Assembly: GCA_020347565.1 (NCBI GenBank)
Contig: CP070732.1
Span: forward strand, 405,921-469,920
Length of the DNA: 64,000 nt
Reading direction: 5' to 3'
Source of the DNA: Methanobacteriota archaeon
GTDB taxonomy: Archaea > Thermoplasmatota > Thermoplasmata > UBA10834
Below are positions 1 through 64,000 of the stretch, piece after piece. The notes below the pieces were generated by a model. That model was not told the origin of the DNA. It saw only the letters and a program-made list of their open reading frames with translations, and did not search any database. Within the stretch, counting starts at the first letter, position 1. Every line of letters starts with the position of its first letter. The translations under genes and the position numbers were made by a program.

Positions 1-586
1 CCGCGGACTTCAGCTCTCTCTTGCCGTGCGACTCGCCGACGAGGGTTCTGTCGTATGCGACCCTTGCGGCCTTCGCGTTCTTCTCGCCTATCTTCGGCCC
101 CAGTCTGTCGCCGAACACCTGGAGTATCCCCTTCTCAATCGATTCGATGCTGACAAGGCCCGTCGCCTTCGAAAGGGCACCGAGGATGGATGAGTTCGTC
201 GCGGGCTGCTTGAGGACTTCCAGAGCGACGCTCGTCGCATCCACTGTCGCCATCTTGACATCGATGCCGACGTCGACTTCAGCGGGCTGTTTTGAAGAGT
301 TGACGAGGACCATGCCGCCCTCCTTTAAGCCTTCAACTACATTCACCGTGTCCAACAGGCTTTCGTCGAGGACGACGACGTAGTCGGGCTCGTAGACCTG
401 CGTCTTTCGATAGACCCTCTTCTCGTCTATTCTCGTAAATGCCAGCACTGGCGCGCCTCGTCTCTCGGCTCCGAAGAACGGGAACGCTGTTGCGTAGCCA
501 CCTTCGCTATGAGCAGAGCTCGCGAGCGCCTGAGCGGCCATGACGGCGCCCTGACCGCCGCGACCGTGAAAACGGATTTCGTACAT
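1..586 (-). CDS. porG: 2-oxoacid (pyruvate-type):ferredoxin oxidoreductase, gamma subunit, 3' end outside window
   Basis: The frame from ATG 586 stays open to the window edge (195 codons). It begins [19 protein letters not shown], the GRGGQG motif of the gamma domain of pyruvate/2-oxoacid:ferredoxin oxidoreductases, followed by an [11 protein letters not shown] segment and a VVVLDESLL stretch typical of the family. These cytoplasmic enzymes oxidatively decarboxylate 2-oxoacids to acyl-CoA and reduce ferredoxin. In archaea gamma is often first in a gamma-delta-alpha-beta operon, so the other subunits should lie beyond base 1. Pyruvate versus 2-oxoisovalerate or indolepyruvate specificity cannot be decided from gamma alone. 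The gene is divergent from cdc48; a weak TATA-like TTAAGG lies near 621-629. Confidence 0.88.
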
Positions 587-834
587 CCTGTAACCCCATC
601 ATGTTTCGAATAGATGGCAGCGCCTTAAGGGTTTCTGAGCAACCCTCATTAAGCTGACGGCGAGCGGCGTCGCTACCATGATGGCATTAGTTCGACGATG
701 GCGCCCCCGCAATCAAGGAAGAAAGACGAAGTACAGACATGAGAAGGCATCGGAAGACGAACAACCTCCGTGTTCCGGCGCGTCCGTGCGCTGCGCCCAA
801 ACCTTTTTGGACAGCCCGGAAGATTACGCGTTAG

Positions 835-3057
835 ATGTCAAGAAAGGCACCGGATGAAATCACCCTCAAGGTCGCCAGGGCTCACCACCAATCGGAAGTG
901 GGCCTCGGGCGCGCACGGATAGACAGCGCGACCAGAAAGAACCTCGGAATCGACGTAGGAGAGATAATCGAGATAGAGGGGAAGAAGAGGACGGCGGCAA
1001 AGGTTTTCAGGGCCGCACACGAGGACGAGGGCAAGGGAATCATACGCATCGACGGAATGATCCGTGGAAACTCCGGCATCTCAATCGGCGAGAAGGTGTC
1101 GGTACGGAAGGCGGTTTCCAACCAGGCGAAGAAGGTCGTCGTCGCTCCCAAGATACCTCACGGAAAGAGGGTGAGGTTCGGACAGGGCGTCGAAGGACTG
1201 TTCAAGAAAGGGCTCCTCAACCGCGCGGTCGTGAAGGGGGACGAGATAATCATCCCGAACATCGCGCTTATGGGCGGTTTTCTGCCGTTCGTCGTCGCGT
1301 CGACTACGCCCAGCGGCATCGTCCAGATTGGCGATTTCACGGAGTTGTCGGTGAAGACGGAGCCGGTCGAAGTCTCCGTGCTGACGAGGCCGTCTGTGAC
1401 CTATGAGGACGTCGGAGGGCTCGAGGGGGAGCTGCAGAGGATACGGGAGATGATAGAGCTGCCTCTGAAACACCCTGAGATATTCTCGAGGTTGGGAATC
1501 GACCCCCCAAAAGGGATATTGCTCTACGGTTCCCCAGGTACTGGAAAGACGCTCATCGCCAAGGCCGTGGCGAACGAAGCCGGTGCAAACTTCTTCACGA
1601 TTCAAGGCCCGGAGATAATGTCGAAGTTCTATGGGCAGAGCGAGGAGCGCCTTCGGGAGATCTTCTCCGATGCGGAGAAGAACTCGCCATCCGTCATATT
1701 CATAGACGAGATAGACTCGATCGCACCGAGACGAGACGAAGTACAGGGAGAGGTCGAGAGGAGGGTCGTCGCCCAGCTGTTGACGCTCATGGACGGTATG
1801 ACCTCGCGCGGGAACGTCATAGTCATCGCCGCGACCAACCGTGAAGAAGCGATAGACCCTGCCCTGCGGCGTCCTGGCAGGTTTGACCGTGAGATAGAGA
1901 TTGGCGTTCCGACGGCGGAAGGCAGGCTTGAGATATTGATGATCCACACCAGGGGCATGCCGATCGCCAAGTCCGTCGATCTCGAGAGAATCGCTGAGAT
2001 GACGCACGGCTTCGTTGGCGCAGACCTGGCTGCGTTGGCTCGAGAGAGCGCGATGCGCGCCCTCAGGAGATATCTCCCCGACATAGAGTTCGGCAAGCCG
2101 ATACCGACGGACGTGCTTGAGAAGATGCGCGTGACCGGGCAGGACTTCACCGAAGCGCTCAGGGAGATCGAGCCGAGCGCTATGAGGGAGGTGCTCGTGG
2201 AGATCCCGAAGGTCACATGGAACGACGTCGGAGGACTTGACGACATCAAGAAGGCGCTCAACGAGGCCATCGAGATGCCGCTTGAGGATCCTGAGGCGTT
2301 CTCCAGACTTGGCATCAGGTCTCCTTCAGGCGTGCTGTTGTTCGGAGCCCCAGGGACTGGCAAGACGCTGATTGCCCGAGCCGTGGCGAACGAGACCAAG
2401 GCCAACTTCATATCCATCAAAGGCCCCGAGATAATGTCGAAGTGGGTGGGTGAGAGCGAGAAGGCAATCCGCATGATCTTCAAGAAGGCCAAGCAGGTCG
2501 CTCCTTCGATAGTGTTCCTAGACGAGATCGATGCCATCGCCCCGAGGAGGGGGAGCCACTTCGACTCTGGCGCCATTGAACGCGTCGTAAACCAGCTTCT
2601 CACCTCGATGGACGGGCTGGACCAGATGCAGGGCGTGTTCGTCATCGCTGCGACGAACAGACCGGACATACTAGACCGCGCGCTGCTGCGGCCTGGACGG
2701 TTCGACAAACTGCTGATAACTGCCTTGCCCGACGAAATTGGGCGCACGAGGATACTGGAGGTGCACACGCGCGACATGCCTCTAGAGGGAGTGGACATCA
2801 AGCAGATGGCGGCCAAGCTGGAGGGATATGTGGGCGCGGACATCGAGAATCTATGCCGCGAGGCCGGACTGATCGCCCTGAGGGAGGACAAAGGCGCCGA
2901 GAAGGTGACGGCGAGACACTTCGAGGAGGCGATGAAGCTCGTAAGAGCTTCAGTCGATGGAGAGACCGTCGCGCAGTACGAATCCCTAGCCCAGGAGATG
3001 TTGACCGCAATGTCTAAGAGGGCCAAAGATGATAACGGCATGGGCTACTACAGGTAG
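835..3057 (+). CDS. cdc48: Cdc48/VCP-type AAA+ ATPase (VAT)
   Basis: The 740-residue product has the classical architecture: an N-terminal Cdc48 N/double-psi barrel region (about 1-190) and two AAA+ modules. Walker A motifs are GSPGTGKT near residue 232 and GAPGTGKT near residue 504; Walker B DEID motifs and arginine-finger regions (RRPGRFD, LRPGRFD) are intact in both. The family forms a hexameric unfoldase that extracts and unfolds proteins for the proteasome. The C-terminus ends in Tyr-Tyr-Arg, which fits the hydrophobic-Tyr-X tail used by archaeal ATPases to dock on the 20S proteasome. The PRC-barrel gene follows 11 bases downstream and is probably cotranscribed. Confidence 0.97.
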   Translation: MSRKAPDEITLKVARAHHQSEVGLGRARIDSATRKNLGIDVGEIIEIEGKKRTAAKVFRAAHEDEGKGIIRIDGMIRGNSGISIGEKVSVRKAVSNQAKKVVVAPKIPHGKRVRFGQGVEGLFKKGLLNRAVVKGDEIIIPNIALMGGFLPFVVASTTPSGIVQIGDFTELSVKTEPVEVSVLTRPSVTYEDVGGLEGELQRIREMIELPLKHPEIFSRLGIDPPKGILLYGSPGTGKTLIAKAVANEAGANFFTIQGPEIMSKFYGQSEERLREIFSDAEKNSPSVIFIDEIDSIAPRRDEVQGEVERRVVAQLLTLMDGMTSRGNVIVIAATNREEAIDPALRRPGRFDREIEIGVPTAEGRLEILMIHTRGMPIAKSVDLERIAEMTHGFVGADLAALARESAMRALRRYLPDIEFGKPIPTDVLEKMRVTGQDFTEALREIEPSAMREVLVEIPKVTWNDVGGLDDIKKALNEAIEMPLEDPEAFSRLGIRSPSGVLLFGAPGTGKTLIARAVANETKANFISIKGPEIMSKWVGESEKAIRMIFKKAKQVAPSIVFLDEIDAIAPRRGSHFDSGAIERVVNQLLTSMDGLDQMQGVFVIAATNRPDILDRALLRPGRFDKLLITALPDEIGRTRILEVHTRDMPLEGVDIKQMAAKLEGYVGADIENLCREAGLIALREDKGAEKVTARHFEEAMKLVRASVDGETVAQYESLAQEMLTAMSKRAKDDNGMGYYR

Positions 3058-3068
3058 TCGGAGATGGG

Positions 3069-3314
3069 ATGACAATGCGCAAGTTCATTACCGAGCTGAA
3101 GGGCAAGACAGTGATGACCAACGATGGCCAGATACTCGGCATGATCGAGAATTTTCTAATCGACACGAAGACTGGTGAGTTGCAGAACGTGCTAGTCATT
3201 CCGGCCGAGGAGGTCGAGCCGAGGCTGTTCAAGATGGACTCGGACGGAAGGCTCGTGTTGCCTTTCAGCGAGATGAGGGCCGTACGCGACGTCGTCGTTA
3301 TGAACATCGCGTAG
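3069..3314 (+). CDS. PRC-barrel domain protein
   Basis: This 81-residue protein consists of one PRC-barrel, recognisable from the pattern GKTVMTNDGQILGMIENFLID, then a strand-rich middle and a final ALRD-like segment (MRAVRDVVVMN). The fold occurs in ribosome maturation factor RimM and in small stand-alone archaeal proteins with no settled function; an RNA- or protein-binding adaptor role is usually assumed. A GGAG lies about 5 bases before ATG 3069; ATG 3075 is an alternative start. The position directly behind cdc48 suggests cotranscription. A second, different PRC-barrel gene lies at 15480-15767. Confidence 0.85.
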   Translation: MTMRKFITELKGKTVMTNDGQILGMIENFLIDTKTGELQNVLVIPAEEVEPRLFKMDSDGRLVLPFSEMRAVRDVVVMNIA

Positions 3315-3325
3315 ACTTCCACGCC

Positions 3326-3383
3326 GCCGTCGGGAGACCTCGTCTGATCGATATGAATCAGGCCTGACCAGTTCTCCGACGGC
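3326..3383. terminator. Nested inverted repeats between convergent genes
   Basis: GCCGTCGG (3326-3333) pairs perfectly with CCGACGGC (3376-3383), and a second pair, CTGAT (3344-3348) with ATCAG (3357-3361), lies inside it. The structure occupies the short gap between the convergent PRC-barrel gene and the TPR gene. It could fold in transcripts from either side, so a bidirectional transcription-end structure is possible; there is no T-run to confirm termination. Confidence 0.35.
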
Positions 3384-3408
3384 TCATGCGCACATAGGGT
3401 GGCGCGGA

Positions 3409-6024
3409 CTATCTCAAAACGCGCTTGCGCTCCTTCAGGAGTCTGGCGACCAGCTCCCTCTTGGTGCCCCTGGAGCTTATGTCGAGGGCGATGCACAGCG
3501 CCTCCAGCTCCGACTTCTTCTTAGCCTTGATAGACTTCTCCGACTCACGTCTGAGGAGCTTGGCCTTCTTCTTGCTCGGGTCCTCCCTCTTTGCCGGCGG
3601 CGGGGGCGGAGGAGCGGCTGGCGCTCTGGCCTTGCGCTTCACCTGCATCTTCTCGACTGAGCGTTCTGCCGCAGCATCCCTCAGATTGGCGTTCGCGTCC
3701 TCGAACTGAGGCGCCATCCTGAGAGACTCCCTGAAGGCAGTCAGCGCCTCATCGAGCCTTCCCAACCTCCTCAGCGTGATGCCCTTGTTGTTGTAGGCCT
3801 CGGGCGTCTCGAGAATCTTCAGCGATTGATCGAACGAGCGCAGCGCGTCCTCGAGCTCGTCCATGGCCAGCTGTGTGAATCCCCTGTTGTTCATGGCGAC
3901 GGCAGAAGGGTTCATGACGAGCGACTCGTCGAAACAGGCGATCGCCTCTCTGAGGCGTTCCTCACGATACAGCAGGCAGCCCCTGTTGTTCCACGCGGGC
4001 GGGTTCTCTTTCCGAAGACTGATCGCCGTGTCGAACTCGGACCCCGCTGCCGTCCAATCGCCCTTGAAGAGGTCTGCTACACCCAGATTGCTGTGAGCTT
4101 CGGACGCGTCGAACGGTTCCGAGGTCAACCTGGACAGAGTGTCGAAGGCACCTTCGTTCTCGCCGGCCATCATCTGGAGAACGCCCTTGAAGTTGCGGAG
4201 CATCGCAAGGTTCTCCGAGGCCAGTGCAACCTCGACGTCTTCGAGCGCCTGCCCGTAATCCCTCCTGCCGAAAGACTCGAAGGCGGCCGCCGCCTTTGCC
4301 TGCCATCCAGTCGTCTGTTCCCTGAGAGACTTGCTGACCTTCGCTGCGAGCTCTCCCTCTCCGGACAGCATGAGAGCTGTGTGCAGATTGTGAAGTGCCG
4401 GCGAATAGCCCGGGTCGGAAGCGAATGCGTGCTCGTAGGTCTTTATCGCAGCCTCCTGCTTTCCCTGCATGAAGAGCACGTTGCCAGCGACGTTCAGCAA
4501 CCTCGCGTTCTCCCCCTCGAGCCTAAACGATTTACTGAGGAACTCGTGCGCCTCCTCATATCTTCCGAGGAGAAGCAGGAGTTCCGCCCTGTCGCCGTAG
4601 AGCTCCTCTGCCAGCTGCTCGACCGTCTCCTCAACGGCCTCGTGTTCGGGAGGGGGCGGCGCTGGCGGCATGGCGGTCTCAAGCGGCATTCCCGGGGTCG
4701 GCTTGACGCGTCGAGCAGGCGCCTCCAGAGTCCTGAGGGAGAATATCTCTTCGACAATCCGCGGAGCCTCTCCAAGCTCTTCGTCCATGCTCTGGTTCAG
4801 CCCCTCTAGCACACGCTGCGCATCAGCGTTATCGGGGTTGAGTCGCAGGCATTCGTCGAGCGCCCGTCTCGCCTCGGAACGTCTCTCGAGCTTCAGGGCG
4901 AGCACCCCCCTCAGGAACCACGCGCGCGCGACCTCAGGCTGTATCTCAGTCACGCGGGTGTAAGCTGCGAACGCCTCCTCGTCCCGACCGAGTTCCTGAA
5001 GCAAACCCGCCCTGTTCATCCAGGCCTCGATGTAGTCGTCGCGGAGCTGGACGGCGTGCTCGTATGCCTCCAGCGCCTCATCAGCTCGCCCGAGCTTGTG
5101 CAGGGTGACGCCTCTGTTGCTGTGGACCTTCTCCAGCCTGTAGTTCCTCTTGAGCGCTGCGTCGTAAAGGTCCAGAGCCTCTCGGTACCGCCCCATGCGA
5201 TGCAACGTGTATCCCTTGTTAACGAGCGCCTTGAGGTTGGCCGGGTTCAGCTGAAGACAATGGTCGTAGCACCTCAGCTCCTCCTCGTACCTCGCCAGTG
5301 AGAAAAGGCAGTTCGCGAGGGCGAACCAAGTCTCATCGCTTGCGGAGTCGATGTCTAGGGCGTGCTTGTAGCACTCCAGAGCCTGCTCGTGGTAGCCCAT
5401 CTCCTCCAAGACGGTGGCCTTGAAACGCCACGCGGGCGCATAACCCTCGTCGGTGAGTATCACGTCGTCGATGCACTCAAGGGCTCTAAGATAGTCCCTG
5501 CTCGAGAGGGCCTCGGCCCCGTCGGCCATCTTCGTCGCCACATTCTCTGCGGCCCCGGAAGGTCGTGCGGCGACGGAGCGCTCACGCGCTCTGTCGGCCT
5601 GTTGGACCACGTCCCTGTCGATGTCAAACCGACGAATAAGTGCCGCCAGCTTCGGCCCGTCGGCCAGACCAACGGAGCTGCCTTCGGCCAACCGGACTGC
5701 GCCGGGCTCTATTGAGGACGACGATATGACCAGCCCGTTGGGCGCCTCTATCCTCTTCATGTACGATATGAGGCTCTCCACGGACTGTTTCGCAACGACC
5801 TCGTCGCGCCTCGAGAAGAACACAACGTACTTCCTCGCATCTGGCTGATGGATGCACTCGGCGATGATGAAGTCGCCTCTTGCACGGCTCCGCGTCGTCC
5901 TGAGCCCGAGGAATCCGAGTATGCGTTCGACCAAGGCGGAGAACTCGGAGTTCGATATCGACTGGAGGGCGGAGAGGATCCTCTCGTCCGACCGCTCGCT
6001 CAGTATCTTGTCGATCTCGACCAT
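3409..6024 (-). CDS. Mrr-like (probably inactive) nuclease-fold domain + TPR array + C-terminal SAP domain
   Basis: The 871-residue protein has three parts. Residues about 10-150 resemble an Mrr/restriction-endonuclease fold (FSALVERILGFLG, RGDFIIAE, ending in NGLVISSSS and GPKLAALI), but the usual Q/E-x-K catalytic strand reads VVFFSRR, so the metal site looks lost. Residues about 180-800 are two blocks of tetratricopeptide repeats (A.A..NKG..L..LGR..EAL..Y patterns). The C-terminus, after a basic Pro-rich linker, has a SAP-like helix-turn-helix (SELEALCIALDISSRGTKRE), a putative DNA-binding motif. Its ATG overlaps the stop of the upstream TPR gene (ATGA), implying translational coupling. 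Function is unknown; a scaffold that touches nucleic acid is an inference. Confidence 0.85.
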   Translation of the reverse strand: MVEIDKILSERSDERILSALQSISNSEFSALVERILGFLGLRTTRSRARGDFIIAECIHQPDARKYVVFFSRRDEVVAKQSVESLISYMKRIEAPNGLVISSSSIEPGAVRLAEGSSVGLADGPKLAALIRRFDIDRDVVQQADRARERSVAARPSGAAENVATKMADGAEALSSRDYLRALECIDDVILTDEGYAPAWRFKATVLEEMGYHEQALECYKHALDIDSASDETWFALANCLFSLARYEEELRCYDHCLQLNPANLKALVNKGYTLHRMGRYREALDLYDAALKRNYRLEKVHSNRGVTLHKLGRADEALEAYEHAVQLRDDYIEAWMNRAGLLQELGRDEEAFAAYTRVTEIQPEVARAWFLRGVLALKLERRSEARRALDECLRLNPDNADAQRVLEGLNQSMDEELGEAPRIVEEIFSLRTLEAPARRVKPTPGMPLETAMPPAPPPPEHEAVEETVEQLAEELYGDRAELLLLLGRYEEAHEFLSKSFRLEGENARLLNVAGNVLFMQGKQEAAIKTYEHAFASDPGYSPALHNLHTALMLSGEGELAAKVSKSLREQTTGWQAKAAAAFESFGRRDYGQALEDVEVALASENLAMLRNFKGVLQMMAGENEGAFDTLSRLTSEPFDASEAHSNLGVADLFKGDWTAAGSEFDTAISLRKENPPAWNNRGCLLYREERLREAIACFDESLVMNPSAVAMNNRGFTQLAMDELEDALRSFDQSLKILETPEAYNNKGITLRRLGRLDEALTAFRESLRMAPQFEDANANLRDAAAERSVEKMQVKRKARAPAAPPPPPPAKREDPSKKKAKLLRRESEKSIKAKKKSELEALCIALDISSRGTKRELVARLLKERKRVLR

Positions 6025-7943
6025 CAGAAACCCCTCCCGTCGGAGATCGACTCAAGCCACTTGGCCGCTTCCCGGTTGCTCGGGTCTAGCCGGACGCTCT
6101 CTTCCAGGCAGGCTCTCGCGTCATCGACCATGCCGATCGCGTTGAGCGCCATGCCCTTCTTGCCCAGGGCGTATGAGTCGTCCTGGCGAAGCTCCAAATA
6201 CTTGTTGTAGGCATCTATCGCCCTTCGATACTTCTCCTTCTCCAGGAGCGTGTCTGCCTTCAGCAACCATGCCTCTCCGTCGTTCGGAACCAATGAGTTG
6301 TACTTGTCCAGGCACTGTATGGCTGCGCCCCACCTGCCGAGGGCGCGCATCGTCTTGCCCTTCCCGAGCCACGCCCTTGCGTTGGCGCCGTCGATCTGGA
6401 GGGTTCTTGAGTAGCTCTCGTCCGCCCCGTTGTACTTTTCGTTTGCCAGGAGCGTGTCGCCCATCGCTGCCCAAGCATCGGCCAGCTCGGGGTCCAGGGT
6501 GACCGATTTGCTGAAGTACTGCACTGCGGCACCCCACTTGCCCTCTCTCTCCGCGATGACTCCGCGCCAATACCACGCGCGCGGGTCGCCGCGGTTCCTC
6601 TCGTAGAACGCATGGAGCGCGGACGCCGCGTCTGGGAGACTGCCGCTCTCGACCAGCGACTCGATCAGTATCAGGTTCGCCTCTCTGGACCCAGGATCAG
6701 AGTCCACGAGATGCCTTGCTCGCTGGATCGCCATGTCATAGTCCCTCGCCTCCAATGCCGCGAGCGCGAGATCCAGCTGCGAGTCGCCAGCGACTGCTGG
6801 CGGGCGCACCGGCTCCTTTCTCGCGCGTGCAATGCGCCTCGCGCGCGGTTCGAGGTGCTCCTTCTTCGGGGCGGGCCTTACCAGCTCTCCGATGACGTCG
6901 AGCACACGCTCCTCGAGGTCCGGTGTCCTTGATATCATCTTTCTCCGCTCGGCGACGGCGGCCTCCTCGTCCCTGCCCATCGACCTGAGCGTCGCTATCA
7001 GATGGTTATGGGCTCTGGCGAAGACCGGGTCGACTGTCAGAGACTGGCTGAAACACTCGAGAGCCTCCTCCATCCTTCCATCCTTGAGCAGCACCTCACC
7101 CTTGAGGAGCCAGCCCTCAGCCGTCGGCGTCTGTCCGAGCGTCTCATCTACCATAGACAGGGCCTCGACGGGGCTGCCGACCTCGAGCTGGGCCCTTGCG
7201 AGGGCCAGAGCAATCCTGACGTCATTCGGGAACACGGCGTGGGTGGCGACAAGGTGTTCCTTGGCCTCCTCCCAATCCCCGGCATCCGAACACAGCATCC
7301 CGAGGTTCCATGATGCGATCGAATGAAGGTCGTCCCGTTCTCCAACTTTCGAGAAGTAATCCTTGGCCTTAGACACGAAAGCGGCCTTTCTCTGATCGCG
7401 CCAAGCCCTCGAAGCGGTTCTGAGTAGGATGCCGTGACACGCCGTCCAGTATATCACACCAAGCCGCAAACACAGGTCACTGCTCAGAACGCCGGGGCTC
7501 GCTCCCGAGAGGGAGTCCACCTTCTGGACTACCACCATGATCGTCTCGGCAGCGTCTTCGGTGAGGGTTATCGGCTGGTCCGCTCCCTTCAACGGGACCC
7601 CCATATGGGCCAGCGTCTTGTTGCATAGGTCCAGGTAGGACGCCGTCTCCTCATCGGTGAGCGCTTCCAGACGTGTATTCCGAAGAACCCCCTTCGTGTC
7701 TGAAGAAGGCACGAGGGACATCGCACCGTCGGAGACGGGTCCCAGCGCGCTCGCCATCGACCCTTTGGCCCTCAATCGTGAGAACAGGCTCGGGCCTATC
7801 AGGACAGGCGTGAGGAAGAACCTAGCCTCGGTGAGACAGGTGTCGGCGCAGGTGTCGCAGACCAACGCCATCTCTTCGCAAGGACCTTCACATCTGAGGC
7901 AGGGCAACCTGTTTCTCCTCCGTTGAAAACCGATATGGGTCAT
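6024..7943 (-). CDS. TPR-repeat protein with N-terminal cysteine cluster
   Basis: The 639-residue product starts with two copies of a CxxCxxxC pattern (Cys15/18/22 and Cys29/32/36), probably a metal-binding module. A roughly 180-residue helical region follows, and then TPR arrays to the C-terminus (for example WLLKGEVLLKDGRMEEALE and AWLGKGKTMRALGRWGAAI). No enzyme motif was seen. TPR proteins are usually protein-interaction platforms. It lies 9 bases downstream of elp3 and overlaps the next TPR gene by the ATGA arrangement, so the three genes are very probably one transcript. A partnership of the two TPR proteins is suggested by coupling only. Confidence 0.82.
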   Translation of the reverse strand: MTHIGFQRRRNRLPCLRCEGPCEEMALVCDTCADTCLTEARFFLTPVLIGPSLFSRLRAKGSMASALGPVSDGAMSLVPSSDTKGVLRNTRLEALTDEETASYLDLCNKTLAHMGVPLKGADQPITLTEDAAETIMVVVQKVDSLSGASPGVLSSDLCLRLGVIYWTACHGILLRTASRAWRDQRKAAFVSKAKDYFSKVGERDDLHSIASWNLGMLCSDAGDWEEAKEHLVATHAVFPNDVRIALALARAQLEVGSPVEALSMVDETLGQTPTAEGWLLKGEVLLKDGRMEEALECFSQSLTVDPVFARAHNHLIATLRSMGRDEEAAVAERRKMISRTPDLEERVLDVIGELVRPAPKKEHLEPRARRIARARKEPVRPPAVAGDSQLDLALAALEARDYDMAIQRARHLVDSDPGSREANLILIESLVESGSLPDAASALHAFYERNRGDPRAWYWRGVIAEREGKWGAAVQYFSKSVTLDPELADAWAAMGDTLLANEKYNGADESYSRTLQIDGANARAWLGKGKTMRALGRWGAAIQCLDKYNSLVPNDGEAWLLKADTLLEKEKYRRAIDAYNKYLELRQDDSYALGKKGMALNAIGMVDDARACLEESVRLDPSNREAAKWLESISDGRGF

Positions 7944-7952
7944 TCGATATAA

Positions 7953-9554
7953 TCATACTGTCGAGGTCCCGCGCGTTGTGAGCTTCTTGACCATGTACAT
8001 TCCTTCGCGCTCGTATCCCAACCTGCGATAGTAGTCCCGGACGCCCACGCCGCTGGTCACAAACAGACCGTCGAACCCAGCGTCCGCCGCCTTGCTCTCA
8101 CACAAAGACAGGAGTCGGGCGCCGATGCCTCGATGTTGCCAACGTCCGTCTGGGCCTTCGTCTAACGGGACCATCTCCCCGTAGACATGGAGTTCTCTGA
8201 GCCTCGCCCGGGACATTCCTTCTCGGTCGGAGAGCCTTAGCCTCGCGTACCCCACAAGACAATCGTCATCCTCTGAAGAAGCGCTGATGAACGATTCGGT
8301 CCCGCCGCTCGCCCTGTACGAGTCGTCCTCTATCGTCAGACCAGCCCCGGCATCGCCCCTGCCGGGAACGCCCCTGTGCCCGGCCTCCATGCAGCGTATG
8401 CAAGGGCATCTCTTATCCTTCAACGCAAGGTGTTCGGCTACGATTTCGCGCAGGTGTCCCTTCCGGACGCCCGCCTCGATTAGCTGCACAGGAATGTCTC
8501 TCTGGACGCGCAGGATGCGGACCCATCGCGGAGTGGCCTTCTTCATCTGCTCAATCAACACGACCGAGCCCTCCAGGGACATCGGCTCGTATCTTCCGTC
8601 CCTCCACCAGTCATAGAGTTCTGTCCCTTTGACGACCAGTGTCGGATATATCTTCAGCATGTCGGGGCGGAAACGCTCGTCGCTGAACATGAGAGCGAAC
8701 GACCGCATATCGCCCTCCGCAGTGCTTCCAGGAAGCCCGGGCATGATGTGATAGCATACCTTCAACCCGGCCTCCTTGGCAAGAGCGGTCGCCTCGGTCA
8801 CGGCTTCGACGCCATGGCCGCGTTTCACGCCTTCGAGCACGCGATCGTCGAGAACCTGCACGCCCAGCTCAACCTTTGTGGCACCCAGAGAGATGGCCCG
8901 TTCCACGTGCTCCCTCCTGAACCAATCAGGCCTTGTCTCCACGGTGAGGCCCGTACAACGCGAACGCGCTGTCTCATTCGCCTCCTGGGACGACGCCAGG
9001 TCGGGGGCATCGCAGCCGTTCATAGCGTCGAAGCACCGCTTCACAAACCACTCTTGATAGTCGACCGGACGCGCAGTGAAGGTGCCGCCCATGATTATCA
9101 GGTCGACCTTGTCGGTCCTGTGCCCTATGGCGAAGAGCTGTTCGAGACGCGCCTTGGTCTGATCGTAGGGGTCGAAGCCGTGCATCGACGCCCTCAGGGC
9201 TGCAGGCTCCCTTCCGGTGTAGGACTGAGGGCTGCTGTTGGGCACTCCGCCGGGACAGTACGAACACCGTCCGTGAGGGCAATCCGCCGGACTCGTCATC
9301 ACCGCCACGGGCGCCACGCCACTAGCGGTTCTCACAGGCTTGTTGCGCAGCAGATGCTCCACATCGCCCCTGATCCCGCCGGGCACGAGAGCGAGCAGTT
9401 CGTAGTTGGCCGGAACCCTGGCAAGCCCGTGCTTCCTGCACAGGGACTTCTTCGCCCTCAGGACGTCGGCCCTTGACGAGATGGCACCGCATGTGAGCAT
9501 GGCAAGAAATTCCCGCACGTATGCGGCAGGGAGAGCGTCTCCTTCGTGTGGCAT
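7953..9554 (-). CDS. elp3: Elp3 family tRNA uridine-34 carboxymethyl-forming enzyme (radical SAM + GNAT)
   Basis: The 533-residue sequence has the radical-SAM cluster motif CPHGRCSYCPGG (Cys92, Cys97, Cys100) and a TIM-barrel core containing MGGTFTARP and TVETRPDW. The C-terminal GNAT acetyltransferase domain includes the acetyl-CoA loop region around QHRGIGARLL. Archaeal Elp3 acts alone on wobble uridine 34 of tRNAs, using acetyl-CoA and SAM to form carboxymethyluridine. Length and domain order are normal for the family. It sits in a minus-strand run, 27 bases after a winged-helix gene and 9 bases before a TPR gene. Confidence 0.95.
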   Translation of the reverse strand: MPHEGDALPAAYVREFLAMLTCGAISSRADVLRAKKSLCRKHGLARVPANYELLALVPGGIRGDVEHLLRNKPVRTASGVAPVAVMTSPADCPHGRCSYCPGGVPNSSPQSYTGREPAALRASMHGFDPYDQTKARLEQLFAIGHRTDKVDLIIMGGTFTARPVDYQEWFVKRCFDAMNGCDAPDLASSQEANETARSRCTGLTVETRPDWFRREHVERAISLGATKVELGVQVLDDRVLEGVKRGHGVEAVTEATALAKEAGLKVCYHIMPGLPGSTAEGDMRSFALMFSDERFRPDMLKIYPTLVVKGTELYDWWRDGRYEPMSLEGSVVLIEQMKKATPRWVRILRVQRDIPVQLIEAGVRKGHLREIVAEHLALKDKRCPCIRCMEAGHRGVPGRGDAGAGLTIEDDSYRASGGTESFISASSEDDDCLVGYARLRLSDREGMSRARLRELHVYGEMVPLDEGPDGRWQHRGIGARLLSLCESKAADAGFDGLFVTSGVGVRDYYRRLGYEREGMYMVKKLTTRGTSTV

Positions 9555-9581
9555 GTCGGACAGCTCACAGGGCCAACGCGG

Positions 9582-9872
9582 TCACATATACATGAAGGAG
9601 TCGTCAGTCTCCTCTGCGCGGTCGGCGGCCGACCCGCGCAAGGGAGATGCATCGGCGATAATCCCGTGTGCTAACAGACGTACGTAGGTCTTGTCGGGTA
9701 ACGGCTCCAGCTCCACTATGCCCTTCGTCACAAGGGACTTGAGCGCCCGGGCCAGTGTATCGCGCCTGACCGAGAGGCCTCTGCGGATGTCGTCTACTGT
9801 TACCGGGTAGTTCTCCCCCAAGAACTTGACGATGCGGATCTCGAGCGCTGAAAGCTCCAGGTTCATGTGCAA
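9582..9872 (-). CDS. Small winged-helix DNA-binding protein
   Basis: The 96-residue product contains a winged helix of MarR/ArsR-like type: LSALEIRIVKFLGENYPVTV is helix 1-2, DDIRRGLSVRRDTLARALKSL is the recognition helix region, and GIVELEPLPDKTYVRL is the wing. The tail is acidic and without clear structure. It is most likely a transcription regulator, although target genes cannot be read from the sequence. It lies 8 bases downstream of the 94-residue gene and 27 bases upstream of elp3 in the same operon. ATG 9866, two codons later, is an alternative start. Confidence 0.75.
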   Translation of the reverse strand: MHMNLELSALEIRIVKFLGENYPVTVDDIRRGLSVRRDTLARALKSLVTKGIVELEPLPDKTYVRLLAHGIIADASPLRGSAADRAEETDDSFMYM

Positions 9873-9880
9873 CGCCGTTC

Positions 9881-10165
9881 TCAGCCGAAGTAACCCGAGT
9901 CACCCTCGGACTCCTTCTCCTTCTTCTCCTCTTCGGCCTTGAGGACATCGATCGACAATATCATGTGAGACGGGATCAGGCGCAGCATCGCCTCGCCCCC
10001 GCCCAGTGGGTTCTCGAGCTCCATCACGATCGCCGTGTCGTGGGCTATGGCAGCATAGCCTTTGAACACGCCGATGGTCTCCATCGGCTTGTCCCTTGCC
10101 TCGAGGCTCTTGACCCGGTATTGCGAACCATCGGTCAGGATTATCGCGTCATTTCTTTTTGGCAT
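9881..10165 (-). CDS. Conserved small archaeal-type protein, unknown function
   Basis: I place the start at ATG 10165 (MPKRNDAIILTDGSQYRV), giving 94 residues; an in-frame extension upstream runs through the 3' end of the previous gene with low-complexity Arg/Trp codons and is not credible. The predicted fold is mostly beta (TDGSQYRVKSLEARD, GYAAIAHDTAIVMEL, RLIPSHMILSIDVL), somewhat like a small Sm/SH3-type barrel, with an acidic Lys/Glu tail. I do not recognise a named family. It overlaps the 3' end of the preceding HTH gene by 17 bases, so the two are coupled. Confidence 0.7.
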   Translation of the reverse strand: MPKRNDAIILTDGSQYRVKSLEARDKPMETIGVFKGYAAIAHDTAIVMELENPLGGGEAMLRLIPSHMILSIDVLKAEEEKKEKESEGDSGYFG

Positions 10166-10640
10166 GCTTGTACCCCTTCTTCTGCACGAGCTCCTGGAGA
10201 TGGTCCACGGTCTTCCGGTAGTTCTCCATCGCCACCTCCACATGCGCCTCGGTGAAGTTCCAGGCCTTGCTGAGGTTGCCGTATCTCAGCCTGTAGCCCT
10301 TCTTCATCGATCCGTCCGGCCTCTCAACCGTCGCCTCTTCGAGAATGTCGAACGCCTTCAGCTTGTTTATGTGCCTGTACACAGTGGCTTTGGTGGTCCC
10401 AAGGGAACCGGCGAGGTCCTCGACGACCCATGGCTTCTCCGCTCTGTAGAGGAAATGCTCCACCATCAGCCTGAAGGGTACGCTGTCTCTTATGTCGCTC
10501 ACGTCCGTCTTCGGGTCGTATCCCTTCGAGAAGTACCCTATCTGGTTCAGGAAAAGCATCGCCACCTCCTCGACGTCTGTAAGGGGCGTGAGAGGTGTGT
10601 TGTTTACAACATTTAGCTCGAAGCTCATATGTTTCGGCAT
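10149..10640 (-). CDS. HTH transcription regulator
   Basis: The 163-residue protein has a central helix-turn-helix: VEDLAGSLGTTKATVYRHINK followed by LKAFDILEEATVERPDG, the wing of an ArsR/TrmB-like winged helix. The N-terminal 50 residues may form a dimer or sensor part, and the C-terminus is a Lys-rich helix. It lies 14 bases after the ABC-transporter ATPase gene and may belong to that operon. There is also an AT-rich element (ACTTAATTC on the minus strand, about 10653-10661) about 27 nt ahead of an in-frame ATG at 10628, so an internal leaderless transcript starting MSFELNVV is possible. Confidence 0.75.
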   Translation of the reverse strand: MPKHMSFELNVVNNTPLTPLTDVEEVAMLFLNQIGYFSKGYDPKTDVSDIRDSVPFRLMVEHFLYRAEKPWVVEDLAGSLGTTKATVYRHINKLKAFDILEEATVERPDGSMKKGYRLRYGNLSKAWNFTEAHVEVAMENYRKTVDHLQELVQKKGYKHAKKK

Positions 10641-10654
10641 CGAGTCTTGAAGAA

Positions 10655-11467
10655 TTAAGTCTTGTGCTCCACTACCGTCTTGGAGAGTTCGCGCATCATC
10701 GTCTTCTCGAACTCCTCTTCGAGCACCTCGAGGACCTCTCCACGGATCGATATGAACTCGGCGCTCGTCCTGTCCCTCGGGCGGGGAAGGCCGACAGGAA
10801 TGACCTGCTTGACCTTACCTGGCCTCGCCGTCATGACCACGATTCTGTCCGCGAGGTAAACGGCTTCGTCGACGGAGTGTGTCACGAACAGTATCGTCTT
10901 CTTCGTCGCCGCCCAGATACGGAGCAGCTCCTTCTGCATGAGGTTCCTGGTCTGGGCGTCAAGGGCGCCGAAGGGCTCGTCCATCAGCAAGACAGCAGGA
11001 TCGTTGGCCAACGCTCTCGCAATGCCAACCCGTTGCTTCATACCGCCTGAGAGCTGTTGTGGGTGGGCATCCTCAAACCCTTCGAGGTTCACAAGGTCGA
11101 TGTATCTCGATGATACCGCCTCTCGCTCGGCCAAAGGAAGGTTCTTCATCTCAAGGCCGAACTCGATGTTCTTCTTCACCGTGCGCCAGGGGAAGAGGGC
11201 GAACTCCTGGAATACGACTCCGCGGTTGGGCCCTGCACCGGTCACCTCCTCACCACTCACGACGACCTGTCCGTCAGACTTCGTCTCAAGGCCAGCGATG
11301 ATTCGTAGGACCGTCGTCTTCCCACACCCTGAGGGACCGAGTAGGCAGACGAACTCACCCTCGTCGACGTCGAGCGCGAAGTCCTTGAGCGCGACGACCT
11401 CCTTCTTGTCCCCCCTGAACGCTTTGAAGAGGCGTTGCGTTCGTATGTTCACTTCATGCCCATCCAA
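10655..11467 (-). CDS. ABC transporter ATPase, nitrate/sulfonate/taurine type (SsuB/TauB-like)
   Basis: The 270-residue ATPase has all motifs: Walker A GPSGCGKTT, Q-loop VFQEFALFPWR, signature LSGGMKQRVGIARAL, Walker B VLLMDEPFGALD and the H-loop FVTHSVDEAVYLADR. Its closest class is SsuB/TauB/NrtD, which energises uptake of sulfonates, taurine, nitrate or related small anions. The start is TTG 11467, placed by a GGAGG 8 bases upstream and by overlap with the permease stop by 19 bases; the nearby ATG codons are out of frame. It is cotranscribed with the permease and binding-protein genes. The actual substrate is unknown. Confidence 0.93.
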   Translation of the reverse strand: MDGHEVNIRTQRLFKAFRGDKKEVVALKDFALDVDEGEFVCLLGPSGCGKTTVLRIIAGLETKSDGQVVVSGEEVTGAGPNRGVVFQEFALFPWRTVKKNIEFGLEMKNLPLAEREAVSSRYIDLVNLEGFEDAHPQQLSGGMKQRVGIARALANDPAVLLMDEPFGALDAQTRNLMQKELLRIWAATKKTILFVTHSVDEAVYLADRIVVMTARPGKVKQVIPVGLPRPRDRTSAEFISIRGEVLEVLEEEFEKTMMRELSKTVVEHKT

Positions 11468-12270
11468 GCGTATAACCTCCTCTCGACCTGGCTCGCTACC
11501 CCCGTAGTCAGTATTCCGAGGATGGCAATCACAGCTATACCGGCGTAGGCATAGTCGAAGAGTTTAGACTCAGCTGTATCCCATATGTAGAAGCCGACAC
11601 CGCCTCCGTACGCTCCCACCATTTCCGCCGCCACGATGCACATCCAACCTATGCCCAGACCCACTTTGATGCCCGTCATCAGATAAGGCGTGGTGAAGGG
11701 CAGGATTACCTTGAAGAAGATGTGTTTCCTCTCTGCGCCTAGCGTCTTCGCCGCGTCTACTAGTAGAGGATCTACGCTCTTCACACCAAGCATGATGTTG
11801 TACAATACGGGAAAGAAGATGCCAAGGAACACTATGGCAATTGGGCCCCAGAGATAGCCAAGCACTACGGAAAATACTGGAATCCACGCGATTGGGGGTA
11901 TAGGGCGGAATATTTCGACGATCGGCATGCCAAGGCCCTCTGCCACAGGGTATCTTCCCATTAGCAGGCCGGATGGCACGGCTAGTGCCAGGGCGAGCAC
12001 GAACCCCAGGAATACTCTCTTGAGGCTGGCAAAGATGTGATCGGTCATCAGTAGTCCGGTAGTCCCGGGCGTTTGAAATGAATCGATGAAGGCCTCTACA
12101 ACCTCAGCAGGAGCAGGTACATACTCACGATACCCGCTCAAGTTCGCATCAAGGTACGAAGAGTATAGGTTCCAGGCGACCACGAAAACCGCTACTGACA
12201 CGATTGCGAGGAGAGCGCGTTTCCAGTTCCTTGATATTGCGTCTCTTGCTAGCTCGAAGAGGGATTGCAT
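11449..12270 (-). CDS. ABC transporter permease, SsuC/TauC-like
   Basis: The 273-residue integral membrane protein has about six transmembrane helices. It carries the BPD_transp_1 EAA-loop region (VDAAKTLGAERKHIFFKVILPF..PYLMTGIKVGLGIGW), which contacts the ATPase. The length and the N-terminal extension before the first helix match SsuC/TauC permeases of sulfonate/nitrate-type importers. It follows the binding-protein gene by 51 bases and overlaps the ATPase gene. No anomaly was seen in the coding frame. Confidence 0.93.
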   Translation of the reverse strand: MQSLFELARDAISRNWKRALLAIVSVAVFVVAWNLYSSYLDANLSGYREYVPAPAEVVEAFIDSFQTPGTTGLLMTDHIFASLKRVFLGFVLALALAVPSGLLMGRYPVAEGLGMPIVEIFRPIPPIAWIPVFSVVLGYLWGPIAIVFLGIFFPVLYNIMLGVKSVDPLLVDAAKTLGAERKHIFFKVILPFTTPYLMTGIKVGLGIGWMCIVAAEMVGAYGGGVGFYIWDTAESKLFDYAYAGIAVIAILGILTTGVASQVERRLYAWMGMK

Positions 12271-12321
12271 GCATTGTCCTCGATTATGACTGAGCGCGTT
12301 ACGGTTAGAGGTCTGGGGGCA

Positions 12322-13446
12322 TCATGTCCTTATCTTCAGCTCCAACCCCTCCAATTGAAGGGCGACCTTGAGGAGGAGGAACTGGATAGAACTCGTACCA
12401 GGGTGGGCGATCGTCTTGCCAGCAAGTCCGCTCAGGTCGGATATGCCCAAATCGGCCTGAACGACTATGGCACTCCCTTCACTGTTGGCCTGGCCTATGA
12501 TCGATGTGTCAATTGCGGCGTTGAGATGGCCTGTTATGGCAGGAGGGCTTCCCAGGTAGCCGATGTCCACGTAGCCTCCTGCGAACGCAGTCATAACCGC
12601 TCCTCCGTTAGCGAACGGCGCACCTATTGCATCCTCGACGTTCAGGCCGTACTCTTCGAATATGCTCTCGCCGCTTCCGAGCACATCGGCATTCTTTGCG
12701 ACTGCCTGCGCAAGCTGATGAATATCTCCCTTGAGGAAGCCAAGTCTGATCGGCGATTCCGGATTGAGCATCGTATCGCTCGGACCTACTGTCTCGGCAG
12801 CGGCGAGGTAGCTGTCATCGACGTATCCGTCGATGAAATCATCTACACTCGAATAGCCGCGGTCGTCGAGCTTCTCCTCCTTGATCACGCCGATCTCGAA
12901 ATACATCTCTGTGAAGTTCTCCAGCGCGTTCGTGAACCCTTCATCCATGACGTACCGGAACTCGAGATGCTGCATTGCCTCTGCAACAACAGATTCATTT
13001 CTCTCCGTGAAGTCGACGGCGATATCAACCAAGAGAGAGTAGTTCGCGCCATCTGGATCGTCCAGCGCCTCGTTGATCCAGTCGGTGGCATCCATGTGCG
13101 CCTTCACAAACCGAGCTGTGAGTTCCTGCCCGTCCGTATCGGAGACGAAGGCGTTGTGTACGGCCACTACGCAACATGGATGATTCGGAAGTATGTCGCC
13201 CGACCACTTGAGAACAGACCCGACTCCGCCGACAATGGAGTCTGAAACGAAAGGTTCCCACGCGATGTAGCCATCTATCTGGTTTGCAGCAAGGGCACCC
13301 TTCATGCTATACGGGGGTTCGACGACGTAGTACACCACGTTTGTGGCTTCATCGCCGTCGCGGTCCAGTAAGATGTAAATCGCCACTCCAGCAACCAAGA
13401 GAACGCCTGTCAGTATTACAGAGAATATAGGTTTCATCTTCTCCAT
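12322..13446 (-). CDS. ABC transporter substrate-binding protein (NMT1/SsuA-like) with apparently permuted lobes
   Basis: Residues 1-30 are a membrane anchor (FSVILTGVLLVAGVAIYILL). In ordinary NMT1/SsuA proteins the first lobe carries LGYLPGD..Q..FV and PFANGPALMEA, and the second carries AALAAGQIDGYIAWEPF. Here the second-lobe segment comes first (MKGALAANQIDGYIAWEPF, residues about 50-70, extending to about 230). The first-lobe segment then runs from about 232 to the C-terminus (PIRLGFLKGDIHQLAQAV, APFANGGAVMTAFAGGYVDIGYLG, GKTIAHPGTSSIQFLLLK), which fits a circular permutation. The stop follows at LELKIRT, exactly where a normal protein would cross into the next lobe. It is the first gene of the transporter operon. 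Ligand is unknown. Confidence 0.85.
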   Translation of the reverse strand: MEKMKPIFSVILTGVLLVAGVAIYILLDRDGDEATNVVYYVVEPPYSMKGALAANQIDGYIAWEPFVSDSIVGGVGSVLKWSGDILPNHPCCVVAVHNAFVSDTDGQELTARFVKAHMDATDWINEALDDPDGANYSLLVDIAVDFTERNESVVAEAMQHLEFRYVMDEGFTNALENFTEMYFEIGVIKEEKLDDRGYSSVDDFIDGYVDDSYLAAAETVGPSDTMLNPESPIRLGFLKGDIHQLAQAVAKNADVLGSGESIFEEYGLNVEDAIGAPFANGGAVMTAFAGGYVDIGYLGSPPAITGHLNAAIDTSIIGQANSEGSAIVVQADLGISDLSGLAGKTIAHPGTSSIQFLLLKVALQLEGLELKIRT

Positions 13447-13477
13447 GGTTTCAACTCCGTCCTATCCCTAGCCGTCA

Positions 13478-13490
13478 AGGTCTAATAAGC
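13478..13490 (-). promoter_or_regulatory. Core promoter of the ABC transporter operon
   Basis: On the minus strand the sequence reads GCTTATTAGACCT, a TATA-like box whose near edge is about 32 bases ahead of ATG 13446. The same 13 bases occur upstream of enolase at 33953-33965. Confidence 0.45.
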
Positions 13491-13546
13491 CTTACCACAC
13501 AGATGCCTTTGAAATGGCACAAATGTATTAATGAGGGTGAGCGTAT

Positions 13547-14122
13547 TTGCCTATTGAGGACATTCGAATGAACAGGAGCGGAAAGTTGCTCAGGGCGGCG
13601 GCTCACTCGAACGAAGCCTTCAGCCGATCGTTGAAGCAGACGCTATCTGAGCTGGACATGACGCTCAAAGAGTTTGCGGAGACCTCTGGCATATCTGCGA
13701 GTACTCTCTACAAGGTCGTCAGCGCTGAGAGATCTCCAAGCCTTGAAATCCTGAGGAAGGCACTGAAGACCCTTGAGGAAATCGATGGTGGGAGGAGCGG
13801 CGACTTCATCGCTGTCATCGCTGCGAGACATGTGCTCGACGAAGTCGTTGAGAGATCGATCAGAATCGACGGGGACGAGCTCTTGACAAGAGAGTATCCC
13901 GCTACTACTCTCGAGGACGCGATTGTCGCATCCGTGCGCGCCGAGAGGGATGGCGCGAGGGCCATCGTCTGCGCACCTATCGTCAGCACCACAATAGAGA
14001 GAGTCGTGGACATACCAATAGCCACAATCATGCCGAGGAACAGTGTCACAGAGGCCATCAGACTAGCTGCGAGGAAGTCCTCGTTGAGGGATGTTGTCAT
14101 TAGTACGAGGCCGAGGGACTAA
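13547..14122 (+). CDS. XRE-type helix-turn-helix regulator with C-terminal ligand-like domain
   Basis: The protein has an XRE/Cro-type HTH (TLKEFAETSGISASTLYKVV, then SPSLEILRKALKTL) at about residues 35-80. A C-terminal alpha/beta domain of about 100 residues (DGARAIVCAPIVSTTIERVVDIP, TEAIRLAARK) could bind an effector. The long frame starts at TTG 13547. ATG 13568 is preceded by GAGG 8 bases upstream and lies about 40 nt after an AT-rich TGTATTAA box (13524-13531), and I favour it (184 residues). The gene is divergent from the ABC importer, so control of that operon is a reasonable inference. Confidence 0.82.
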   Translation: MPIEDIRMNRSGKLLRAAAHSNEAFSRSLKQTLSELDMTLKEFAETSGISASTLYKVVSAERSPSLEILRKALKTLEEIDGGRSGDFIAVIAARHVLDEVVERSIRIDGDELLTREYPATTLEDAIVASVRAERDGARAIVCAPIVSTTIERVVDIPIATIMPRNSVTEAIRLAARKSSLRDVVISTRPRD

Positions 14123-14343
14123 TCGACGCATAGAGTCAAATCTCAAATCAACGTGAATCGGCTTGAGGTAAGTGCCAAGGGTGGGACCGGTTCATGTCGC
14201 CGAATGAGGCCGTGTCCTGCCCGTTTAGAGGTCATTAGGCCAAGTCCAGCCCACACGGCGTGGATCGGACAGGGCCAGTATCGGGAGACTTCTCCGAACA
14301 CAACTCCGATAGATCTGCACATCTGCACCACATGCTGTGCGAC
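14123..14343. other. Intergenic stretch between convergent genes, no supported gene
   Basis: About 220 bases lie between the XRE-type regulator and the OsmC-like gene. Short open frames exist on both strands but have no recognisable motif, ribosome site or promoter. No tRNA-like arms or strong hairpin were found. Confidence 0.4.
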
Positions 14344-14763
14344 TCAGGCCGTAATGACCTTGACCGCGATGTCCAAGTCCATGGAATTGGTGACAAGGCA
14401 CCCGCGCTTCGTCGCATCGACCACCTTCTGAATCCTCGAGTCGGCGCACGGCGACGACAACTTCACTTCGGCCTCGATGTCAATCCTCACGAACTTGCGT
14501 GCGCCATCCACGACATCGAGCTTGCCTACGGCTCTCGATCTGTACTCGAGAACATCGATCCCGAGGCTCTCCGCGATACGCACGAACACGATCTGAAAAC
14601 ACACGTTGGCCGAGCCCAAGAAGGCATCTTCGGGAGATATGCTACCCCGGGTGCCACCGAACTCTGACGGTAGGGAGTAGCCGATGTCGACGCCGTTCTG
14701 GCAGCTCAGGATTCCAGGATACTCTCCGCTCCACTCCACGAACGACTCGAAGTCCATACGCAT
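14344..14763 (-). CDS. OsmC/Ohr-family protein
   Basis: The sequence fits the OsmC family: an N-terminal strand with a WSG.YPG motif (FVEWSGEYPGILSCQNG), PSEFGGTRGSISPEDAFLGSANVCF with one conserved-type Cys, and a C-terminal strand pair DIEAEVKLSSPCADSRIQKVVDATKRGCLVTNSM with the second Cys. The family reduces organic hydroperoxides by a thiol mechanism or acts in stress response. I prefer ATG 14763 (139 residues): a TATA-like GCATTATATC (14788-14797) lies about 25-30 nt upstream, which fits a leaderless message. A GTG at 14802 would add 13 residues. The thioredoxin gene is close by on the same strand. Confidence 0.82.
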   Translation of the reverse strand: MRMDFESFVEWSGEYPGILSCQNGVDIGYSLPSEFGGTRGSISPEDAFLGSANVCFQIVFVRIAESLGIDVLEYRSRAVGKLDVVDGARKFVRIDIEAEVKLSSPCADSRIQKVVDATKRGCLVTNSMDLDIAVKVITA

Positions 14764-14877
14764 CGGCCGTGCAACCACGCTTCGCCGATATAATGCTTCC
14801 ACGTGCGTGTGCAGCTGGACTGAGTAAGAGATGCTCGAGCAGAAAAAGAGGGGGAGGTGAGGGTGTTACCCTCACTT

Positions 14878-15294
14878 TCATCGTGACTGTATGGATCTGA
14901 GCTGTTCCTCTATCATGGGGCGAGGCAACACTCCGACCGTCTTCTGGACAAGCTCGCCACCCTTGAAGTACAACAGCGTCGGGATGCTCATTATGCCGTA
15001 CTTGGCCGACGTCTCGAAGTTCTCGTCGGTGTTCAGCTTGCCGAACACGATCATGCCCTTGTGGTCCTTCGCAAGTGCTTCTATCGTCGGCGTCAACATC
15101 CGGCAGGGGCCACACCACGGTGCCCAGCAATCGACCACGACCGTCTCGTATTTTCTTACGAACTCTTCGAAGTCTCGATCCGTGACGACGACAGGCGCAT
15201 CTGGATAGCCGTTTGGCCCCTTGCCTGCTCGCGCGGTCATCTCGGCCAGCTTCTTCTTCCGTATCTCCTCGATCTCCGACGGCAACTCAATCAC
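14878..15294 (-). CDS. trx: Thioredoxin
   Basis: The 138-residue protein has a complete thioredoxin fold with active site WCGPC (Cys61 and Cys64), the cis-proline loop SIPTLLYFKGGE and the following helix. A 25-30 residue N-terminal helix (EIEEIRKKKLAEM) precedes it, as in several archaeal thioredoxins. It would reduce cytoplasmic protein disulfides and is probably recharged by the TrxB-type reductase at 25635-26612. The start is GTG 15294; no ATG gives a full fold. It is a single-gene unit, with an OsmC-like gene downstream on the same strand. Confidence 0.93.
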   Translation of the reverse strand: MIELPSEIEEIRKKKLAEMTARAGKGPNGYPDAPVVVTDRDFEEFVRKYETVVVDCWAPWCGPCRMLTPTIEALAKDHKGMIVFGKLNTDENFETSAKYGIMSIPTLLYFKGGELVQKTVGVLPRPMIEEQLRSIQSR

Positions 15295-15434
15295 CGTATT
15301 TGCACGCTTGTGCGCTTTTCCTGCAATGACGAATTGACCTGTTCGTACTTAAGAATGGTGGCGCAACAGGACGGGGCCGTCACGCGCAAGCACACGCACG
15401 TCCGCGTTGAGCCGGAGAGATACTGGCAAAGACA

Positions 15435-15446
15435 AACTATTTAACG
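15435..15446 (+). promoter_or_regulatory. TATA-like box of the PRC-barrel/carbonic anhydrase pair
   Basis: The sequence AACTATTTAACG lies about 35-45 bases ahead of ATG 15480. It is the only AT-rich box in the divergent gap between thioredoxin and the PRC-barrel gene. Confidence 0.45.
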
Positions 15447-15479
15447 ATTTGACAGCGATACGGTCGACAGGGATGCAGG

Positions 15480-15767
15480 ATGCTCGAGGAAGCTTCAGAA
15501 CTGATTGGTCTGCAGGTCTACACCAACCAGGGTATCTACCTTGGCGACGTATCAAATCTCGTCGTGGAAGTGGACGACAACAAGGTCCAGGGACTCTTCA
15601 TCAGCAACACAAACCCGATGCTGGTAGAGGAGTCCAAGGCGGTGAACGTCCCGTTCAGATGGATAGGCGCTATGGGGGATGTCATCATCCTGAAGTACTT
15701 CCCCAAGCGTGTGGCCCTGAAGAAGGGCGGGCCGAAGAAGAAGGCTTCTTCAGCGGAAAGCGACTAG
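15480..15767 (+). CDS. PRC-barrel domain protein
   Basis: The 95-residue product has one PRC-barrel domain (ELIGLQVYTNQGIYLGDVSNLVVEVDDNKV, VNVPFRWIGAMGDVIILKYFP) and a Lys-rich tail (KKGGPKKKASSAESD) that may bind RNA or ribosomes. Short PRC-barrel proteins of this form are common in euryarchaeotes and have no assigned role. The gene lies directly ahead of the gamma-carbonic anhydrase-like gene with a 21-base gap. It is not a close copy of the PRC-barrel protein behind cdc48. Confidence 0.85.
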   Translation: MLEEASELIGLQVYTNQGIYLGDVSNLVVEVDDNKVQGLFISNTNPMLVEESKAVNVPFRWIGAMGDVIILKYFPKRVALKKGGPKKKASSAESD

Positions 15768-15788
15768 GCAACTACTTGTTCGAGGGCA

Positions 15789-16322
15789 GTGCTTCCACCT
15801 TCGATGAATGCGCCCAGAGTGGACTCCAGCTGCTACGTGGCCCCAGAGGCCGTCATAATCGGCGACGTGTCACTTGGAAAGGACTGTAGCGTGTGGTCCT
15901 ATGCCGTGCTCAGGGCCGACCTGTCGGGAATCACCGTCTCGGAAGGGTCCAGCATACAGGAGCACTGTCAGGTCCACGGCAATCCCGGACGCTCGGTCAA
16001 CATAGGCAGGTACGTGACCGTGGGACACGGTGCGATAGTCCACGCGGCGACCATAGGTGACGAGGTCGTCCTCGGCATGAACTCATCCGTCCTAGACGGG
16101 GCCGAAGTCGGCAGCGGGAGCGTCATCGGGGCCAACGCACTCGTGAAGGAAGGAGAGAAGATTCCGGAAGGATGTCTGGTAGTCGGAGTGCCGGCGAGGA
16201 TCATCCGGCAAGGCGACACAACACTGCGGGAAGCCGCGAGGAAGAACGCCGAAAGATACATCCAGCTCGCAAGGTCGCACGCCAGGGGCGAGTTCGTCAG
16301 GCACGTTCCCAAACGCGTCTGA
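15789..16322 (+). CDS. Gamma-class carbonic anhydrase-like hexapeptide protein
   Basis: The 177-residue sequence is a left-handed beta-helix protein with hexapeptide repeats (VIIGDVSLGKDCSVWSYAVLRAD, SVIGANALVKEG). The three metal-ligand histidines of gamma-carbonic anhydrases are at the expected sites: QVH in EHCQVHG, and both histidines of VGHGAIVHAATIG. A trimeric zinc or iron enzyme hydrating CO2 is therefore possible, although many family members are only carbonic anhydrase-like acyl or metal binding proteins. The start is GTG 15789, with ATG 15804 as an alternative (172 residues). Confidence 0.88.
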   Translation: MLPPSMNAPRVDSSCYVAPEAVIIGDVSLGKDCSVWSYAVLRADLSGITVSEGSSIQEHCQVHGNPGRSVNIGRYVTVGHGAIVHAATIGDEVVLGMNSSVLDGAEVGSGSVIGANALVKEGEKIPEGCLVVGVPARIIRQGDTTLREAARKNAERYIQLARSHARGEFVRHVPKRV

Positions 16323-16342
16323 AAGCCGAATACACCAGGAGT

Positions 16343-16885
16343 TCAACGGACATCATCGATATCGATTCCTGCAATCTTCGAGAGCTCCTCGTGGAGTGCG
16401 AGCATCCTCTTCGCCCCCTCTGTCAACCCTCGCCGGACCATGCCCGAAACGGCGTCTCTCAGGCCGACCCTGTCGACGCCGTCCACGAGATTGTCGGCGT
16501 GTGCGACGATCTTCTCCTCAAGCGTCGTGGCAATGAAATCGCGGGATGGAAGCCCCAGCCGCTCTGCCTCCTCCTTCGGAATCCCAGCCCCTATGTGATT
16601 CTCTATGATCGCCCCGACCAGCTTCGACACGCCGGACTCCTCCGCGATGCGAGCACCCTCAACGGCGTGCAGGATGGAATGCGTCCTGCATCTCCCCAGG
16701 TCGTGCAGCAAGGCGCCCGCCTCGATGACGTCCATGCGTGCTCGGCACCGCTTTCCGATACTCAGCGCGAGCCTGCACACCGCCTCGCAATGAGCTATAA
16801 CCTCCTCGGAGCAGCCGGATTTCCGGAGCAGCTCCAGGCACTCATCCCTGCTTGGCAATCCTGCGTTCTCGCCCTTCTTCGTCAA
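16343..16885 (-). CDS. HD-domain phosphohydrolase (archaeal HDIG type)
   Basis: The 180-residue protein carries the HD metal-site series: H in VIAHCEAVCRLAL, the HD pair in GALLHDLGRCRTHSILHAVEGA, and ENH with the later D in EKIVAHADNLVDG. It matches an archaeal family of predicted HD hydrolases of similar length. Substrate is unknown; nucleotide or cyclic nucleotide hydrolysis is typical for HD proteins. The start is TTG 16885, just after an in-frame stop. It overlaps the trm56 coding region by 44 bases, so it is translated from the same message. Confidence 0.88.
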   Translation of the reverse strand: MTKKGENAGLPSRDECLELLRKSGCSEEVIAHCEAVCRLALSIGKRCRARMDVIEAGALLHDLGRCRTHSILHAVEGARIAEESGVSKLVGAIIENHIGAGIPKEEAERLGLPSRDFIATTLEEKIVAHADNLVDGVDRVGLRDAVSGMVRRGLTEGAKRMLALHEELSKIAGIDIDDVR

Positions 16886-17378
16886 CTACCGTCTTCCCCC
16901 TTGGGTTGGGCAGGATCCTCATGCTGCCACCGCGATCCTCGTACAGAGTAGCACCGCCCGTGAGACGGTCCAGAAAGACCGCCAGCGCGCCGATCTCGGA
17001 GTGCGGCTGGTTGCCTACTGAGACGTTCCTTGTCGCCAGCTCATACACCTCGCGCGGCACCTTCTCCGCGCCGACCACTATCAGCAGATCTGTACAGGAC
17101 AACGATGGTACGACGCTGTCGAGGGGCTCGCCGTACACCGTTAGGTGTACGACATCGCCGTGCCACGAACGTATCGCTTCGCGCCACCTCACGTCCGTGC
17201 GGATCGCGAAATCGCCTCCGAACCGAGACACCACGGAGTCGACAGTCTTCTCGAGCTTTGCATCCTTCGTCGACACCCAAATCTCATCCGCGCCGAATGC
17301 CCTGGCGGTCAGCGCGACGTGCGTCGTCACGCGCTTGTCCCTCGACGGGCGATGGCCGAGCCTCAGAACGACTATCAT
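16842..17378 (-). CDS. trm56: tRNA (cytidine-56 2'-O)-methyltransferase
   Basis: The 178-residue SPOUT methyltransferase begins MIVVLRLGHRPSRDKRVTTH, which is the diagnostic start of archaeal aTrm56. It continues with the SAM-binding trefoil region (DVVHLTVYGEPL, LLIVVGAEKVPREVYELA, NVSVGNQPHSEIGALAVFLDR). The enzyme methylates the 2'-OH of C56 in the T-loop of tRNAs. Length is normal. The gene lies 22 bases after a winged-helix regulator gene and overlaps the HD-hydrolase gene, forming a three-gene minus-strand operon. Confidence 0.95.
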   Translation of the reverse strand: MIVVLRLGHRPSRDKRVTTHVALTARAFGADEIWVSTKDAKLEKTVDSVVSRFGGDFAIRTDVRWREAIRSWHGDVVHLTVYGEPLDSVVPSLSCTDLLIVVGAEKVPREVYELATRNVSVGNQPHSEIGALAVFLDRLTGGATLYEDRGGSMRILPNPRGKTVVDEEGRERRIAKQG

Positions 17379-17400
17379 CCGGAAATCACCGCGATTAGCG

Positions 17401-17898
17401 TCACTCCTTCACGCGCTCGACCCTGTGGCCGCGATAGTCGAGCGTCGTGCTCCTCTTGACAAGGCTCTTCAGCATCGTGAAGGTCACGCCCAGGACCTCG
17501 GCCACGTCTCCCGCGAACTTGCCCGATGCGCCCACCAAGTCGATGATCTGCTTCTCGATCTTCTTGAACTCCTTCTCTGGCATCACCGCGGCCGCGAGGA
17601 CGTCGCTGATCTCGTACACGGGCCAGGAGGCGTTGATGTGGAACGAGGTGTAGTAGGTGTGATAGGCCTTCTCCGGCTGCTGGTCAGGGGACGTCTGCCA
17701 TCTCGTCTCCACGAGCTTCATCTTCTCGAAAAACAGGAGGGACTCCTTGCCCTCCGGCCCGAACTGCTTCTCTATGTCTCGAATCGTATGCCATTCCAAT
17801 GTGACCAGTTTAAGGACCTCCCTTTTTACCTTCGTGTCCACCGCCCGGAACATCGGTACAAGTTCAGCCGGCTCGGTGATGACCTTAATCCTAGTCAT
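17401..17898 (-). CDS. ArsR-like winged-helix regulator
   Basis: The 165-residue protein has an N-terminal winged helix (VDTKVKREVLKLVTLEWHTIRDIEKQFG, then a wing-like LVETRWQTS) and a helical C-terminal half (EKEFKKIEKQIIDLVGASGKFAGDVAEVLG) that may dimerise. It resembles archaeal ArsR-type predicted regulators. A box GAATATAAG (17922-17930; minus strand CTTATATTC) lies about 28 nt before ATG 17898, consistent with a leaderless transcript that continues into trm56 and the HD gene. Confidence 0.78.
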   Translation of the reverse strand: MTRIKVITEPAELVPMFRAVDTKVKREVLKLVTLEWHTIRDIEKQFGPEGKESLLFFEKMKLVETRWQTSPDQQPEKAYHTYYTSFHINASWPVYEISDVLAAAVMPEKEFKKIEKQIIDLVGASGKFAGDVAEVLGVTFTMLKSLVKRSTTLDYRGHRVERVKE

Positions 17899-18080
17899 AG
17901 ACGGCCCTTATCTGAGTGCGAGAATATAAGACTAATTGGGAGCGGGATCCTGGACGCGACGTGCTGGCTCGTTACGAGAATCAGCATAGACGATCGCTCC
18001 TCGACAGTGATCCGACTCGGCCGCTGCAGGGAAAGGTATTTTAGTGAAGGGAGTCCCTTGGGCCGCCACAGGCGAAGACC

Positions 18081-18377
18081 ATGTTAGCGAAGGATCTCAA
18101 GGACCGATCGAAAGTCGATGAGATTGTTTTGACAGTCATCGAGAAGGGAGAGCCGAGGGACTTTCAGTCCAAATGGAGCGGCGCGTCCGGACGAGTGTGC
18201 GACGCAGTAGGCCAGGACGAGGAGGGTGAGAGCGTCAACCTCACGCTCTGGAACGAAGATATAGACAGGGTCGAGGTCAACTCGAAGGTGAAGATCACCA
18301 ACGGCTGGGCGTCATCGTACAAGAACCAGCTCCAGGTCAGCACCGGCAAATACGGCAAGCTCGAGATAGTCGAGTAG
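18081..18377 (+). CDS. Single-OB-fold single-stranded DNA-binding protein
   Basis: The 98-residue product is one OB-fold of the archaeal SSB/RPA type: SKVDEIVLTVIEKGEPRDFQ, VCDAVGQDEEGESVNLTLWNEDIDRV, and KVKITNGWASSYKNQLQVSTGK. The WASSYKNQLQVSTG strand corresponds to the W.T.FKG.VQL... segment of crenarchaeal SSB. The acidic C-terminal tail of bacterial and Sulfolobus SSBs is missing. It is expected to bind single-stranded DNA in replication or repair. A TTTTAG box near 18039 lies about 40 nt before the ATG. Confidence 0.88.
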   Translation: MLAKDLKDRSKVDEIVLTVIEKGEPRDFQSKWSGASGRVCDAVGQDEEGESVNLTLWNEDIDRVEVNSKVKITNGWASSYKNQLQVSTGKYGKLEIVE

Positions 18378-18397
18378 ACGGGCCGGATCCCGGCATC

Positions 18398-18970
18398 CTA
18401 AAGCCCGAGCCAGAGCGCGCTCATCAAGGCTCCAGGCATCACTATCATGAGGAAGTCGTCATCCACGAACCTGATCCTGTAACGCTCGGTCGCCATGGCC
18501 AAGAACGAGCCGGCAACCGATATAGTCACTATCAGCACCAGGGCGGACTCTGTCATCAGGGCGAGTGCACCGACGCAGATCATGAAGTACGCCACAACGG
18601 GCAACGCGATTTGACAGAGCATCGGTGTCTTCTTGCGCCGGAGCTCGCCCGCAAGGGGATCGCACAGACCCATGCCGATCAGCACGGGCGTGGCGATCTC
18701 CATGGGCATCAGCCAGAGAGCTGCGGTTACTCCCGCTGCAGCCCACGCGAAGGAGGCTATCGAATGCATCTCATGCGGCCTCAGACCCGTGAAGGTCATC
18801 CCGCGCCTGAGTCTGATGGCCTCAAAGACAGCCACGACGAAGAAGAACACCATCAGCAGCTGCCATCTCCTCACAGGGACTCCCTCGAACTCCACGGGGA
18901 GCAGATAGTACAGCGGGGCGAGCGCTACGGACATGTGTACGGCTCTCCTCACCACGTGCGAACGGTCCAT
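18398..18970 (-). CDS. Dolichol/phytol kinase-like membrane protein
   Basis: The 190-residue hydrophobic protein has about six predicted membrane segments and resembles the dolichol kinase/phytol kinase (SEC59-like) superfamily. Matching features are RRAVHMSVALAPLYYL, an FEAIRLRRG segment, and IGMGLCDPLAGELRRKKTP, where family members keep the D-P/A-G-R-K nucleotide site. Such enzymes use CTP to phosphorylate polyprenols. The sequence is divergent, so the exact reaction is uncertain. It lies 13 bases after the ABC-2 membrane gene and is likely cotranscribed with it. Confidence 0.65.
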   Translation of the reverse strand: MDRSHVVRRAVHMSVALAPLYYLLPVEFEGVPVRRWQLLMVFFFVVAVFEAIRLRRGMTFTGLRPHEMHSIASFAWAAAGVTAALWLMPMEIATPVLIGMGLCDPLAGELRRKKTPMLCQIALPVVAYFMICVGALALMTESALVLIVTISVAGSFLAMATERYRIRFVDDDFLMIVMPGALMSALWLGL

Positions 18971-18983
18971 GTGTCACCCCGCG

Positions 18984-20444
18984 TCAAGACCCTTCGGCGA
19001 AGCCGAAGTGCTCCCATTTCGTCTGTATGCCTCGATAGAGTATCCAAGTCGTGAAGAGCATCGAGAAGAGCACTATGAGTATTCCGGCCGAGGCCGCCGC
19101 CCAGTTGGACAGGAGGCTGAACGAAAGGATCGTGAGGCACACGTCCGGCAGGAACGACATGACGCTGAACTTGGCCAACACGCTCGTGTCGAACAAGAAG
19201 GTGTTCGTCTTCAGGCCGGTGAGATACGCCGTCAGTGCCGCCATGTAGAGCGAGGTGACGAACATGACTACCAGCGCGAGCCAGAGCAGCTGTGTGTCTC
19301 CGTTTATGACCGATATTCCGACCACGAAGGACGCCGAGATGCCGAGCGTCAATACGAGGAAGACGACAATCCTCACACGGATCAGCTGAGGGACAGTAAC
19401 GGGGATGAGGGAGTAGTACTCTGACAGGTCTATGTTGTTCAGCCAGTTGTACATCAGTATGCCTATGAACCCCACCATGGCCGCGTAGAATACTGTGTTG
19501 AAGCCGACAGGGATTGCGAGTCCGTGATTGACGAACCACGCGGTGAAGGAGAGGAACAGGAGCGGCAGAACCAACGAGAAGAACATCTTCGCGACCGTCC
19601 CGCTCCTCCTCAGGTCCACGAACTCCTTGGCTATCAGCGTCCTGTTGAGACCCTTCACCAGCGGGATCCTTGCGTGGTACGAAGGTAGAACTATCGGATG
19701 CGTCTGGCTTGACGATTCCATGCGGATCGCGACCAACGCGAACGCCGCAAGCGTCATGGCTGAGATGAGCGCGGACGACCACGCCATGCTGACTATCGCA
19801 GCGGTGTCGTCTCCGCCCAACGGGCTAACGTTCATCTGGAACTCCAGCGGGGGGAGCAACGCGTTCAGGGGCGGCGTTCCTATTGCCAGGTGCATCACGA
19901 AGAGCACCGCTACGAACGCCGTCATGACGAGGAATGCCGCGATGTTCCGTATGTAGAGCACCGAGGCGAGGAAGCTCAGCGAGAGGCCCATCATGAACGA
20001 CGCGAGGATCGCGAGGAAGAACAGGGCTATGCTGGCCAGGGAGAAGGCCATGACCGCCGACACTGCCACTAGGCCGAGCGTTGCCGGCACGAGCAGAAGC
20101 ACGATGTAGAAGATGGCGTCTCTGAGGAAGATGGCGAGGAAGGCGGTACGGAAGGTGAACGGCAGCAGGAACGGCATGGCAACGAGATAATTGCTCCTGC
20201 CGTATCTGCGCTCGAGATACTGTCGCCCCATGAGCCCGAACGCGCCCACGCTCAGTCCATATATGAACGCGGAAAGGTGGGAGACGGTCGCGAGCTCAGC
20301 GAGCGAGACAGTTTCGGATATCCTCTCGATGCTGAGCCCGACGACCACGGATATGGCGAACACGAAGAACGGGAACGTGAGGAACCGTTCCTTTCCCGAG
20401 TAGGTCGCGTGGCTTCTGAACTCCTCCTTGAGCATCAGAGTCAC
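18984..20444 (-). CDS. ABC-2 type exporter membrane subunit
   Basis: The 486-residue protein has about 12 hydrophobic segments with short loops and no catalytic motif, in line with a fused-length ABC-2 type permease. The start GTG 20444 overlaps the TAG of the ATPase gene by one base, showing coupling; ATG 20435 is an alternative. Together with the ATPase it would form an export or membrane-protection transporter. The substrate cannot be inferred, although the dolichol-kinase-like neighbour could hint at a lipid-linked role. Confidence 0.88.
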   Translation of the reverse strand: MTLMLKEEFRSHATYSGKERFLTFPFFVFAISVVVGLSIERISETVSLAELATVSHLSAFIYGLSVGAFGLMGRQYLERRYGRSNYLVAMPFLLPFTFRTAFLAIFLRDAIFYIVLLLVPATLGLVAVSAVMAFSLASIALFFLAILASFMMGLSLSFLASVLYIRNIAAFLVMTAFVAVLFVMHLAIGTPPLNALLPPLEFQMNVSPLGGDDTAAIVSMAWSSALISAMTLAAFALVAIRMESSSQTHPIVLPSYHARIPLVKGLNRTLIAKEFVDLRRSGTVAKMFFSLVLPLLFLSFTAWFVNHGLAIPVGFNTVFYAAMVGFIGILMYNWLNNIDLSEYYSLIPVTVPQLIRVRIVVFLVLTLGISASFVVGISVINGDTQLLWLALVVMFVTSLYMAALTAYLTGLKTNTFLFDTSVLAKFSVMSFLPDVCLTILSFSLLSNWAAASAGILIVLFSMLFTTWILYRGIQTKWEHFGFAEGS

Positions 20445-21172
20445 TAGCGTCCGCGTTTCCGACCCCCTCCTATGGAGCGCAGGAAGAACTCCTCGAGGTT
20501 CTCTCCCCCCTTGACCAGCTCGTCCTTAGAGCCGTCGGCGACGACCCTCCCGTCGTCGACTATCGCGATACGGTTGCAGAGCTTCTCGGATATCTCGAGG
20601 ATGTGAGAGCACATGAAGACCGTACCGCCCGAACCAGCGTAACCCTGCAGATACTCCCTCACGAGCTTCTGATACACGGGGTCGAGGTTTATGAACGGCT
20701 CGTCCAGGAACACCAGCTGTGGGTCGTGTATGAAGGCGGACGCGATCATCAGCTTCTGTCTCATGCCCTTCGAGAGGTCCTTGCATATAACGCCCTTCTT
20801 ACTCGCCAGGTCAAAGAAGGTGAGCCACTTGTCTATCCTGTCCTCCAAGTCATTCAGTTTCCTGATCCTGCCGACGAAGTAGAGATACTCGTACCCGGTG
20901 AGGTAGCTGGGAGGACTCTCCACCTCGGGGACTATCCCGACGGAATCCTTCACCTTGATGGGGTCCTTGAGGGCGTCGATCCCGAGCACCTCCACCGACC
21001 CCTCGGTCGGCTCGAGCTGCCCCGTCAAGATCCGTAGAAGCGTCGTCTTGCCTGCGCCGTTTGGCCCGAAAAATCCGAAGAAGTCGCCCTTCCGCACCTC
21101 GATAGACACGCCGTCCAAGGCCTTGACGACGCCGAACTCCTTCGTGACATCCTTCGCTTCTATGACGGCCAT
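20444..21172 (-). CDS. ABC transporter ATPase (ABC-2 exporter type)
   Basis: The ATPase has Walker A GPNGAGKTTLLRILTG, Q-loop GIVPEVESPPSYLTG, a variant signature LSKGMRQKLMIASAF, Walker B LVFLDEPFINLDP and switch His in MCSHILEISEKL. The signature LSKGM instead of LSGGQ is common in this exporter class. I set the start at ATG 21172 (242 residues) because a TATA box (minus-strand GATATAAAG, 21196-21204) lies about 25 nt upstream, giving a leaderless message; the longer frame from GTG 21184 would start upstream of the expected transcript start. It is translationally coupled to the membrane subunit. Confidence 0.93.
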   Translation of the reverse strand: MAVIEAKDVTKEFGVVKALDGVSIEVRKGDFFGFFGPNGAGKTTLLRILTGQLEPTEGSVEVLGIDALKDPIKVKDSVGIVPEVESPPSYLTGYEYLYFVGRIRKLNDLEDRIDKWLTFFDLASKKGVICKDLSKGMRQKLMIASAFIHDPQLVFLDEPFINLDPVYQKLVREYLQGYAGSGGTVFMCSHILEISEKLCNRIAIVDDGRVVADGSKDELVKGGENLEEFFLRSIGGGRKRGR

Positions 21173-21195
21173 GACGACGGACACTATCCCGGGTT

Positions 21196-21204
21196 CTTTA
21201 TATC
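21196..21204 (-). promoter_or_regulatory. TATA box of the ABC-2 exporter operon
   Basis: On the minus strand the sequence is GATATAAAG, about 25-30 nt ahead of ATG 21172. It is close to the archaeal TATA consensus. Confidence 0.6.
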
Positions 21205-21252
21205 AAGTTTGGCTGGACAGCCCCCTACAATCTGAATTGTTCCCCCTTTCGG

Positions 21253-21284
21253 GTTAAATACGTCCATGTGCTATCATGTAGCAC
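21253..21284 (+). promoter_or_regulatory. TATA box and operator-like palindrome of the winged-helix gene
   Basis: The TATA-like GTTAAATACG (21253-21262) is followed by the inverted repeat GTGCTATCATGTAGCAC (21268-21284; 6-base arms, 5-base spacer). The repeat covers the expected transcription start. A protein bound there would block the winged-helix gene. Confidence 0.5.
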
Positions 21285-21321
21285 GACCCATGGATTCCTG
21301 TGCACCAGGAGGTGATCGACG

Positions 21322-21639
21322 ATGGCTGCGAGATCGGGAAGGTCCGTCCTCACGAGCAAGATAGAGGCCGAGATGGAACTCCTCCAGAGACATGTCGAGA
21401 TGCTCAAGGCGATAATGGACAACGAGCCCATTGGGATCATAAGGCTCTCTGAGATGCTACAATATCCTCAGCACAAGGTGAGATACTCGCTGAGAGTGCT
21501 TGAGAAGGAGGACCTGATTGAGCCTTCTCCGGACGGAGCGGTTACCACGGAGAAGATACAGAGCTTCCTGGACGGGCTCAAGGACACCCTGGACAATATG
21601 AGCAGGACTGTCAACGAGCTGCGGGGGTCCCTGGAGTAG
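21322..21639 (+). CDS. Winged-helix DNA-binding protein
   Basis: The 105-residue protein has a helical start (EAEMELLQRHVEMLKAIMDN), a winged helix (PIGIIRLSEMLQYPQHKVRYSLRVLEKEDLIEPSPDGAVTT) and a C-terminal helix likely to dimerise. It resembles small archaeal predicted transcription regulators. A very strong ribosome site AGGAGGTGATC lies 5 bases before ATG 21322. The palindrome at 21268-21284 in its own promoter suggests autoregulation, and the divergent ABC-2 exporter is a candidate second target; both are inferences. Confidence 0.82.
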   Translation: MAARSGRSVLTSKIEAEMELLQRHVEMLKAIMDNEPIGIIRLSEMLQYPQHKVRYSLRVLEKEDLIEPSPDGAVTTEKIQSFLDGLKDTLDNMSRTVNELRGSLE

Positions 21640-21695
21640 ACCCTCCGCACCCATCCGACCATGCCAAGGCGTCGGCCGGCGTCGCTGGCAAAAGG

Positions 21696-21705
21696 CTTAT
21701 TATAC
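21696..21705 (+). promoter_or_regulatory. TATA box of tRNA-Asn
   Basis: CTTATTATAC ends 28 bases before the first base of the tRNA, a typical archaeal stable-RNA promoter position. Confidence 0.55.
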
Positions 21706-21733
21706 ACCTAAGGCTAACTCTGGCTCCCTCAAA

Positions 21734-21806
21734 GCCGTCGTAGCTCAGTTGGAAGAGCGTCCGCCTGTTAAGCGGAAGGTCAACGGTTCGAGCCCGTTCG
21801 ACGGCG
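21734..21806 (+). tRNA. tRNA-Asn (GTT)
   Basis: A full cloverleaf is present: acceptor GCCGTCG/CGACGGC, D arm GCTC...GAGC, anticodon stem TCCGC/GCGGA with loop CTGTTAA (anticodon GTT), and T arm AACGG-TTCGAGC-CCGTT. Discriminator is G at 21806. The next three bases, 21807-21809, are CCA, so the CCA end appears to be encoded. No intron. Confidence 0.96.
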
Positions 21807-21928
21807 CCAGACCACTCGTCACATGTCATGGTTCCCGCCGCCGCCCGTCGCCGCAGACCCATGCGACGATAGCAAGGCTTTTAGCCTGTGCTAGTCTGTA
21901 CCGGAAGGCTGAGAGCATCTAGAGGCGA

Positions 21929-22492
21929 ATGAGCATGGCCTGGATAGAGACCAAGGAGCCCGCGACGGCGACCGGACGGACCAAGGAAGTGTTCGAGAGG
22001 ATTGAGAAGGAGAGAGGACACATAGCGAACGTGTTCAGGGCTGAAGGGGCGGAGCCAGACGTCCTCAGCCACCAGGTCGACATGTATGTCCGCCTCATGA
22101 TGGGCCCTGGCCCCCTGTCGCGGAAGGAGAGGGAGATGATAGCTGTGGTGGTGTCCGCCGCCAACACGTGCGCGTACGGAGCCGTCCACCATGCCGAGGC
22201 GTTGGAATCCGTCGAGAACGACCAGGGAGCCCTCACTAGGTTGCTTCAGGAGTACATGTCGAAGCACGAATCGCCGAGGAGCAAGGCGCTCCTGGCATAT
22301 TCCGCGAAACTGACGCTCAACCCCAAGAACGTAACGAAGGACGATGTGGACGACCTGCGGGAGGCCGGGCTGAACGACGAAGAGATACTGAGGGCCAACC
22401 TGATAGCCGCCTACTTCAACCTGTCGAACAGGATTTCCCTCGGCCTCGGAGTGGAGATCGAGAGGGACAAGACCAGGACCTACAGGTACTGA
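21929..22492 (+). CDS. AhpD/carboxymuconolactone decarboxylase-like protein with one active-site Cys missing
   Basis: The 187-residue protein has the all-helical AhpD-like fold (PLSRKEREMIAVVVSAANTCAYGAVHHAEAL). Peroxidase-related members carry C-x-x-C followed by H; here the motif is CAYG (Cys81, Gly84), so the second cysteine is lost while both histidines after it remain. Normal AhpD reduces peroxiredoxin-type partners through that disulfide; a different role or a one-cysteine mechanism is likely here. A long C-terminal helix bundle (DDLREAGLNDEEILRANLIAAYFN) completes the family. The gene is monocistronic between two tRNAs. Confidence 0.88.
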   Translation: MSMAWIETKEPATATGRTKEVFERIEKERGHIANVFRAEGAEPDVLSHQVDMYVRLMMGPGPLSRKEREMIAVVVSAANTCAYGAVHHAEALESVENDQGALTRLLQEYMSKHESPRSKALLAYSAKLTLNPKNVTKDDVDDLREAGLNDEEILRANLIAAYFNLSNRISLGLGVEIERDKTRTYRY

Positions 22493-22534
22493 ACGCCCGC
22501 CATTACTTGCAGGCCGCACCGACACGACAGAAAC

Positions 22535-22544
22535 CCTAATAAGA
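22535..22544 (+). promoter_or_regulatory. TATA-like box of tRNA-Met
   Basis: CCTAATAAGA lies 27-36 bases ahead of the tRNA 5' end. Confidence 0.4.
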
Positions 22545-22570
22545 CCCTGGACGTTTAGGAGAATTCGAAA

Positions 22571-22667
22571 GGGCCCGTAGCTTAGTCCGGCGGAGCGATT
22601 GGCTCATAATGGGCGCGAAAGCCCTTGAGAGACCAATTGGTCATCGGTTCGAATCCGATCGGGCCCA
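22571..22667 (+). tRNA. tRNA with CAT anticodon, elongator Met-type, containing an intron
   Basis: Acceptor GGGCCCG/CGGGCCC, D arm GCTT...GGAGC, anticodon stem ATTGG/CCAAT, T arm ATCGG-TTCGAAT-CCGAT, discriminator A at 22667; no CCA encoded. The loop CTCATA is interrupted after position 37 by a 23-base intron, 22609-22631. CTCA of the loop can pair with TGAG of the intron, leaving 3-base bulges TAA and AGA, which matches the bulge-helix-bulge substrate of archaeal splicing endonuclease. G1-C72 argues against initiator tRNA; agmatidine-modified Ile2 is a remaining alternative to elongator Met. Confidence 0.93.
22609..22631 (+). other. tRNA intron at position 37/38
   Basis: A 23-base insert sits between A37 and A38. 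Its interior GGGC...GCCC forms a small stem with loop GCGAAA, next to the bulge-helix-bulge. Confidence 0.8.
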
Positions 22668-22703
22668 CACCGGTTATCCAAGTCGCGCGTCGCCGCTGTG
22701 CGG

Positions 22704-22823
22704 CTAAAGCTCCCTCATCGGCTTGTTGCAGCAGACCAGGACGCCCACCCCTTCCTTCGAAACGTTGACTTCCTGTCCGCATATGTCGCAGTGGTAGGTC
22801 TTTCCCAGCTTTCCTTTGACCAT
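22704..22823 (-). CDS. Desulforedoxin-like rubredoxin-type iron protein, 39 residues
   Basis: This very short gene encodes a single desulforedoxin/desulfoferrodoxin N-terminal domain: YHCDICGQEVNVSKEG then GVLVCCNKPMREL. Four cysteines (12, 15, 31, 32) in the CxxC...CC arrangement are the Fe(SCys)4 ligands of the family. Length is equal to stand-alone desulforedoxin. A strong ribosome site (GGAGGAGGTG) lies just before ATG 22823, supporting real expression. A small electron carrier in superoxide or peroxide defence is likely; the neighbours AhpD-like, TrxB and thioredoxin/GNAT genes agree with a redox role. Confidence 0.88.
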   Translation of the reverse strand: MVKGKLGKTYHCDICGQEVNVSKEGVGVLVCCNKPMREL

Positions 22824-22944
22824 GTTCAGGCACCTCCTCCACGCCGTCAATCGGAAAGGCACCAGTTAAGGCTTGTCCCGAAGTGCCCCGCTTGAGGCGG
22901 CGTCCCATCTACGGCACTGGAGGGTCGGAGGAGGGCGTCAGGGA

Positions 22945-22955
22945 AAAGCATATAC
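22945..22955 (+). promoter_or_regulatory. TATA-like box of the thioredoxin/GNAT gene
   Basis: AAAGCATATAC lies about 32-42 bases ahead of ATG 22987. Confidence 0.45.
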
Positions 22956-22986
22956 TTGACAGACGGGCCTCACATGCTGTGGTGAA

Positions 22987-23766
22987 ATGCGGCGAAACCT
23001 CAAGTTCTTCTACTTCGGGTACCAGTGCCCGCACAACACGTACCTGCTGGCCAGGATCAAGACGCTGGCATGGAAGGAGTCCGTACCTCTGCACCTCTTC
23101 GATGTCGCCGAGGAAGCTTCCGTGTGCGAAGACTACTGCATCTTCGTCCCGACGATGCTGGTCGTAAACGACGACCAGAGGTGGTGCGGCCCCTTCTCGA
23201 AGGAGGACGTCCTGGCCATGCTGAACGACGAGGAGTTCACACCGGCAACGTTCCCGTGGCATGGACCTGGAGAGCCCGTCGAAGGCGACCTGCTGAAGAT
23301 CACCCCGGAGAGCGTCCTGTCGACCTGCAAGCCCTGCCTCGGGACGGACGATATAGGGCTATGCCGTGGAAAATCCGAGTGGGTCCACGATATGCTCGAG
23401 AGAAAAAATGTCGACCATCTCGGGTACCTGCATCTCCACGATGGAAGGTGCGTGGGCGGAGCGGAGTTTCTGCCATCACAGATCGTGCCGTATCCAATCC
23501 CTGGTAAAAGCGAGAAGGACGCATTCCTCACATGTTCCTATGCGTCCCACGGCGAGCACGACTACAGAACGCACCCGCTGAAGAGGCTAATCGAAGACCT
23601 CCGGGATACGGAATATGATGCGCTCTCCGTGGCGGCAGCGAAGGAGGGGGTGTATCCGAACGGCCCAGTCGCATGGCTCGAGGGCTTGGGCTTCGAAGAC
23701 AGGGGACGATTGTCGGCTGAGGAGCTGCAGAGAATCGAGATCCGCCACCTGCAGCTCCAGCTCTGA
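22987..23766 (+). CDS. Thioredoxin-like/GNAT fusion protein
   Basis: The 259-residue protein starts with a thioredoxin-like domain: LKFFYFGYQCPHNTYLLARIKTL, an FVPTMLVVND cis-Pro loop, and active-site region QCPHN with one cysteine in place of CxxC. A cysteine pair TCKPC follows near residue 115. Residues about 125-240 look like a GNAT acyltransferase (NVDHLGYLHLHDGRCVGGAEFLPS, YPNGPVAWLEGLGFEDRGRL). E. coli YoaP has a related pairing of GNAT and thioredoxin-like domains. Substrate unknown. It is a single-gene unit with a probable short leader. Confidence 0.72.
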   Translation: MRRNLKFFYFGYQCPHNTYLLARIKTLAWKESVPLHLFDVAEEASVCEDYCIFVPTMLVVNDDQRWCGPFSKEDVLAMLNDEEFTPATFPWHGPGEPVEGDLLKITPESVLSTCKPCLGTDDIGLCRGKSEWVHDMLERKNVDHLGYLHLHDGRCVGGAEFLPSQIVPYPIPGKSEKDAFLTCSYASHGEHDYRTHPLKRLIEDLRDTEYDALSVAAAKEGVYPNGPVAWLEGLGFEDRGRLSAEELQRIEIRHLQLQL

Positions 23767-23833
23767 CGTATGGGCACGTGTCACATCAAAAGGATGAAGT
23801 TTAGGGAAACGCTACCCAGGCGCAGGGATCATC

Positions 23834-25633
23834 ATGACGAAGACGAGGCGGGTTTCAGAGCGAGACTTCTCATCTCTGTTCAGAGCGACTGAAATCGAGC
23901 GCTTCAGCATCCACCCGACGGGGCTCAAGGCCGTGTGCTCCGTCAACAAGGGACAGAACTACGAATTGGCCATGCTGAACCTTTCCTCCGGCTCGATTCG
24001 TACGTTCCTATCTGGAGACCAGGCGCTGCTCTCTCCGACCTACTCCCCGTGCGGAGAGCTCATCGCGTACCAAGCAGACTTCGAAGGAAACGAGGACTAC
24101 GATGTGTACGTGGTCGACGCGGGAGGGAGGAAGAGGCGAAAGGTCACGGACGGGGTCGCGGACAACGAGCATCCGGCGTTCTCCCCAGACGGCGCAAGAC
24201 TGGCTTTCTTGTCGAACCGAGAATCCGACATGGAAAACCTCTATGTCATCGACCTTGGCGGAAAGAGCATGACGAGGCTGACCGACGAGCCGTTGCCGAT
24301 AAGCGATTTCGCGTGGTCCCCGGATGGGGAGACCATTGCCTACGGAGTTGGGGTCGGGGACGACGACTACATATCGATAGTGAACACTCGAAAGAGGAAG
24401 ACGAAGAAGGCTCTCGCGAAGAGGGGCGTGGAATTCGGCATATCCGGGTACTACGGACCATGTGCATTCCATTGGTCGAACGACGGACGCAGCCTGCTGT
24501 TCACCTCCAACGAGGAGGACCGGTTCGACATAGGAGTCCTCGATCTCGCGAGCAGGCGAAGGAAGTGGCTTGTGAGGTCAGCCAACGACAAGTACTGTCC
24601 CAGTTGGTCTCCGGACGGCACGAAGCTGGCGTACCTGGAGGTACAGGACCCGGACCTCGTGCTAAAGGTCAGAGAGGGAAGAAGGACGATGGTCGTATCC
24701 CAGAAGACCGGAGTCTCAAGGGCGGCTGGTTGGCTTCCGGACAGCTCAGGCCTCGTATACGTGAACGGCTCTTCCGTCCAACCCGAGGAGGTGTTCTTGG
24801 CTCGCGCCTCGAGGCGGAAGAAGCTCACAAGGTTCCAGGGGGTCCCTTTGCCGTCGAAGAAGTTCGCCCGCCCGAAGTTGGTGAGATACCGATCGTTCGA
24901 CGGCCTGAGAATCTCCGCAATGCTGTTCGTGCCTCCGGGAGGGCTTTCAGGAAGGGGCATCGTCCTGCCTCACGGAGGGCCTGAAATGCAGTCCCTGAAC
25001 TTCTGGGACCAGATCGTCCAGATGCTCGTCATGAAGGGGTTCTCCGTGATACTCCCGAACTACCGCGGCTCCACGGGGTACGGCGGCAGGTTCCTCCACC
25101 TGCACGATAGGGACCTTGGAGGCGGTGACCTCAAGGATACTCTGAATGCAGGACGGTTCATGATTCGGAGGGGTTTCGCGGACAAGGACAAGCTCGGCTT
25201 CTGGGGCGCCAGCTACGGTGGTTACATGTGCATGCTCGCACTGACAAAGGCTCCTGAGATGTGGGCGGCGGGCGTCTCCGTTGTGGGGTATTTCGACTGC
25301 GAGACCGAGTTCGAAAACGAGAGGGGATTCCTCAAGGCGTACGACATAAGCAAGATGGGCGATCCCAAGGAGAACCGGGAACTCTACAGAGACAGGTCGC
25401 CGATATACTTTCTCGAGCATTTGAGGGCCCCGCTACTGATGACGGCGTCCGCGAGAGACGTGAGATGCCCGCCGACGGAATCAAGAGAGGTGGCGAGGCG
25501 CCTTAGAGAGATGGGCAAGGAGTTCGAGTATCACGAATACACGGACGAAGGTCACTGGCCAAGGAAGAGGAAGAACCTGAAGGACCTCTACTCGAGATCC
25601 GTCGACTTCCTCGACAGGAAGATAGAGAGCTGA
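23834..25633 (+). CDS. S9 family prolyl oligopeptidase/acylaminoacyl peptidase
   Basis: The 599-residue protein has an N-terminal beta-propeller (repeats such as DNEHPAFSPDGARLAFLSNRE and FAWSPDGETIAYG) and a C-terminal alpha/beta hydrolase domain. The nucleophile motif is GASYGG with Ser460; HGGPEM forms the oxyanion region, SARDVRCPP holds the Asp, and DEGHWPR supplies His near 574. This is the order of S9C acylaminoacyl peptidases, which degrade short peptides in the cytoplasm. No signal peptide is present. It converges on trxB with a 1-base gap. Confidence 0.93.
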   Translation: MTKTRRVSERDFSSLFRATEIERFSIHPTGLKAVCSVNKGQNYELAMLNLSSGSIRTFLSGDQALLSPTYSPCGELIAYQADFEGNEDYDVYVVDAGGRKRRKVTDGVADNEHPAFSPDGARLAFLSNRESDMENLYVIDLGGKSMTRLTDEPLPISDFAWSPDGETIAYGVGVGDDDYISIVNTRKRKTKKALAKRGVEFGISGYYGPCAFHWSNDGRSLLFTSNEEDRFDIGVLDLASRRRKWLVRSANDKYCPSWSPDGTKLAYLEVQDPDLVLKVREGRRTMVVSQKTGVSRAAGWLPDSSGLVYVNGSSVQPEEVFLARASRRKKLTRFQGVPLPSKKFARPKLVRYRSFDGLRISAMLFVPPGGLSGRGIVLPHGGPEMQSLNFWDQIVQMLVMKGFSVILPNYRGSTGYGGRFLHLHDRDLGGGDLKDTLNAGRFMIRRGFADKDKLGFWGASYGGYMCMLALTKAPEMWAAGVSVVGYFDCETEFENERGFLKAYDISKMGDPKENRELYRDRSPIYFLEHLRAPLLMTASARDVRCPPTESREVARRLREMGKEFEYHEYTDEGHWPRKRKNLKDLYSRSVDFLDRKIES

Positions 25634-25634
25634 T

Positions 25635-26612
25635 TCACCTCGTCGAGCGCGAGAAATAGGGTTTCGCGAGGTCCTCGAAGCAGGAGAGGGCGGCGACGGC
25701 GCCGCCGTGCACTGCCGCGACGATCTGTCTTATGCCGCCCGCGACATCGCCGGCCGCGTAGACCAAGGGGACGTTCGTCCTGTGAGACATGTCGACGACG
25801 ACGAAGCCTCCAGGGTCCATCCTGATACCCAGCTCAGCGGCGAGCTGGCTTGTCGGCACCTCGCCGACGGCGATGAAGACCGCTCCGACCTGTTTCGTGT
25901 CGACCGCGTCCGTGTTGACGTTTCTCAGCTTCACAGCATTGACGACGTCGTCCCCGACTATCTCCTCGACGACTGTGTTGTAGATGACGTCGACATCCCT
26001 CTCTGCGACGCTGTCCTGCAGGTGTTTGTCCGCCCTGAACACATCACGTCTGTGCACGATTGCCACGTTGCACCCAATGGAATTCAGATACAGGGAGTCC
26101 GTAAGGGCGGTGTTGCCTCCGCCGACGACCACGACGTCCCGTCCTTTGAAGAAGAACCCGTCACATGTCGCGCAGTAGCTAACGCCTTTTCCGGCCAGCT
26201 TGTCCTCACCCGGTACTTCGAGCTTCCTGTGATACGATCCCGTCGACAGGATCACTGCTCTGGACGTCAGTCTTCCCGAAGGCGTCGTGAGCTCGAACCG
26301 GTCGCCAGTCTTGACCAGCCTCACCACCTCCTCGCCCTCCTTGATCTCGACGTACGCCCTTGCGTGCTCCGCCATGGCCTCCATCAGCTTCATCCCCTCT
26401 ATCTCCGGAAAGCCAGGGTAGTTCTCTATCTTGGGGCTGGTGATTACTTGGCCACCAGGCACGCCCTTCTCCAGTACAACACACGACAGGCCGACCCTTC
26501 GGGCATATATCCCGGCCGCAAGGCCCGCGGGACCCGCTCCGACGATAACTACGTCGTACTCTGCATGTCCTACCGATTCGCTTCTGCTACCTGCGTCCTC
26601 CGCGACCGACAT
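25635..26612 (-). CDS. trxB: Thioredoxin-disulfide reductase
   Basis: The 325-residue flavoprotein has the FAD motif [15 protein letters not shown], the redox-active CATC (Cys147, Cys150), the NAD(P)H site [13 protein letters not shown], and HRRDVFRA, whose arginines favour NADPH. It ends with the second FAD segment [10 protein letters not shown]. It is the partner for the thioredoxin at 14878-15294. A minus-strand TTTATACG box at about 26637-26647 lies about 25-30 nt before ATG 26612, fitting a leaderless message. Confidence 0.95.
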
Positions 26613-26636
26613 GTCGGAGAAGAATTCGCAATTGTC

Positions 26637-26647
26637 GTATAAACAAT
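26637..26647 (-). promoter_or_regulatory. TATA box of trxB
   Basis: Minus-strand TTGTTTATACG, about 25-35 nt upstream of the trxB ATG. Confidence 0.5.
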
Positions 26648-26800
26648 TGGCTGTGGAGAGTCAGCTTGGGCAAGGAGAGAGCGTGTCCGACTTCCAATAG
26701 CATGAAATAGTCTCCTGGTCAATCACATGGAGAAGGCTTCAGCGCTGTGACGCGGTGCCTGTCGCTCGAACGACAGGAGTCGGATGGGGTGCGATAGTCG

Positions 26801-28129
26801 ATGGACCAGAGTACGATAACGGCCTTCCTGGCAATAGGGTCTATCATATTCATCGGCTTCTTCGGCAACTCGATCTTCAACAGGTTCAGGGTCCCAGACG
26901 TCCTCATACTCGTCGCCCTGGGTATGATCATAGGGCCGGAACTGCTTGGAACCAGGTTCAACCTCGTGACGAACGAGACGCTGGCGGACATCAATCAATT
27001 CAAGGACCTCTTCCTATCGGCCGCGCTCGTGATAATCCTGTTTGACGGCGGCCTTTCGTTGGATATCCGCAGCGTTGTCGAGTCGATGCGATTCTCGGTA
27101 TTCCTCGCAGTGATCAACTTCCTTCTCGTGTCGATTGCAGTCGGCGCGTCGCTGTTTCTCATAATGAACATCGACTTCCTCGTCGCGCTGACACTCGGGT
27201 CGATCGTGGGAGGCACCACAGGAGCCGTTGTCATCCCGATCGCCAGAAAGATGAGAATCAGGGAACGGACCAAGTCCATGCTGATCATGGAGAGCGTCCT
27301 GACGGACGTCCTCGTCATCGTTGCTACGCTGAGCCTGATATCCGTGATCAAGCTCGACGAGTTCAGCATCCTTGCGGTCATGAAGGAGCTCGCGGTGAAG
27401 TTCTTGGTGGGCGGCGGCGTCGGCTTCGCAGCAGGCGTCGGTTGGCTGTTCGTGCTGGAGAAACTGAAGAACCAGCCACTCTCCTACATGATAACGGTCG
27501 CAGCCCTCTTCATCATCGCTGGACTGGTCGAACTCACACCTGTCAACAGCTCCGGAGCGGTTGCAGCCCTCGCATTCGGGCTGGCGCTTGGCAACCGTCG
27601 GTTCGTCAAGAAGCGATTGACCACGCTCTCCCTATCGGCACTCTCCGATGAGCACATACACTACTTCCATACGGAAATCACTTTCTTCGTCAGAACCTTC
27701 TTCTTCGTCTATCTCGGCCTGTCGTTCACGTTCTCGACGTTCACCGCGGAGCATCTGGTCCTGGGGATGTTCGTGATATCCCTCGCCGCGATGGCCAGGT
27801 GGCTGTCGGCCAACGCTGCGTCGAGGATGGGCGAACTGGACCATCAGGAAGAGATGGCGGTGTTTGCACTCATGCCCAGGGGCTTGGCGGCCGCGGTGCT
27901 TGCAACCCTGCCTGCGGTACAGCTGGCGGGGGTCGACGTCTGGTCAGACGAACTGGGCGTGCTGTTCCTCAACACGACATTGATAGTCATCCTCGGCACG
28001 ACGGTCCTGGCAACGGTGTTCAGCTTCATCACAGAGAGGAAGATCGACAAGAAGAAGAGGCGCGATCTCCGTAACAAGCTGATGAGCGAGATGGAGGACG
28101 ATACGGAGCTCAAGCCAACCTATCAGTGA
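26801..28129 (+). CDS. Cation/proton antiporter (CPA1/NhaP-like)
   Basis: The 442-residue protein has about 12 membrane helices in the sodium/hydrogen exchanger fold. Motifs include FRVPDVLILVALGMIIGPEL (helix 1-2), LFDGGLSLD, GSIVGGTTGAVVIPIARK, and ESVLTDVLVIV, which corresponds to the E-S-x-x-N-D ion-binding stretch with Thr replacing Asn. A charged 40-residue C-terminal tail is cytoplasmic. It likely exchanges Na+ or K+ for H+. Its last 20 bases overlap the convergent isocitrate dehydrogenase-like gene. Confidence 0.9.
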   Translation: MDQSTITAFLAIGSIIFIGFFGNSIFNRFRVPDVLILVALGMIIGPELLGTRFNLVTNETLADINQFKDLFLSAALVIILFDGGLSLDIRSVVESMRFSVFLAVINFLLVSIAVGASLFLIMNIDFLVALTLGSIVGGTTGAVVIPIARKMRIRERTKSMLIMESVLTDVLVIVATLSLISVIKLDEFSILAVMKELAVKFLVGGGVGFAAGVGWLFVLEKLKNQPLSYMITVAALFIIAGLVELTPVNSSGAVAALAFGLALGNRRFVKKRLTTLSLSALSDEHIHYFHTEITFFVRTFFFVYLGLSFTFSTFTAEHLVLGMFVISLAAMARWLSANAASRMGELDHQEEMAVFALMPRGLAAAVLATLPAVQLAGVDVWSDELGVLFLNTTLIVILGTTVLATVFSFITERKIDKKKRRDLRNKLMSEMEDDTELKPTYQ

Positions 28130-29294
28130 CCGCCTCTCCGAACTCGCGCGTGCCAACGGATTTTCCCGCATCCGTGAGCTTTGCCAAATCGCTCGTCATG
28201 ACGCCGTCGCTCAGCGCGCTCTCGACGGCTGTCTCGACCGCTGCGGAGGCCTCGTCGTAACCGAGGTACTCGAGCATGAGCGCGCCTGACAGGATTAAGG
28301 CGCAGGGGTTGGCGATGTTCTTCCCAGCATATTTCGGCGCGGTTCCGTGGACAGGCTCGAACACGGCAACACCGTCGCCAATATTCGCGCCCGGAGCGAT
28401 TCCAAGACCACCGACCTGGGCCGCGCACGCATCTGCAAGATAATCTCCGTTCAGGTTGGGCGCGGCAAGTACCGAGTACTCGTCGGGACGTGTGAGGACC
28501 TGCTGCAGCATGTTATCCGCGATTCTGTCGTTGACCAGCACCTTGCCCTCGGGTATGAACTCGATGCCTCTCCCGGGAAGGTCGTCCTCAAACACAGTGA
28601 CGTCCTTGAACTCCTCCCGCGCCAGCTCGTAACCCCATTCCATGAACGCCCCTTCCGTGTACTTCATTATGTTACCCTTGTGCACCAGCGTCACGACCGG
28701 ACGGCCCTTCTTGACGGCGAAGTTCAGCGCGGCCCTGACCAGACGTTTCGATGCTGCCTCCGAAACGGGCTTCAGCCCTATGCCCGTATCCTCGGTAAGC
28801 TCGATCCCCCAGGAATCGCGGAGATATCTGATCAGTCCGAGGGCCTCCTCCGAACCTCTCCTCCATTCGATGCCCTTGTAGACGTCCTCGGTGTTCTCCC
28901 TGTAGATTACGACGTTCAGCTTCTCCGGCTCCTTGACAGGGCTCGGGACTCCTCTGTAGTGCCTGACCGGCCGGACTGAAGCGTACAGATCCAGGCGCTG
29001 TCGGATAGAGACGTTCAGGCTCCTTATGCCGCCGCCGACGGGCGTCGTGAGAGGACCTTTTATCGCCACACCGCTGGCACGTATCGCACCCAGCGTCTCC
29101 TCGGGAAGCCAGGAGCCTGTCTGCCCGAACGCCTTCTCGCCCGCAAGAACCTCCGTCCATCTGATCCTGGCTGCGGCGTCCGTGGTGCTCTCAAGCGCGG
29201 CATCGAGGACGCGCCTCGTCGCGGACATTATGTCCGCACCGATGCCGTCGCCCGGTATGTATGGCACGGTCATCTCCTTCTGTCCTTCAGTCAT
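28110..29294 (-). CDS. icd: Isocitrate dehydrogenase-like (NADP type) in a LeuCD operon
   Basis: The sequence (394 residues from ATG 29294) is much closer to bacterial-type isocitrate dehydrogenase than to isopropylmalate dehydrogenase. It has PVGGGIRSLNVSIRQRLDLY with the isocitrate-binding Ser and Asn, the arginine set in RPVRHYRG and IYRENTEDVYKGIEW, the catalytic Lys region VHKGNIMKYTEGAF, and HGTAPKYAG, whose Lys-Tyr pair favours NADP. It converts isocitrate to 2-oxoglutarate. ATG 29294 has GGAG 8 bases upstream; GTG 29300 is the alternative. It is the last gene of the operon with leuD- and leuC-like genes, in the place where leuB would be expected. Confidence 0.88.
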   Translation of the reverse strand: MTEGQKEMTVPYIPGDGIGADIMSATRRVLDAALESTTDAAARIRWTEVLAGEKAFGQTGSWLPEETLGAIRASGVAIKGPLTTPVGGGIRSLNVSIRQRLDLYASVRPVRHYRGVPSPVKEPEKLNVVIYRENTEDVYKGIEWRRGSEEALGLIRYLRDSWGIELTEDTGIGLKPVSEAASKRLVRAALNFAVKKGRPVVTLVHKGNIMKYTEGAFMEWGYELAREEFKDVTVFEDDLPGRGIEFIPEGKVLVNDRIADNMLQQVLTRPDEYSVLAAPNLNGDYLADACAAQVGGLGIAPGANIGDGVAVFEPVHGTAPKYAGKNIANPCALILSGALMLEYLGYDEASAAVETAVESALSDGVMTSDLAKLTDAGKSVGTREFGEAVTDRLA

Positions 29295-29308
29295 GGGCAC
29301 AACTCCGG

Positions 29309-29815
29309 TCAGTCGAACGAGAAACCACCGTGCTTCTTAAGATGTGGTATCAGCCCGCCGTCGTCCAGAAGGGTCTGCATAGTGGAGGGCAGCGGCGTGA
29401 AGGACGCCTGACTTCCCGGCGATTCTCCCACTACCACTCCCCCGTCGAAATCTATGGTGAGGAACTCTCCGTCGGCGATCCAGTCGGTGTCGCACTCTAT
29501 CAGCGGTAGGCCGATATTGAAGGAGTTCCTGTAGAAGATCCTGGCGTATGATTTGGCTATTACTGCACCGACACCTGCGGCCTTCAGGGCGCGAGGGGCC
29601 TGCTCGCGGCTCGATCCACAGCCGAAATTGCGGCCGGCGACGACCACGTCTCCCTCATGTACCGATCCTGCGAAGTCAGGTGCGATGTCCTCCATGACGT
29701 GCTTAGCAAGCTCGTTCATGTCGTCGATGCTGAACTTGTACCTGCCGGATATAATGTAGTCAGTGTTGATATCGTCGTTCGGCTCGAACCGGTGCGCGCG
29801 TCCTCTGATCTTCAT
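29309..29815 (-). CDS. leuD: Aconitase-family small subunit (LeuD/HacB-like)
   Basis: The swivel domain protein (168 residues from ATG 29815) has [10 protein letters not shown], the [17 protein letters not shown] segment and [15 protein letters not shown] 29815 is favoured by GAGGTGG 6 bases upstream; ATG 29830, which overlaps the LeuC stop, is possible. The substrate-specificity loop after GRY reads KFS, unlike the YLV-type loop of standard isopropylmalate isomerase, so homoaconitase or aconitase activity is possible. It pairs with the LeuC-like large subunit. Confidence 0.88.
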
Positions 29816-29826
29816 GATCTGCCACC

Positions 29827-31080
29827 TCATGCCTCTCTCGGGTCCGTGATGCGACCTGTCACCGCCGACGCGGCGACCGTCTCAGGGGATCCCAAGTATA
29901 TCGACACATCCCTGTTGTTGCCCATCCGCCCCAGGAAGTTCCTGTTTGCAGTGGATATCACCGCCTCACCGTCGGATGGTATCCCGGCGTGCGTCCCGAC
30001 ACACGGTCCGCATCCAGGGGCGATGAGGACGCCGCCCGCTGTGACTATCGTCTGAATCACGCCGAGCCTCAACGCCTCGAGTAGCACGCTCCGAGACGAC
30101 GGCGCGACGATCAGACGAACGCCGTTCGCCACCTTCTTCCCGCGAAGTATCTCCGCCGCCGACCTCAGGTCGGATAGACGACCATTGGTGCACGTGCCCA
30201 GAAACGCCTGACTGATATCCACTCCCGCCAGGTCCGTTACGTCGTGGACGTCGTCGACGCGGTGGGGCACTGCCACTTTCGGTACGACGTCCGACGCGTC
30301 GACATCAACGGTCTTCTCGTATTCCGCGTCCTCGTCGCTCGATACTCCGCTTTCGGCATCGACGCCCAATCCACGATACCAACTGCGAGTCACCTCATCG
30401 AACGGGAAAGGCCCGAACTTCGCGCCCATCTCGACGACCATGTTGGCCATCGTCATCCTCCCATCCATCGGCATCGTATCGACGGCGCTGCCTCCCATCT
30501 CGACGGACTTGTAGGTAGCACCGTCCGCGCCCATCGACCCTATCAAATCCAAAATCAAGTCCTTCGGGGCCACGCGATCGGCCAGCTCACCATGGATGTC
30601 CACCTTATAGGAGTCCGGCACGCGGAACCACAGCCTGCCCGTGTGCGCGGCCGCGGCGACGTCAGCGGAGCCAAGGCCGGTCGAGCAGAGGTTCAGGGCG
30701 CCGTACGTGCATGTATGCGAATCAGCTCCGACGACGAGGTCTCCGGGCATTATCTGCCCAGATTCGGGTATGACCTGGTGACAGACTCCCGCGCCCACGT
30801 CGTGGAGCTCGACACCGTGGGCGTTCGAAAACCGGCGGATGTCGTCGTGGATCCTCGACACCGCCACGGAAGGGCTCGGGGAGCTGTGGTCCAGAACGAC
30901 CGCCATGCCCCTGGCCGTCTTAGGCCTGTCGAAGCCGAGGTTCTCGAGTTCGCTGATCATGAGCTTGCTGGTGCCGTCCTGCGCCATGCAGTAATCGACC
31001 GATGCGACGACTATGTCGCCCGGAGAACAGTCCGTGTCAGAGTGTGCCGAAAGCACCTTCTCCGCGATCGTCCTCCCCAT
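29827..31080 (-). CDS. leuC: Aconitase-family large subunit (LeuC/HacA-like)
   Basis: The 417-residue protein is a complete aconitase-superfamily large subunit. Iron-sulfur cysteines lie in GTCTNGR and APGCGPCVG, and active-site segments include [15 protein letters not shown] and the [15 protein letters not shown] stretch. It hydrates/dehydrates a branched or chain-elongated 2-hydroxy-dicarboxylate or tricarboxylate together with the small subunit; isopropylmalate, homocitrate or citrate cannot be separated by eye. It overlaps leuD by ATGA and follows the synthase gene by 27 bases. Confidence 0.9.
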
Positions 31081-31107
31081 TCTCCGGGCCTCCTGACGGC
31101 GGCTGAA

Positions 31108-32361
31108 CTACTTGCCGCCACCCGATTGCCCATTGTGCGTGCCGACCACGGCTTCGTATAGGTTGGTGAGGTCGTCGTCCGAGAGATCCGACTTCCTTTC
31201 CTCGGCGATGTCGTTTATCTCGAGCCTCAGCTGCTCGATCTGCTCGGATGTGGCGGTGAGATCCAGCAGTTCTAGCCTGTGCCTTATAGCTGCCTTCCCA
31301 GAATGCTTGCCAAGGGATATCTTCCTTACGGCTCCGACCTGGTCCGGATCGATCGCCTCATACAGCTTCGGGTTCTTCAGCACCCCGTCGACATGTATCC
31401 CCGACTTGTGGGTGAAGATGTTCCCTCCCACGACGGGGTAGTTCAATGGGATCTTCTGGCCAGACGCGGCCTCGACGTGCTTGCACAGCGAGAGAAGCCG
31501 CTTCGTCTCGTAGGTCTCGACGCCGTAGTGGCTGCTGAGGTTCATCACGAATATCTCGAGAGGCACGTTGCCGGCTCTCTCGCCGAGCCCATTGACCGTC
31601 GTGGACACCCACAGCGCCCTGTCCTCGAAAACGGATGCCGCCTCACAGGCGGACAGCGCGTTCGCGACCGCAAGGCCGAAGTCGTTGTGTGCGTGGAACT
31701 CTATGTCGATACTGACGTTGGACATGACCGCATCTATCAGCTCTGAAGACGCGGACGGGGTCAGCAGGCCTATGGTGTCGCATATCCTGAACCTGTCGCC
31801 TCCTGCCTCGAGCCCCGCCCTGGCGAACCTGATGAGGTAGTCCACGTCAGTCCTCGTGGCGTCCCCGGCGTTGAAACAGACGTAGACCCCGTGCGACTTC
31901 GCATACTCGACGCAGTCTATCAGCTTCTCGATCTGGTCGTCTCTGGACATCTTCAGCTTGTGCTTGAGAGCGAGGTCAGACGTGTCGGTCGATACAGAGA
32001 CGGCGTCGACGTCGTGGGCTATCGAGTCCTCAACATCCTTCTTCACGAGCCTGTTCCAGCCCATGACAGATATGTCTCTGCACTCCGACGCGAGCCTCTT
32101 GGCGCACGCCCTGTCGCTGTCGTTGTACGTTGCGAAGGTCTCCAGCTGCTCGACGCCCATGTCGGCCAGCATCTTCGCAATACTCACCTTCTCGTCGATC
32201 GTGAACGATATGCCCGGCATCTGCTCGCCGTCCCGACATGTCGTATCCACCAGCTTGACGGCGCCGAGCGCAGCCCTCCCGGCAATAACGCCTGAGGGGG
32301 TCGGCAGACCTTCGTCCATCGTCATTGAGCATATGGCTGTGTTGTTGCTGCGCAAGTTCAT
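31108..32361 (-). CDS. Homocitrate/citramalate/isopropylmalate synthase family protein (NifV/AksA-like)
   Basis: The TIM-barrel synthase has DTTCRDGEQMPGISF, the metal ligands in EFHAHNDFGLA and the NGLGERAGNVPLE loop. With 417 residues it lacks the C-terminal allosteric LeuA domain, as do NifV-type homocitrate synthases and some citramalate synthases. It condenses acetyl-CoA with a 2-oxoacid. I set the start at ATG 32361 because GAGGGTGATCC lies just upstream; the frame continues to ATG 32445 without recognisable sequence. It is first in the operon. The presence of an isocitrate dehydrogenase-like gene downstream makes a citrate- or homocitrate-forming role more likely than leucine synthesis. 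Confidence 0.88.
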   Translation of the reverse strand: MNLRSNNTAICSMTMDEGLPTPSGVIAGRAALGAVKLVDTTCRDGEQMPGISFTIDEKVSIAKMLADMGVEQLETFATYNDSDRACAKRLASECRDISVMGWNRLVKKDVEDSIAHDVDAVSVSTDTSDLALKHKLKMSRDDQIEKLIDCVEYAKSHGVYVCFNAGDATRTDVDYLIRFARAGLEAGGDRFRICDTIGLLTPSASSELIDAVMSNVSIDIEFHAHNDFGLAVANALSACEAASVFEDRALWVSTTVNGLGERAGNVPLEIFVMNLSSHYGVETYETKRLLSLCKHVEAASGQKIPLNYPVVGGNIFTHKSGIHVDGVLKNPKLYEAIDPDQVGAVRKISLGKHSGKAAIRHRLELLDLTATSEQIEQLRLEINDIAEERKSDLSDDDLTNLYEAVVGTHNGQSGGGK

Positions 32362-32414
32362 TGGATCACCCTCTTGGACAAATCGAACGAAGAAGCTGAG
32401 GATCCCCGGGCCTT

Positions 32415-32426
32415 CAGAGCCCTCTG
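32415..32426. repeat. Short perfect inverted repeat in the synthase leader
   Basis: CAGAG-CC-CTCTG lies about 60 bases before the synthase ATG inside the presumed long 5' leader. It could form a small hairpin; function unknown. Confidence 0.3.
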
Positions 32427-32583
32427 CGGCGTTCGAACCCACCATGCCGATAATGCGAGCGAGAACGTGCTATGCCCTCTGCTTCCTCTGCTATCACAGT
32501 CTATCAAAGGGCGCCACGTAGATTATCATTGTGTCGCATTTCGGACCCGATGCTGTAAGTGTGTCGGATTCATGACTGCATAA

Positions 32584-32608
32584 CTGGTCAAATGACCAGC
32601 CATATAAG
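32584..32608 (-). promoter_or_regulatory. Promoter with operator-like palindrome for the synthase/leuC/leuD/icd operon
   Basis: CTGGTCA-AA-TGACCAG (32584-32599) is an inverted repeat with 7-base arms. On the minus strand the TATA-like CTTATATG (32601-32608) lies directly before it, so a repressor on the palindrome would cover the region between TATA and the transcription start. The transcript would have a leader of roughly 215 nt before ATG 32361. A plus-strand reading (TATATAAG-like box then GGAGG and ATG 32615) leads only into sequence antisense to enolase. Confidence 0.45.
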
Positions 32609-32644
32609 GAGGTTATGGTCAAACAGCCCCGTACACCTAGAGCC

Positions 32645-33928
32645 TCATATCGATGCGCCGAAGGCGTCCTTCCCTGGGTACTTCGCCTTTGCGCCGAGCT
32701 CCTCCTCGATCCTCAGAAGCCTGTTGTACTTGGCCGTCCTCTCGCCTCTGGATGGCGCCCCGGTCTTGATCTGCCCCGCACCTGTCGCCACGCTGATGTC
32801 GCTTATCGATGTGTCCTCCGTCTCTCCGGACCTGTGGGAGACGACGCATTTGTATCCTGACTCGGACGCGCACGACATGGTATCCAGAGTCTCGGTTAGA
32901 GAGCCGATCTGGTTGACCTTGACCAGTATAGCGTTGGCAATCCCCTGCCGTATGCCCTCTTCGAGGATCGACTTGTTGGTCACGAATATGTCGTCCCCGA
33001 CCAGCTGAATCTTCGACCCCAGCCGAGACGTGATCTCGGCCCAGCCTTTCCAGTCTGTCTCCGAGAGTGCGTCTTCGATGGATGCGATAGGGTATGTACC
33101 GCACAGCTCCGAATACATGTCTATCATCTCCCCGCTCGCAAGCCGGGACCCTGTGCTCCTCTGCATGAAGTAGCCGTCATCTTCCGAGAACTCGCTCGCG
33201 GCGGCGTCGAGCGCGAGCAGGAAATTCCCGCCTGCGGCCAGCCCAGCGCCCTCGGCCGATCTGACTATCAGCTCGAGGGCCTCGGCATGCGATTCCAGCA
33301 TCGGGGCGAACCCGCCCTCATCGCCCACCGACGTGCTCAGTCCCCGACCCTTGAGCGTGTGCTTGAGGGCATGGAAGACCTCGGCGCTCATCCTGAGCGA
33401 TTCCCCGAAGCTTCCGCCGATCGGGATGAACATGAACTCCTGGAAGTCGAGGTTGTTATCGGCATGGGCTCCGCCGTTGAGTATGTTCATCATCGGCACC
33501 GGCAGGGTGGACGCCTCCTCCCCGCCCAGGTATCTGTAGAGCGGCATCTCGGCACTCATCGCACCAGCGTGCGCCACTGCCAGGGACACGCCGAGTATCG
33601 CGTTGGCCCCCAGCTCCGACTTGTTCGCCGTCCCGTCGATCTCCAGCATGAGCAGGTCGATCTCCCTCTGGCCGGACGGCTCCATACCGACTATCTTCGG
33701 GCCGATGACCTCGTTTACGTTCCGCACCGCCCTTCGGACGCCTCTGCCCAGGAAGCGTTCCTCGTCGTTGTCTCTGAGCTCCAATGCCTCCTTCTTCCCT
33801 GTGGAAGCACCCGACGGTACAGCCGCGCGAGCGACGCGTCCGTCGTCCAGAACCACATCGACCTCGACGGTCGGATTCCCCCTGGAATCAATGATTTCCC
33901 GGCCCTTGACCGAACGGATAGTTGCCAT
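32645..33928 (-). CDS. eno: Enolase
   Basis: The 427-residue enolase (start ATG 33928, [20 protein letters not shown]) has all family marks: the [11 protein letters not shown] start, [14 protein letters not shown], the [20 protein letters not shown] loop, NGGAHADN, metal ligands in [24 protein letters not shown] and [10 protein letters not shown], the catalytic Lys in [13 protein letters not shown], and SHRSGETED. It interconverts 2-phosphoglycerate and phosphoenolpyruvate. The upstream in-frame extension to 33967 is not conserved-looking and passes through the promoter. Confidence 0.97.
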
Positions 33929-33952
33929 TGTATCGAAGGTCGAATCGCGCTT

Positions 33953-33965
33953 AGGTCTAATAAGC
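33953..33965 (-). promoter_or_regulatory. Core promoter of enolase
   Basis: Minus-strand GCTTATTAGACCT, with its near edge 25 bases before ATG 33928; identical to the 13 bases before the ABC importer operon at 13478-13490. Confidence 0.5.
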
Positions 33966-34101
33966 AATCTCAGTGCAGGCGGCTCGCAGGGCTCTGTCGT
34001 GTGTCGTCAGTCGCTGTGTTCTCCGAAACATCTCCGAGGGGACCGGGGCGAGCCCGGGCCCACGTAGGGTTTGCGTCGACGCTGACGCTGCCGTCGGTCT
34101 C

Positions 34102-35475
34102 TCAGGCCTCCTCAGGGACGTAGGCTATGCAGAAATCCAGTATGAACTCGTCCCAGTTCGTCTCTATCACGAAGTCGAGCCCGTAGTAGATCAGCTCGCC
34201 CGCAGCCGCGGCCTCCTCCTCAGTTTCGTACGAGTAGTCGACGTATGTGTAGAAGTACGCGCATGGCAGGTATATCGTCAGGCCAGTCGTCCCGAAGGCG
34301 CCCCCGTAGACCTGGCTGACCCAGTCGCATCGTACGACCATGTCGTCGACGAGGTCCGCCACCGCCTGGGCCTCCTCCGTCAGGCAGTCGAACGACTCGG
34401 CCAGGTTGTCTGCAAGATAGCCCAGGTCGACGAACGCGAACTGCTGGCCATACATCTCGAGGGCCGGGGTGTTTGCCTGGAACGAGGATATCAAGCCTCC
34501 CCTGTAGACATCCCCGGACGAGAGGCCTTCCGCGATCTCGTACGACAGGGCATCTACTGCGCCAGCGAGCTCCTCTGCCACCGACAGATCCAGGACCGAC
34601 AGCGTCACACCGGTCCATCCACCGAGGCCGCTTCCTTCGCAGAACGAGTAGTACTCCACATATCCATCTACAATGTGGTTGCACAGCTCTGTAACGGACA
34701 TCGACGGGTTCGCCACAAGATCGTCCAGGAACAGGTCGTATGCCCAGCCGTCGAACGGGATGCCCGTAACTGAGGCCACCATGTAGTCAGCCAGGTCGCG
34801 GCACTCGTATGCGACCTCCACCATCGCCATCAGACACGCGTCGAAGCCTATGACGTCCAGATGGATGCCTGTGGAATCCTCGGCCGCCTCGATCGCCGTG
34901 GCGACCTCGTGAACTGTCAGCCTGTCTGTCCTGTTGTCCTCCTCCCTGATCGAGCTGTCGTCCCAGCATACGCCGTACCAGCCGCCGCCGTGGTCCCACA
35001 GCACGAGCATATACCTGTCGGCGGGTGCGTACGCGACCGATACCTCAATGAAGTTCTGCAGCGTCGCCGGGTCGCCCATGTTCTGCTCTTCGGCCTCGCA
35101 CTCGGACCCGAGTATCTGCTCGCAGTCGCAGTAGGTCTCGTTCGCCTCCAAGTCGAAGTGCGTCTCGCCTTCGCCTATGTAGTACCAATGTGTGCCCTCG
35201 AACAGCGTGTGCGTGTCCACCAGTGCGATCACGTTCACTCCGTTCTGTGATCCGTGCACTTCCATCTCCATCACATCAGACACCGCCTCGAACTCCAGGT
35301 TGTTGTCCCCGGCGATGTACGCCATGATGGTCCAAGTCACCTCTTCGTTCTCTGCTGGCGCCTCATCAGTATCGAACAACTCTTCTGAGGTTGCCAGTAC
35401 GGACAGGCTCACAGCGGCAAAGGCCGCTGTGATCAGCAGTCCAACGACGGCGGCTGAAGTCAGAATCCTACCCAT
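34102..35475 (-). CDS. Secreted clostripain-like (C11 family) cysteine protease
   Basis: From ATG 35475 (MGRILTSAAVVGLLITAAFAAVSLSVLA) the 457-residue protein has a signal peptide or N-terminal anchor and then a C11/caspase-fold protease. The catalytic His is in MLVLWDHGGGWYG and the catalytic Cys in VIGFDACLMAMVE. The rest is acidic, suited to an extracellular protein. The start is supported by GGGGGAG before ATG 35475; the longer frame to 35556 adds a hydrophilic stretch in front of the signal. A minus-strand GTTAAATATC box lies at 35574-35583. C11 proteases cleave after Arg/Lys or act on specific targets; the target is unknown. Confidence 0.9.
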   Translation of the reverse strand: MGRILTSAAVVGLLITAAFAAVSLSVLATSEELFDTDEAPAENEEVTWTIMAYIAGDNNLEFEAVSDVMEMEVHGSQNGVNVIALVDTHTLFEGTHWYYIGEGETHFDLEANETYCDCEQILGSECEAEEQNMGDPATLQNFIEVSVAYAPADRYMLVLWDHGGGWYGVCWDDSSIREEDNRTDRLTVHEVATAIEAAEDSTGIHLDVIGFDACLMAMVEVAYECRDLADYMVASVTGIPFDGWAYDLFLDDLVANPSMSVTELCNHIVDGYVEYYSFCEGSGLGGWTGVTLSVLDLSVAEELAGAVDALSYEIAEGLSSGDVYRGGLISSFQANTPALEMYGQQFAFVDLGYLADNLAESFDCLTEEAQAVADLVDDMVVRCDWVSQVYGGAFGTTGLTIYLPCAYFYTYVDYSYETEEEAAAAGELIYYGLDFVIETNWDEFILDFCIAYVPEEA

Positions 35476-35573
35476 GTTCTCCCCCTTTCCGCCCGACTCG
35501 GACCCGATGTCCGATCCTGTGTCTTGAGCGTGTACTGACTCAATCGGGCACATCATCAGATGCGGAATGATGA

Positions 35574-35583
35574 TATTTAACTG
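35574..35583 (-). promoter_or_regulatory. TATA box of the C11 protease gene
   Basis: Minus-strand GTTAAATATC; expected transcript start near 35550, leaving a leader of about 75 nt to ATG 35475. Confidence 0.45.
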
Positions 35584-35667
35584 TTGTGCACCCCTTCGGC
35601 AGGGTGCAGCGTGTCGACGGAGGTGTCTGACCTGGCCGCGAGCACAGACTCCCTGCCTGGAAGAAAG

Positions 35668-35677
35668 GCTAAATATT
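35668..35677 (+). promoter_or_regulatory. TATA box of the Lhr-type helicase gene
   Basis: GGCTAAATAT lies about 25-34 nt ahead of ATG 35702, indicating a leaderless message and fixing the start. Confidence 0.5.
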
Positions 35678-35701
35678 GCACTCCATGTGCAACATCATAG
35701 A

Positions 35702-38446
35702 ATGTATGAATTCGACCTGCTGGACGAGAGGCTCCGGGCGTGCCTCGCCGAAAGAGGCATAGCCGAGCCAACGGAGCCGCAGAGGCTGGCAATCCCAGCC
35801 GTGCTCTCGGGCGATCACTTGCTCCTAGTTGCACCCACCGGAATCGGCAAGACGGAGGCCGCGATGCTGCCGATCCTCCAGATGCTATCCGTTGAGGAGA
35901 GGGGGGGCATTCGATGCGTCTACGTAACACCGTTGAGAGCGCTGAACCGAGACCTCCTGGCGAGACTCCACGAGCTGTGCGAGGCGGTCGGGCTGAGGGC
36001 AGCGGTGCGGCACGGCGATACCACCCAATCGGAGCGGACTGCCCAGTCGAAGGACCCTCCTGACGTCATGATCACCACGCCGGAAACGCTGCAGATAATG
36101 TTCACGGGCAAGAACCTCCGAAGGCATCTCACCCGGGTGAGGCACGTGGTGGTCGACGAGATCCACGAACTCGCAGAGGACGAGCGCGGTGCCCAGCTGT
36201 CGGTCGCGCTTGAAAGGCTGGTCGAGCTCGCCGGAGAGTACCAGAGAATAGGCCTGTCGGCGACCGTCGGATCAATCGACGAGATAGGCAACTACCTGGC
36301 AGGCAGAGACAGGGCCGTCAACACGCTGAAGATCTCGGCCGTAAAGGACATGAGGATATCCGTCGAGAGCCCGCCGGAAGAGGACGTCGACCAGGCTGCG
36401 GCGAACCGCCTGCAGACCGACGCGAAGCACTTCGCATGCATGAAGAGATGCAGAGACCTCGTCGAGGCGCACAAGTCGACTCTGTTCTTCGTCAACACGA
36501 GGGACTACGCGGAGGCGCTTGGCGTAAGGTATCATCTCTGGGGCGACCAGCTGTCGATCGGTGTTCATCACGGCTCTCTGTCGAGGGATGTCAGAGTACA
36601 GATGGAGGACGACTTCAAGTCGCAGCGGCTGAAGGCTCTGATCTGCACATCCTCGCTTGAGCTGGGGATTGATGTCGGCTCAGCGGACTACACGATACAG
36701 TTCAACTCCCCCAGACAGGTGACGCGGCTGATACAGAGGGTCGGCAGATCTGGCCACCGGCACGACGCCGTGTCGTACGGCACGGTGATTAACACCGACG
36801 CCGTGGAGACTGCGGAGAGCCTGGTCATAGCGCGCAGGGCGGCCGTCGAAGAGCTGGAGAAGTTCACGATCAGGGAGAACCCCCTGGGTGTCCTGGCGAA
36901 CCAACTGGTGGCCATGACGCTGACCGACTCAAGGATCGATAAGGACTGGGCGTACGCCGTCATCACGAGGGCGCACCCCTTCCGAAGGCTCTTGAGAGCG
37001 GACTTCGAGGAAGTGCTGAAGCTCCTGGCGGAGCTGCATGTCCTCTGGAACGACGAGGACTCATTCCGGCGGAAGACCACTGGGCGGAGGTATTTCTACG
37101 ACAACATTTCCATGATCCCGGACGAGAGGACCTACAGGATCAGGGAGGTGTCGACCAGAGGCGTCATAGGCACGCTGGACGAGAGCTTCGTCGCATCATA
37201 TGCGGAGCCGTACGCGACCTTCGTCGCGCGCGGACGCACGTGGAGGATAGTCGAGGTCGGCGAGGACGAGGTGCTAGTCGAAGAGGTCCGGGAAATCGGC
37301 GCGACCCCGTCCTGGGTGGGCGAGGAGATACCGGTCCCTTACGAGATCGCCCAGGAGGTCGGCGCCATGAGAAGGCTACTCGAGCTGGACGTCTATCCCG
37401 GGGACGAGCACGCACGAGAGGTCGTCGCGTCGTTCGTCAAGGCGCAGGGAGATTTCCCGCTGCCCACGGACAAGCGTGTGACCATCGAGCAGGGCGACGG
37501 GGTAATCGTCATCAACTGCTGCTTCGGCTCGAAGGTCAACGAGACGCTCTCGAAGCTGATCACCTCGCTCCTCATCGCCAGGTTCGGCGAGAGCATCGGG
37601 GTGCAGACGGAGCCGTACCACATAGTGCTCGAGACGCCGCGCAACCTGACGGCAAAAGACGTCCTCCGGACGATCCAGGAAACAGACCCCGACTCGCTGC
37701 ATCAGCTCATGAGGATAGTCCTCGGTAACTCGTCCTACCTTAGGTGGCAGTTCTTACACATAGCGAAGAAGTTCGGAGCCGTGCGAAAGGACGCGGACTA
37801 CAAGATGCTCAACATATCGAAGCTGATGGAGGCCTTCGAACACACTCCGATGGTCGAGGAGGCCGTCGTCAAGACACTCGACGAGAACATGGACATAGAG
37901 ACGGCGGCGGCTGTGCTGCACAGAATCCACCAGGGCTCCATCGAGGTCGTCGTCGGACCGCTCTCGCCTATCGGCCAGAAGGCCATCGGGAAGAGGCAGG
38001 AGCTGATGCAGCCCCGAAGGGCCGACAAGGCGGTCCTCATGGCGCTCAAGAAGAGGCTGATGTCAGAGGACGTCGTCCTCGTATGCATGAATTGCAGGGT
38101 TAGACGCAAGGGCACAGTGGGGGGCCTACCAGAGAGGGTCAAGTGCGAGAGCTGCGGAGGTGTCGTCATAGCCGCAGTGCGGCCGTACGCCAGACGGGAC
38201 CTCGCCGTCTTGAAGAAGGGCGCGTCGGACGAGGAGGAACTCAAGGCGTTGAGGAGGATATACAAGAACGCAAACCTGGTTATGGCACACGGCCGCAAGG
38301 CGGTCATAGCCCTCGTCGGCAGGGGCATCGGCCCTGACACCGCGGCCCGCATACTTGCGCGATACCACTTGGAGGAGCAGGAGTTCCTGAAGGACATACT
38401 CGAGGCAGAGGTCAACTACGCCCGGACGAAGCGTTTCTGGGACTAG
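35702..38446 (+). CDS. lhr: Lhr-type superfamily 2 helicase
   Basis: From ATG 35702 the 914-residue protein shows SF2 helicase motifs: Q-like PTEPQRLAIPAVLSG, Walker A APTGIGKTEAAML, motif II DEIHEL, motif III GLSATVG, and motif VI RLIQRVGRSGHR. The central and C-terminal parts match Lhr-core proteins (winged helix, beta-sheet bundle), and near the end lies a four-Cys zinc site (CMNCRVR...CESCGG). Archaeal Lhr-type enzymes unwind branched DNA or DNA-RNA hybrids in repair. The long frame from 35567 runs through the promoter and is not part of the gene. The last 35 bases overlap rlmE tail to tail. Confidence 0.94.
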   Translation: MYEFDLLDERLRACLAERGIAEPTEPQRLAIPAVLSGDHLLLVAPTGIGKTEAAMLPILQMLSVEERGGIRCVYVTPLRALNRDLLARLHELCEAVGLRAAVRHGDTTQSERTAQSKDPPDVMITTPETLQIMFTGKNLRRHLTRVRHVVVDEIHELAEDERGAQLSVALERLVELAGEYQRIGLSATVGSIDEIGNYLAGRDRAVNTLKISAVKDMRISVESPPEEDVDQAAANRLQTDAKHFACMKRCRDLVEAHKSTLFFVNTRDYAEALGVRYHLWGDQLSIGVHHGSLSRDVRVQMEDDFKSQRLKALICTSSLELGIDVGSADYTIQFNSPRQVTRLIQRVGRSGHRHDAVSYGTVINTDAVETAESLVIARRAAVEELEKFTIRENPLGVLANQLVAMTLTDSRIDKDWAYAVITRAHPFRRLLRADFEEVLKLLAELHVLWNDEDSFRRKTTGRRYFYDNISMIPDERTYRIREVSTRGVIGTLDESFVASYAEPYATFVARGRTWRIVEVGEDEVLVEEVREIGATPSWVGEEIPVPYEIAQEVGAMRRLLELDVYPGDEHAREVVASFVKAQGDFPLPTDKRVTIEQGDGVIVINCCFGSKVNETLSKLITSLLIARFGESIGVQTEPYHIVLETPRNLTAKDVLRTIQETDPDSLHQLMRIVLGNSSYLRWQFLHIAKKFGAVRKDADYKMLNISKLMEAFEHTPMVEEAVVKTLDENMDIETAAAVLHRIHQGSIEVVVGPLSPIGQKAIGKRQELMQPRRADKAVLMALKKRLMSEDVVLVCMNCRVRRKGTVGGLPERVKCESCGGVVIAAVRPYARRDLAVLKKGASDEEELKALRRIYKNANLVMAHGRKAVIALVGRGIGPDTAARILARYHLEEQEFLKDILEAEVNYARTKRFWD

Positions 38447-39065
38447 CTTCCCACCTGCGGAAGCCAAGGGCTATGACGTACACCTCGGAACTCGTCGAGC
38501 GACTCGCTGGCGGATGTGTCAGATACACTTCATCGAACCTGGTTCGCAACGTTGATACGTACCCTCCGCTCATGTCGCCGTAGAACATCTTGACCACGAG
38601 GTTGCCGCCAAGCCTGAGGATCTTCGAAGCGAACTCGAGAGCGTGTTCACACAGGTCAATCGACCTTGCGTGATCGTAGGGGTAGTTCCCGCTGATGTTC
38701 GGAGACATGTCCGACAGAACGACGTCGGCCCCGTTCGGAAGCAGTGCCACGATCTTGGCGGCCACGGCCTCGGAGCGTATGTCACCCCTGATGAACTGGA
38801 CCCCTTCGACGGGCACGAACCTGTCGATGTCCACCGCGACGACCTTGCCGCTGGGGGCAGTCAGTTCTGCCGCCACCTGAGACCAGCCGCCGGGCGAGGC
38901 CCCCAGGTCCACGATGTCGTCTCCGGGGCCTATGATGTCGTACTTGTGGTCCAGTTGCTTGAGCTTGTACGCTGCCCTGCTGCGGTACTCCTCCTTCTTG
39001 GCCTTGCGGTAGTAGCGATCCTTCCTTCGCTTGGAGCGCCAGTTCTTAGCCACTTCCACGCACAT
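38412..39065 (-). CDS. rlmE: 23S rRNA (uridine 2'-O) methyltransferase, RlmE/FtsJ family
   Basis: The 217-residue Rossmann methyltransferase has SRAAYKLKQLD, SAM motif VDLGASPGGWSQVAAE, DID in VVAVDIDRF, and the K-D-K-E catalytic set (Lys of AYKL, Asp of LSDMSPN, Lys of VVKMFYG, Glu of SSEVYVIALGF). It methylates the ribose of a uridine in the 23S rRNA A-loop. The basic N-terminus (KNWRSKRRKDRYYRKAKKEEYRSR) is normal for archaeal members. The C-terminus overlaps the end of the helicase gene. Confidence 0.95.
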   Translation of the reverse strand: MCVEVAKNWRSKRRKDRYYRKAKKEEYRSRAAYKLKQLDHKYDIIGPGDDIVDLGASPGGWSQVAAELTAPSGKVVAVDIDRFVPVEGVQFIRGDIRSEAVAAKIVALLPNGADVVLSDMSPNISGNYPYDHARSIDLCEHALEFASKILRLGGNLVVKMFYGDMSGGYVSTLRTRFDEVYLTHPPASRSTSSEVYVIALGFRRWEASPRNASSGRS

Positions 39066-39103
39066 CGGCGCCCTCGCAGATTATCCTTTTCATCAGCGGG
39101 CGC

Positions 39104-39114
39104 AAAAGGTATAG
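39104..39114 (+). promoter_or_regulatory. TATA box of purM
   Basis: AAAAGGTATAG; a transcript from here would start close to GTG 39138, which is in frame with purM. Confidence 0.45.
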
Positions 39115-39170
39115 GCAGCATCGACCATCGACCAAGCGTGTCTGAGCAAAGGGCCCGCGGGCGCAGGCAG

Positions 39171-40181
39171 ATGACCTATGCGAAGGCCGGGGTGGACATA
39201 GACAGGAAGTCGGAGAGCGTAGCCGCGCTTGTCGGACAGCTCGGCTTCGCCCGGAGCGGCGTCGGCAGTCCTCTCAAGCTTGAGGGGCACTACGCTGGGC
39301 TCATCGACTTCGGCAGCCTCGCATTGACACTCTGCACCGACGGCGTCGGAACGAAGCTCATCGTTGCGAACCAGATGAAGAAGTGGGACACCGTTGGAGT
39401 CGACTGCATAGCAATGAACGTCAACGACACGATTTGCCTCGGCGCCGAGCCGATTGCGTTCGTGGACTACCTGGCAATGGACAGGCCGAACGAGGACATA
39501 ACCTCTCAGATAGGCGTAGGACTTGAGAAGGGCGCGAAAATGGCGAACGTGACCATTGTGGGAGGCGAGATTGCCATCCTGCCCGAGATCGTCACCGGCT
39601 TCGACCTCGCAGGCACATGCCTCGGGCTAGTCGACAAGAGCAGAATCGTCACAGGCGAGGCGATACGCCCAGGCGACGTCCTGGTCGGCCTTCCCAGCAC
39701 GGGCATACACTCGAACGGCTTGACGCTCGCGAGGAAGATCATCGAAGAGAGCGGCCTCTCCATGGCCAGTGAGGTAGAGGGACTCTCGCGGGATATCGGT
39801 TCGGAGCTGTTGGAGCCGACAGCGATCTACGTGGAGGAAGTGGTCAAGCTTGTGGCCGACCACGACGTCCGTGGAATGGCAAACATAACAGGAGGGGGCC
39901 TCAGAAACCTGCTGAGGTTGAGCAGGAGCGTAGGTTTCGAGGTGACAGAGCCGATGCCGACGAACCCGATATTCGCCGTGCTTCAGGAGCTGGGCGGTGT
40001 GACGGACCATGAGATGTACCAGACCTTCAACATGGGGATGGGCTTCTCGCTCGTGGTCTCCGAGGACGAAGGAGACGATGTCGTGAAGGCAGTCGGTGCG
40101 GGAGCGCGCATAGTCGGACGCGCCGTTGAAGGCCGAGGCGTACGGGTCCCGCCCTTGGACCTGGAATACGTCGCATACTGA
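39171..40181 (+). CDS. purM: Phosphoribosylformylglycinamidine cyclo-ligase (AIR synthase)
   Basis: The 336-residue protein is PurM: MTYAKAGVDIDRKSE, LCTDGVGTKL, DCIAMNVNDTICLGAEP, VGGEIAILPEI, GLPSTGIHSNGLTLARK and NITGGGLRNLLR. It closes the imidazole ring in purine synthesis (FGAM + ATP to AIR). The start at ATG 39171 agrees with the family; however, an in-frame GTG at 39138 sits where a leaderless transcript from the TATA box at 39104-39114 would begin and would add 11 basic residues. The much longer frame from 38643 is antisense to rlmE. Confidence 0.95.
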   Translation: MTYAKAGVDIDRKSESVAALVGQLGFARSGVGSPLKLEGHYAGLIDFGSLALTLCTDGVGTKLIVANQMKKWDTVGVDCIAMNVNDTICLGAEPIAFVDYLAMDRPNEDITSQIGVGLEKGAKMANVTIVGGEIAILPEIVTGFDLAGTCLGLVDKSRIVTGEAIRPGDVLVGLPSTGIHSNGLTLARKIIEESGLSMASEVEGLSRDIGSELLEPTAIYVEEVVKLVADHDVRGMANITGGGLRNLLRLSRSVGFEVTEPMPTNPIFAVLQELGGVTDHEMYQTFNMGMGFSLVVSEDEGDDVVKAVGAGARIVGRAVEGRGVRVPPLDLEYVAY

Positions 40182-40197
40182 CTTCGCCATGCGAGCG

Positions 40198-40728
40198 TCA
40201 TCTGCCCGCTAGCGAGCAGACGACCGCTCCCATCGCCGTACAGGTCTCGAGCGAAAGGCCTTGGCCAGTTACATCCAAGTGCGACCGGCCCATGTCGAAC
40301 ACCTTCTTCGGAAGCCCGCGAGGGCCCAAGCCGAACACCAAGAGGAGCGACTGACCGGATTCCAGGGTCTCCCTGAGGTAGCAGGGGTCGACGCTCAAAC
40401 CACGGGCTGGCTTCCTGGTCGTGATGACCGGCCAGCCGAGCTGAGGAGGAAAGCCTTTCTTCGGAAAGCCGAAGCTCGAGTAACGGCCCTTCCCCGCGAG
40501 ATCCATAAGGTACTTCCCCCTCTCGCCTATGCTCGTTGTCGAAGCCACCCACTCGCATATCTCCGTGGGCGTGGAAAGCCCGTTGTCGAACGGAAAGCCG
40601 AACGTCGCCAGGTTGCAATCGAACGCCAGGGCGAGCGGCCCGGCTCTGGCCAGTGCCCTCCTGTGGGCCTCGCCGAACCTGATGGAATCGTACGAGTTGT
40701 ACAGACCAATCGTAAGTCTTCCTGGCAT
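40198..40728 (-). CDS. Conserved archaeal protein, probably DUF531 family
   Basis: The 176-residue protein starts MPGRLTIGLYNSYDSIRFGE and contains STTSIGERGKYLMDLAGKGR, GFPKKGFPPQLGWPVITTRK and LLLVFGLGPRGLPKKVF. These match my memory of the archaeal DUF531 family, which has a SPOUT-like look (alpha/beta core, GLGPRGLPK turn near the C-terminus); a nucleic-acid methylase is possible but unproven. The upstream in-frame extension to 40983 lies over the neighbouring small gene and is rejected. It probably shares a message with the 55-residue gene just upstream. Confidence 0.75.
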   Translation of the reverse strand: MPGRLTIGLYNSYDSIRFGEAHRRALARAGPLALAFDCNLATFGFPFDNGLSTPTEICEWVASTTSIGERGKYLMDLAGKGRYSSFGFPKKGFPPQLGWPVITTRKPARGLSVDPCYLRETLESGQSLLLVFGLGPRGLPKKVFDMGRSHLDVTGQGLSLETCTAMGAVVCSLAGR

Positions 40729-40772
40729 TCCACAGAACCGCCTGAGTGCCCCCGCCCGCCGTCCCTGGAAGG

Positions 40773-40940
40773 CTAAGGCGAGACCTTCCGAGGACGGACG
40801 CATATGGCGTACTCGTCGCCGTCGAAGAAAACATCCTCGTCTGGATGCTGTGCTTGCAGCTCCTTGATCTTCTCGAGAACCTCGCGCAGGCTCAGCTCCG
40901 TCTGACCCTTCTTTATCTTCACAAGGACTCTCTTCTCCAT
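40773..40940 (-). CDS. Small conserved archaeal-type protein, 55 residues
   Basis: The frame MEKRVLVKIKKGQTELSLREVLEK... encodes a compact alpha/beta protein with an acidic middle (HPDEDVFFDGDEYAICVRPRK). A TATA box (minus-strand CATATTTATACG, 40996-41007) precedes it with a leader of about 30-40 nt. An in-frame TTG at 40958 would add six residues. I do not recognise a named family; the spacing of 44 bases to the DUF531-like gene suggests an operon pair. Confidence 0.65.
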   Translation of the reverse strand: MEKRVLVKIKKGQTELSLREVLEKIKELQAQHPDEDVFFDGDEYAICVRPRKVSP

Positions 40941-40995
40941 CGACGACCACTTGTCCAAAGCCAGGCGAGTGACGATGATTCAAATGCTATAAGTC

Positions 40996-41007
40996 CGTAT
41001 AAATATG
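40996..41007 (-). promoter_or_regulatory. TATA box of the small-protein/DUF531-like operon
   Basis: Minus-strand CATATTTATACG, a good archaeal TATA match about 55-65 nt upstream of ATG 40940. Confidence 0.5.
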
Positions 41008-41091
41008 TTTACACAACGCCGCGACGACGCAGCCACGCGCGCCGGCGCCAGCATGTGCCCGCGCACATCTAGTCTACGGTCCGCACGGACG

Positions 41092-43494
41092 TCACTTCGC
41101 GGCGAACACGGGGTCCGAGGGCTTGCTGGCCGCCTCGCGTGCCTTGGCCCTCGTTTCGGGTGCGAGCTTTCCTAGGGCGGCCACCTTCTTCTCGAAGCTC
41201 TCGATCATCTTGGGCAGGACCTTGTAGATTGGCAGGAGCATAGCTATGAAGCCAACCCTGTCCTTGCCGATGCCAAGCGTGTCGAGCTCGGCGCCCAACG
41301 CCTCAATCCTCTTCTCAACCACCTGGGCTATCTCGCCGTCTTCCTCATCGGACAACACGACGCCGTCTGCGCCGTTCGCGAAGGCCTCCAATATCTCCGC
41401 TCTCGCGACGCGCGCGGCGGACGGGACGCGGATGATATGAAAGCTCGCCGGATATTGCATGCGGGCGGTCCCTGCGGTGTCGGCAGCGACGTAGGACAAG
41501 ATGTCGCCGAAGAAGCCCACGGTGCGTATCTCCTCCGAGTCGCCTTCGAGCACGCCCTCGACCTCCGCTCTGAGCTGCTCGTCGGTGTAGTGTGCCAGGT
41601 CGAACACGGAGACGGGACACTCGGACACGCATGCACCGCATCCGATGCACGCTATCTGATCGATCGACGGCATCTCGCCGACCGAAATCGCCTGAACCGG
41701 GCAGACCGCCTCGCACGCCATGCACTTCGTGCATGCAGCCGCATCGACGACGATGGCCTTCACTGGGTCTATGAGCATCTTGCCCGTGCCAAGGAACTCC
41801 ATAACATGGGCTGCCGTACCACGTCCGTCGACGACGCTGTCCCTGACGTCCTTCGGACCAAGGACGGCGCCCGCGGCGAAAATGCCCGTTCTGTGCGTCG
41901 ACACAGGGTCCAGCTTCGGGTGCTTCTCGGAAACGAACCCGTCCTCGCCGAGTGGGACCTTGAGCATCTTCGCCAGATCGGCTGTACCCGAGGAGGGTAT
42001 CAAGGCGGGGCAGAGCACGACCATGTCGTACTCCATCTCCATCAGCTCCCCCGCGCCCACGTCTTCCGCTCGCACGAGTATGCCTGATCGCCCGGTCTGA
42101 ATGGACGCTATCTTCCCGTTGACGAAACGTATGCCGAACTCCTCCTGACCCCTTGCGTAGAACTCCTCGAAGCCGCGGCCTGCGGTTCGGACATCTATGT
42201 AGTACACGTACACTTGCATGTAAGGAAACGTCTTCCGCAGTATGACTGCCTGCTTGGTGGCATAGTTGCAGCATATCTTGCTGCAGTACGGGACGCCGAC
42301 CTTCCGGGTCCTGGAGCCGGCGCACAGCCCGAAGGCGACCTTCTTCACCCTCTTCCCGTCGACTCGGCGCTTAAGGACCATGCCAGCGCCGCATTCGTTT
42401 ATCATCAGGCGCTCCATCTGCGTCGCAGTGATGACGTCGGGCAGAGACACGTCGTATTCGCGAAGCGCGCTTACGTCGAAAAGGTCGAAGCCCGTGGCCA
42501 CGATTATCGCACCCACTTTCAGGTCCACGAATCTCTCCTTCTCCTCGAAGTCGATCGCTTTGGCCGAGCACACCTTCTCGCACGCGCCGCAGTCCTCGCA
42601 GCTCTCGAAATCGACCACATAAGCCGCAGGGACGGCCTGGGGGAACGGCTTGTGAATGGCCTTGCGGATGTAGAGCCCTTCCTCGAACTCGTTCGGGACC
42701 TTCGCGGGGCAGACCTTCTCGCACTTCGCGCAGCCGGTGCACTTGCTGATGTCGACGCCCCTAGGCGCCACGCGGACGCGGACCTCGTAGTTGCCCGGGG
42801 TGCCCGCGACCTGCACCACCTCGCTCCTGGTCATCAGGTTGATGGCGTCGTGCGACCCTGCCTCCACCATCCTCGGACTGAGAATGCACGGGGCGCAGTC
42901 GAGCGTCGGGAACGTCTTGCTAAGCTGCGCCATCCTGCCACCGATGCTCGCGCTCCTCTCGATCAGATGAACCTTGTACCCTGAGTTCGCCAGCTGAAGG
43001 GAGGCGGATATGCCAGCGATGCCCCCGCCCACAACCATAACCTCCTTCGCGAGTGCGACCTCGCCGGGATGAAGGGCCTGGAGCCTGGCCGCCCGGCGGA
43101 CGCCCCCTCTGACGAGCGACTTGGCCTTCTCCGTCGCCGCGGCCTTGTCTTTGTGCACCCAGGAGCACTGCTCCCTAAGGTTCACAACCTCAAGCATATA
43201 GGGGTTGAGGCCTGCGCCCTCGAGCGTCTTCCGGAAAGTGCGCTCGTGCATCTTCGGCGAGCACGAGGCGACCACGACCTTCGTCAGGCCTCGCTCCTTG
43301 ATGTCCTCGACAATCTGATTCTGACCGGGCTCGGAGCAGGTGTATAGGTTCTCCCTGCTGACGACCACGCCTGGGAGGTCCATGGCGCTCTCGGAGACGG
43401 CCTTGCAGTCGACGGTGCCTGCTATGTTCGTGCCACAGTGGCATACGTAGACTCCTATCCTATCCTCCCTCTCCTCTTCGGAATCTTCCCCCAT
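41092..43494 (-). CDS. hdrA: Heterodisulfide reductase subunit A-like iron-sulfur flavoprotein with degenerate MvhD-like C-terminus
   Basis: The 800-residue protein has the HdrA N-terminal cysteine region (VYVCHCGTNIAG, CSEPGQNQI, SCSPKMHERTF), FAD motif VVGGGIAGISASLQLA, the conserved TLDCAPCILSPRM, and four 4Fe-4S-type ferredoxin motifs (for example CTGCAKCEKVCPAK, CEDCGACEKVCSAK, CTKCMACEAVCPV, CIGCGACVSECPV). Residues about 665-780 align with MvhD/FrhD (ILSYVAADTAGTARMQYP, IIRVPSAARVARAEILEAFANGADGVVL), but the cysteines that bind its 2Fe-2S centre are absent. HdrA bifurcates or transfers electrons among ferredoxin, NADH/F420 and disulfides. No HdrB/C or hydrogenase genes are in the window. 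Confidence 0.92.
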   Translation of the reverse strand: MGEDSEEEREDRIGVYVCHCGTNIAGTVDCKAVSESAMDLPGVVVSRENLYTCSEPGQNQIVEDIKERGLTKVVVASCSPKMHERTFRKTLEGAGLNPYMLEVVNLREQCSWVHKDKAAATEKAKSLVRGGVRRAARLQALHPGEVALAKEVMVVGGGIAGISASLQLANSGYKVHLIERSASIGGRMAQLSKTFPTLDCAPCILSPRMVEAGSHDAINLMTRSEVVQVAGTPGNYEVRVRVAPRGVDISKCTGCAKCEKVCPAKVPNEFEEGLYIRKAIHKPFPQAVPAAYVVDFESCEDCGACEKVCSAKAIDFEEKERFVDLKVGAIIVATGFDLFDVSALREYDVSLPDVITATQMERLMINECGAGMVLKRRVDGKRVKKVAFGLCAGSRTRKVGVPYCSKICCNYATKQAVILRKTFPYMQVYVYYIDVRTAGRGFEEFYARGQEEFGIRFVNGKIASIQTGRSGILVRAEDVGAGELMEMEYDMVVLCPALIPSSGTADLAKMLKVPLGEDGFVSEKHPKLDPVSTHRTGIFAAGAVLGPKDVRDSVVDGRGTAAHVMEFLGTGKMLIDPVKAIVVDAAACTKCMACEAVCPVQAISVGEMPSIDQIACIGCGACVSECPVSVFDLAHYTDEQLRAEVEGVLEGDSEEIRTVGFFGDILSYVAADTAGTARMQYPASFHIIRVPSAARVARAEILEAFANGADGVVLSDEEDGEIAQVVEKRIEALGAELDTLGIGKDRVGFIAMLLPIYKVLPKMIESFEKKVAALGKLAPETRAKAREAASKPSDPVFAAK

Positions 43495-43592
43495 TTGAAC
43501 GATAAGGGATGACCACGGGCATTATTCTTAGTTTTGGTGAGAGGGTCGACATGGCTTCCGGATGATGGAAGAGTGTCGAACTGGGCCGAGTA

Positions 43593-43605
43593 ACTATATA
43601 TATCC
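43593..43605 (+). promoter_or_regulatory. TATA box upstream of the coiled-coil KaiC-like gene
   Basis: ACTATATATATCC; expected start near 43628 leaves a leader of about 100 nt before ATG 43731. A second box CTATTAAG (43614-43621) is possible. Confidence 0.5.
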
Positions 43606-43730
43606 CAGTCGGACTATTAAGAACGCTCAGGCCGGATGAGGACACCGACAGGACGGTGGGCCCACGCTGATCGACGAATCGCAGATTCCGTTGTAATCGC
43701 AGAAGGCGACTGCGGCAGAGGAGAGCCCTG

Positions 43731-46163
43731 ATGGCGAAGAAGAAGAAGAAGGCCAAGGAAGAGGCCATCGAATGCCCGAAGTGCGGCGGCAGGTCGGCTC
43801 CAGAGTCACCCGAGTGCGAGCATTGTGGAGAAGCGCTGACCACGGAGCGTCCAGCTTCGGCTCCCAAGGACAATGAGGCCAGCCATAAGGGGGCGGAAGA
43901 GCCTCTGGACGAGCTCATGTCACTGCCAGGCATCAAGAGGGCGAAAGCTGAGCTGCTGCACGAGGCGGGCTTCAGGAGCATCGCGGACATCCGCGAGGCG
44001 AAGGTCGACCAGCTCGCGAGCGTGAAGGGAATCGGCCATACCCTCGCAGAGCGGATGATACAAAACGCGAAGGAAATGGCGGCCCCCGCGAGAGATCGCG
44101 ACCTCGCGGACTGGCTCTCAGGAGAGGACGACGGATTGGCCGCATGGCTGTCCGGCGAGCAGCGGGTGGAGGCCCCTACGGCGGAAGCCGTGGCAGCTCC
44201 GGAGGTCCAGCGCGATGCGTCCCTCGTCAAATGGTTGGCGGGGGAGGAGGAATCGATTGACAGCTGGCTGGAGGAGACGGAGGAATTCGCGAAGCCGGAG
44301 AAGGCTGTCTCGACGAAGGAGCTCAGGTCGAGGGAGGCCGAGGTATCGCAGCTGCGGGACGTACTGATCGAGAAGATCAGGCTGATTGACGCCGGCGAGT
44401 TCGACCCCCAAGCGGTCATCGAGGAGGCCGCGACGATGAAGACCGAGTTGGAGGCCGAGCGCGGCAGGACTTCGAGGCTCGAGGAGGAGCTTGAGAACGT
44501 CAAGCGCGGCAGCATCGCGGTCATCAAATTCATAAAGCAGCAGCACGAGACCGGCATCACCGGCGAGAACCTCGCTGACAAGCTCGCCGGGGAGATGGCG
44601 GCGAAGGAGGTACTTCAGCAGAAGGTGAGCGAGCTGGAGAGCATGATGGCGTCTCTGAGGGAGAAGGCCGAGCAAGGGATCTCGGAACTCCCGCCGGAGG
44701 AGAAGGACCTCCGGCGTCGCGAGATGGAGGTGGCGAAGCGCGAGGCACAGCTCCAGGTCATGGAAAGGCAGATCAGAGCGAAGGAACAGACCTTCGCCGA
44801 CGCCCTGATAGACTACGCCTCCCCTCCCACGACTTCTGTTGACGGGGGAATGCTGGACCAGAGGGCGGAGGAGTTCGCTTCCAAAGAGCGGATGATGCGC
44901 GAGAAGATCGAGAAGCTGGAGGCCGACCTCTCGCAGGCGACCATCGACCTGAAGCACATTGAAGAGAAGATGAAGATGTCCAAAGGGACGTCGCAGGACA
45001 TCGAAAATGGGGCCATGCAGAAGCTTCAGGATGCCCAGCGCATGGAGAGGAATCTCGTCCTCAGGGAGCAAGAGGTCGCCAGGCTCAAAGAGGACCTGCG
45101 GATACGCGAGGAGGAAATGGCGCGTCTGAAGGAGCCGCTCGCGTACAAGGAAGACGAGCTGTTGCGGCGCGAAGAGGACCTGATGTACCGCGAGAAGCTT
45201 CTGCAGGAGGAGAACAGGAAGCTCTCGCAGATGCAGCTGGAGATGGGCAGCCAGGACGAAGTGGCGCTCAAGAAGAGGCTCGAGGAGCTGCAGGCCCAGG
45301 TCACCGCGAAGGAAGAGGAGATACGCAGCAAGGAGAAGTTCCTCAACGTCAAGGAGGAAGAGCTGCGCATAAGGGAGCAGGGGCTCATCGACGACGAGAT
45401 CGAGCGGCGTGAGCTGGACCGTATGGCCGAAATCAAGCTCGAGAAGGTCAAGACCGGCACCGGGAGGCTGGACGACCTTCTGCTAGGGGGCATACCGTTC
45501 GGGACGAACGTGCTCGTCTACGGGCCGCCATTCACCGGCAAGGAGGTGCTCGTGAGCTCGTTCGTCGGTGAGGGGCTCAAGATGGGCATCCCTGCGATAT
45601 GGGTCGTCACCGAAAAGACTCCGAAGGAGATCAGAGAGGAGATGATGTACGTCCTGTCGGGGTACGAGGAGTACGAGAAGAAGGGACTCGTGAGGTATGT
45701 GGACTCGTACTCGAGGGGTATGGGCGATGACTCCGAGGACGAGTACACGGAGTTCATAGAGTCGCCGACGGACTACGAGGCGATACAGAGGGCGGTCGAG
45801 GAGGCGGCGAAGAAGTTCAAGGAATCGCACCAATACTACCGGCTCGCCTTCAGGTCGATATCGACGCTGATAGCGTACCTCGACCCGAACACGGCTTTCA
45901 GGTTCCTGAGCCCGATTGCTGGCAGAAGGAAGAGAGACCGAGCCGTATCCATGTACACCATCGAGAAGGGCGTCCACGGCGAGCAGGAGATACAGATGCT
46001 GGGCTCGCTGATGGACGGCATGATAGAGTTCAAGGTGGAGAACCTCAACACATTCCTGGCGGTACGAGGCATATCGGATGTTCAGTCCAGGGCGTTCATA
46101 AGGTACTCCGCGACGAAGCAGGGAGTGAACATAGGTTCGTTCTCTCTGGACCACATCAGATGA
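43731..46163 (+). CDS. Zinc ribbon-HhH-coiled coil-KaiC-like fusion protein (ATPase motifs eroded)
   Basis: The 810-residue protein has a basic start, a zinc ribbon (Cys15, 18, 29, 32), and a helix-hairpin-helix pair (LMSLPGIKRAKAELLHEAGF, VDQLASVKGIGHTLAERM; about 62-108). A coiled coil follows (about 190-580, heptads rich in E/K/L). A RecA/KaiC/FlaH-like domain starts at TGTGRLDDLLLGGIPFGTNVLV. Walker A is GPPFTGKE (Glu instead of Ser/Thr) and the Walker B region reads YRLAFRSISTL (Arg instead of Asp), so ATP hydrolysis is doubtful although nucleotide binding may remain. GAGGAGAG precedes the ATG. Its position ahead of the pilus-type operon recalls FlaH next to FlaI/FlaJ in archaellum loci. 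Function inferred: scaffold or regulator. Confidence 0.88.
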   Translation: MAKKKKKAKEEAIECPKCGGRSAPESPECEHCGEALTTERPASAPKDNEASHKGAEEPLDELMSLPGIKRAKAELLHEAGFRSIADIREAKVDQLASVKGIGHTLAERMIQNAKEMAAPARDRDLADWLSGEDDGLAAWLSGEQRVEAPTAEAVAAPEVQRDASLVKWLAGEEESIDSWLEETEEFAKPEKAVSTKELRSREAEVSQLRDVLIEKIRLIDAGEFDPQAVIEEAATMKTELEAERGRTSRLEEELENVKRGSIAVIKFIKQQHETGITGENLADKLAGEMAAKEVLQQKVSELESMMASLREKAEQGISELPPEEKDLRRREMEVAKREAQLQVMERQIRAKEQTFADALIDYASPPTTSVDGGMLDQRAEEFASKERMMREKIEKLEADLSQATIDLKHIEEKMKMSKGTSQDIENGAMQKLQDAQRMERNLVLREQEVARLKEDLRIREEEMARLKEPLAYKEDELLRREEDLMYREKLLQEENRKLSQMQLEMGSQDEVALKKRLEELQAQVTAKEEEIRSKEKFLNVKEEELRIREQGLIDDEIERRELDRMAEIKLEKVKTGTGRLDDLLLGGIPFGTNVLVYGPPFTGKEVLVSSFVGEGLKMGIPAIWVVTEKTPKEIREEMMYVLSGYEEYEKKGLVRYVDSYSRGMGDDSEDEYTEFIESPTDYEAIQRAVEEAAKKFKESHQYYRLAFRSISTLIAYLDPNTAFRFLSPIAGRRKRDRAVSMYTIEKGVHGEQEIQMLGSLMDGMIEFKVENLNTFLAVRGISDVQSRAFIRYSATKQGVNIGSFSLDHIR

Positions 46164-46200
46164 GAAACAGGGGCCCTGCGGGGCTGAGAGGCAGCACCGG

Positions 46201-46638
46201 TCACGCCACTTCCATGGACGAACTATGGTCCTTGCCCTTCTTCTGCTGGCCCCCTGCCCGACCGGCCATGGGAGGCGGCGGAAGAGGTGGCGGGAGGCCG
46301 AGGTCTCTCGCGGCGGTCACGGCGGCGGGCATGCAGTTGGCGTAGGTGGCCGCCAGTACCGGGCCGAAGACCTCGTTAGGCAGTGAATGCTTCTCGGACC
46401 ATTGGGAAGCGAGCGGCTTCGCGTCGCCATCCCACACGAGCTTGCCCTCGAGCTTGATGACGCCGACACCGACGTAGTTGATCATGAACCTGAACTCCAG
46501 TAGAGCCTCGTGATCGGACACCACGTTGACGCTGGTCACGGCGGTGTTCTGATCGACCCTCAGCTGAGGTATCCTTTCACCCAACTTCGTGAACCGTTTC
46601 GCATCCATCGAGTTGAGCTCGAACGACTTGATCGGCAT
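46201..46638 (-). CDS. Unknown protein, possibly SecB-like
   Basis: From ATG 46638 (after GGTGGAAGTT) the 145-residue protein has a strand-rich middle (VTSVNVVSDHEALLEFRFMINYVGVGVIKLEGKLVW) and then FGPVLAATYANCMPAAVTAARDLGLPPPLPPPP. That last segment resembles the end of SecB-fold proteins, where a helix is followed by an L-P-P-L-x-L-P-P turn. A holdase or chaperone is possible. The tail is Gly/Lys/Ser-rich. It converges on the KaiC-like coiled-coil gene, and tRNA-Phe lies upstream on the same strand. Confidence 0.6.
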   Translation of the reverse strand: MPIKSFELNSMDAKRFTKLGERIPQLRVDQNTAVTSVNVVSDHEALLEFRFMINYVGVGVIKLEGKLVWDGDAKPLASQWSEKHSLPNEVFGPVLAATYANCMPAAVTAARDLGLPPPLPPPPMAGRAGGQQKKGKDHSSSMEVA

Positions 46639-46740
46639 AACTTCCACCTTCTACTTCCTTCGCTGACAGATGCTTGCATCGACATTAAACTATTCCCTGG
46701 AAACCTGTGTTTCGGCGTGCCCGTCCTGAGAAGGCGCAAG

Positions 46741-46813
46741 TGCCGTGGGCCGGACTTGAACCGGCGACTTCAAGATCTTCAGTCTTGCACTCTCCCAACT
46801 GAGTTACCACGGC
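46741..46813 (-). tRNA. tRNA-Phe (GAA)
   Basis: Read on the minus strand: acceptor GCCGTGG/CCACGGC, D arm ACTC...GAGT, anticodon stem CAAGA/TCTTG with loop CTGAAGA (anticodon GAA), T arm GCCGG-TTCAAGT-CCGGC, discriminator A. No CCA encoded and no intron. Confidence 0.96.
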
Positions 46814-46847
46814 GTCCATTGGACGGCGGAGCAGTTAGGTCAAACTC

Positions 46848-46857
46848 CATATTAAAG
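46848..46857 (-). promoter_or_regulatory. TATA box of tRNA-Phe
   Basis: Minus-strand CTTTAATATG, centred about 39 nt upstream of the tRNA 5' end. Confidence 0.5.
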
Positions 46858-46992
46858 TTTGAGGGCGAGGCATCGGACGGCTGAGTTGCAGCCCCAAAGC
46901 ACTTCGATTATCGGCGACCAAATGCTCCGGAAATCTGTGCGGTCCAATGCTTCATCGGCGAGTGTATTTCGCCCGATACCAGTAACGACACT

Positions 46993-47002
46993 TTTAAATA
47001 TA
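46993..47002 (+). promoter_or_regulatory. TATA box of the pilus-type operon
   Basis: TTTAAATATA, 49-58 bases before ATG 47051; expected start near 47027, giving a leader of about 25 nt with GGTGG ahead of the ATG. Confidence 0.6.
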
Positions 47003-47050
47003 TTCCAGGTACTGATTAGGTTGCTTTGGCGCCCTAGTTTCGGTGGTACG

Positions 47051-48019
47051 ATGTACTTGTCACCCCCGCAATCCGCATATTGTGGAAACTCAAGGTCTAG
47101 AAGGATCAGGAAGTCACCGCGATGGGACGATGATGAGGGGGTTGCGGCGACCGTGGGGACGATAATGTCCCTCCTCGTCTTCCTCACATTCATGGGTGTC
47201 TTCACGAACCAGTTCATACCCGTGTGGATGGGGGACAACGAGAGCGCGCACATGTCGGACGCGATCGAGCAGATTTTGGCACTGAAGTCGGACATAGATG
47301 GACTGATCACTGACTACGCCGACAGCCTCATAGCCCCGACGCCTCTGGTGATACCCGTCACCCTCCATGCTCAAGGCATTCCTGTCTTCGCAGCAGCCAC
47401 GTCAGGCATCCTCTCCTACGTCCCTGAATACACCTACGGGCGGCCCTCGCTGAACACCAGCTACACCAGCGAGCTCGAGCCGGACGACGGCCGCAGCGGC
47501 GGGGAGTTGAGGCTGTATTGCCCGAACAGGTACTACGTCGAGCAGTCGCTCATCTACGAGTCGGGCGCGGTCATACTCAACCAGTCGGATGGCGAGTTCG
47601 TCCTATCGGGCATCCAGCTCTCGGTCCAGGACTACAACAACAACCTCATACTGAAGATGACCCAGGTGTCGCTCCAGGGCGTGAACAAGACCATCGGTGG
47701 CGTCGGCACTAAGACCGTCCACGCCGACCTCATGTTCGCGTCCACGATAGAGTACACCAGCAGCCCGGCCCACGACGTGAACATCACGATCGCTACGAAG
47801 CATGGCATGGCATGGGCCAACTACTTCAAGAGGGCGCTGAACTCCTCGCAGGCGGACCTCACTTATGGCGTCGACTTCACCGTGCCGAGCCCGACTTTCT
47901 ACGACAATCCAGGGAAATCGAATGACTACTACATCGTCAATGTGAAGATTTCAGGCGTTGGCGTGTTCTACCATACCAAGGCGATCGTACAGATCTCTCT
48001 CGGAGAGCTGGGAGTGTGA
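47051..48019 (+). CDS. Pilin-like/type IV pilin-domain surface protein
   Basis: The 322-residue protein (start ATG 47051 after GGTGG) has a charged leader, RSRRIRKSPRWDDDEG, then one hydrophobic helix, VAATVGTIMSLLVFLTFMGVF. This resembles archaeal pilins of the DDRAVSPVIGTILM type. The remaining 270 residues are strand-rich, with several N-x-S/T sequons (for example NTSYTS, NSSQAD), typical of an exported, N-glycosylated head. It is the first gene of a five-gene operon with two secretion ATPases and two platform proteins, so it is probably the assembled or anchored subunit. Longer in-frame upstream sequence crosses the promoter. Confidence 0.78.
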   Translation: MYLSPPQSAYCGNSRSRRIRKSPRWDDDEGVAATVGTIMSLLVFLTFMGVFTNQFIPVWMGDNESAHMSDAIEQILALKSDIDGLITDYADSLIAPTPLVIPVTLHAQGIPVFAAATSGILSYVPEYTYGRPSLNTSYTSELEPDDGRSGGELRLYCPNRYYVEQSLIYESGAVILNQSDGEFVLSGIQLSVQDYNNNLILKMTQVSLQGVNKTIGGVGTKTVHADLMFASTIEYTSSPAHDVNITIATKHGMAWANYFKRALNSSQADLTYGVDFTVPSPTFYDNPGKSNDYYIVNVKISGVGVFYHTKAIVQISLGELGV

Positions 48020-48028
48020 GGTGAGCGA

Positions 48029-49786
48029 GTGAGCCAGGCTGCGGAAAGCAAGAGCAAGACCGACATACCAATCGAGAAGCCGGAGCAGCCCTTCTTCACA
48101 AGGGTGTATCGCGGATACCTCAACGCGCTGAGCAAGCGCAGGTCCAAGCCCGTGCCGGTGAGGGAGGCCAAGGGCGCGGAGGCCAGAAGGAGGCAGTGGA
48201 GGCACGGGAGAGGGTCGGCGTACACCGAGGTTCCGCCAATAACCGACCCCGCCGTGCAGGAGACCGCGTTCTACGGAGTCGTCGAGCCGTTCAGTTACAT
48301 ACGGGTCACGTACAACCAGAGCACGAGCGAGTACATCCTCAACGTCATCGAGCCGGAGCTGGACGAGTTCGAGCAGGAAACGCTCGACATGATCAAAGCC
48401 ACCCTAGAGAAGACCCTCGACTACGAATGGGAGAAGCTTGACGTGATGGACAAGAAGACCTACCTGGAGAAGAGCGTGGACAGCTTCGTCAGGACGAGGG
48501 GCATAACGCTGGAGCCCATATCGGAGGACAAGATCAAGTACTTCATCGGCCGGGACTTCGTTGGATATGGCCCGATAGACACTTTGATGAACGACATTCA
48601 TGTGGAGGACGTCTCGTGCGACGGCGTTGGCATACCACTGTTCGTCTTCCACAACAAGTACGAATCCATCAAGACCAACATAGTGTTCGACAGCGAGGAC
48701 GCCCTGAACTCGTTCGTCATCAACCTGGGACAACGCTGCGGGAAGCAGCTGTCCGTCTCGAACCCGATCCTCGATGGGACGACCGCCGAGGGACACAGGG
48801 TCCAGGCCACATACGCCAGAGAGGTCACCACGAGGGGCGCGTCGTTCACCATCAGACGATTCAAGGAGAAGCCGTTCACGCCAGTCGAACTGATCAAGTA
48901 CGGAACGGCCTCGCCCGATATAGTCGCCTACCTGTGGCTGAGCGTGGAGCACGGCGAGTCGGCCATCATATGCGGCGGAACGGCGAGCGGCAAGACGGCC
49001 ACGCTGAATGCGATGGCGCTGTTCATACCTCCGGGCGCGAAGGTCGTCACCATGGAGGACACGAGGGAGATCAACCTGCCACATGAGAACTGGATCCCTG
49101 GCACCACGCGCTCGGGCGCAGGTGAGAGGGGACCGGACGGCAAGGCGGCGGGAGAGATAGACATGTACGACCTCGTGCGGGCAGCTCTGAGACAGAGGCC
49201 GAACTACATCATCGTGGGAGAAGTAAGAGGCAAGGAGACCTACACGATGTTCCAGGCCATGGCGACGGGGCACACGACGTACTCGACCATGCACGCTGAC
49301 TCCGTGAAGGGCATGGTCAACAGACTGGAGAACCCGCCCATCAACTGCCCGAGAATCCTGCTGACGGCGCTGAGGAACGTCCTCATCCAGACTCATGCGA
49401 GAGTGGGCATGGACATGGTCAGGAGGATCAAGCAGGTCATCGAGATAGTCGGTTTCGAGCCCGAGACGAACGAGCTCATCAGCAACACGGTCTACGAATG
49501 GGACCAGGCAGGAGACAAGTTCGTATTCAAGGGTCACAGCTTCCTGTTCGACAAGATCATGGAGATGAAGAACCTCACTCACGAGGAGCTCATGGAGGAG
49601 TTCCAGAGGAGGATAGACATCGTGAAATACATGCTCGCGAAGGACATGTCCGATCACAGGGACATTTGGAATCTGATCAGGGCATACTACAAGAGCCCGA
49701 AGGAGACGGCCGCGAGGGTCAGGCGCGAGCTGGGCATCAAGGCGACGCCCGAAGGAGAGGAAGCTGGAGGTGTTGCGGTTGGTTGA
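48029..49786 (+). CDS. Type IV pilus/Tad-type secretion ATPase, copy 1 (GspE/TadA/FlaI family)
   Basis: The 585-residue protein has an N-terminal helical part with a basic stretch and the CpaF/FlaI middle domain (KYFIGRDFVGYGPIDTLMNDIHVEDVSCDG, HNKYESIKTNI). Catalytic motifs are intact: Walker A ICGGTASGKTATLNAM, Asp box MEDTREINLPHENW, Walker B YIIVGEVRGKE, His box ATGHTTYSTMHAD. It should form a hexamer on the inner membrane face that drives pilus assembly or secretion. The GTG start has GAGGTG 5 bases upstream, 9 bases after the pilin-like gene; the end overlaps the next gene. Confidence 0.93.
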   Translation: MSQAAESKSKTDIPIEKPEQPFFTRVYRGYLNALSKRRSKPVPVREAKGAEARRRQWRHGRGSAYTEVPPITDPAVQETAFYGVVEPFSYIRVTYNQSTSEYILNVIEPELDEFEQETLDMIKATLEKTLDYEWEKLDVMDKKTYLEKSVDSFVRTRGITLEPISEDKIKYFIGRDFVGYGPIDTLMNDIHVEDVSCDGVGIPLFVFHNKYESIKTNIVFDSEDALNSFVINLGQRCGKQLSVSNPILDGTTAEGHRVQATYAREVTTRGASFTIRRFKEKPFTPVELIKYGTASPDIVAYLWLSVEHGESAIICGGTASGKTATLNAMALFIPPGAKVVTMEDTREINLPHENWIPGTTRSGAGERGPDGKAAGEIDMYDLVRAALRQRPNYIIVGEVRGKETYTMFQAMATGHTTYSTMHADSVKGMVNRLENPPINCPRILLTALRNVLIQTHARVGMDMVRRIKQVIEIVGFEPETNELISNTVYEWDQAGDKFVFKGHSFLFDKIMEMKNLTHEELMEEFQRRIDIVKYMLAKDMSDHRDIWNLIRAYYKSPKETAARVRRELGIKATPEGEEAGGVAVG

Positions 49787-50807
49787 AGTGGCCGACCCGT
49801 TCAAGAACGTGGAGGTCAGGAGGGAGGAGTACCTCCGGACGAGAGCGGCTCAGGACGGCCAGTTCATGGGACCGCACCTGATCAGGATGACCAAGGGCGC
49901 CCTGCCGGAATACATTAAGCTCACTCCGTATCAGGACTTCTGCTGGAGGCTTATGGGTGGCTGGGCGTCCGCCAAGTCGAACGACAACCAGGCCCTCGAC
50001 GATGCGTTGCTCAAGGCGCACATGAAGATACGCGCCGAAGAGTACATGGCGTACGTGATGACCTCGACGATTCTGGCGGCCGTCATAGGCATCGCTATAG
50101 GGATAGGCGTGGGGATAGTCCTGATGGGCTTCATGGGAGTCGCCATCATCGTCAGGATAATGATTGCAGCGCTCGCCATCATTCTGCTGCCCATGATGGC
50201 ATACTTCCTCCTCATGGGCTCACCTGCGTCGAAAGCGAAGGGGCGCGCGAGGGACATTGACAAGCGGCTCGCAGCGGCGATGAGCTTCATCTCGGCCATG
50301 GCATCCGCGGATGTCAACATCGACGTGATATTCAAGGAGCTCTCGAGACAGAAGGTCTACGGAGAGATAGCCGCTGAGGCGGCGTGGATCACGAGGGATA
50401 CGGAACTCCTCGGGTCGGATATATTGACCGCAATAAAGACGGCCGCGAGGCGGTCCCCGTCCGCGAAGTTCCAGGACTTCCTCCAGGGCGTCATCACCAC
50501 ATCGACATCCGGCGGTCAGCTGAAGCCGTACTTCCTGCTCAAGGCGGAGGAGTACCAGAAAGAGAACAAGCTCGCCCTCAAATCCCAGATGGAGACGCTC
50601 GGGATGCTCGCGGAATCGTTCGTCACGGTGGTCGTCGCGTTCCCGCTCTTCCTCGTGCTCATCATGGCCATCATGGCAATCGTCGGAGGAGGTGACTCGA
50701 GCTTCATGCTGACGATGCTGTACGTCATAGTCCTCATGATGATACCCGTGTCGCAGTTCGGATTCATATTCGTCATATGGAACATGTCAAAGGAGAGTGC
50801 TATGTAG
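49779..50807 (+). CDS. TadB/TadC-like platform protein, copy 1
   Basis: The protein (342 residues from TTG 49779) has two membrane helices after about 95 residues (MTSTILAAVIGIAIGIGVGIVLMG, IMIAALAIILLPMMAYFLL), one T2SSF domain (KRLAAAMSFISAMASADVNIDVIFKELSRQKVYGE... SGGQLKPYFLLKAEEY) and two C-terminal helices. It is the membrane platform for a secretion ATPase. The start is uncertain: GTG 49770 is possible, but GGAGGTG 49766-49772 is well spaced for TTG 49779. It overlaps the ATPase stop, and the next gene begins at the base after its stop. Confidence 0.9.
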   Translation: MVEVADPFKNVEVRREEYLRTRAAQDGQFMGPHLIRMTKGALPEYIKLTPYQDFCWRLMGGWASAKSNDNQALDDALLKAHMKIRAEEYMAYVMTSTILAAVIGIAIGIGVGIVLMGFMGVAIIVRIMIAALAIILLPMMAYFLLMGSPASKAKGRARDIDKRLAAAMSFISAMASADVNIDVIFKELSRQKVYGEIAAEAAWITRDTELLGSDILTAIKTAARRSPSAKFQDFLQGVITTSTSGGQLKPYFLLKAEEYQKENKLALKSQMETLGMLAESFVTVVVAFPLFLVLIMAIMAIVGGGDSSFMLTMLYVIVLMMIPVSQFGFIFVIWNMSKESAM

Positions 50808-51752
50808 ATGGCCCAGGAAGAACCAGTGGCAAAGAGGGCCAAAGACAAGGAGAAGGTCGTCAAGGAGCTGCTTGGGGCGTCCGAAAAGCCCGATAGGACG
50901 AAGACGGTCCTTGGAGTATCCGCGGCGCTCATGGCGCTGTTCGTCGTCATGGCCTTCATCGACTACATAGAGAGCCTCAACCTCCCGCTTGAACCGATCG
51001 ACTACGTGATCTTCGGGCTGCTCGCCTTCCTCGGCCCTTACGGGTTCTACGCGAGCACCAGGGAGAAGCACGTAAGGGAGATCGAGTCGAGGCTGCCCGA
51101 CTTCCTCCGCGACGTCGCTGAAGCCGGCCGGTTCGGTATGACCCTCGCCGACGCGATAGTGGTCGCGTCCTCGGGCAGATACGGAAGGCTCACGCCGGAG
51201 ATCAAGAAGATGGCGGCCCAGATCGAGTGGGGCGTCCCGGCGTCGGAAGCCGTGGAGCTCTTCGCTACAAGGGTCAAGACGCCGCTCGTGACGAGGATGG
51301 CGTCGATCATACGGAAGGCGAACGACGCCGGGGGAAACGTCGCTGACGTTCTGAGCATGGTCTCGAGGGACGCCAAGGAGACCATACTGACCCAGGAGGA
51401 GCGCAACGTCACGATGTCCACCTACGTCATGGTCGTCTACATATCGTTCTTCGTGTTCATCGCCACGATAATAATCCTGCAGGCGCAGTTCCTGCCCAAG
51501 ATGGAGGAGGCCGGGAGGACAGTCAGCGAGGGTGCGGAGGAGCTGGGACTCGAGGAGATATCGGGCGTCAACATCAACGTGTCCATCATCCCCGAGGTGT
51601 CGTTCATATTCCTCTTGTCCGTGATAGTACACGCTGCGGGCGATGGCATACTCGCGGGCGTGATACAGAGGGGCAGCGTGCCGATAGGCATGCGACACAG
51701 CTTCATAATGCTGGTCATGGGATTCATCGTGCTCAGAGTGCTGTTTGCGTGA
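50808..51752 (+). CDS. TadB/TadC-like platform protein, copy 2
   Basis: The 314-residue protein has two N-terminal membrane helices (TVLGVSAALMALFVVMAFIDYI, VIFGLLAFLGPYGFYAS), a T2SSF domain (EIESRLPDFLRDVAEAGRFGMTLADAIV... EWGVPASEAVELFATRVKTPLVTRMASIIRKANDAGGNVADVL) and three further helices. It is about half the size of archaellum FlaJ, comparable to bacterial TadB or TadC, so copies 1 and 2 may together form one heteromeric platform. ATG follows the preceding stop with no gap, and its TGA overlaps the GTG of the second ATPase by four bases. Confidence 0.9.
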   Translation: MAQEEPVAKRAKDKEKVVKELLGASEKPDRTKTVLGVSAALMALFVVMAFIDYIESLNLPLEPIDYVIFGLLAFLGPYGFYASTREKHVREIESRLPDFLRDVAEAGRFGMTLADAIVVASSGRYGRLTPEIKKMAAQIEWGVPASEAVELFATRVKTPLVTRMASIIRKANDAGGNVADVLSMVSRDAKETILTQEERNVTMSTYVMVVYISFFVFIATIIILQAQFLPKMEEAGRTVSEGAEELGLEEISGVNINVSIIPEVSFIFLLSVIVHAAGDGILAGVIQRGSVPIGMRHSFIMLVMGFIVLRVLFA

Positions 51753-53497
51753 TTGAGATGACAGAAACCGAGAGGCCTAGGGTCGAGATGGGTGATGCGG
51801 CGGCGAGACAGCCGATCCAGCCGCAGGAAGAGGAGAAGGCGAAGGGGCGAGCAGGCATCCGGTCGTCGTACTATGGGCTGCTGAGGAAGATCAAGGCCCG
51901 GCCGGTGAAGGTCACCATCTCCGCGAGCGAGGCCCAGACGGATCTGAGCCAGATAACCGAGATCCCGAAGATCACCGAGGCCAACATAGACGAGGTCGAG
52001 ATAGCGCCGATCAAGAAGAACTACTCCTACGTCCGGATACGCTACGACAACATCGCCAACGAGTACACGTATGAGGTGATCGAGCCTAAGCTCGTGGAGG
52101 ACGAGAGGAGGCTCCTCGAACTGCTGAAGGAGACGCTCGTGGCCTCCGTGGAGCGGATGGTGGAGGAGAACGAGGCTGACAGGCAGAAGTACCTCCGCCG
52201 TATCACCGAGGAGCTGATGGTCAAGCTGAACATCACGCTGCACCCGATATCGAAGGAGCGCGTGATGTACTACATCATCAGGGATTTCATCGGCTACAGG
52301 GACATCGATGTGATGATGATCGACCCGAACGTCGAGGACTGCTCGTGCGACGGCGTCGGCGTGCCCCTCTACGTCTATCACCGCAAGTACGGGTCCATCA
52401 GGTCCAACCTCAAATTCGAGAAGGAGGTGGGGCTGGACGGCTTCGTCGTCTGGCTGGCCCAGAGGTGTGGCAAGCACATATCCGTCGCCAGCCCGCTGCT
52501 CGACGCCACGGTCCCCGACGGTTCGAGACTCCAGGCCACATTGGGGAAGCATGTGACCAAGCGCGGCTCGTCGTTCACCATCAGACGGTTCAAGGAGAAC
52601 CCGTTCACGCCTCTCGACCTCCTCAAGTTCAAGACCATGAGCACGGAGATGATGGCGTACTTGTGGATAGGCATTGAGCACGGGCAGTCGATGCTCGTGT
52701 GCGGCGGCACCGCGAGCGGCAAGACCACGACCCTGAACGCCGTCCTCCTGTTCATACCGCCTCAGATGAAGATCGTGTCGATAGAGGACACGAGGGAGCT
52801 CAACCTCCCACATGAGAACTGGGTACCCGGCCTGACAAGAGAAGGTTTCGGCGGGAAGAGCGCCGTAACCGGCAAGGCCGCGGGCGAGATAGACATGTTC
52901 GACCTGCTCACGGCGGCGATGAGGCAGAGGCCGCAGTATCTGATGGTCGGCGAGGTCAGAGGCAAGGAGGCGTACGTAGTGTTCCAAGCCATGGCCACCG
53001 GCAAGACCTGCTACTCGACCTTCCACGCGGAGGACGTCCAGGCCATGGTGCACAGGATGGAGAACGACCCGATCAACCTGCCCAGGGCGCTCGTGACGGC
53101 CCTGAATATCGTCCTGCTGCAGGCCCAGGTCAAGGTGGGTACGAAGATGACGAGGCGGGTGAAGTCCCTGACGGAGATCGTCGGCATAGACCCCGAGACG
53201 AACGAGCTGATAACCAACTCCGTCTACACCTGGAACCCTGCAGACGACACTTTCAACTACAGCGGACACAGCTATGTCTACGAGAAGGTCAGGATGGCCA
53301 GGAACTGGGCCCCCAGGGAGATGGAGCGGGAGATAAAGCGCCGGGTCGACATCCTGGAGTACATCAAGAGGATGGGCATAGACAGCCACCGCAAGGTCGC
53401 CGCTGTGATATCGGCCTACTACAAGGACCCCGATAAGGTCATGAAGGAGGTCAGGGCGAAGCTGGCGGAGAGCGGCGACGCGGGCCTTGGCCAGTAG
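51749..53497 (+). CDS. Type IV pilus/Tad-type secretion ATPase, copy 2
   Basis: The 582-residue protein repeats the architecture of the first ATPase in this operon. Matching regions are YIIRDFIGYRDIDVMMIDPNVEDCSCDG, Walker A VCGGTASGKTTTLNAV, IEDTRELNLPHENW, Walker B YLMVGEVRGKE, and ATGKTCYSTFHAED. All catalytic positions are kept, so both copies look active. The N-terminal 90 residues differ most between the copies. The GTG start (51749) overlaps the previous stop by four bases; ATG 51758 is an alternative. It is the last gene of the operon; a hairpin follows at 53512-53534. Confidence 0.93.
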   Translation: MIEMTETERPRVEMGDAAARQPIQPQEEEKAKGRAGIRSSYYGLLRKIKARPVKVTISASEAQTDLSQITEIPKITEANIDEVEIAPIKKNYSYVRIRYDNIANEYTYEVIEPKLVEDERRLLELLKETLVASVERMVEENEADRQKYLRRITEELMVKLNITLHPISKERVMYYIIRDFIGYRDIDVMMIDPNVEDCSCDGVGVPLYVYHRKYGSIRSNLKFEKEVGLDGFVVWLAQRCGKHISVASPLLDATVPDGSRLQATLGKHVTKRGSSFTIRRFKENPFTPLDLLKFKTMSTEMMAYLWIGIEHGQSMLVCGGTASGKTTTLNAVLLFIPPQMKIVSIEDTRELNLPHENWVPGLTREGFGGKSAVTGKAAGEIDMFDLLTAAMRQRPQYLMVGEVRGKEAYVVFQAMATGKTCYSTFHAEDVQAMVHRMENDPINLPRALVTALNIVLLQAQVKVGTKMTRRVKSLTEIVGIDPETNELITNSVYTWNPADDTFNYSGHSYVYEKVRMARNWAPREMEREIKRRVDILEYIKRMGIDSHRKVAAVISAYYKDPDKVMKEVRAKLAESGDAGLGQ

Positions 53498-53511
53498 GGC
53501 CCTCTTGCCGA

Positions 53512-53534
53512 CACCGCCTTCTTGAGGGGCGGTG
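53512..53534 (+). terminator. Hairpin after the pilus-type operon
   Basis: CACCGCC (53512-53518) pairs with GGCGGTG (53528-53534) across a 9-base loop, 15 bases after the stop of the second ATPase. No T-run follows. Confidence 0.4.
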
Positions 53535-53691
53535 ATCGTCATCCTCCAACGTCGCTTCGCACATCATTCTGTCAGCTTGGGAACGGGGAGAACGCTCGGA
53601 CATACCGGTCACGCGCAGGAAGGAGCAGCCGAGCATACGCTGCACCGAAGGGAAATGAAAAGCAGGTAAAGGGTTTCTTCTGACCGAGCGA

Positions 53692-56600
53692 TCAGCGGGA
53701 CTCGTCGTCCTTCTCGGCCGGCGTCCTGATGATCTTCTTCGGCACGACCTTGCGGTCGATGGGCCTTCGGACCACCTTCTTCTGCGCCGCCACGGCTCCA
53801 GCGCCTCCCTCGGGCGGCCTCCTCTGTGCGGGCGGGGCACGCTCCTCCGGCATCGGCTCCTCCTCCGCGAACGGCAGCTCCTCGGGCGGCATCTCGCCTG
53901 GAGGCTCTCCGCCCTCACGGGCGAATATCGTGCCGCACTTGTGGCATACAGTCGCCTCGCGCGGGTTCAGTGTGCCGCAGACCGGGCATGGCACCGGACC
54001 TTCCTTCCGTTTCGCTTCCTCCTTCGCGAGCCAGTCGTCGAAGCTGACGTAGGTCGGCTGAGCTCTCCACCACTCCTCGAAGCGCTTCTCGCTGTACTTC
54101 TTGCCGAGGTCGGCCTTCGCCATCTCCCTGTACTCGGAGGCCATCGCCTCGTACTCCGACCGCATCTTGTCCAGGTAGTCGAGCTCGCCCTCTCCGGGCT
54201 CGCCGACGAACTTGACGCCGCAGTTCGGGCACTCCGAAGCCGAGGACGGCACCCATGCGCCGCATTCGGAGCACTTCATCGTTCCCGCCTCGAATTCGAC
54301 GCCACACTTCGGACATCTCTTGCTGGCGGCCGGGATGAAAGCACCGCACTCGCCGCACTCGACGAGCTTGCCCAGACCATACACGTACGTGTAAGCGGTG
54401 AACCCGACGACGACGGCGATTATGACGGCGATCACGATAAGCCAGATGAGCAGCGGTATACCCTCAGCGCCCCCCTCACCTGTGATGGTGAATGTGGGGG
54501 ATGAGTAATCCGCACCCTGTATGTCGACGCCGACATAGTACTGGCCGGTGGTCAAGTCCTCTGGGATTAGAAGCGGCACGCCCTCGACCTTGCCATCGTC
54601 GTTGGTCGTACGGGAAAGCGGAAGATCTCCTATCGGTACGCCCGCCGATTCGAACAGGCGTAGAGTCAATGGCAGGCCCACGACGGGAGCGCCGTCATCG
54701 GTGTACAGGACCTCGACATCGGCCACGACCGAAGTCCCGGCTTCGTAGTCGTCCTTAAACGTCGTTACCGTGACGTCGACGTCCAGCTCCTCGACCTCGA
54801 ACGCTATGTCCGCGAAGTTGTTGGCCTCTCCGGACTCGTTGACCTCGTCTCCTGGGTCGACGAGTGCCCAGATGACATAGTCACCAGGAGTGGACAGGTT
54901 GATCTTCCACTCAAGGGGAACGACGGTGAGGTTCCCAGGGCCCATTTCGGGCAGGGACTCCTCGTGTGTGTAGTTGATCTCATCGCTTGCCGTTCTTATG
55001 CCCCACTCCAGTACGACACCGGACACGGAACTCGCACCCAGGTTCTCAACTTCGATGGCGATGGCGACCGTTCGACCCCACATCTGTCCCGTTATGTTCT
55101 CTCCATCGTAGGTTACCGATATGCCCGCGTCGGTCACCTGCAGGTCGGGGCGTATATCGGAAACGGTCATCACGCCGCTCACGTTGTTGTTCAGCCAGGA
55201 CTGCTCCTCGAACAGCCTGTCGGGGTTCGCCGAAAGCATCACCACGAAGTCGGTCGTATCCGCCACGAACGGCGCGACGATCTCGAACTCGATTACGCCG
55301 GTACCAGAGCCGGAGACGAAGGTTCCGTCGATGTACTTCTCGTTGACCTTCTCGCCGTCAATGAACAACCCGACTACTGGGTCCGTCACCGGAGCCATCT
55401 CCAGGTTCACCAACGTTGCGCTCACCGTCACCGTCTGACCGCTAGCCACGGTCGAAGGGCCTCCGAACTCGAAATCGCTAAGGGCCAGGTCTGGGTAGTT
55501 GTAGACGGTCACCTCGAACGAGGCGTTGTTGTTGGCGTAGGATATCTCTGGCACGGTATGGTTCTCGTTGACGAGAACGGTTATGGTCTGGTCACCGATA
55601 TTCTCCGGGATCCAAAGAACCGAAGTGTCGATGTAGCCGCCCGGGGACACGGAGGATATCGTGTATTCTCCTATCAGGTTAGCAGGCCCGACGAGATCTA
55701 TCGTTGCGTTGTAGAAGGCGACGGGGACGTTGTATGCGTGGTTGTCGCCAATATTGTATATCCTCGCCACGAGAGTGCACTGCGAGTCGACCACCGGCTC
55801 TGGCGGGTTGCTGTACATCTCGAAGTCGGGCGATGCGTACAGGTCTGGGAGATTCTGCACCATCACGGAGCCGTACCCGAACGCTTCCGAATCATCCAAC
55901 TCGTTTATCAGATCGTCGGGGTCAACCTCGACCCTGATGCTATGAGCGGTCGGGTACAACGGCTCGTCGGCGACCCAAGTGGCCTGGACCTCCGTCGCGT
56001 CAGTCGGATGCGGCGCTATGCTCGGCACGATGACCGATGCGAACTGGAGGTCATTGTCGAAGAAGTCCACCTGAACGTCGTATGCGACGGAGATCCCTAT
56101 GTTCCGAACGAGGGCGGTGATCGTCGTCTCCTGGCCGTTCAGCGGGCTTTCTGGATCGCTGCTGATCGCCCCGGTTTGCGCTATGGTGAGGTCCGGCAAC
56201 GCCGCGGATATCGTCAGCGTCGCATAGGTGGCGTTCCTCCCCAGTGGCTCCGTGTACGGCATGACGCCGACATCGATCTGCTGTTCCGAATCGTATGGCG
56301 TCCCCCCGTACACGTATGTTGCGTTCACGCTGTAAGCTCCGGCATAGCTCGGGCCGGACGAGGTCAATGTGGTGCCCAGGCAGTTCAACCGGGCAACGCC
56401 CATGGCGTCCGAGACTGCCGAGGTCCACAGCTCCTGTGGTGGTATCAGAGTGTACGCGAAGACGTCCACTCCCGGCAACGGCTTGGCATTACCGTCAAGG
56501 ATGGACACGTGTATCCACCTGTATATGAGGGCGACTGCGTCGCCCTCGACGGCTATCGACGGGACGCTCGTGTTGGTGAATCCTCCGACGGCGGAGCCGG

Positions 56601-58770
56601 ACAAGACAGGCTCGCTGGTGATGTTGCAGTCGTAGATGCTGATGATCGCCCTCGAGTTGTACGACGTGGTCAAGTCGCCATTGTACGTATCCGTTCCATC
56701 GAGGATTACCGTCGCGTCTTCCTTCGCGACTATGCTCACTCCGTGCATATCCGAATCGAGGACTTCCAGCGTGCCGTGTCCCTGGACCACGATGTCAATC
56801 GGCAGTTCGCTATCTATGTGGCAGTCCTCGAATATGAGATGCCCGTTGCCGTCGACATATATCGTACGCTCATTCGGGACGTTCTGTACCAAGATGAATT
56901 CGACGTTGCGGACTATCAGCTCGCCATCGGATGCAACGATGACGTCTCCCGCATGGTAGAAGATCATATTCTCGATCGTGAAGCTCTCTTCGCCAGTCAT
57001 CAATGGAACGACCAGCCATCTCGAGCTGTCTGGGCTCGGAACGGATACGCCTGAGATCTCGACCGTCAGGTCCCCGCTCTGGTCTCCTAAGTCCATGGCG
57101 GGATATGCGGGGAGCGAATAGCTCTCGGTGGAACTGTAGATGCCATCGATGTCGGCGGTCCCGGTGAATGCATATGACCCAACGAACCGCGAGTTAGCAG
57201 ATCCGTCACTGACGATTATGTCCGTCAGATACGGTATCACAGCCTCTCCGTTCTCCTTCGTCGTCTTGTAGGACGCGGTGTCCTCGCCCATGTAGTCGAG
57301 TACGTCAGAGTCGGGCGTCAGCGACACGCCATCGACCGTGTAGTAGAATGCCTCCTGTCCCTCGAGGTCCGTTGCACCCGTGAACACGGCGTCGATCGTG
57401 GCATTCGGAATCGGAACGCCGTACTCGTCTCCGACCGTAGCGTTCAGCCACCGGTAGACATACGCCTCTCCGCCCGCGCTGAAGACGACCCAGAGGCTCT
57501 CGAACTGCACGGAGCCCGTGGTCGCGCCGTTCACGAACCTGACATCCATGTTGCGCAGCTCGCCGACGGTGTCTATCGTCGCGATCGGCAGGTCATACGT
57601 CGCGGTCGTCCCTGGCGGGTCAGTAGCCTGAGGCTGTATTGGGGTTTCTTCCCATGGTACTGCCGTCTCGCGCTTCCACTGAAGGAACGTGGCGCCATCG
57701 TATGTGGGGTCGACTGAATATCTGACTACTATCGACGCTGAGCTTATGTCGGTCGCATCGAGCAGCGTTCCGACGTCCCAGGTCTCCATCTCCATCGTCT
57801 CCCCAGCTTCGACAACATAAGCCCACGAATCCACAGCGGCAAGGGCATCGACGTCTTCCCCGACCGTCGTGTCTCCCGGAGCCGCCGGCGGATTAGGAAC
57901 CGCTGGGGACGTGGTCACTCCTGAAACAATCACGGCAGGGGCACGGTCCGCGAGCGCTCCCACGTACTCGTCGAATGTGGTACCGTACAGGTACGCCTTG
58001 GATAGGTCGTTGGCTACGAGGACGTTATGCACACGCCAGTCGACCACGTCGAACGCCGGCCCGAAGTCGACGCTTATGTGGCTGTTGACCGACAAGAGCG
58101 CTGACGCGCCGTTCAATGTGAGGTTGCCCGCAGGCAGCATATCCGCCGGGTACTCGGGCATCGAGTCGATGGTCGAGTCGTATAGCTGCAGTGTGGAGTC
58201 GGTGAGGTCCATCTCTGGGCCGTCGTTCGCCGAGTCGAGCGTGATCAGCCCTGACGATCCGACGACATACTGTGCGACCAAGCCCTCGTCGAGCGCGGTT
58301 ATCGTTGAGTCGCGGAGGACCATCTTCGATTCGTCCGTGAGCGTTATCCCTCCCGGGAACCTCAGCTCCGAACCGTTGGTCGCCACGACGGTCCCGCCGT
58401 TGATGACCGTGAGCTCGAGCTCGGCCCATGGGTTTATCTGATCGAGATGGGTCGTGAGGACGCCGTGGTCGAGCATCAGCGTGCCTCCGTCCACTGTGAC
58501 CGTGAACCTCTGGTCGAAGTTGCTGATGACACTCAGCGTGCCGTCGATGACCTTCAGCGTTCCGCCGCTCATGACTTCCACGTTGCCGTCGACGTACTGA
58601 CTGAGGTCTTGTATGACGTACGTTGTCCCGTTCGGGATGATCAGGTCGCCCGAGGCGGTTGTTCTGTCGCCTGCGATGAACAAGCCTGCAAGCGCCGACA
58701 CGACGAACGCAGACGCGACCAATGCTGTCAACGACCTTCTAGCTAGAAAAGGGCCAGCTCTGTCAATCAT
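53692..58770 (-). CDS. Giant CARDB-repeat surface protein with single membrane anchor and cytoplasmic zinc ribbons
   Basis: The roughly 1692-residue protein starts with a signal sequence (SLTALVASAFVVSALAGLFIAG). A beta-helix/parallel-strand region comes next (about 40-900, repeated GGTLKVIDGTLSV and VEVMSGG style turns), followed by several CARDB-like Ig domains (about 920-1420; DLTIAQTGAISSDPESPLNGQETTITALVRNIG, DLALSDFEFGGPSTVASGQTVTV). One membrane helix lies near 1436-1462 (LLIWLIVIAVIIAVVVGFTAYTY). The cytoplasmic tail has three CxxC...CxxC zinc ribbons and a basic end (KKVVRRPIDRKVVPKKII). ATG 58770 follows GGTG; GTG 58782 is an alternative. TATA box at 58819-58829. It converges on the pilus-type operon. 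Function inferred: cell-surface/envelope-spanning component. Confidence 0.9.
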   Translation of the reverse strand: MIDRAGPFLARRSLTALVASAFVVSALAGLFIAGDRTTASGDLIIPNGTTYVIQDLSQYVDGNVEVMSGGTLKVIDGTLSVISNFDQRFTVTVDGGTLMLDHGVLTTHLDQINPWAELELTVINGGTVVATNGSELRFPGGITLTDESKMVLRDSTITALDEGLVAQYVVGSSGLITLDSANDGPEMDLTDSTLQLYDSTIDSMPEYPADMLPAGNLTLNGASALLSVNSHISVDFGPAFDVVDWRVHNVLVANDLSKAYLYGTTFDEYVGALADRAPAVIVSGVTTSPAVPNPPAAPGDTTVGEDVDALAAVDSWAYVVEAGETMEMETWDVGTLLDATDISSASIVVRYSVDPTYDGATFLQWKRETAVPWEETPIQPQATDPPGTTATYDLPIATIDTVGELRNMDVRFVNGATTGSVQFESLWVVFSAGGEAYVYRWLNATVGDEYGVPIPNATIDAVFTGATDLEGQEAFYYTVDGVSLTPDSDVLDYMGEDTASYKTTKENGEAVIPYLTDIIVSDGSANSRFVGSYAFTGTADIDGIYSSTESYSLPAYPAMDLGDQSGDLTVEISGVSVPSPDSSRWLVVPLMTGEESFTIENMIFYHAGDVIVASDGELIVRNVEFILVQNVPNERTIYVDGNGHLIFEDCHIDSELPIDIVVQGHGTLEVLDSDMHGVSIVAKEDATVILDGTDTYNGDLTTSYNSRAIISIYDCNITSEPVLSGSAVGGFTNTSVPSIAVEGDAVALIYRWIHVSILDGNAKPLPGVDVFAYTLIPPQELWTSAVSDAMGVARLNCLGTTLTSSGPSYAGAYSVNATYVYGGTPYDSEQQIDVGVMPYTEPLGRNATYATLTISAALPDLTIAQTGAISSDPESPLNGQETTITALVRNIGISVAYDVQVDFFDNDLQFASVIVPSIAPHPTDATEVQATWVADEPLYPTAHSIRVEVDPDDLINELDDSEAFGYGSVMVQNLPDLYASPDFEMYSNPPEPVVDSQCTLVARIYNIGDNHAYNVPVAFYNATIDLVGPANLIGEYTISSVSPGGYIDTSVLWIPENIGDQTITVLVNENHTVPEISYANNNASFEVTVYNYPDLALSDFEFGGPSTVASGQTVTVSATLVNLEMAPVTDPVVGLFIDGEKVNEKYIDGTFVSGSGTGVIEFEIVAPFVADTTDFVVMLSANPDRLFEEQSWLNNNVSGVMTVSDIRPDLQVTDAGISVTYDGENITGQMWGRTVAIAIEVENLGASSVSGVVLEWGIRTASDEINYTHEESLPEMGPGNLTVVPLEWKINLSTPGDYVIWALVDPGDEVNESGEANNFADIAFEVEELDVDVTVTTFKDDYEAGTSVVADVEVLYTDDGAPVVGLPLTLRLFESAGVPIGDLPLSRTTNDDGKVEGVPLLIPEDLTTGQYYVGVDIQGADYSSPTFTITGEGGAEGIPLLIWLIVIAVIIAVVVGFTAYTYVYGLGKLVECGECGAFIPAASKRCPKCGVEFEAGTMKCSECGAWVPSSASECPNCGVKFVGEPGEGELDYLDKMRSEYEAMASEYREMAKADLGKKYSEKRFEEWWRAQPTYVSFDDWLAKEEAKRKEGPVPCPVCGTLNPREATVCHKCGTIFAREGGEPPGEMPPEELPFAEEEPMPEERAPPAQRRPPEGGAGAVAAQKKVVRRPIDRKVVPKKIIRTPAEKDDESR

Positions 58771-58818
58771 TAGTTCACCCACCCAGAGTCTGGGGAATGG
58801 ACAAAGTAAGCAGTTCGT

Positions 58819-58829
58819 GTATATAAAAA
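58819..58829 (-). promoter_or_regulatory. TATA box of the CARDB surface protein gene
   Basis: Minus-strand TTTTTATATAC, about 50-60 nt ahead of ATG 58770, an excellent archaeal TATA match. Confidence 0.6.
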
Positions 58830-58877
58830 CCTATTTGCCGTATTTTCATTGCGAAGAAGGCTGACTTTCGGGGCTGA

Positions 58878-59885
58878 CTAGGTCGCTTTTTTCTTCACAA
58901 TCTTCTTCACGAATATCTGCGGCTTCTTCTCTTCCTTCGCCGGCGGCTGCGCCGTCGGCGCACCTGACTCCGCCGCCTTCGCGGAGGCGTCCTTGACGTG
59001 TGCACCACAGGCGTAGCACATGACCGCGTCCTTGCTGATCATCGTGCTGCAGTTGGGACATGGGAACTCCTCCTCGGACTCAGACTCCTGTGCGGCCTCG
59101 GCGCTGGCCGGCGGCTCCTCGATCTCCCGAAGCTTGTGCCCGCAGGCATAGCACATCATCGCGTCCCTGCTGATTATCGTGTTGCAGTTCGGGCAGGACA
59201 TCTCATCGTCTGCCACGGGCTGCGCCTTGGTCTCTCCGGCCGGCGTCTCCCCGGCGTCCGATGGAGTCTTCGTCACGGTGGTCAGCATCTCCTCCTGTCG
59301 GCGCAGGAGCTTCCGAGCGTCCTCCGACAGCTTCCCGCGGTCCTTCCTGAGGGACTCCTCCTCATCGACGAGCGCGCGTTCGCGGGCCACGAGCGCGTCC
59401 CTGCGCGATATGATCTCCTCCATCAGCCCTTGGAGCTTCTCCTCCTCGGCCTTCAGCTGCTCCTCCCGGTCCAGCACGGTCTTGCGCTTTGTCGACACCT
59501 CTTCCATCTGACCGGACACCTCCTCGAGCCTCTCGGAGTATTCGCGGTGCTTGGCCTCCGCACCCTCGACCGCCTCGGCAATCTTCGACTCGAGCTCCTT
59601 CAGCTCCGCTGTCCGCTCATCGAACTGCCTCTCCCTGTCGAGCATCGTCGACTCGCGCTGCTTCAGCTCCTCCTCCGCCTTCTGCGTAACAGCCTCTTTC
59701 TCTCGGAGCGCCTCCTCGCGCTGGTTAAGGCGACCGTCAAGTTCTTCCAGCTCGGCCTTCTGCTTCGCGATGCCTTCCTGCTGGGTCTGGAGTTCCTGAT
59801 CGCGCTTGCGGACCTCGGCCTCCTGTGTCTTCAGTCGCTTGACCGCGTCCTCGATTATCTGGGAGATTGTCGAGTCTTCCGTCAT
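58878..59885 (-). CDS. Coiled-coil protein with two C-terminal zinc ribbons
   Basis: The 335-residue protein is almost entirely coiled coil from about 5 to 210 (E/K/Q/L heptads). Two near-identical zinc ribbons follow: CPNCNTIISRDAMMCYACGHK and CPNCSTMISKDAVMCYACGAH. It ends in a Lys/Pro-rich tail, QIFVKKIVKKKAT. The ribbon style and the basic Val/Ile/Lys tail resemble the cytoplasmic end of the CARDB surface protein encoded just downstream, and the coiled coil resembles that of the KaiC-like fusion at 43731-46163. No enzymatic motif is present. It probably acts as a scaffold with the KaiC-like protein encoded 114 bases upstream. Confidence 0.85.
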   Translation of the reverse strand: MTEDSTISQIIEDAVKRLKTQEAEVRKRDQELQTQQEGIAKQKAELEELDGRLNQREEALREKEAVTQKAEEELKQRESTMLDRERQFDERTAELKELESKIAEAVEGAEAKHREYSERLEEVSGQMEEVSTKRKTVLDREEQLKAEEEKLQGLMEEIISRRDALVARERALVDEEESLRKDRGKLSEDARKLLRRQEEMLTTVTKTPSDAGETPAGETKAQPVADDEMSCPNCNTIISRDAMMCYACGHKLREIEEPPASAEAAQESESEEEFPCPNCSTMISKDAVMCYACGAHVKDASAKAAESGAPTAQPPAKEEKKPQIFVKKIVKKKAT

Positions 59886-59959
59886 GTCCTGTCCCTCCGT
59901 TGGGGGTCTGGGGTTTGTGGTGCGCGTCCGACCTGCGCGGCCGCCGGTCGCAGACCTTG

Positions 59960-59981
59960 GCTGGCCGTCATCCCGGCCAGC
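59960..59981. repeat. GC-rich hairpin between the KaiC-like and coiled-coil genes
   Basis: GCTGGCCG and CGGCCAGC form 8-base arms with a 6-base loop (TCATCC). It lies 19-40 bases after the KaiC-like stop and could reduce read-through or stabilise an mRNA end. Confidence 0.4.
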
Positions 59982-59999
59982 GCGCCCCTCAGCCGCGCA

Positions 60000-60713
60000 C
60001 TACGTGCTGAGAAGCGGCCCAAGGACCGTCATGCCCGACTTGCCGACCTCTATGGCGTGGCGTTCCATGCTGTGCTCGGCGGCCCTCATCTTCTCCACCT
60101 GGAGGAAGCGCACGAGCTTGCCGCGGGGCCTGTCGAGACCCAGCATCAGTATGCCATCGGCGAGGAAGCCCTCGTTCCCGAGGAGCTGGGACTCGCCGTC
60201 CAGGGAGCGTTCCATTATTATGAACGAGTGGAGGTTGTTATCCCTGAGCATCTTGAAGAAGTAGAACATCTTCTTGCGCATGTTCTTCTCGTTCTCCATC
60301 AGCGAGTAGAGGGCGCCGAGCGAGTCGAGGACGAAGACGGAGAACTTGTCGCCGTGCGTCCTCCGGAACCGCTGTATCATCTTCTCGATGAAGAGGACGT
60401 AGTCGGTCTGCACCTCGTCGCCTATGACCTCGTCAATCTGGTCGATCTCCCGAAGGTCGGTCATGTCAGATATCTGCATCTTGGCGGACACCTTGACGCC
60501 CATGCTGTTCATGTTGCTCATGTGGCTGTCAGCAGTCTCCTCGAGCGTGGCGTACAACCCGAACTCGTTCTTGTCCCTGAGATACATCGACATTATCGAG
60601 TAGCAGAAACTGGTCTTCATCGAACCCGGAGGCCCTGTGACCAGCATTATCTTGGGCCGGTCGATGTCGTTCTTGAAGACCTTTTCGAGTCCCGGGATCG
60701 AATCCTTGAACAA
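60000..60713 (-). CDS. KaiC-superfamily ATPase (FlaH-like)
   Basis: The 237-residue RecA-fold protein has a Walker A variant GPPGSMKTSF (Met for the third Gly), Walker B SVFVLDSLGALYSL with intact Asp, and a C-terminal strand pair LVRFLQVEKMRAAEHSMERH with the basic loop of KaiC-like domains. Single-domain proteins of this size include FlaH, the archaellum ATPase regulator. The start is TTG 60713, chosen because GGAGG lies 7 bases upstream and a stop precedes without any ATG. A TATA-like CTTTAATTAAG lies at 60779-60789. It lies upstream of the coiled-coil gene and near the pilus-type operon, so a FlaH-like role is suggested. Confidence 0.88.
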   Translation of the reverse strand: MFKDSIPGLEKVFKNDIDRPKIMLVTGPPGSMKTSFCYSIMSMYLRDKNEFGLYATLEETADSHMSNMNSMGVKVSAKMQISDMTDLREIDQIDEVIGDEVQTDYVLFIEKMIQRFRRTHGDKFSVFVLDSLGALYSLMENEKNMRKKMFYFFKMLRDNNLHSFIIMERSLDGESQLLGNEGFLADGILMLGLDRPRGKLVRFLQVEKMRAAEHSMERHAIEVGKSGMTVLGPLLST

Positions 60714-60778
60714 ACTTGTCCCTCCATCTTCATGAGGTAGTCTGTTAGATGTGCGCTTGGCATTTCAAAGGCACGTTA

Positions 60779-60789
60779 CTTAATTAAAG
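60779..60789 (-). promoter_or_regulatory. TATA box of the FlaH-like gene
   Basis: Minus-strand CTTTAATTAAG, about 65-75 nt before TTG 60713. Confidence 0.45.
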
Positions 60790-60839
60790 CTTTGCGGGCC
60801 GTTATCAACATTGAGAGAGGGGGCGCGCCGCCGCGCCAG

Positions 60840-63437
60840 TCAGTCCACCGGTTCGTCGTCCGGGGCTTCCGAGTTCGAGCCGCTCCCGTCTTCCGGACCG
60901 TTGGCAACTTCGTTGTCCTCCACTGGCTCCTTCGTGATCGTCCTACCTGACTCGACCATGCGCTCTTCCTCCGCAGCGCCCACGAGGCTCGCGACCGCCG
61001 TGACGCGGTCCTTGGGCTTGAGACGCATCACACGGACGCCGAGCGTGGCGCGCCCCTGGAGCCGGATGCCGTGCACGGGTATCCGTATAACCATCCCGTT
61101 CACGCTCGTGACGATGAGCTCGTCGTCGTCGGCCACGGCGAGGACCGACACGACGCTGCCGTTGCGTCCGCCGGTCTTGATCGTTATCACGCCCTTCCCT
61201 CCCCGGCGCGTTTTCCTGTAATCCTCCACGAGCGAGCGCTTGCCGTACCCGTTCTCCGTCAGCGTCAGCAGGTGGTCATCAGGACCGACGACGGCCATGC
61301 TGACCACCTCGTCGGAACTCCGGAGCGTGACGCCCTTGACGCCGTACGTTGCGCGGCCTGTCGGACGCACGTCCGCCTCGCTGAACCTTGCGGCATAGCC
61401 GAGCCTGGTCGCGAGGACTATCTCCTTCGTGCCGTCGGTTATGGCCACACCGATGAGTTCGTCGCCCTTGTCGAGACGCGTGGCGATGATGCCCGTCTGC
61501 CTCACATGTGAGTATGCCATGAGCCGTGTCTTCTTGATGACCCCCTTCCTTGTTGCGAAGACCAGATACCGGTCCTCGTCGAACACGGATATGGGTATCT
61601 TGCTCATGATCTGCTCTCCCTCCTGGAGGCGCTCCAGCACGTTCACAATCGGCTTGCCCTTCGAGTGCCGCCCGCCGACCGGTATGCGGTACGCCTTGAG
61701 CCAGTAGCCCATGCCCCTGTTCGAGAAGAACATGACGTAGTCATGAGAGCACGTCACGAACATGTCCACGACGTGGTCCTCCTCCTTCGTGCCCATGCCG
61801 ACGAGGCCGACGCCTCCGCGCTTCTGTGACGCGTAGGTGTCGAGAGATATCCTCTTTATGTACCCTGTCATGCTCGTCGTGACGAGTACATCCTCGACGG
61901 GAATGAGGTCCTCGTAGTCCAGGTCGGCGCCGTGCGACTCAATCGAAGTCCTGCGCGTGTCGCCGTACTTCGCGGATACCGCGAGCAGCTCCTCCTTTAT
62001 GATGCCGAGTATCTTCTTCTCGTCCTTCAGGGTCGACTTGTACTCGTCTATCAGCTTCGAGGTTTTGTCGAAGTCGTCCTTCACCCCCTGCATCTCCATC
62101 CCAGTCAGGCGCTGCAGCTGCATCTCGAGGATCGCTTTGGTCTGCACCTCCGTGAGCAGGTACTTGCTCATCAGCGCGGCCCTCGCCTCGTCCCGCGTCT
62201 TCGACTTGCGTATGATCCTGATGACCTCGTCCAGGTGGTCCAGGGCGATCATGAGCCCTGCGAGTATGTGTGCCTTCTTCTCCGCCTCTCGGAGTCGGTG
62301 CTGGAGCCTCCTCCTGACTACGTCGAACCTGTGCTCGATGTGATACTCCAGCATCTCCTTGAGCGAGAGCACACGCGGCTGGTTGTCTACGAGCGCGAGG
62401 TTGTTTATGCCGAAGGTCGTCTGGAGCTGGGAGTGCGCGAACAGCTGGTTGAGGACGACGTCCTCGAGGGCGCCGCGCTTGAGGTCGATGACTATCCGCA
62501 TGCCCTCCTTGTCCGACTCGTCCCTGAGGTCGGAGATTCCCTCGATGCGCTTGTCCTTGATGAGCTCGGCGATCTCCTCCATCAGGTTCGATTTGTTCAC
62601 GACATACGGTATCTCCGTGACGATAATCGACGCGCGGCCAGTGTCCTCATCCCTCTCGACGGTCGTGCGGGCTCTGACCCTGATGCGCCCCTTGCCCGAG
62701 GAATACGCCTCGACGATGCCAGCGGCGCCGTATATTATCCCGCCCGTCGGGAAGTCCGGGCCCTTCACGACCTCCATCAGGTCCTTAAGGTCAGGGTCCT
62801 TCCCCTCGATCTGCATGTCTATCGTGAGCGCTATGGCGTCGGCTATCTCGTTGAGATTGTGCGGCGGCACGTTGGTGGCCATGCCCACCGCGATGCCGGA
62901 AGAGCCGTTGATGAGCAGGTTCGGAAGCTTGGCTGGGAGCACCACAGGCTCCTTGAGGGAACCGTCGAAGTTGTCGACGAAATCGACCGTCTCCTCGTCC
63001 ACGTCCTCCAACATCTCAAGTGCTATCGGGGCGAGCCTGCACTCGGTGTATCTCATGGCCGCCGCCGAGTCGCCGTCTATGCTCCCGAAGTTGCCCTGCC
63101 CGTCGACGAGCGGGTAGCGCATCGAGAATCCCTGGGCCATGCGGACGAGTGTGTCGTAGATTGCGACGTCGCCGTGAGGGTGGTACTTGCCAAGCACCTC
63201 ACCGACGACCCTCGCGGACTTCTTGTGCGCCTTGCCACGCGTGAGGCCCATCTCGTTCATCGCGTACAATATGCGCCTGTGGACGGGCTTCAGGCCGTCG
63301 CTCACATCCGGCAGCGCCCTGCCGACTATGACGCTCATGGCGTAGTCGATGTACGACTTCTTCATCTCCGTCTCGATCGGGCGCGAGATCACCTTGGATG
63401 CGAAGCGCTCCTCATGGTCTGTACCCTGCTCCGTCAT
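60840..63437 (-). CDS. gyrA: DNA gyrase subunit A
   Basis: The 865-residue protein is a full GyrA: the winged-helix/CAP region [13 protein letters not shown], the active-site Tyr130 in [11 protein letters not shown], and the six-blade C-terminal DNA-wrapping domain. The GyrA-box position reads QKRGGVG (near residue 538) instead of the canonical QRRGGKG. The C-terminal tail is acidic. Together with GyrB it introduces negative supercoils. ATG 63437 is preferred because GGTGG lies 5 bases upstream; GTG 63446 directly abuts the gyrB stop. Archaeal gyrase is generally held to come from bacteria. Confidence 0.97.
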
Positions 63438-63446
63438 GATGGCCAC

Positions 63447-64000
63447 CTACACATCAAGAACTTCTACCTCGCGCGCGTGCTCGTGGATGAACCTCCTCCT
63501 CGGCTCAACGGCGTCCCCCATCAGCACGTCGAACAGGTTGTCCGCCTCGACGGCGTCCTCAATGGTCACGCGCTTCAGTATGCGGGAGTCGATGCTCATC
63601 GTCGTCTCACGCAGCTGGTCCGCGTTCATCTCGCCGAGGCCCTTGTACCGTTGCACCTCGATGCCCTCACCGAGCTCCTGAAGGGTTTCGTTGAGCGCCT
63701 TCTCGGAGAAGAGGTACCGCTCGGTCTTTCCCTTCCTTACGCGGTACAGCGGCGGCTGGGCGATGTAGATGTACCCCTGTCGGATCATTGGCTCCATGTG
63801 GCGGTAGAAGAATGTGAGCAGCAGCGTGCGTATGTGCGCGCCATCGACGTCAGCATCGGTCATTATGCATATGCGGTGATACCTCGCCTTAGATATGTCA
63901 AACTCGGTGTCAATCCCCGTGCCCAGCGCGGTTATGATCGTACGTATCTCGGCGTTCTTCAGCATCTTGTCCAGACGCGCCTTCTCGACGTTGAGTATCT
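63447..64000 (-). CDS. gyrB: DNA gyrase subunit B, C-terminal part (5' end outside window)
   Basis: The open frame runs in from the window edge ([28 protein letters not shown]) through the TOPRIM metal site [23 protein letters not shown] to the GyrB tail ([34 protein letters not shown]). The catalytic Glu and ATPase domain lie mostly beyond base 64000. Length of the visible tail is normal for bacterial-type GyrB without insertions. It is followed directly by gyrA, so the two are cotranscribed in the order B-A. Confidence 0.96.

Follow-up and report, generated by a model that had tools for sequence, protein, structure and literature searches.

Gene organization of the locus

The window analyzed here is a 64,000-nt stretch of DNA from a Thermoplasmata genome. 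On its minus strand, positions 53692–58770 are occupied by a gene (hereafter, the CARDB/tail gene) whose 1692-aa product consists, in this order, of a signal peptide, an ectodomain, one membrane helix and a 235-aa tail. The same ORF is also open from a GTG at 58782 (53692–58782, minus strand, 1696 aa). The 1692-aa product is the likelier one because GGGTGA precedes the ATG at 58770 and a TATA-like element, TTTATATA (58820–58827, minus strand; recognized by sequence inspection only), is located about 50 nt further upstream. The CARDB/tail gene likely has its own promoter.

Upstream of this gene are located, also on the minus strand, the genes of a coiled-coil protein with two zinc ribbons and the basic C-terminus FVKKIVKKK (58878–59885) and of a 237-aa KaiC-domain ATPase, KaiC237 (60000–60713), as well as gyrA/gyrB. 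A gyrase-related or DNA-uptake role, considered in view of the nearby gyrA and gyrB, was rejected since this linkage was lost in families f7, f12, f14 and others. A T4P cluster on the plus strand (46859–53497) is convergent with the CARDB/tail gene and comprises, in this order, genes for DUF7289, ATPase1, TadC1, TadC2 and ATPase2. A scan for a terminator between the convergent gene and operon found none.

Ectodomain, membrane helix and topology

The signal peptide region (58648–58770, minus strand) was recognized by hydropathy and has its hydrophobic core at about residues 17-37 counted from the GTG. The ectodomain of about 1395-1400 aa (54463–58647, minus strand) is lineage-variable and contains 18 N-glycosylation sequons. 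Three CARDB stretches (PF07705; E=1e-37, 128.8 bits versus a cut-off of 22.7) were found in it with Pfam, all on the minus strand, at 55891–56196 (G000:C1:461811-462116), 55519–55848 (G000:C1:461439-461768) and 54814–55089 (G000:C1:460734-461009). A Pfam match to a right-handed beta-helix at residues 595-688, N-terminal to the CARDB repeats, was weak and sub-threshold. Neither a kinase nor a HAMP, methyl-accepting or other known signalling domain was detected in any part of the protein with Pfam or NCBIfam, and its matches to these two collections included no ArlF/ArlG-type stator family. A PDB sequence search with the full-length protein gave no match. A literature search returned no paper on archaeal proteins combining CARDB with a zinc ribbon and nothing relevant on CARDB surface proteins.

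The only strong internal hydrophobic segment, with a mean hydropathy of about 3.2, corresponds to a single transmembrane helix at residues 1441-1461 (54400–54462, minus strand). Topology was assessed on 83 distinct homologues, each at least 800 aa long, and in all 83 the helix stood directly before the first ribbon. Summed over these proteins, the 15 residues before the helix contained 35 K+R, versus 158 in the 15 residues after it. The frequency of N-X-S/T sequons per 100 aa was 1.96 outside versus 0.15 in the tail, while the reversed-motif control gave 1.15 and 0.43, respectively; in the window protein, all 18 sequons belong to the ectodomain and none to the tail. Cysteines numbered 243 in 106,778 ectodomain residues and 994 in 19,228 tail residues. 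In 61 of the 83 homologues, a hydrophobic segment was present at the N-terminus, and some of the remaining 22 start at contig ends. Considering that helix position, flanking charge, sequon and cysteine statistics agree, a single-pass protein with a cytoplasmic tail is predicted. The original prediction, which comprised an extracellular CARDB part, one helix and a three-ribbon tail, was borne out by Pfam, hydropathy and class-wide conservation.

Zinc-ribbon tail

The tail contains a double zinc ribbon (ribbons 1 and 2; 54208–54357, minus strand), which was identified by alignment and by a Pfam DZR match (PF12773) at residues 1476-1522 (2.4e-8, 34.5 bits versus a cut-off of 27.3). It is followed by a conserved W-rich helical stretch, YRxxAKxELGxxxSExxFxxWWxxQPxYxSFDDWL (53989–54207, minus strand), by zinc ribbon 3 (53923–53988, minus strand; Pfam Zn_Ribbon_1 at residues 1599-1618, 1.9e-7) and by a basic/aliphatic C-terminal end (53695–53802, minus strand) with a motif common to the neighbouring coiled-coil protein. 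All six CxxC knuckles (12 Cys) are C-terminal to the helix. The basic end that had been claimed for the tail is present, with the qualification that the tail as a whole has a pI of 5.3 and is clearly basic in its last 36 residues only (KKVVRRPIDRKVVPKKIIR).

The tail was found to be the most conserved part of the protein. Within family f1, identity to the window protein was 86-94% for the double ribbon and 82-95% for ribbon 3 versus mostly 25-66% for segments of the ectodomain. In an alignment of 18 sequences covering many families, 24 columns of the tail core, out of about 150, were invariant, including the ribbon cysteines and, in the numbering of the core, W39, A84, W100, F110, W113 and N135. 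These identities and invariant columns agree with the expectation that a docking module would be more strongly conserved than the ectodomain. A search of the window genome with the tail core gave one full-length match (239 bits), and the next one (49 bits) stopped short of ribbon 3. In view of this single match and of the class-wide conservation, the architecture cannot be ascribed to chance. Dozens of short zinc-ribbon matches were spread over many different proteins of this genome.

In an AlphaFold2 model of the tail, the W-rich stretch formed three helices, and the pLDDT of this block was about 71 at its start and mostly 83-91; the pTM was 0.41, so that the model does not show reliably how ribbons and helices are placed relative to each other. 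A fold search of this model against the PDB gave no match at E<=0.001 (best E=0.01). The W-rich stretch had no Pfam or PDB match, and a PDB search with the tail profile returned generic zinc fingers and L40e-type ribbons only.

The architecture varies among lineages. Family f10 has a shorter variant with the last ribbon shifted to the end, and CARDB was not detected in the one member scanned. Outside the class, genome G077 encodes all elements of the architecture (a signal, a start with beta repeats, repeats resembling CARDB, a helix and three ribbons), and G043 encodes a version with two ribbons only. Two genomes of family f22 (G260 and G262) contain two full tail genes each, both on contigs other than that of TadC1. 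At locus L176 (G409), the CARDB gene is divided into two ORFs (1134 and 590 aa), possibly by a frameshift or an assembly error.

Neighbouring pilus operon

The first gene of the operon encodes a pilin-like DUF7289 protein (46859–48019, plus strand; the start is more probably near 47051) with an N-terminus of the EGVASTVGTIM..LVF type. This pilin-like N-terminus is conserved, with the consensus EGVASTVGTIMALLVFLT. A confident AlphaFold2 model of the protein (pLDDT 87.6) had an N-terminal helix of 68 residues together with a beta domain, and a fold search of this model against the PDB gave no match at E<=0.001. Secretion ATPase 1 (48029–49786, plus strand) and secretion ATPase 2 (51749–53497, plus strand) were assigned to the T4P/archaellum type, the former by family models and the latter also by a PilB3-like C-terminal domain (PilB3_C, PF23989; 36.2 bits versus a cut-off of 27), for which ATPase1 scored 21.6 bits, below the cut-off. 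The platform is split between TadC1 (49770–50807, plus strand) and TadC2 (50808–51752, plus strand); both contain T2SSF, TadC1 matching the N-terminal half of ArlJ and TadC2 the C-terminal half. A usual neighbour of the pilus operon is a gene for an 810-aa protein (43731–46163, plus strand) with an N-terminal zinc ribbon, a helix-hairpin-helix, a coil and a C-terminal KaiC domain.

Assignment of the cluster to an archaellum was rejected. The ATPases scored 422 and 405 bits with the NCBIfam archaellum motor model, the cut-off of which is 550, the platform halves were far below the cut-off, and KaiC237 scored 25 bits versus a cut-off of 215 for ArlH.

Judging from the family matches, the cluster would belong to the clade-2 (PilB3-type) kind of T4P. 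It shares with the euryarchaeal clade-2 T4P described by Makarova et al. (2016; PMC4858521) VirB11/ArlI-like ATPases together with a PilB3_C domain, a pair of tadC-like genes and a pilin-like protein that is long and rich in beta structure; S-layer-like proteins are named there as additional components (PMC4858521). In contrast, CARDB and zinc ribbons are absent from the main text of that paper, and a membrane protein with a zinc-ribbon tail was not found there (PMC4858521).

Two distinct secretion ATPases in one pilus operon were found to be conserved class-wide in Thermoplasmata. Two ATPases have been described as unique to C. divulgatum (PMC12448462), and an Aciduliprofundum boonei locus having two ATPases with one pilin gene was noted earlier (PMC4858521). 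In genome G032 (L054), a two-ATPase, one-pilin locus and the CARDB/tail gene are located on a single contig. This genome is probably that of Aciduliprofundum boonei.

Association of the tail with the pilus machine

Co-occurrence was studied in 200 Thermoplasmata genomes that were at least 90% complete. The tail was found in 108 genomes and TadC1 in 110; both were present in 104 and neither in 86 (Fisher p about 1e-43, a statistic that ignores shared ancestry). Independent joint absences were few (most of f6, f17 and f24). In all 60 genomes in which the tail and TadC1 were on one contig, they were within 15 kb of each other (median 4 kb). When named genomes were scanned with the tail alignment, 231 relatives were found, and the best 80 of these, which were kept, are labelled as Thermoplasmata, Thermoplasmatota, Methanomassiliicoccales and relatives, Euryarchaeota or unclassified archaea. 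Gene maps of these 80 and of 40 further stretches demonstrated that in most families the tail gene is located next to the pilus cluster, usually in a tail-to-tail orientation.

Such an arrangement might arise if the gene encoded an ordinary anchored CARDB adhesin that has stayed beside the pilus operon because the genome is slow to rearrange. Archaea commonly encode CARDB adhesin-like proteins, and the window protein shares with them the CARDB repeats (PF07705), the signal peptide and the membrane anchor. In addition, gyrA and gyrB are likewise linked to the gene in family f1, and no functional reason for this is obvious. However, the gyrA/B linkage was lost in many families in which the pilus linkage was kept. 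Adjacency to the pilus cluster was preserved despite an inverted pilus operon (L044, L045, L115, L119, L127 and L133) and also where DUF7289 had moved (L049, L050, L109, L123 and L135). Both the tail and TadC1 were retained in family f10, on different contigs, and therefore, their co-occurrence cannot be put down to linkage alone. The two genes were side by side in G158, the sole tail-bearing genome of family f6, whereas the other listed members of this family lack both. Outside the class, the tail was present, in some cases in a shorter form, in five of six genomes with TadC1 at E<=1e-80. The f10, G158 and outside-class cases speak against common ancestry or slow rearrangement as the sole explanation. 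Moreover, unlike CARDB adhesin-like proteins, the window protein has a conserved structured cytoplasmic tail, in which conservation is concentrated, and one full-length copy in the window genome. A chance neighbour of this kind is therefore considered very improbable.

Six genomes contained TadC1 without the tail. One of them (G241) is explained by a contig edge, and three are f10 genomes with unlinked genes (G288, G350 and G353); G303 and G394 are real absences, in which the pilus cluster is present without the CARDB/tail gene. Because these two genomes keep the cluster, persistence of the machine does not strictly depend on the gene. Tail-less homologues in the same gene neighbourhood, which would have contradicted the original prediction, were sought, and none was seen; where no tail was present beside the pilus cluster, either the whole gene was absent or the contig ended. 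The association of the tail gene with the pilus machine, as judged from these genome comparisons, is well supported and can be accepted with high confidence.

At loci L115, L119, L127 and L133, an unassigned ORF of 255-280 aa is located between the tail gene and the inverted operon.

Coiled-coil/KaiC block

The coiled-coil protein and, in a subset of lineages, KaiC237 are putative partners in the same module. The linkage of the CARDB/tail gene to their genes, which had been pointed out for the window, recurred, as both were conserved upstream neighbours in several families and were lost jointly with it in G303 and G394. In these two genomes of one genus (L151 and L152), KaiC237, coiled-coil and CARDB genes are absent as a block between gyrA and ATPase2, and their congener G407 (L175) has the intact order gyrA-KaiC237-CCZnR-CARDB-ATPase2. 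At a threshold of E<=1e-60, KaiC237 orthologs were found in 63 of the 200 genomes, nearly all of them tail-positive; they were missing from f4, f10 and much of f14. The block is therefore a real unit, but a narrower one than the tail-pilus link.

The view that the coiled-coil and KaiC proteins are the main partners of the tail was not upheld. The tail tracks the adjacent T4P cluster, on which the original prediction was silent, almost one-to-one, and KaiC237, with an ortholog in only 63 genomes versus 108 for the tail, was rejected as the main partner.

The coiled-coil proteins end in FVKKIVKKK, SIRKIIKRK or VRKILKRK, and the CARDB tails end in related VVPKKIIK-like segments. The pattern [KR]{2}[VIL]{1,2}[KR]{2} was searched for in the last 60 residues of the ORFs of the examined loci. 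It was present in 31 of 34 coiled-coil proteins and in 74 of 104 tails, some of which are cut by contig ends. Among the controls, it was found in about 1% (6 of 471 unrelated ORFs and 2 of roughly 450 other labelled neighbours), and one of the six unrelated ORFs, in L092, resembles an unlabelled coiled-coil protein. A 351-aa zinc-ribbon protein encoded elsewhere in the window genome (locus L144) has a similar basic/aliphatic C-terminal motif. The simplest reading of the common motif is a binding site shared by the coiled-coil protein and the tail. As for the docking of internal partners that had been proposed for the tail, linkage, joint loss and the common C-terminal motif fit it with respect to the coiled-coil protein, and it is plausible, but the key partner would be the pilus machine rather than the coiled-coil and KaiC proteins.

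The block could also belong to a contact or signal receptor, the ectodomain of which senses a surface or ligand while the tail, the coiled-coil protein and KaiC regulate the pilus motor or transcription. KaiC-family ATPases have been proposed as T4P regulators (PMC4858521), the three genes are lost together, and the predicted zinc ribbons, together with the basic end, could be binding sites for protein or nucleic acid. However, no part of the protein contains a known signalling domain, and at least 45 genomes with the tail had no KaiC237 at the threshold applied. Such a receptor is thus thought to be rather unlikely.

Possible role of the CARDB/tail protein

The protein is probably an envelope-spanning scaffold or anchor and an accessory of the clade-2-type T4P machine of Thermoplasmata; confidence in the anchor or scaffold role as such is moderate. 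The machine would have a pair of secretion ATPases, a platform encoded by two genes and DUF7289 as its one pilin-like protein. The tail, with its three ribbons and W-rich helices, would dock on the cytoplasmic side of the machine and, in lineages that have them, the coiled-coil protein and the KaiC-type ATPase would dock together with it. The large, glycosylated, beta-rich ectodomain might reach the outer glycoprotein layer, the base of the filament or a surface. In this way, the protein would hold the machine in place or position it, and it could also relay information on contacts to the cell interior.

Alternatively, the protein may be a major or minor building block of the disordered outer layer, a structural surface glycoprotein that is held by its membrane helix and whose tail tethers this layer to a cytoplasmic skeleton, with the link to the pilus being indirect. 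Its large, beta-rich and lineage-variable ectodomain, rich in N-glycosylation sites, would suit such a role, Thermoplasmatales have, instead of an S-layer, an unordered layer of glycoproteins whose composition is not known (PMC12448462), and PilA-based T4P are described as having S-layer-like proteins among their additional components (PMC4858521). However, the gene is usually single-copy and is absent where the T4P machine is absent, though such cells also need a surface, and the f10 member examined is shorter and gave no CARDB match. It is therefore doubtful that the protein is primarily a layer component.

As a scaffold or anchor, the protein would play a part resembling that of the S-layer-linked stator proteins of other archaea. 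Like that proposed for the archaellum stator ArlF/ArlG, its job would be to tie a T4P-family motor to an outer protein layer. In contrast to the window protein, with its very large CARDB ectodomain and three-ribbon cytoplasmic tail, ArlF/ArlG act outside the membrane toward the S-layer (PMC12448462). A more specific version can be put forward tentatively: as a T4P basal component of a class not described before, the protein might cross the entire envelope and, by means of its zinc ribbons and W-rich helices, couple the cytoplasmic motor side mechanically to the outer glycoprotein layer, and the co-inherited coiled-coil/KaiC regulatory block might compete for or share the docking site via the common C-terminal motif.

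Thermoplasmatales lack a crystalline S-layer, and filament anchoring in them is an open question (PMC12448462). The CARDB/tail protein is a conserved candidate for holding T4P-family machines in archaea without such a layer, and this candidate is present in most Thermoplasmata families sampled, probably including the cultured Aciduliprofundum boonei. Through it, two uncharacterized proteins, the coiled-coil zinc-ribbon protein and the KaiC ATPase, would be tied to the same pilus machine. We know of no T4P or archaellum subunit in which a CARDB ectodomain, a helix and a zinc-ribbon tail are combined. The distribution of the tail suggests a component of archaea, present class-wide and associated with their T4P, that has not been described before.

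The CdiP pilus of Cuniculiplasma divulgatum resembles the window cluster in its two ATPases and in its platform, which is likewise encoded by two genes (PMC12448462). Unlike the window locus, it has no CARDB component in the main text of the paper (PMC12448462). Most genomes of family f6 gave no TadC1 match at 1e-30, though the gene content of CdiP matches that of the window cluster. This family is presumably that of Cuniculiplasma. Considering the lack of TadC1 matches in most f6 genomes, the CdiP platform probably represents a branch separate from the TadC platform of the window.
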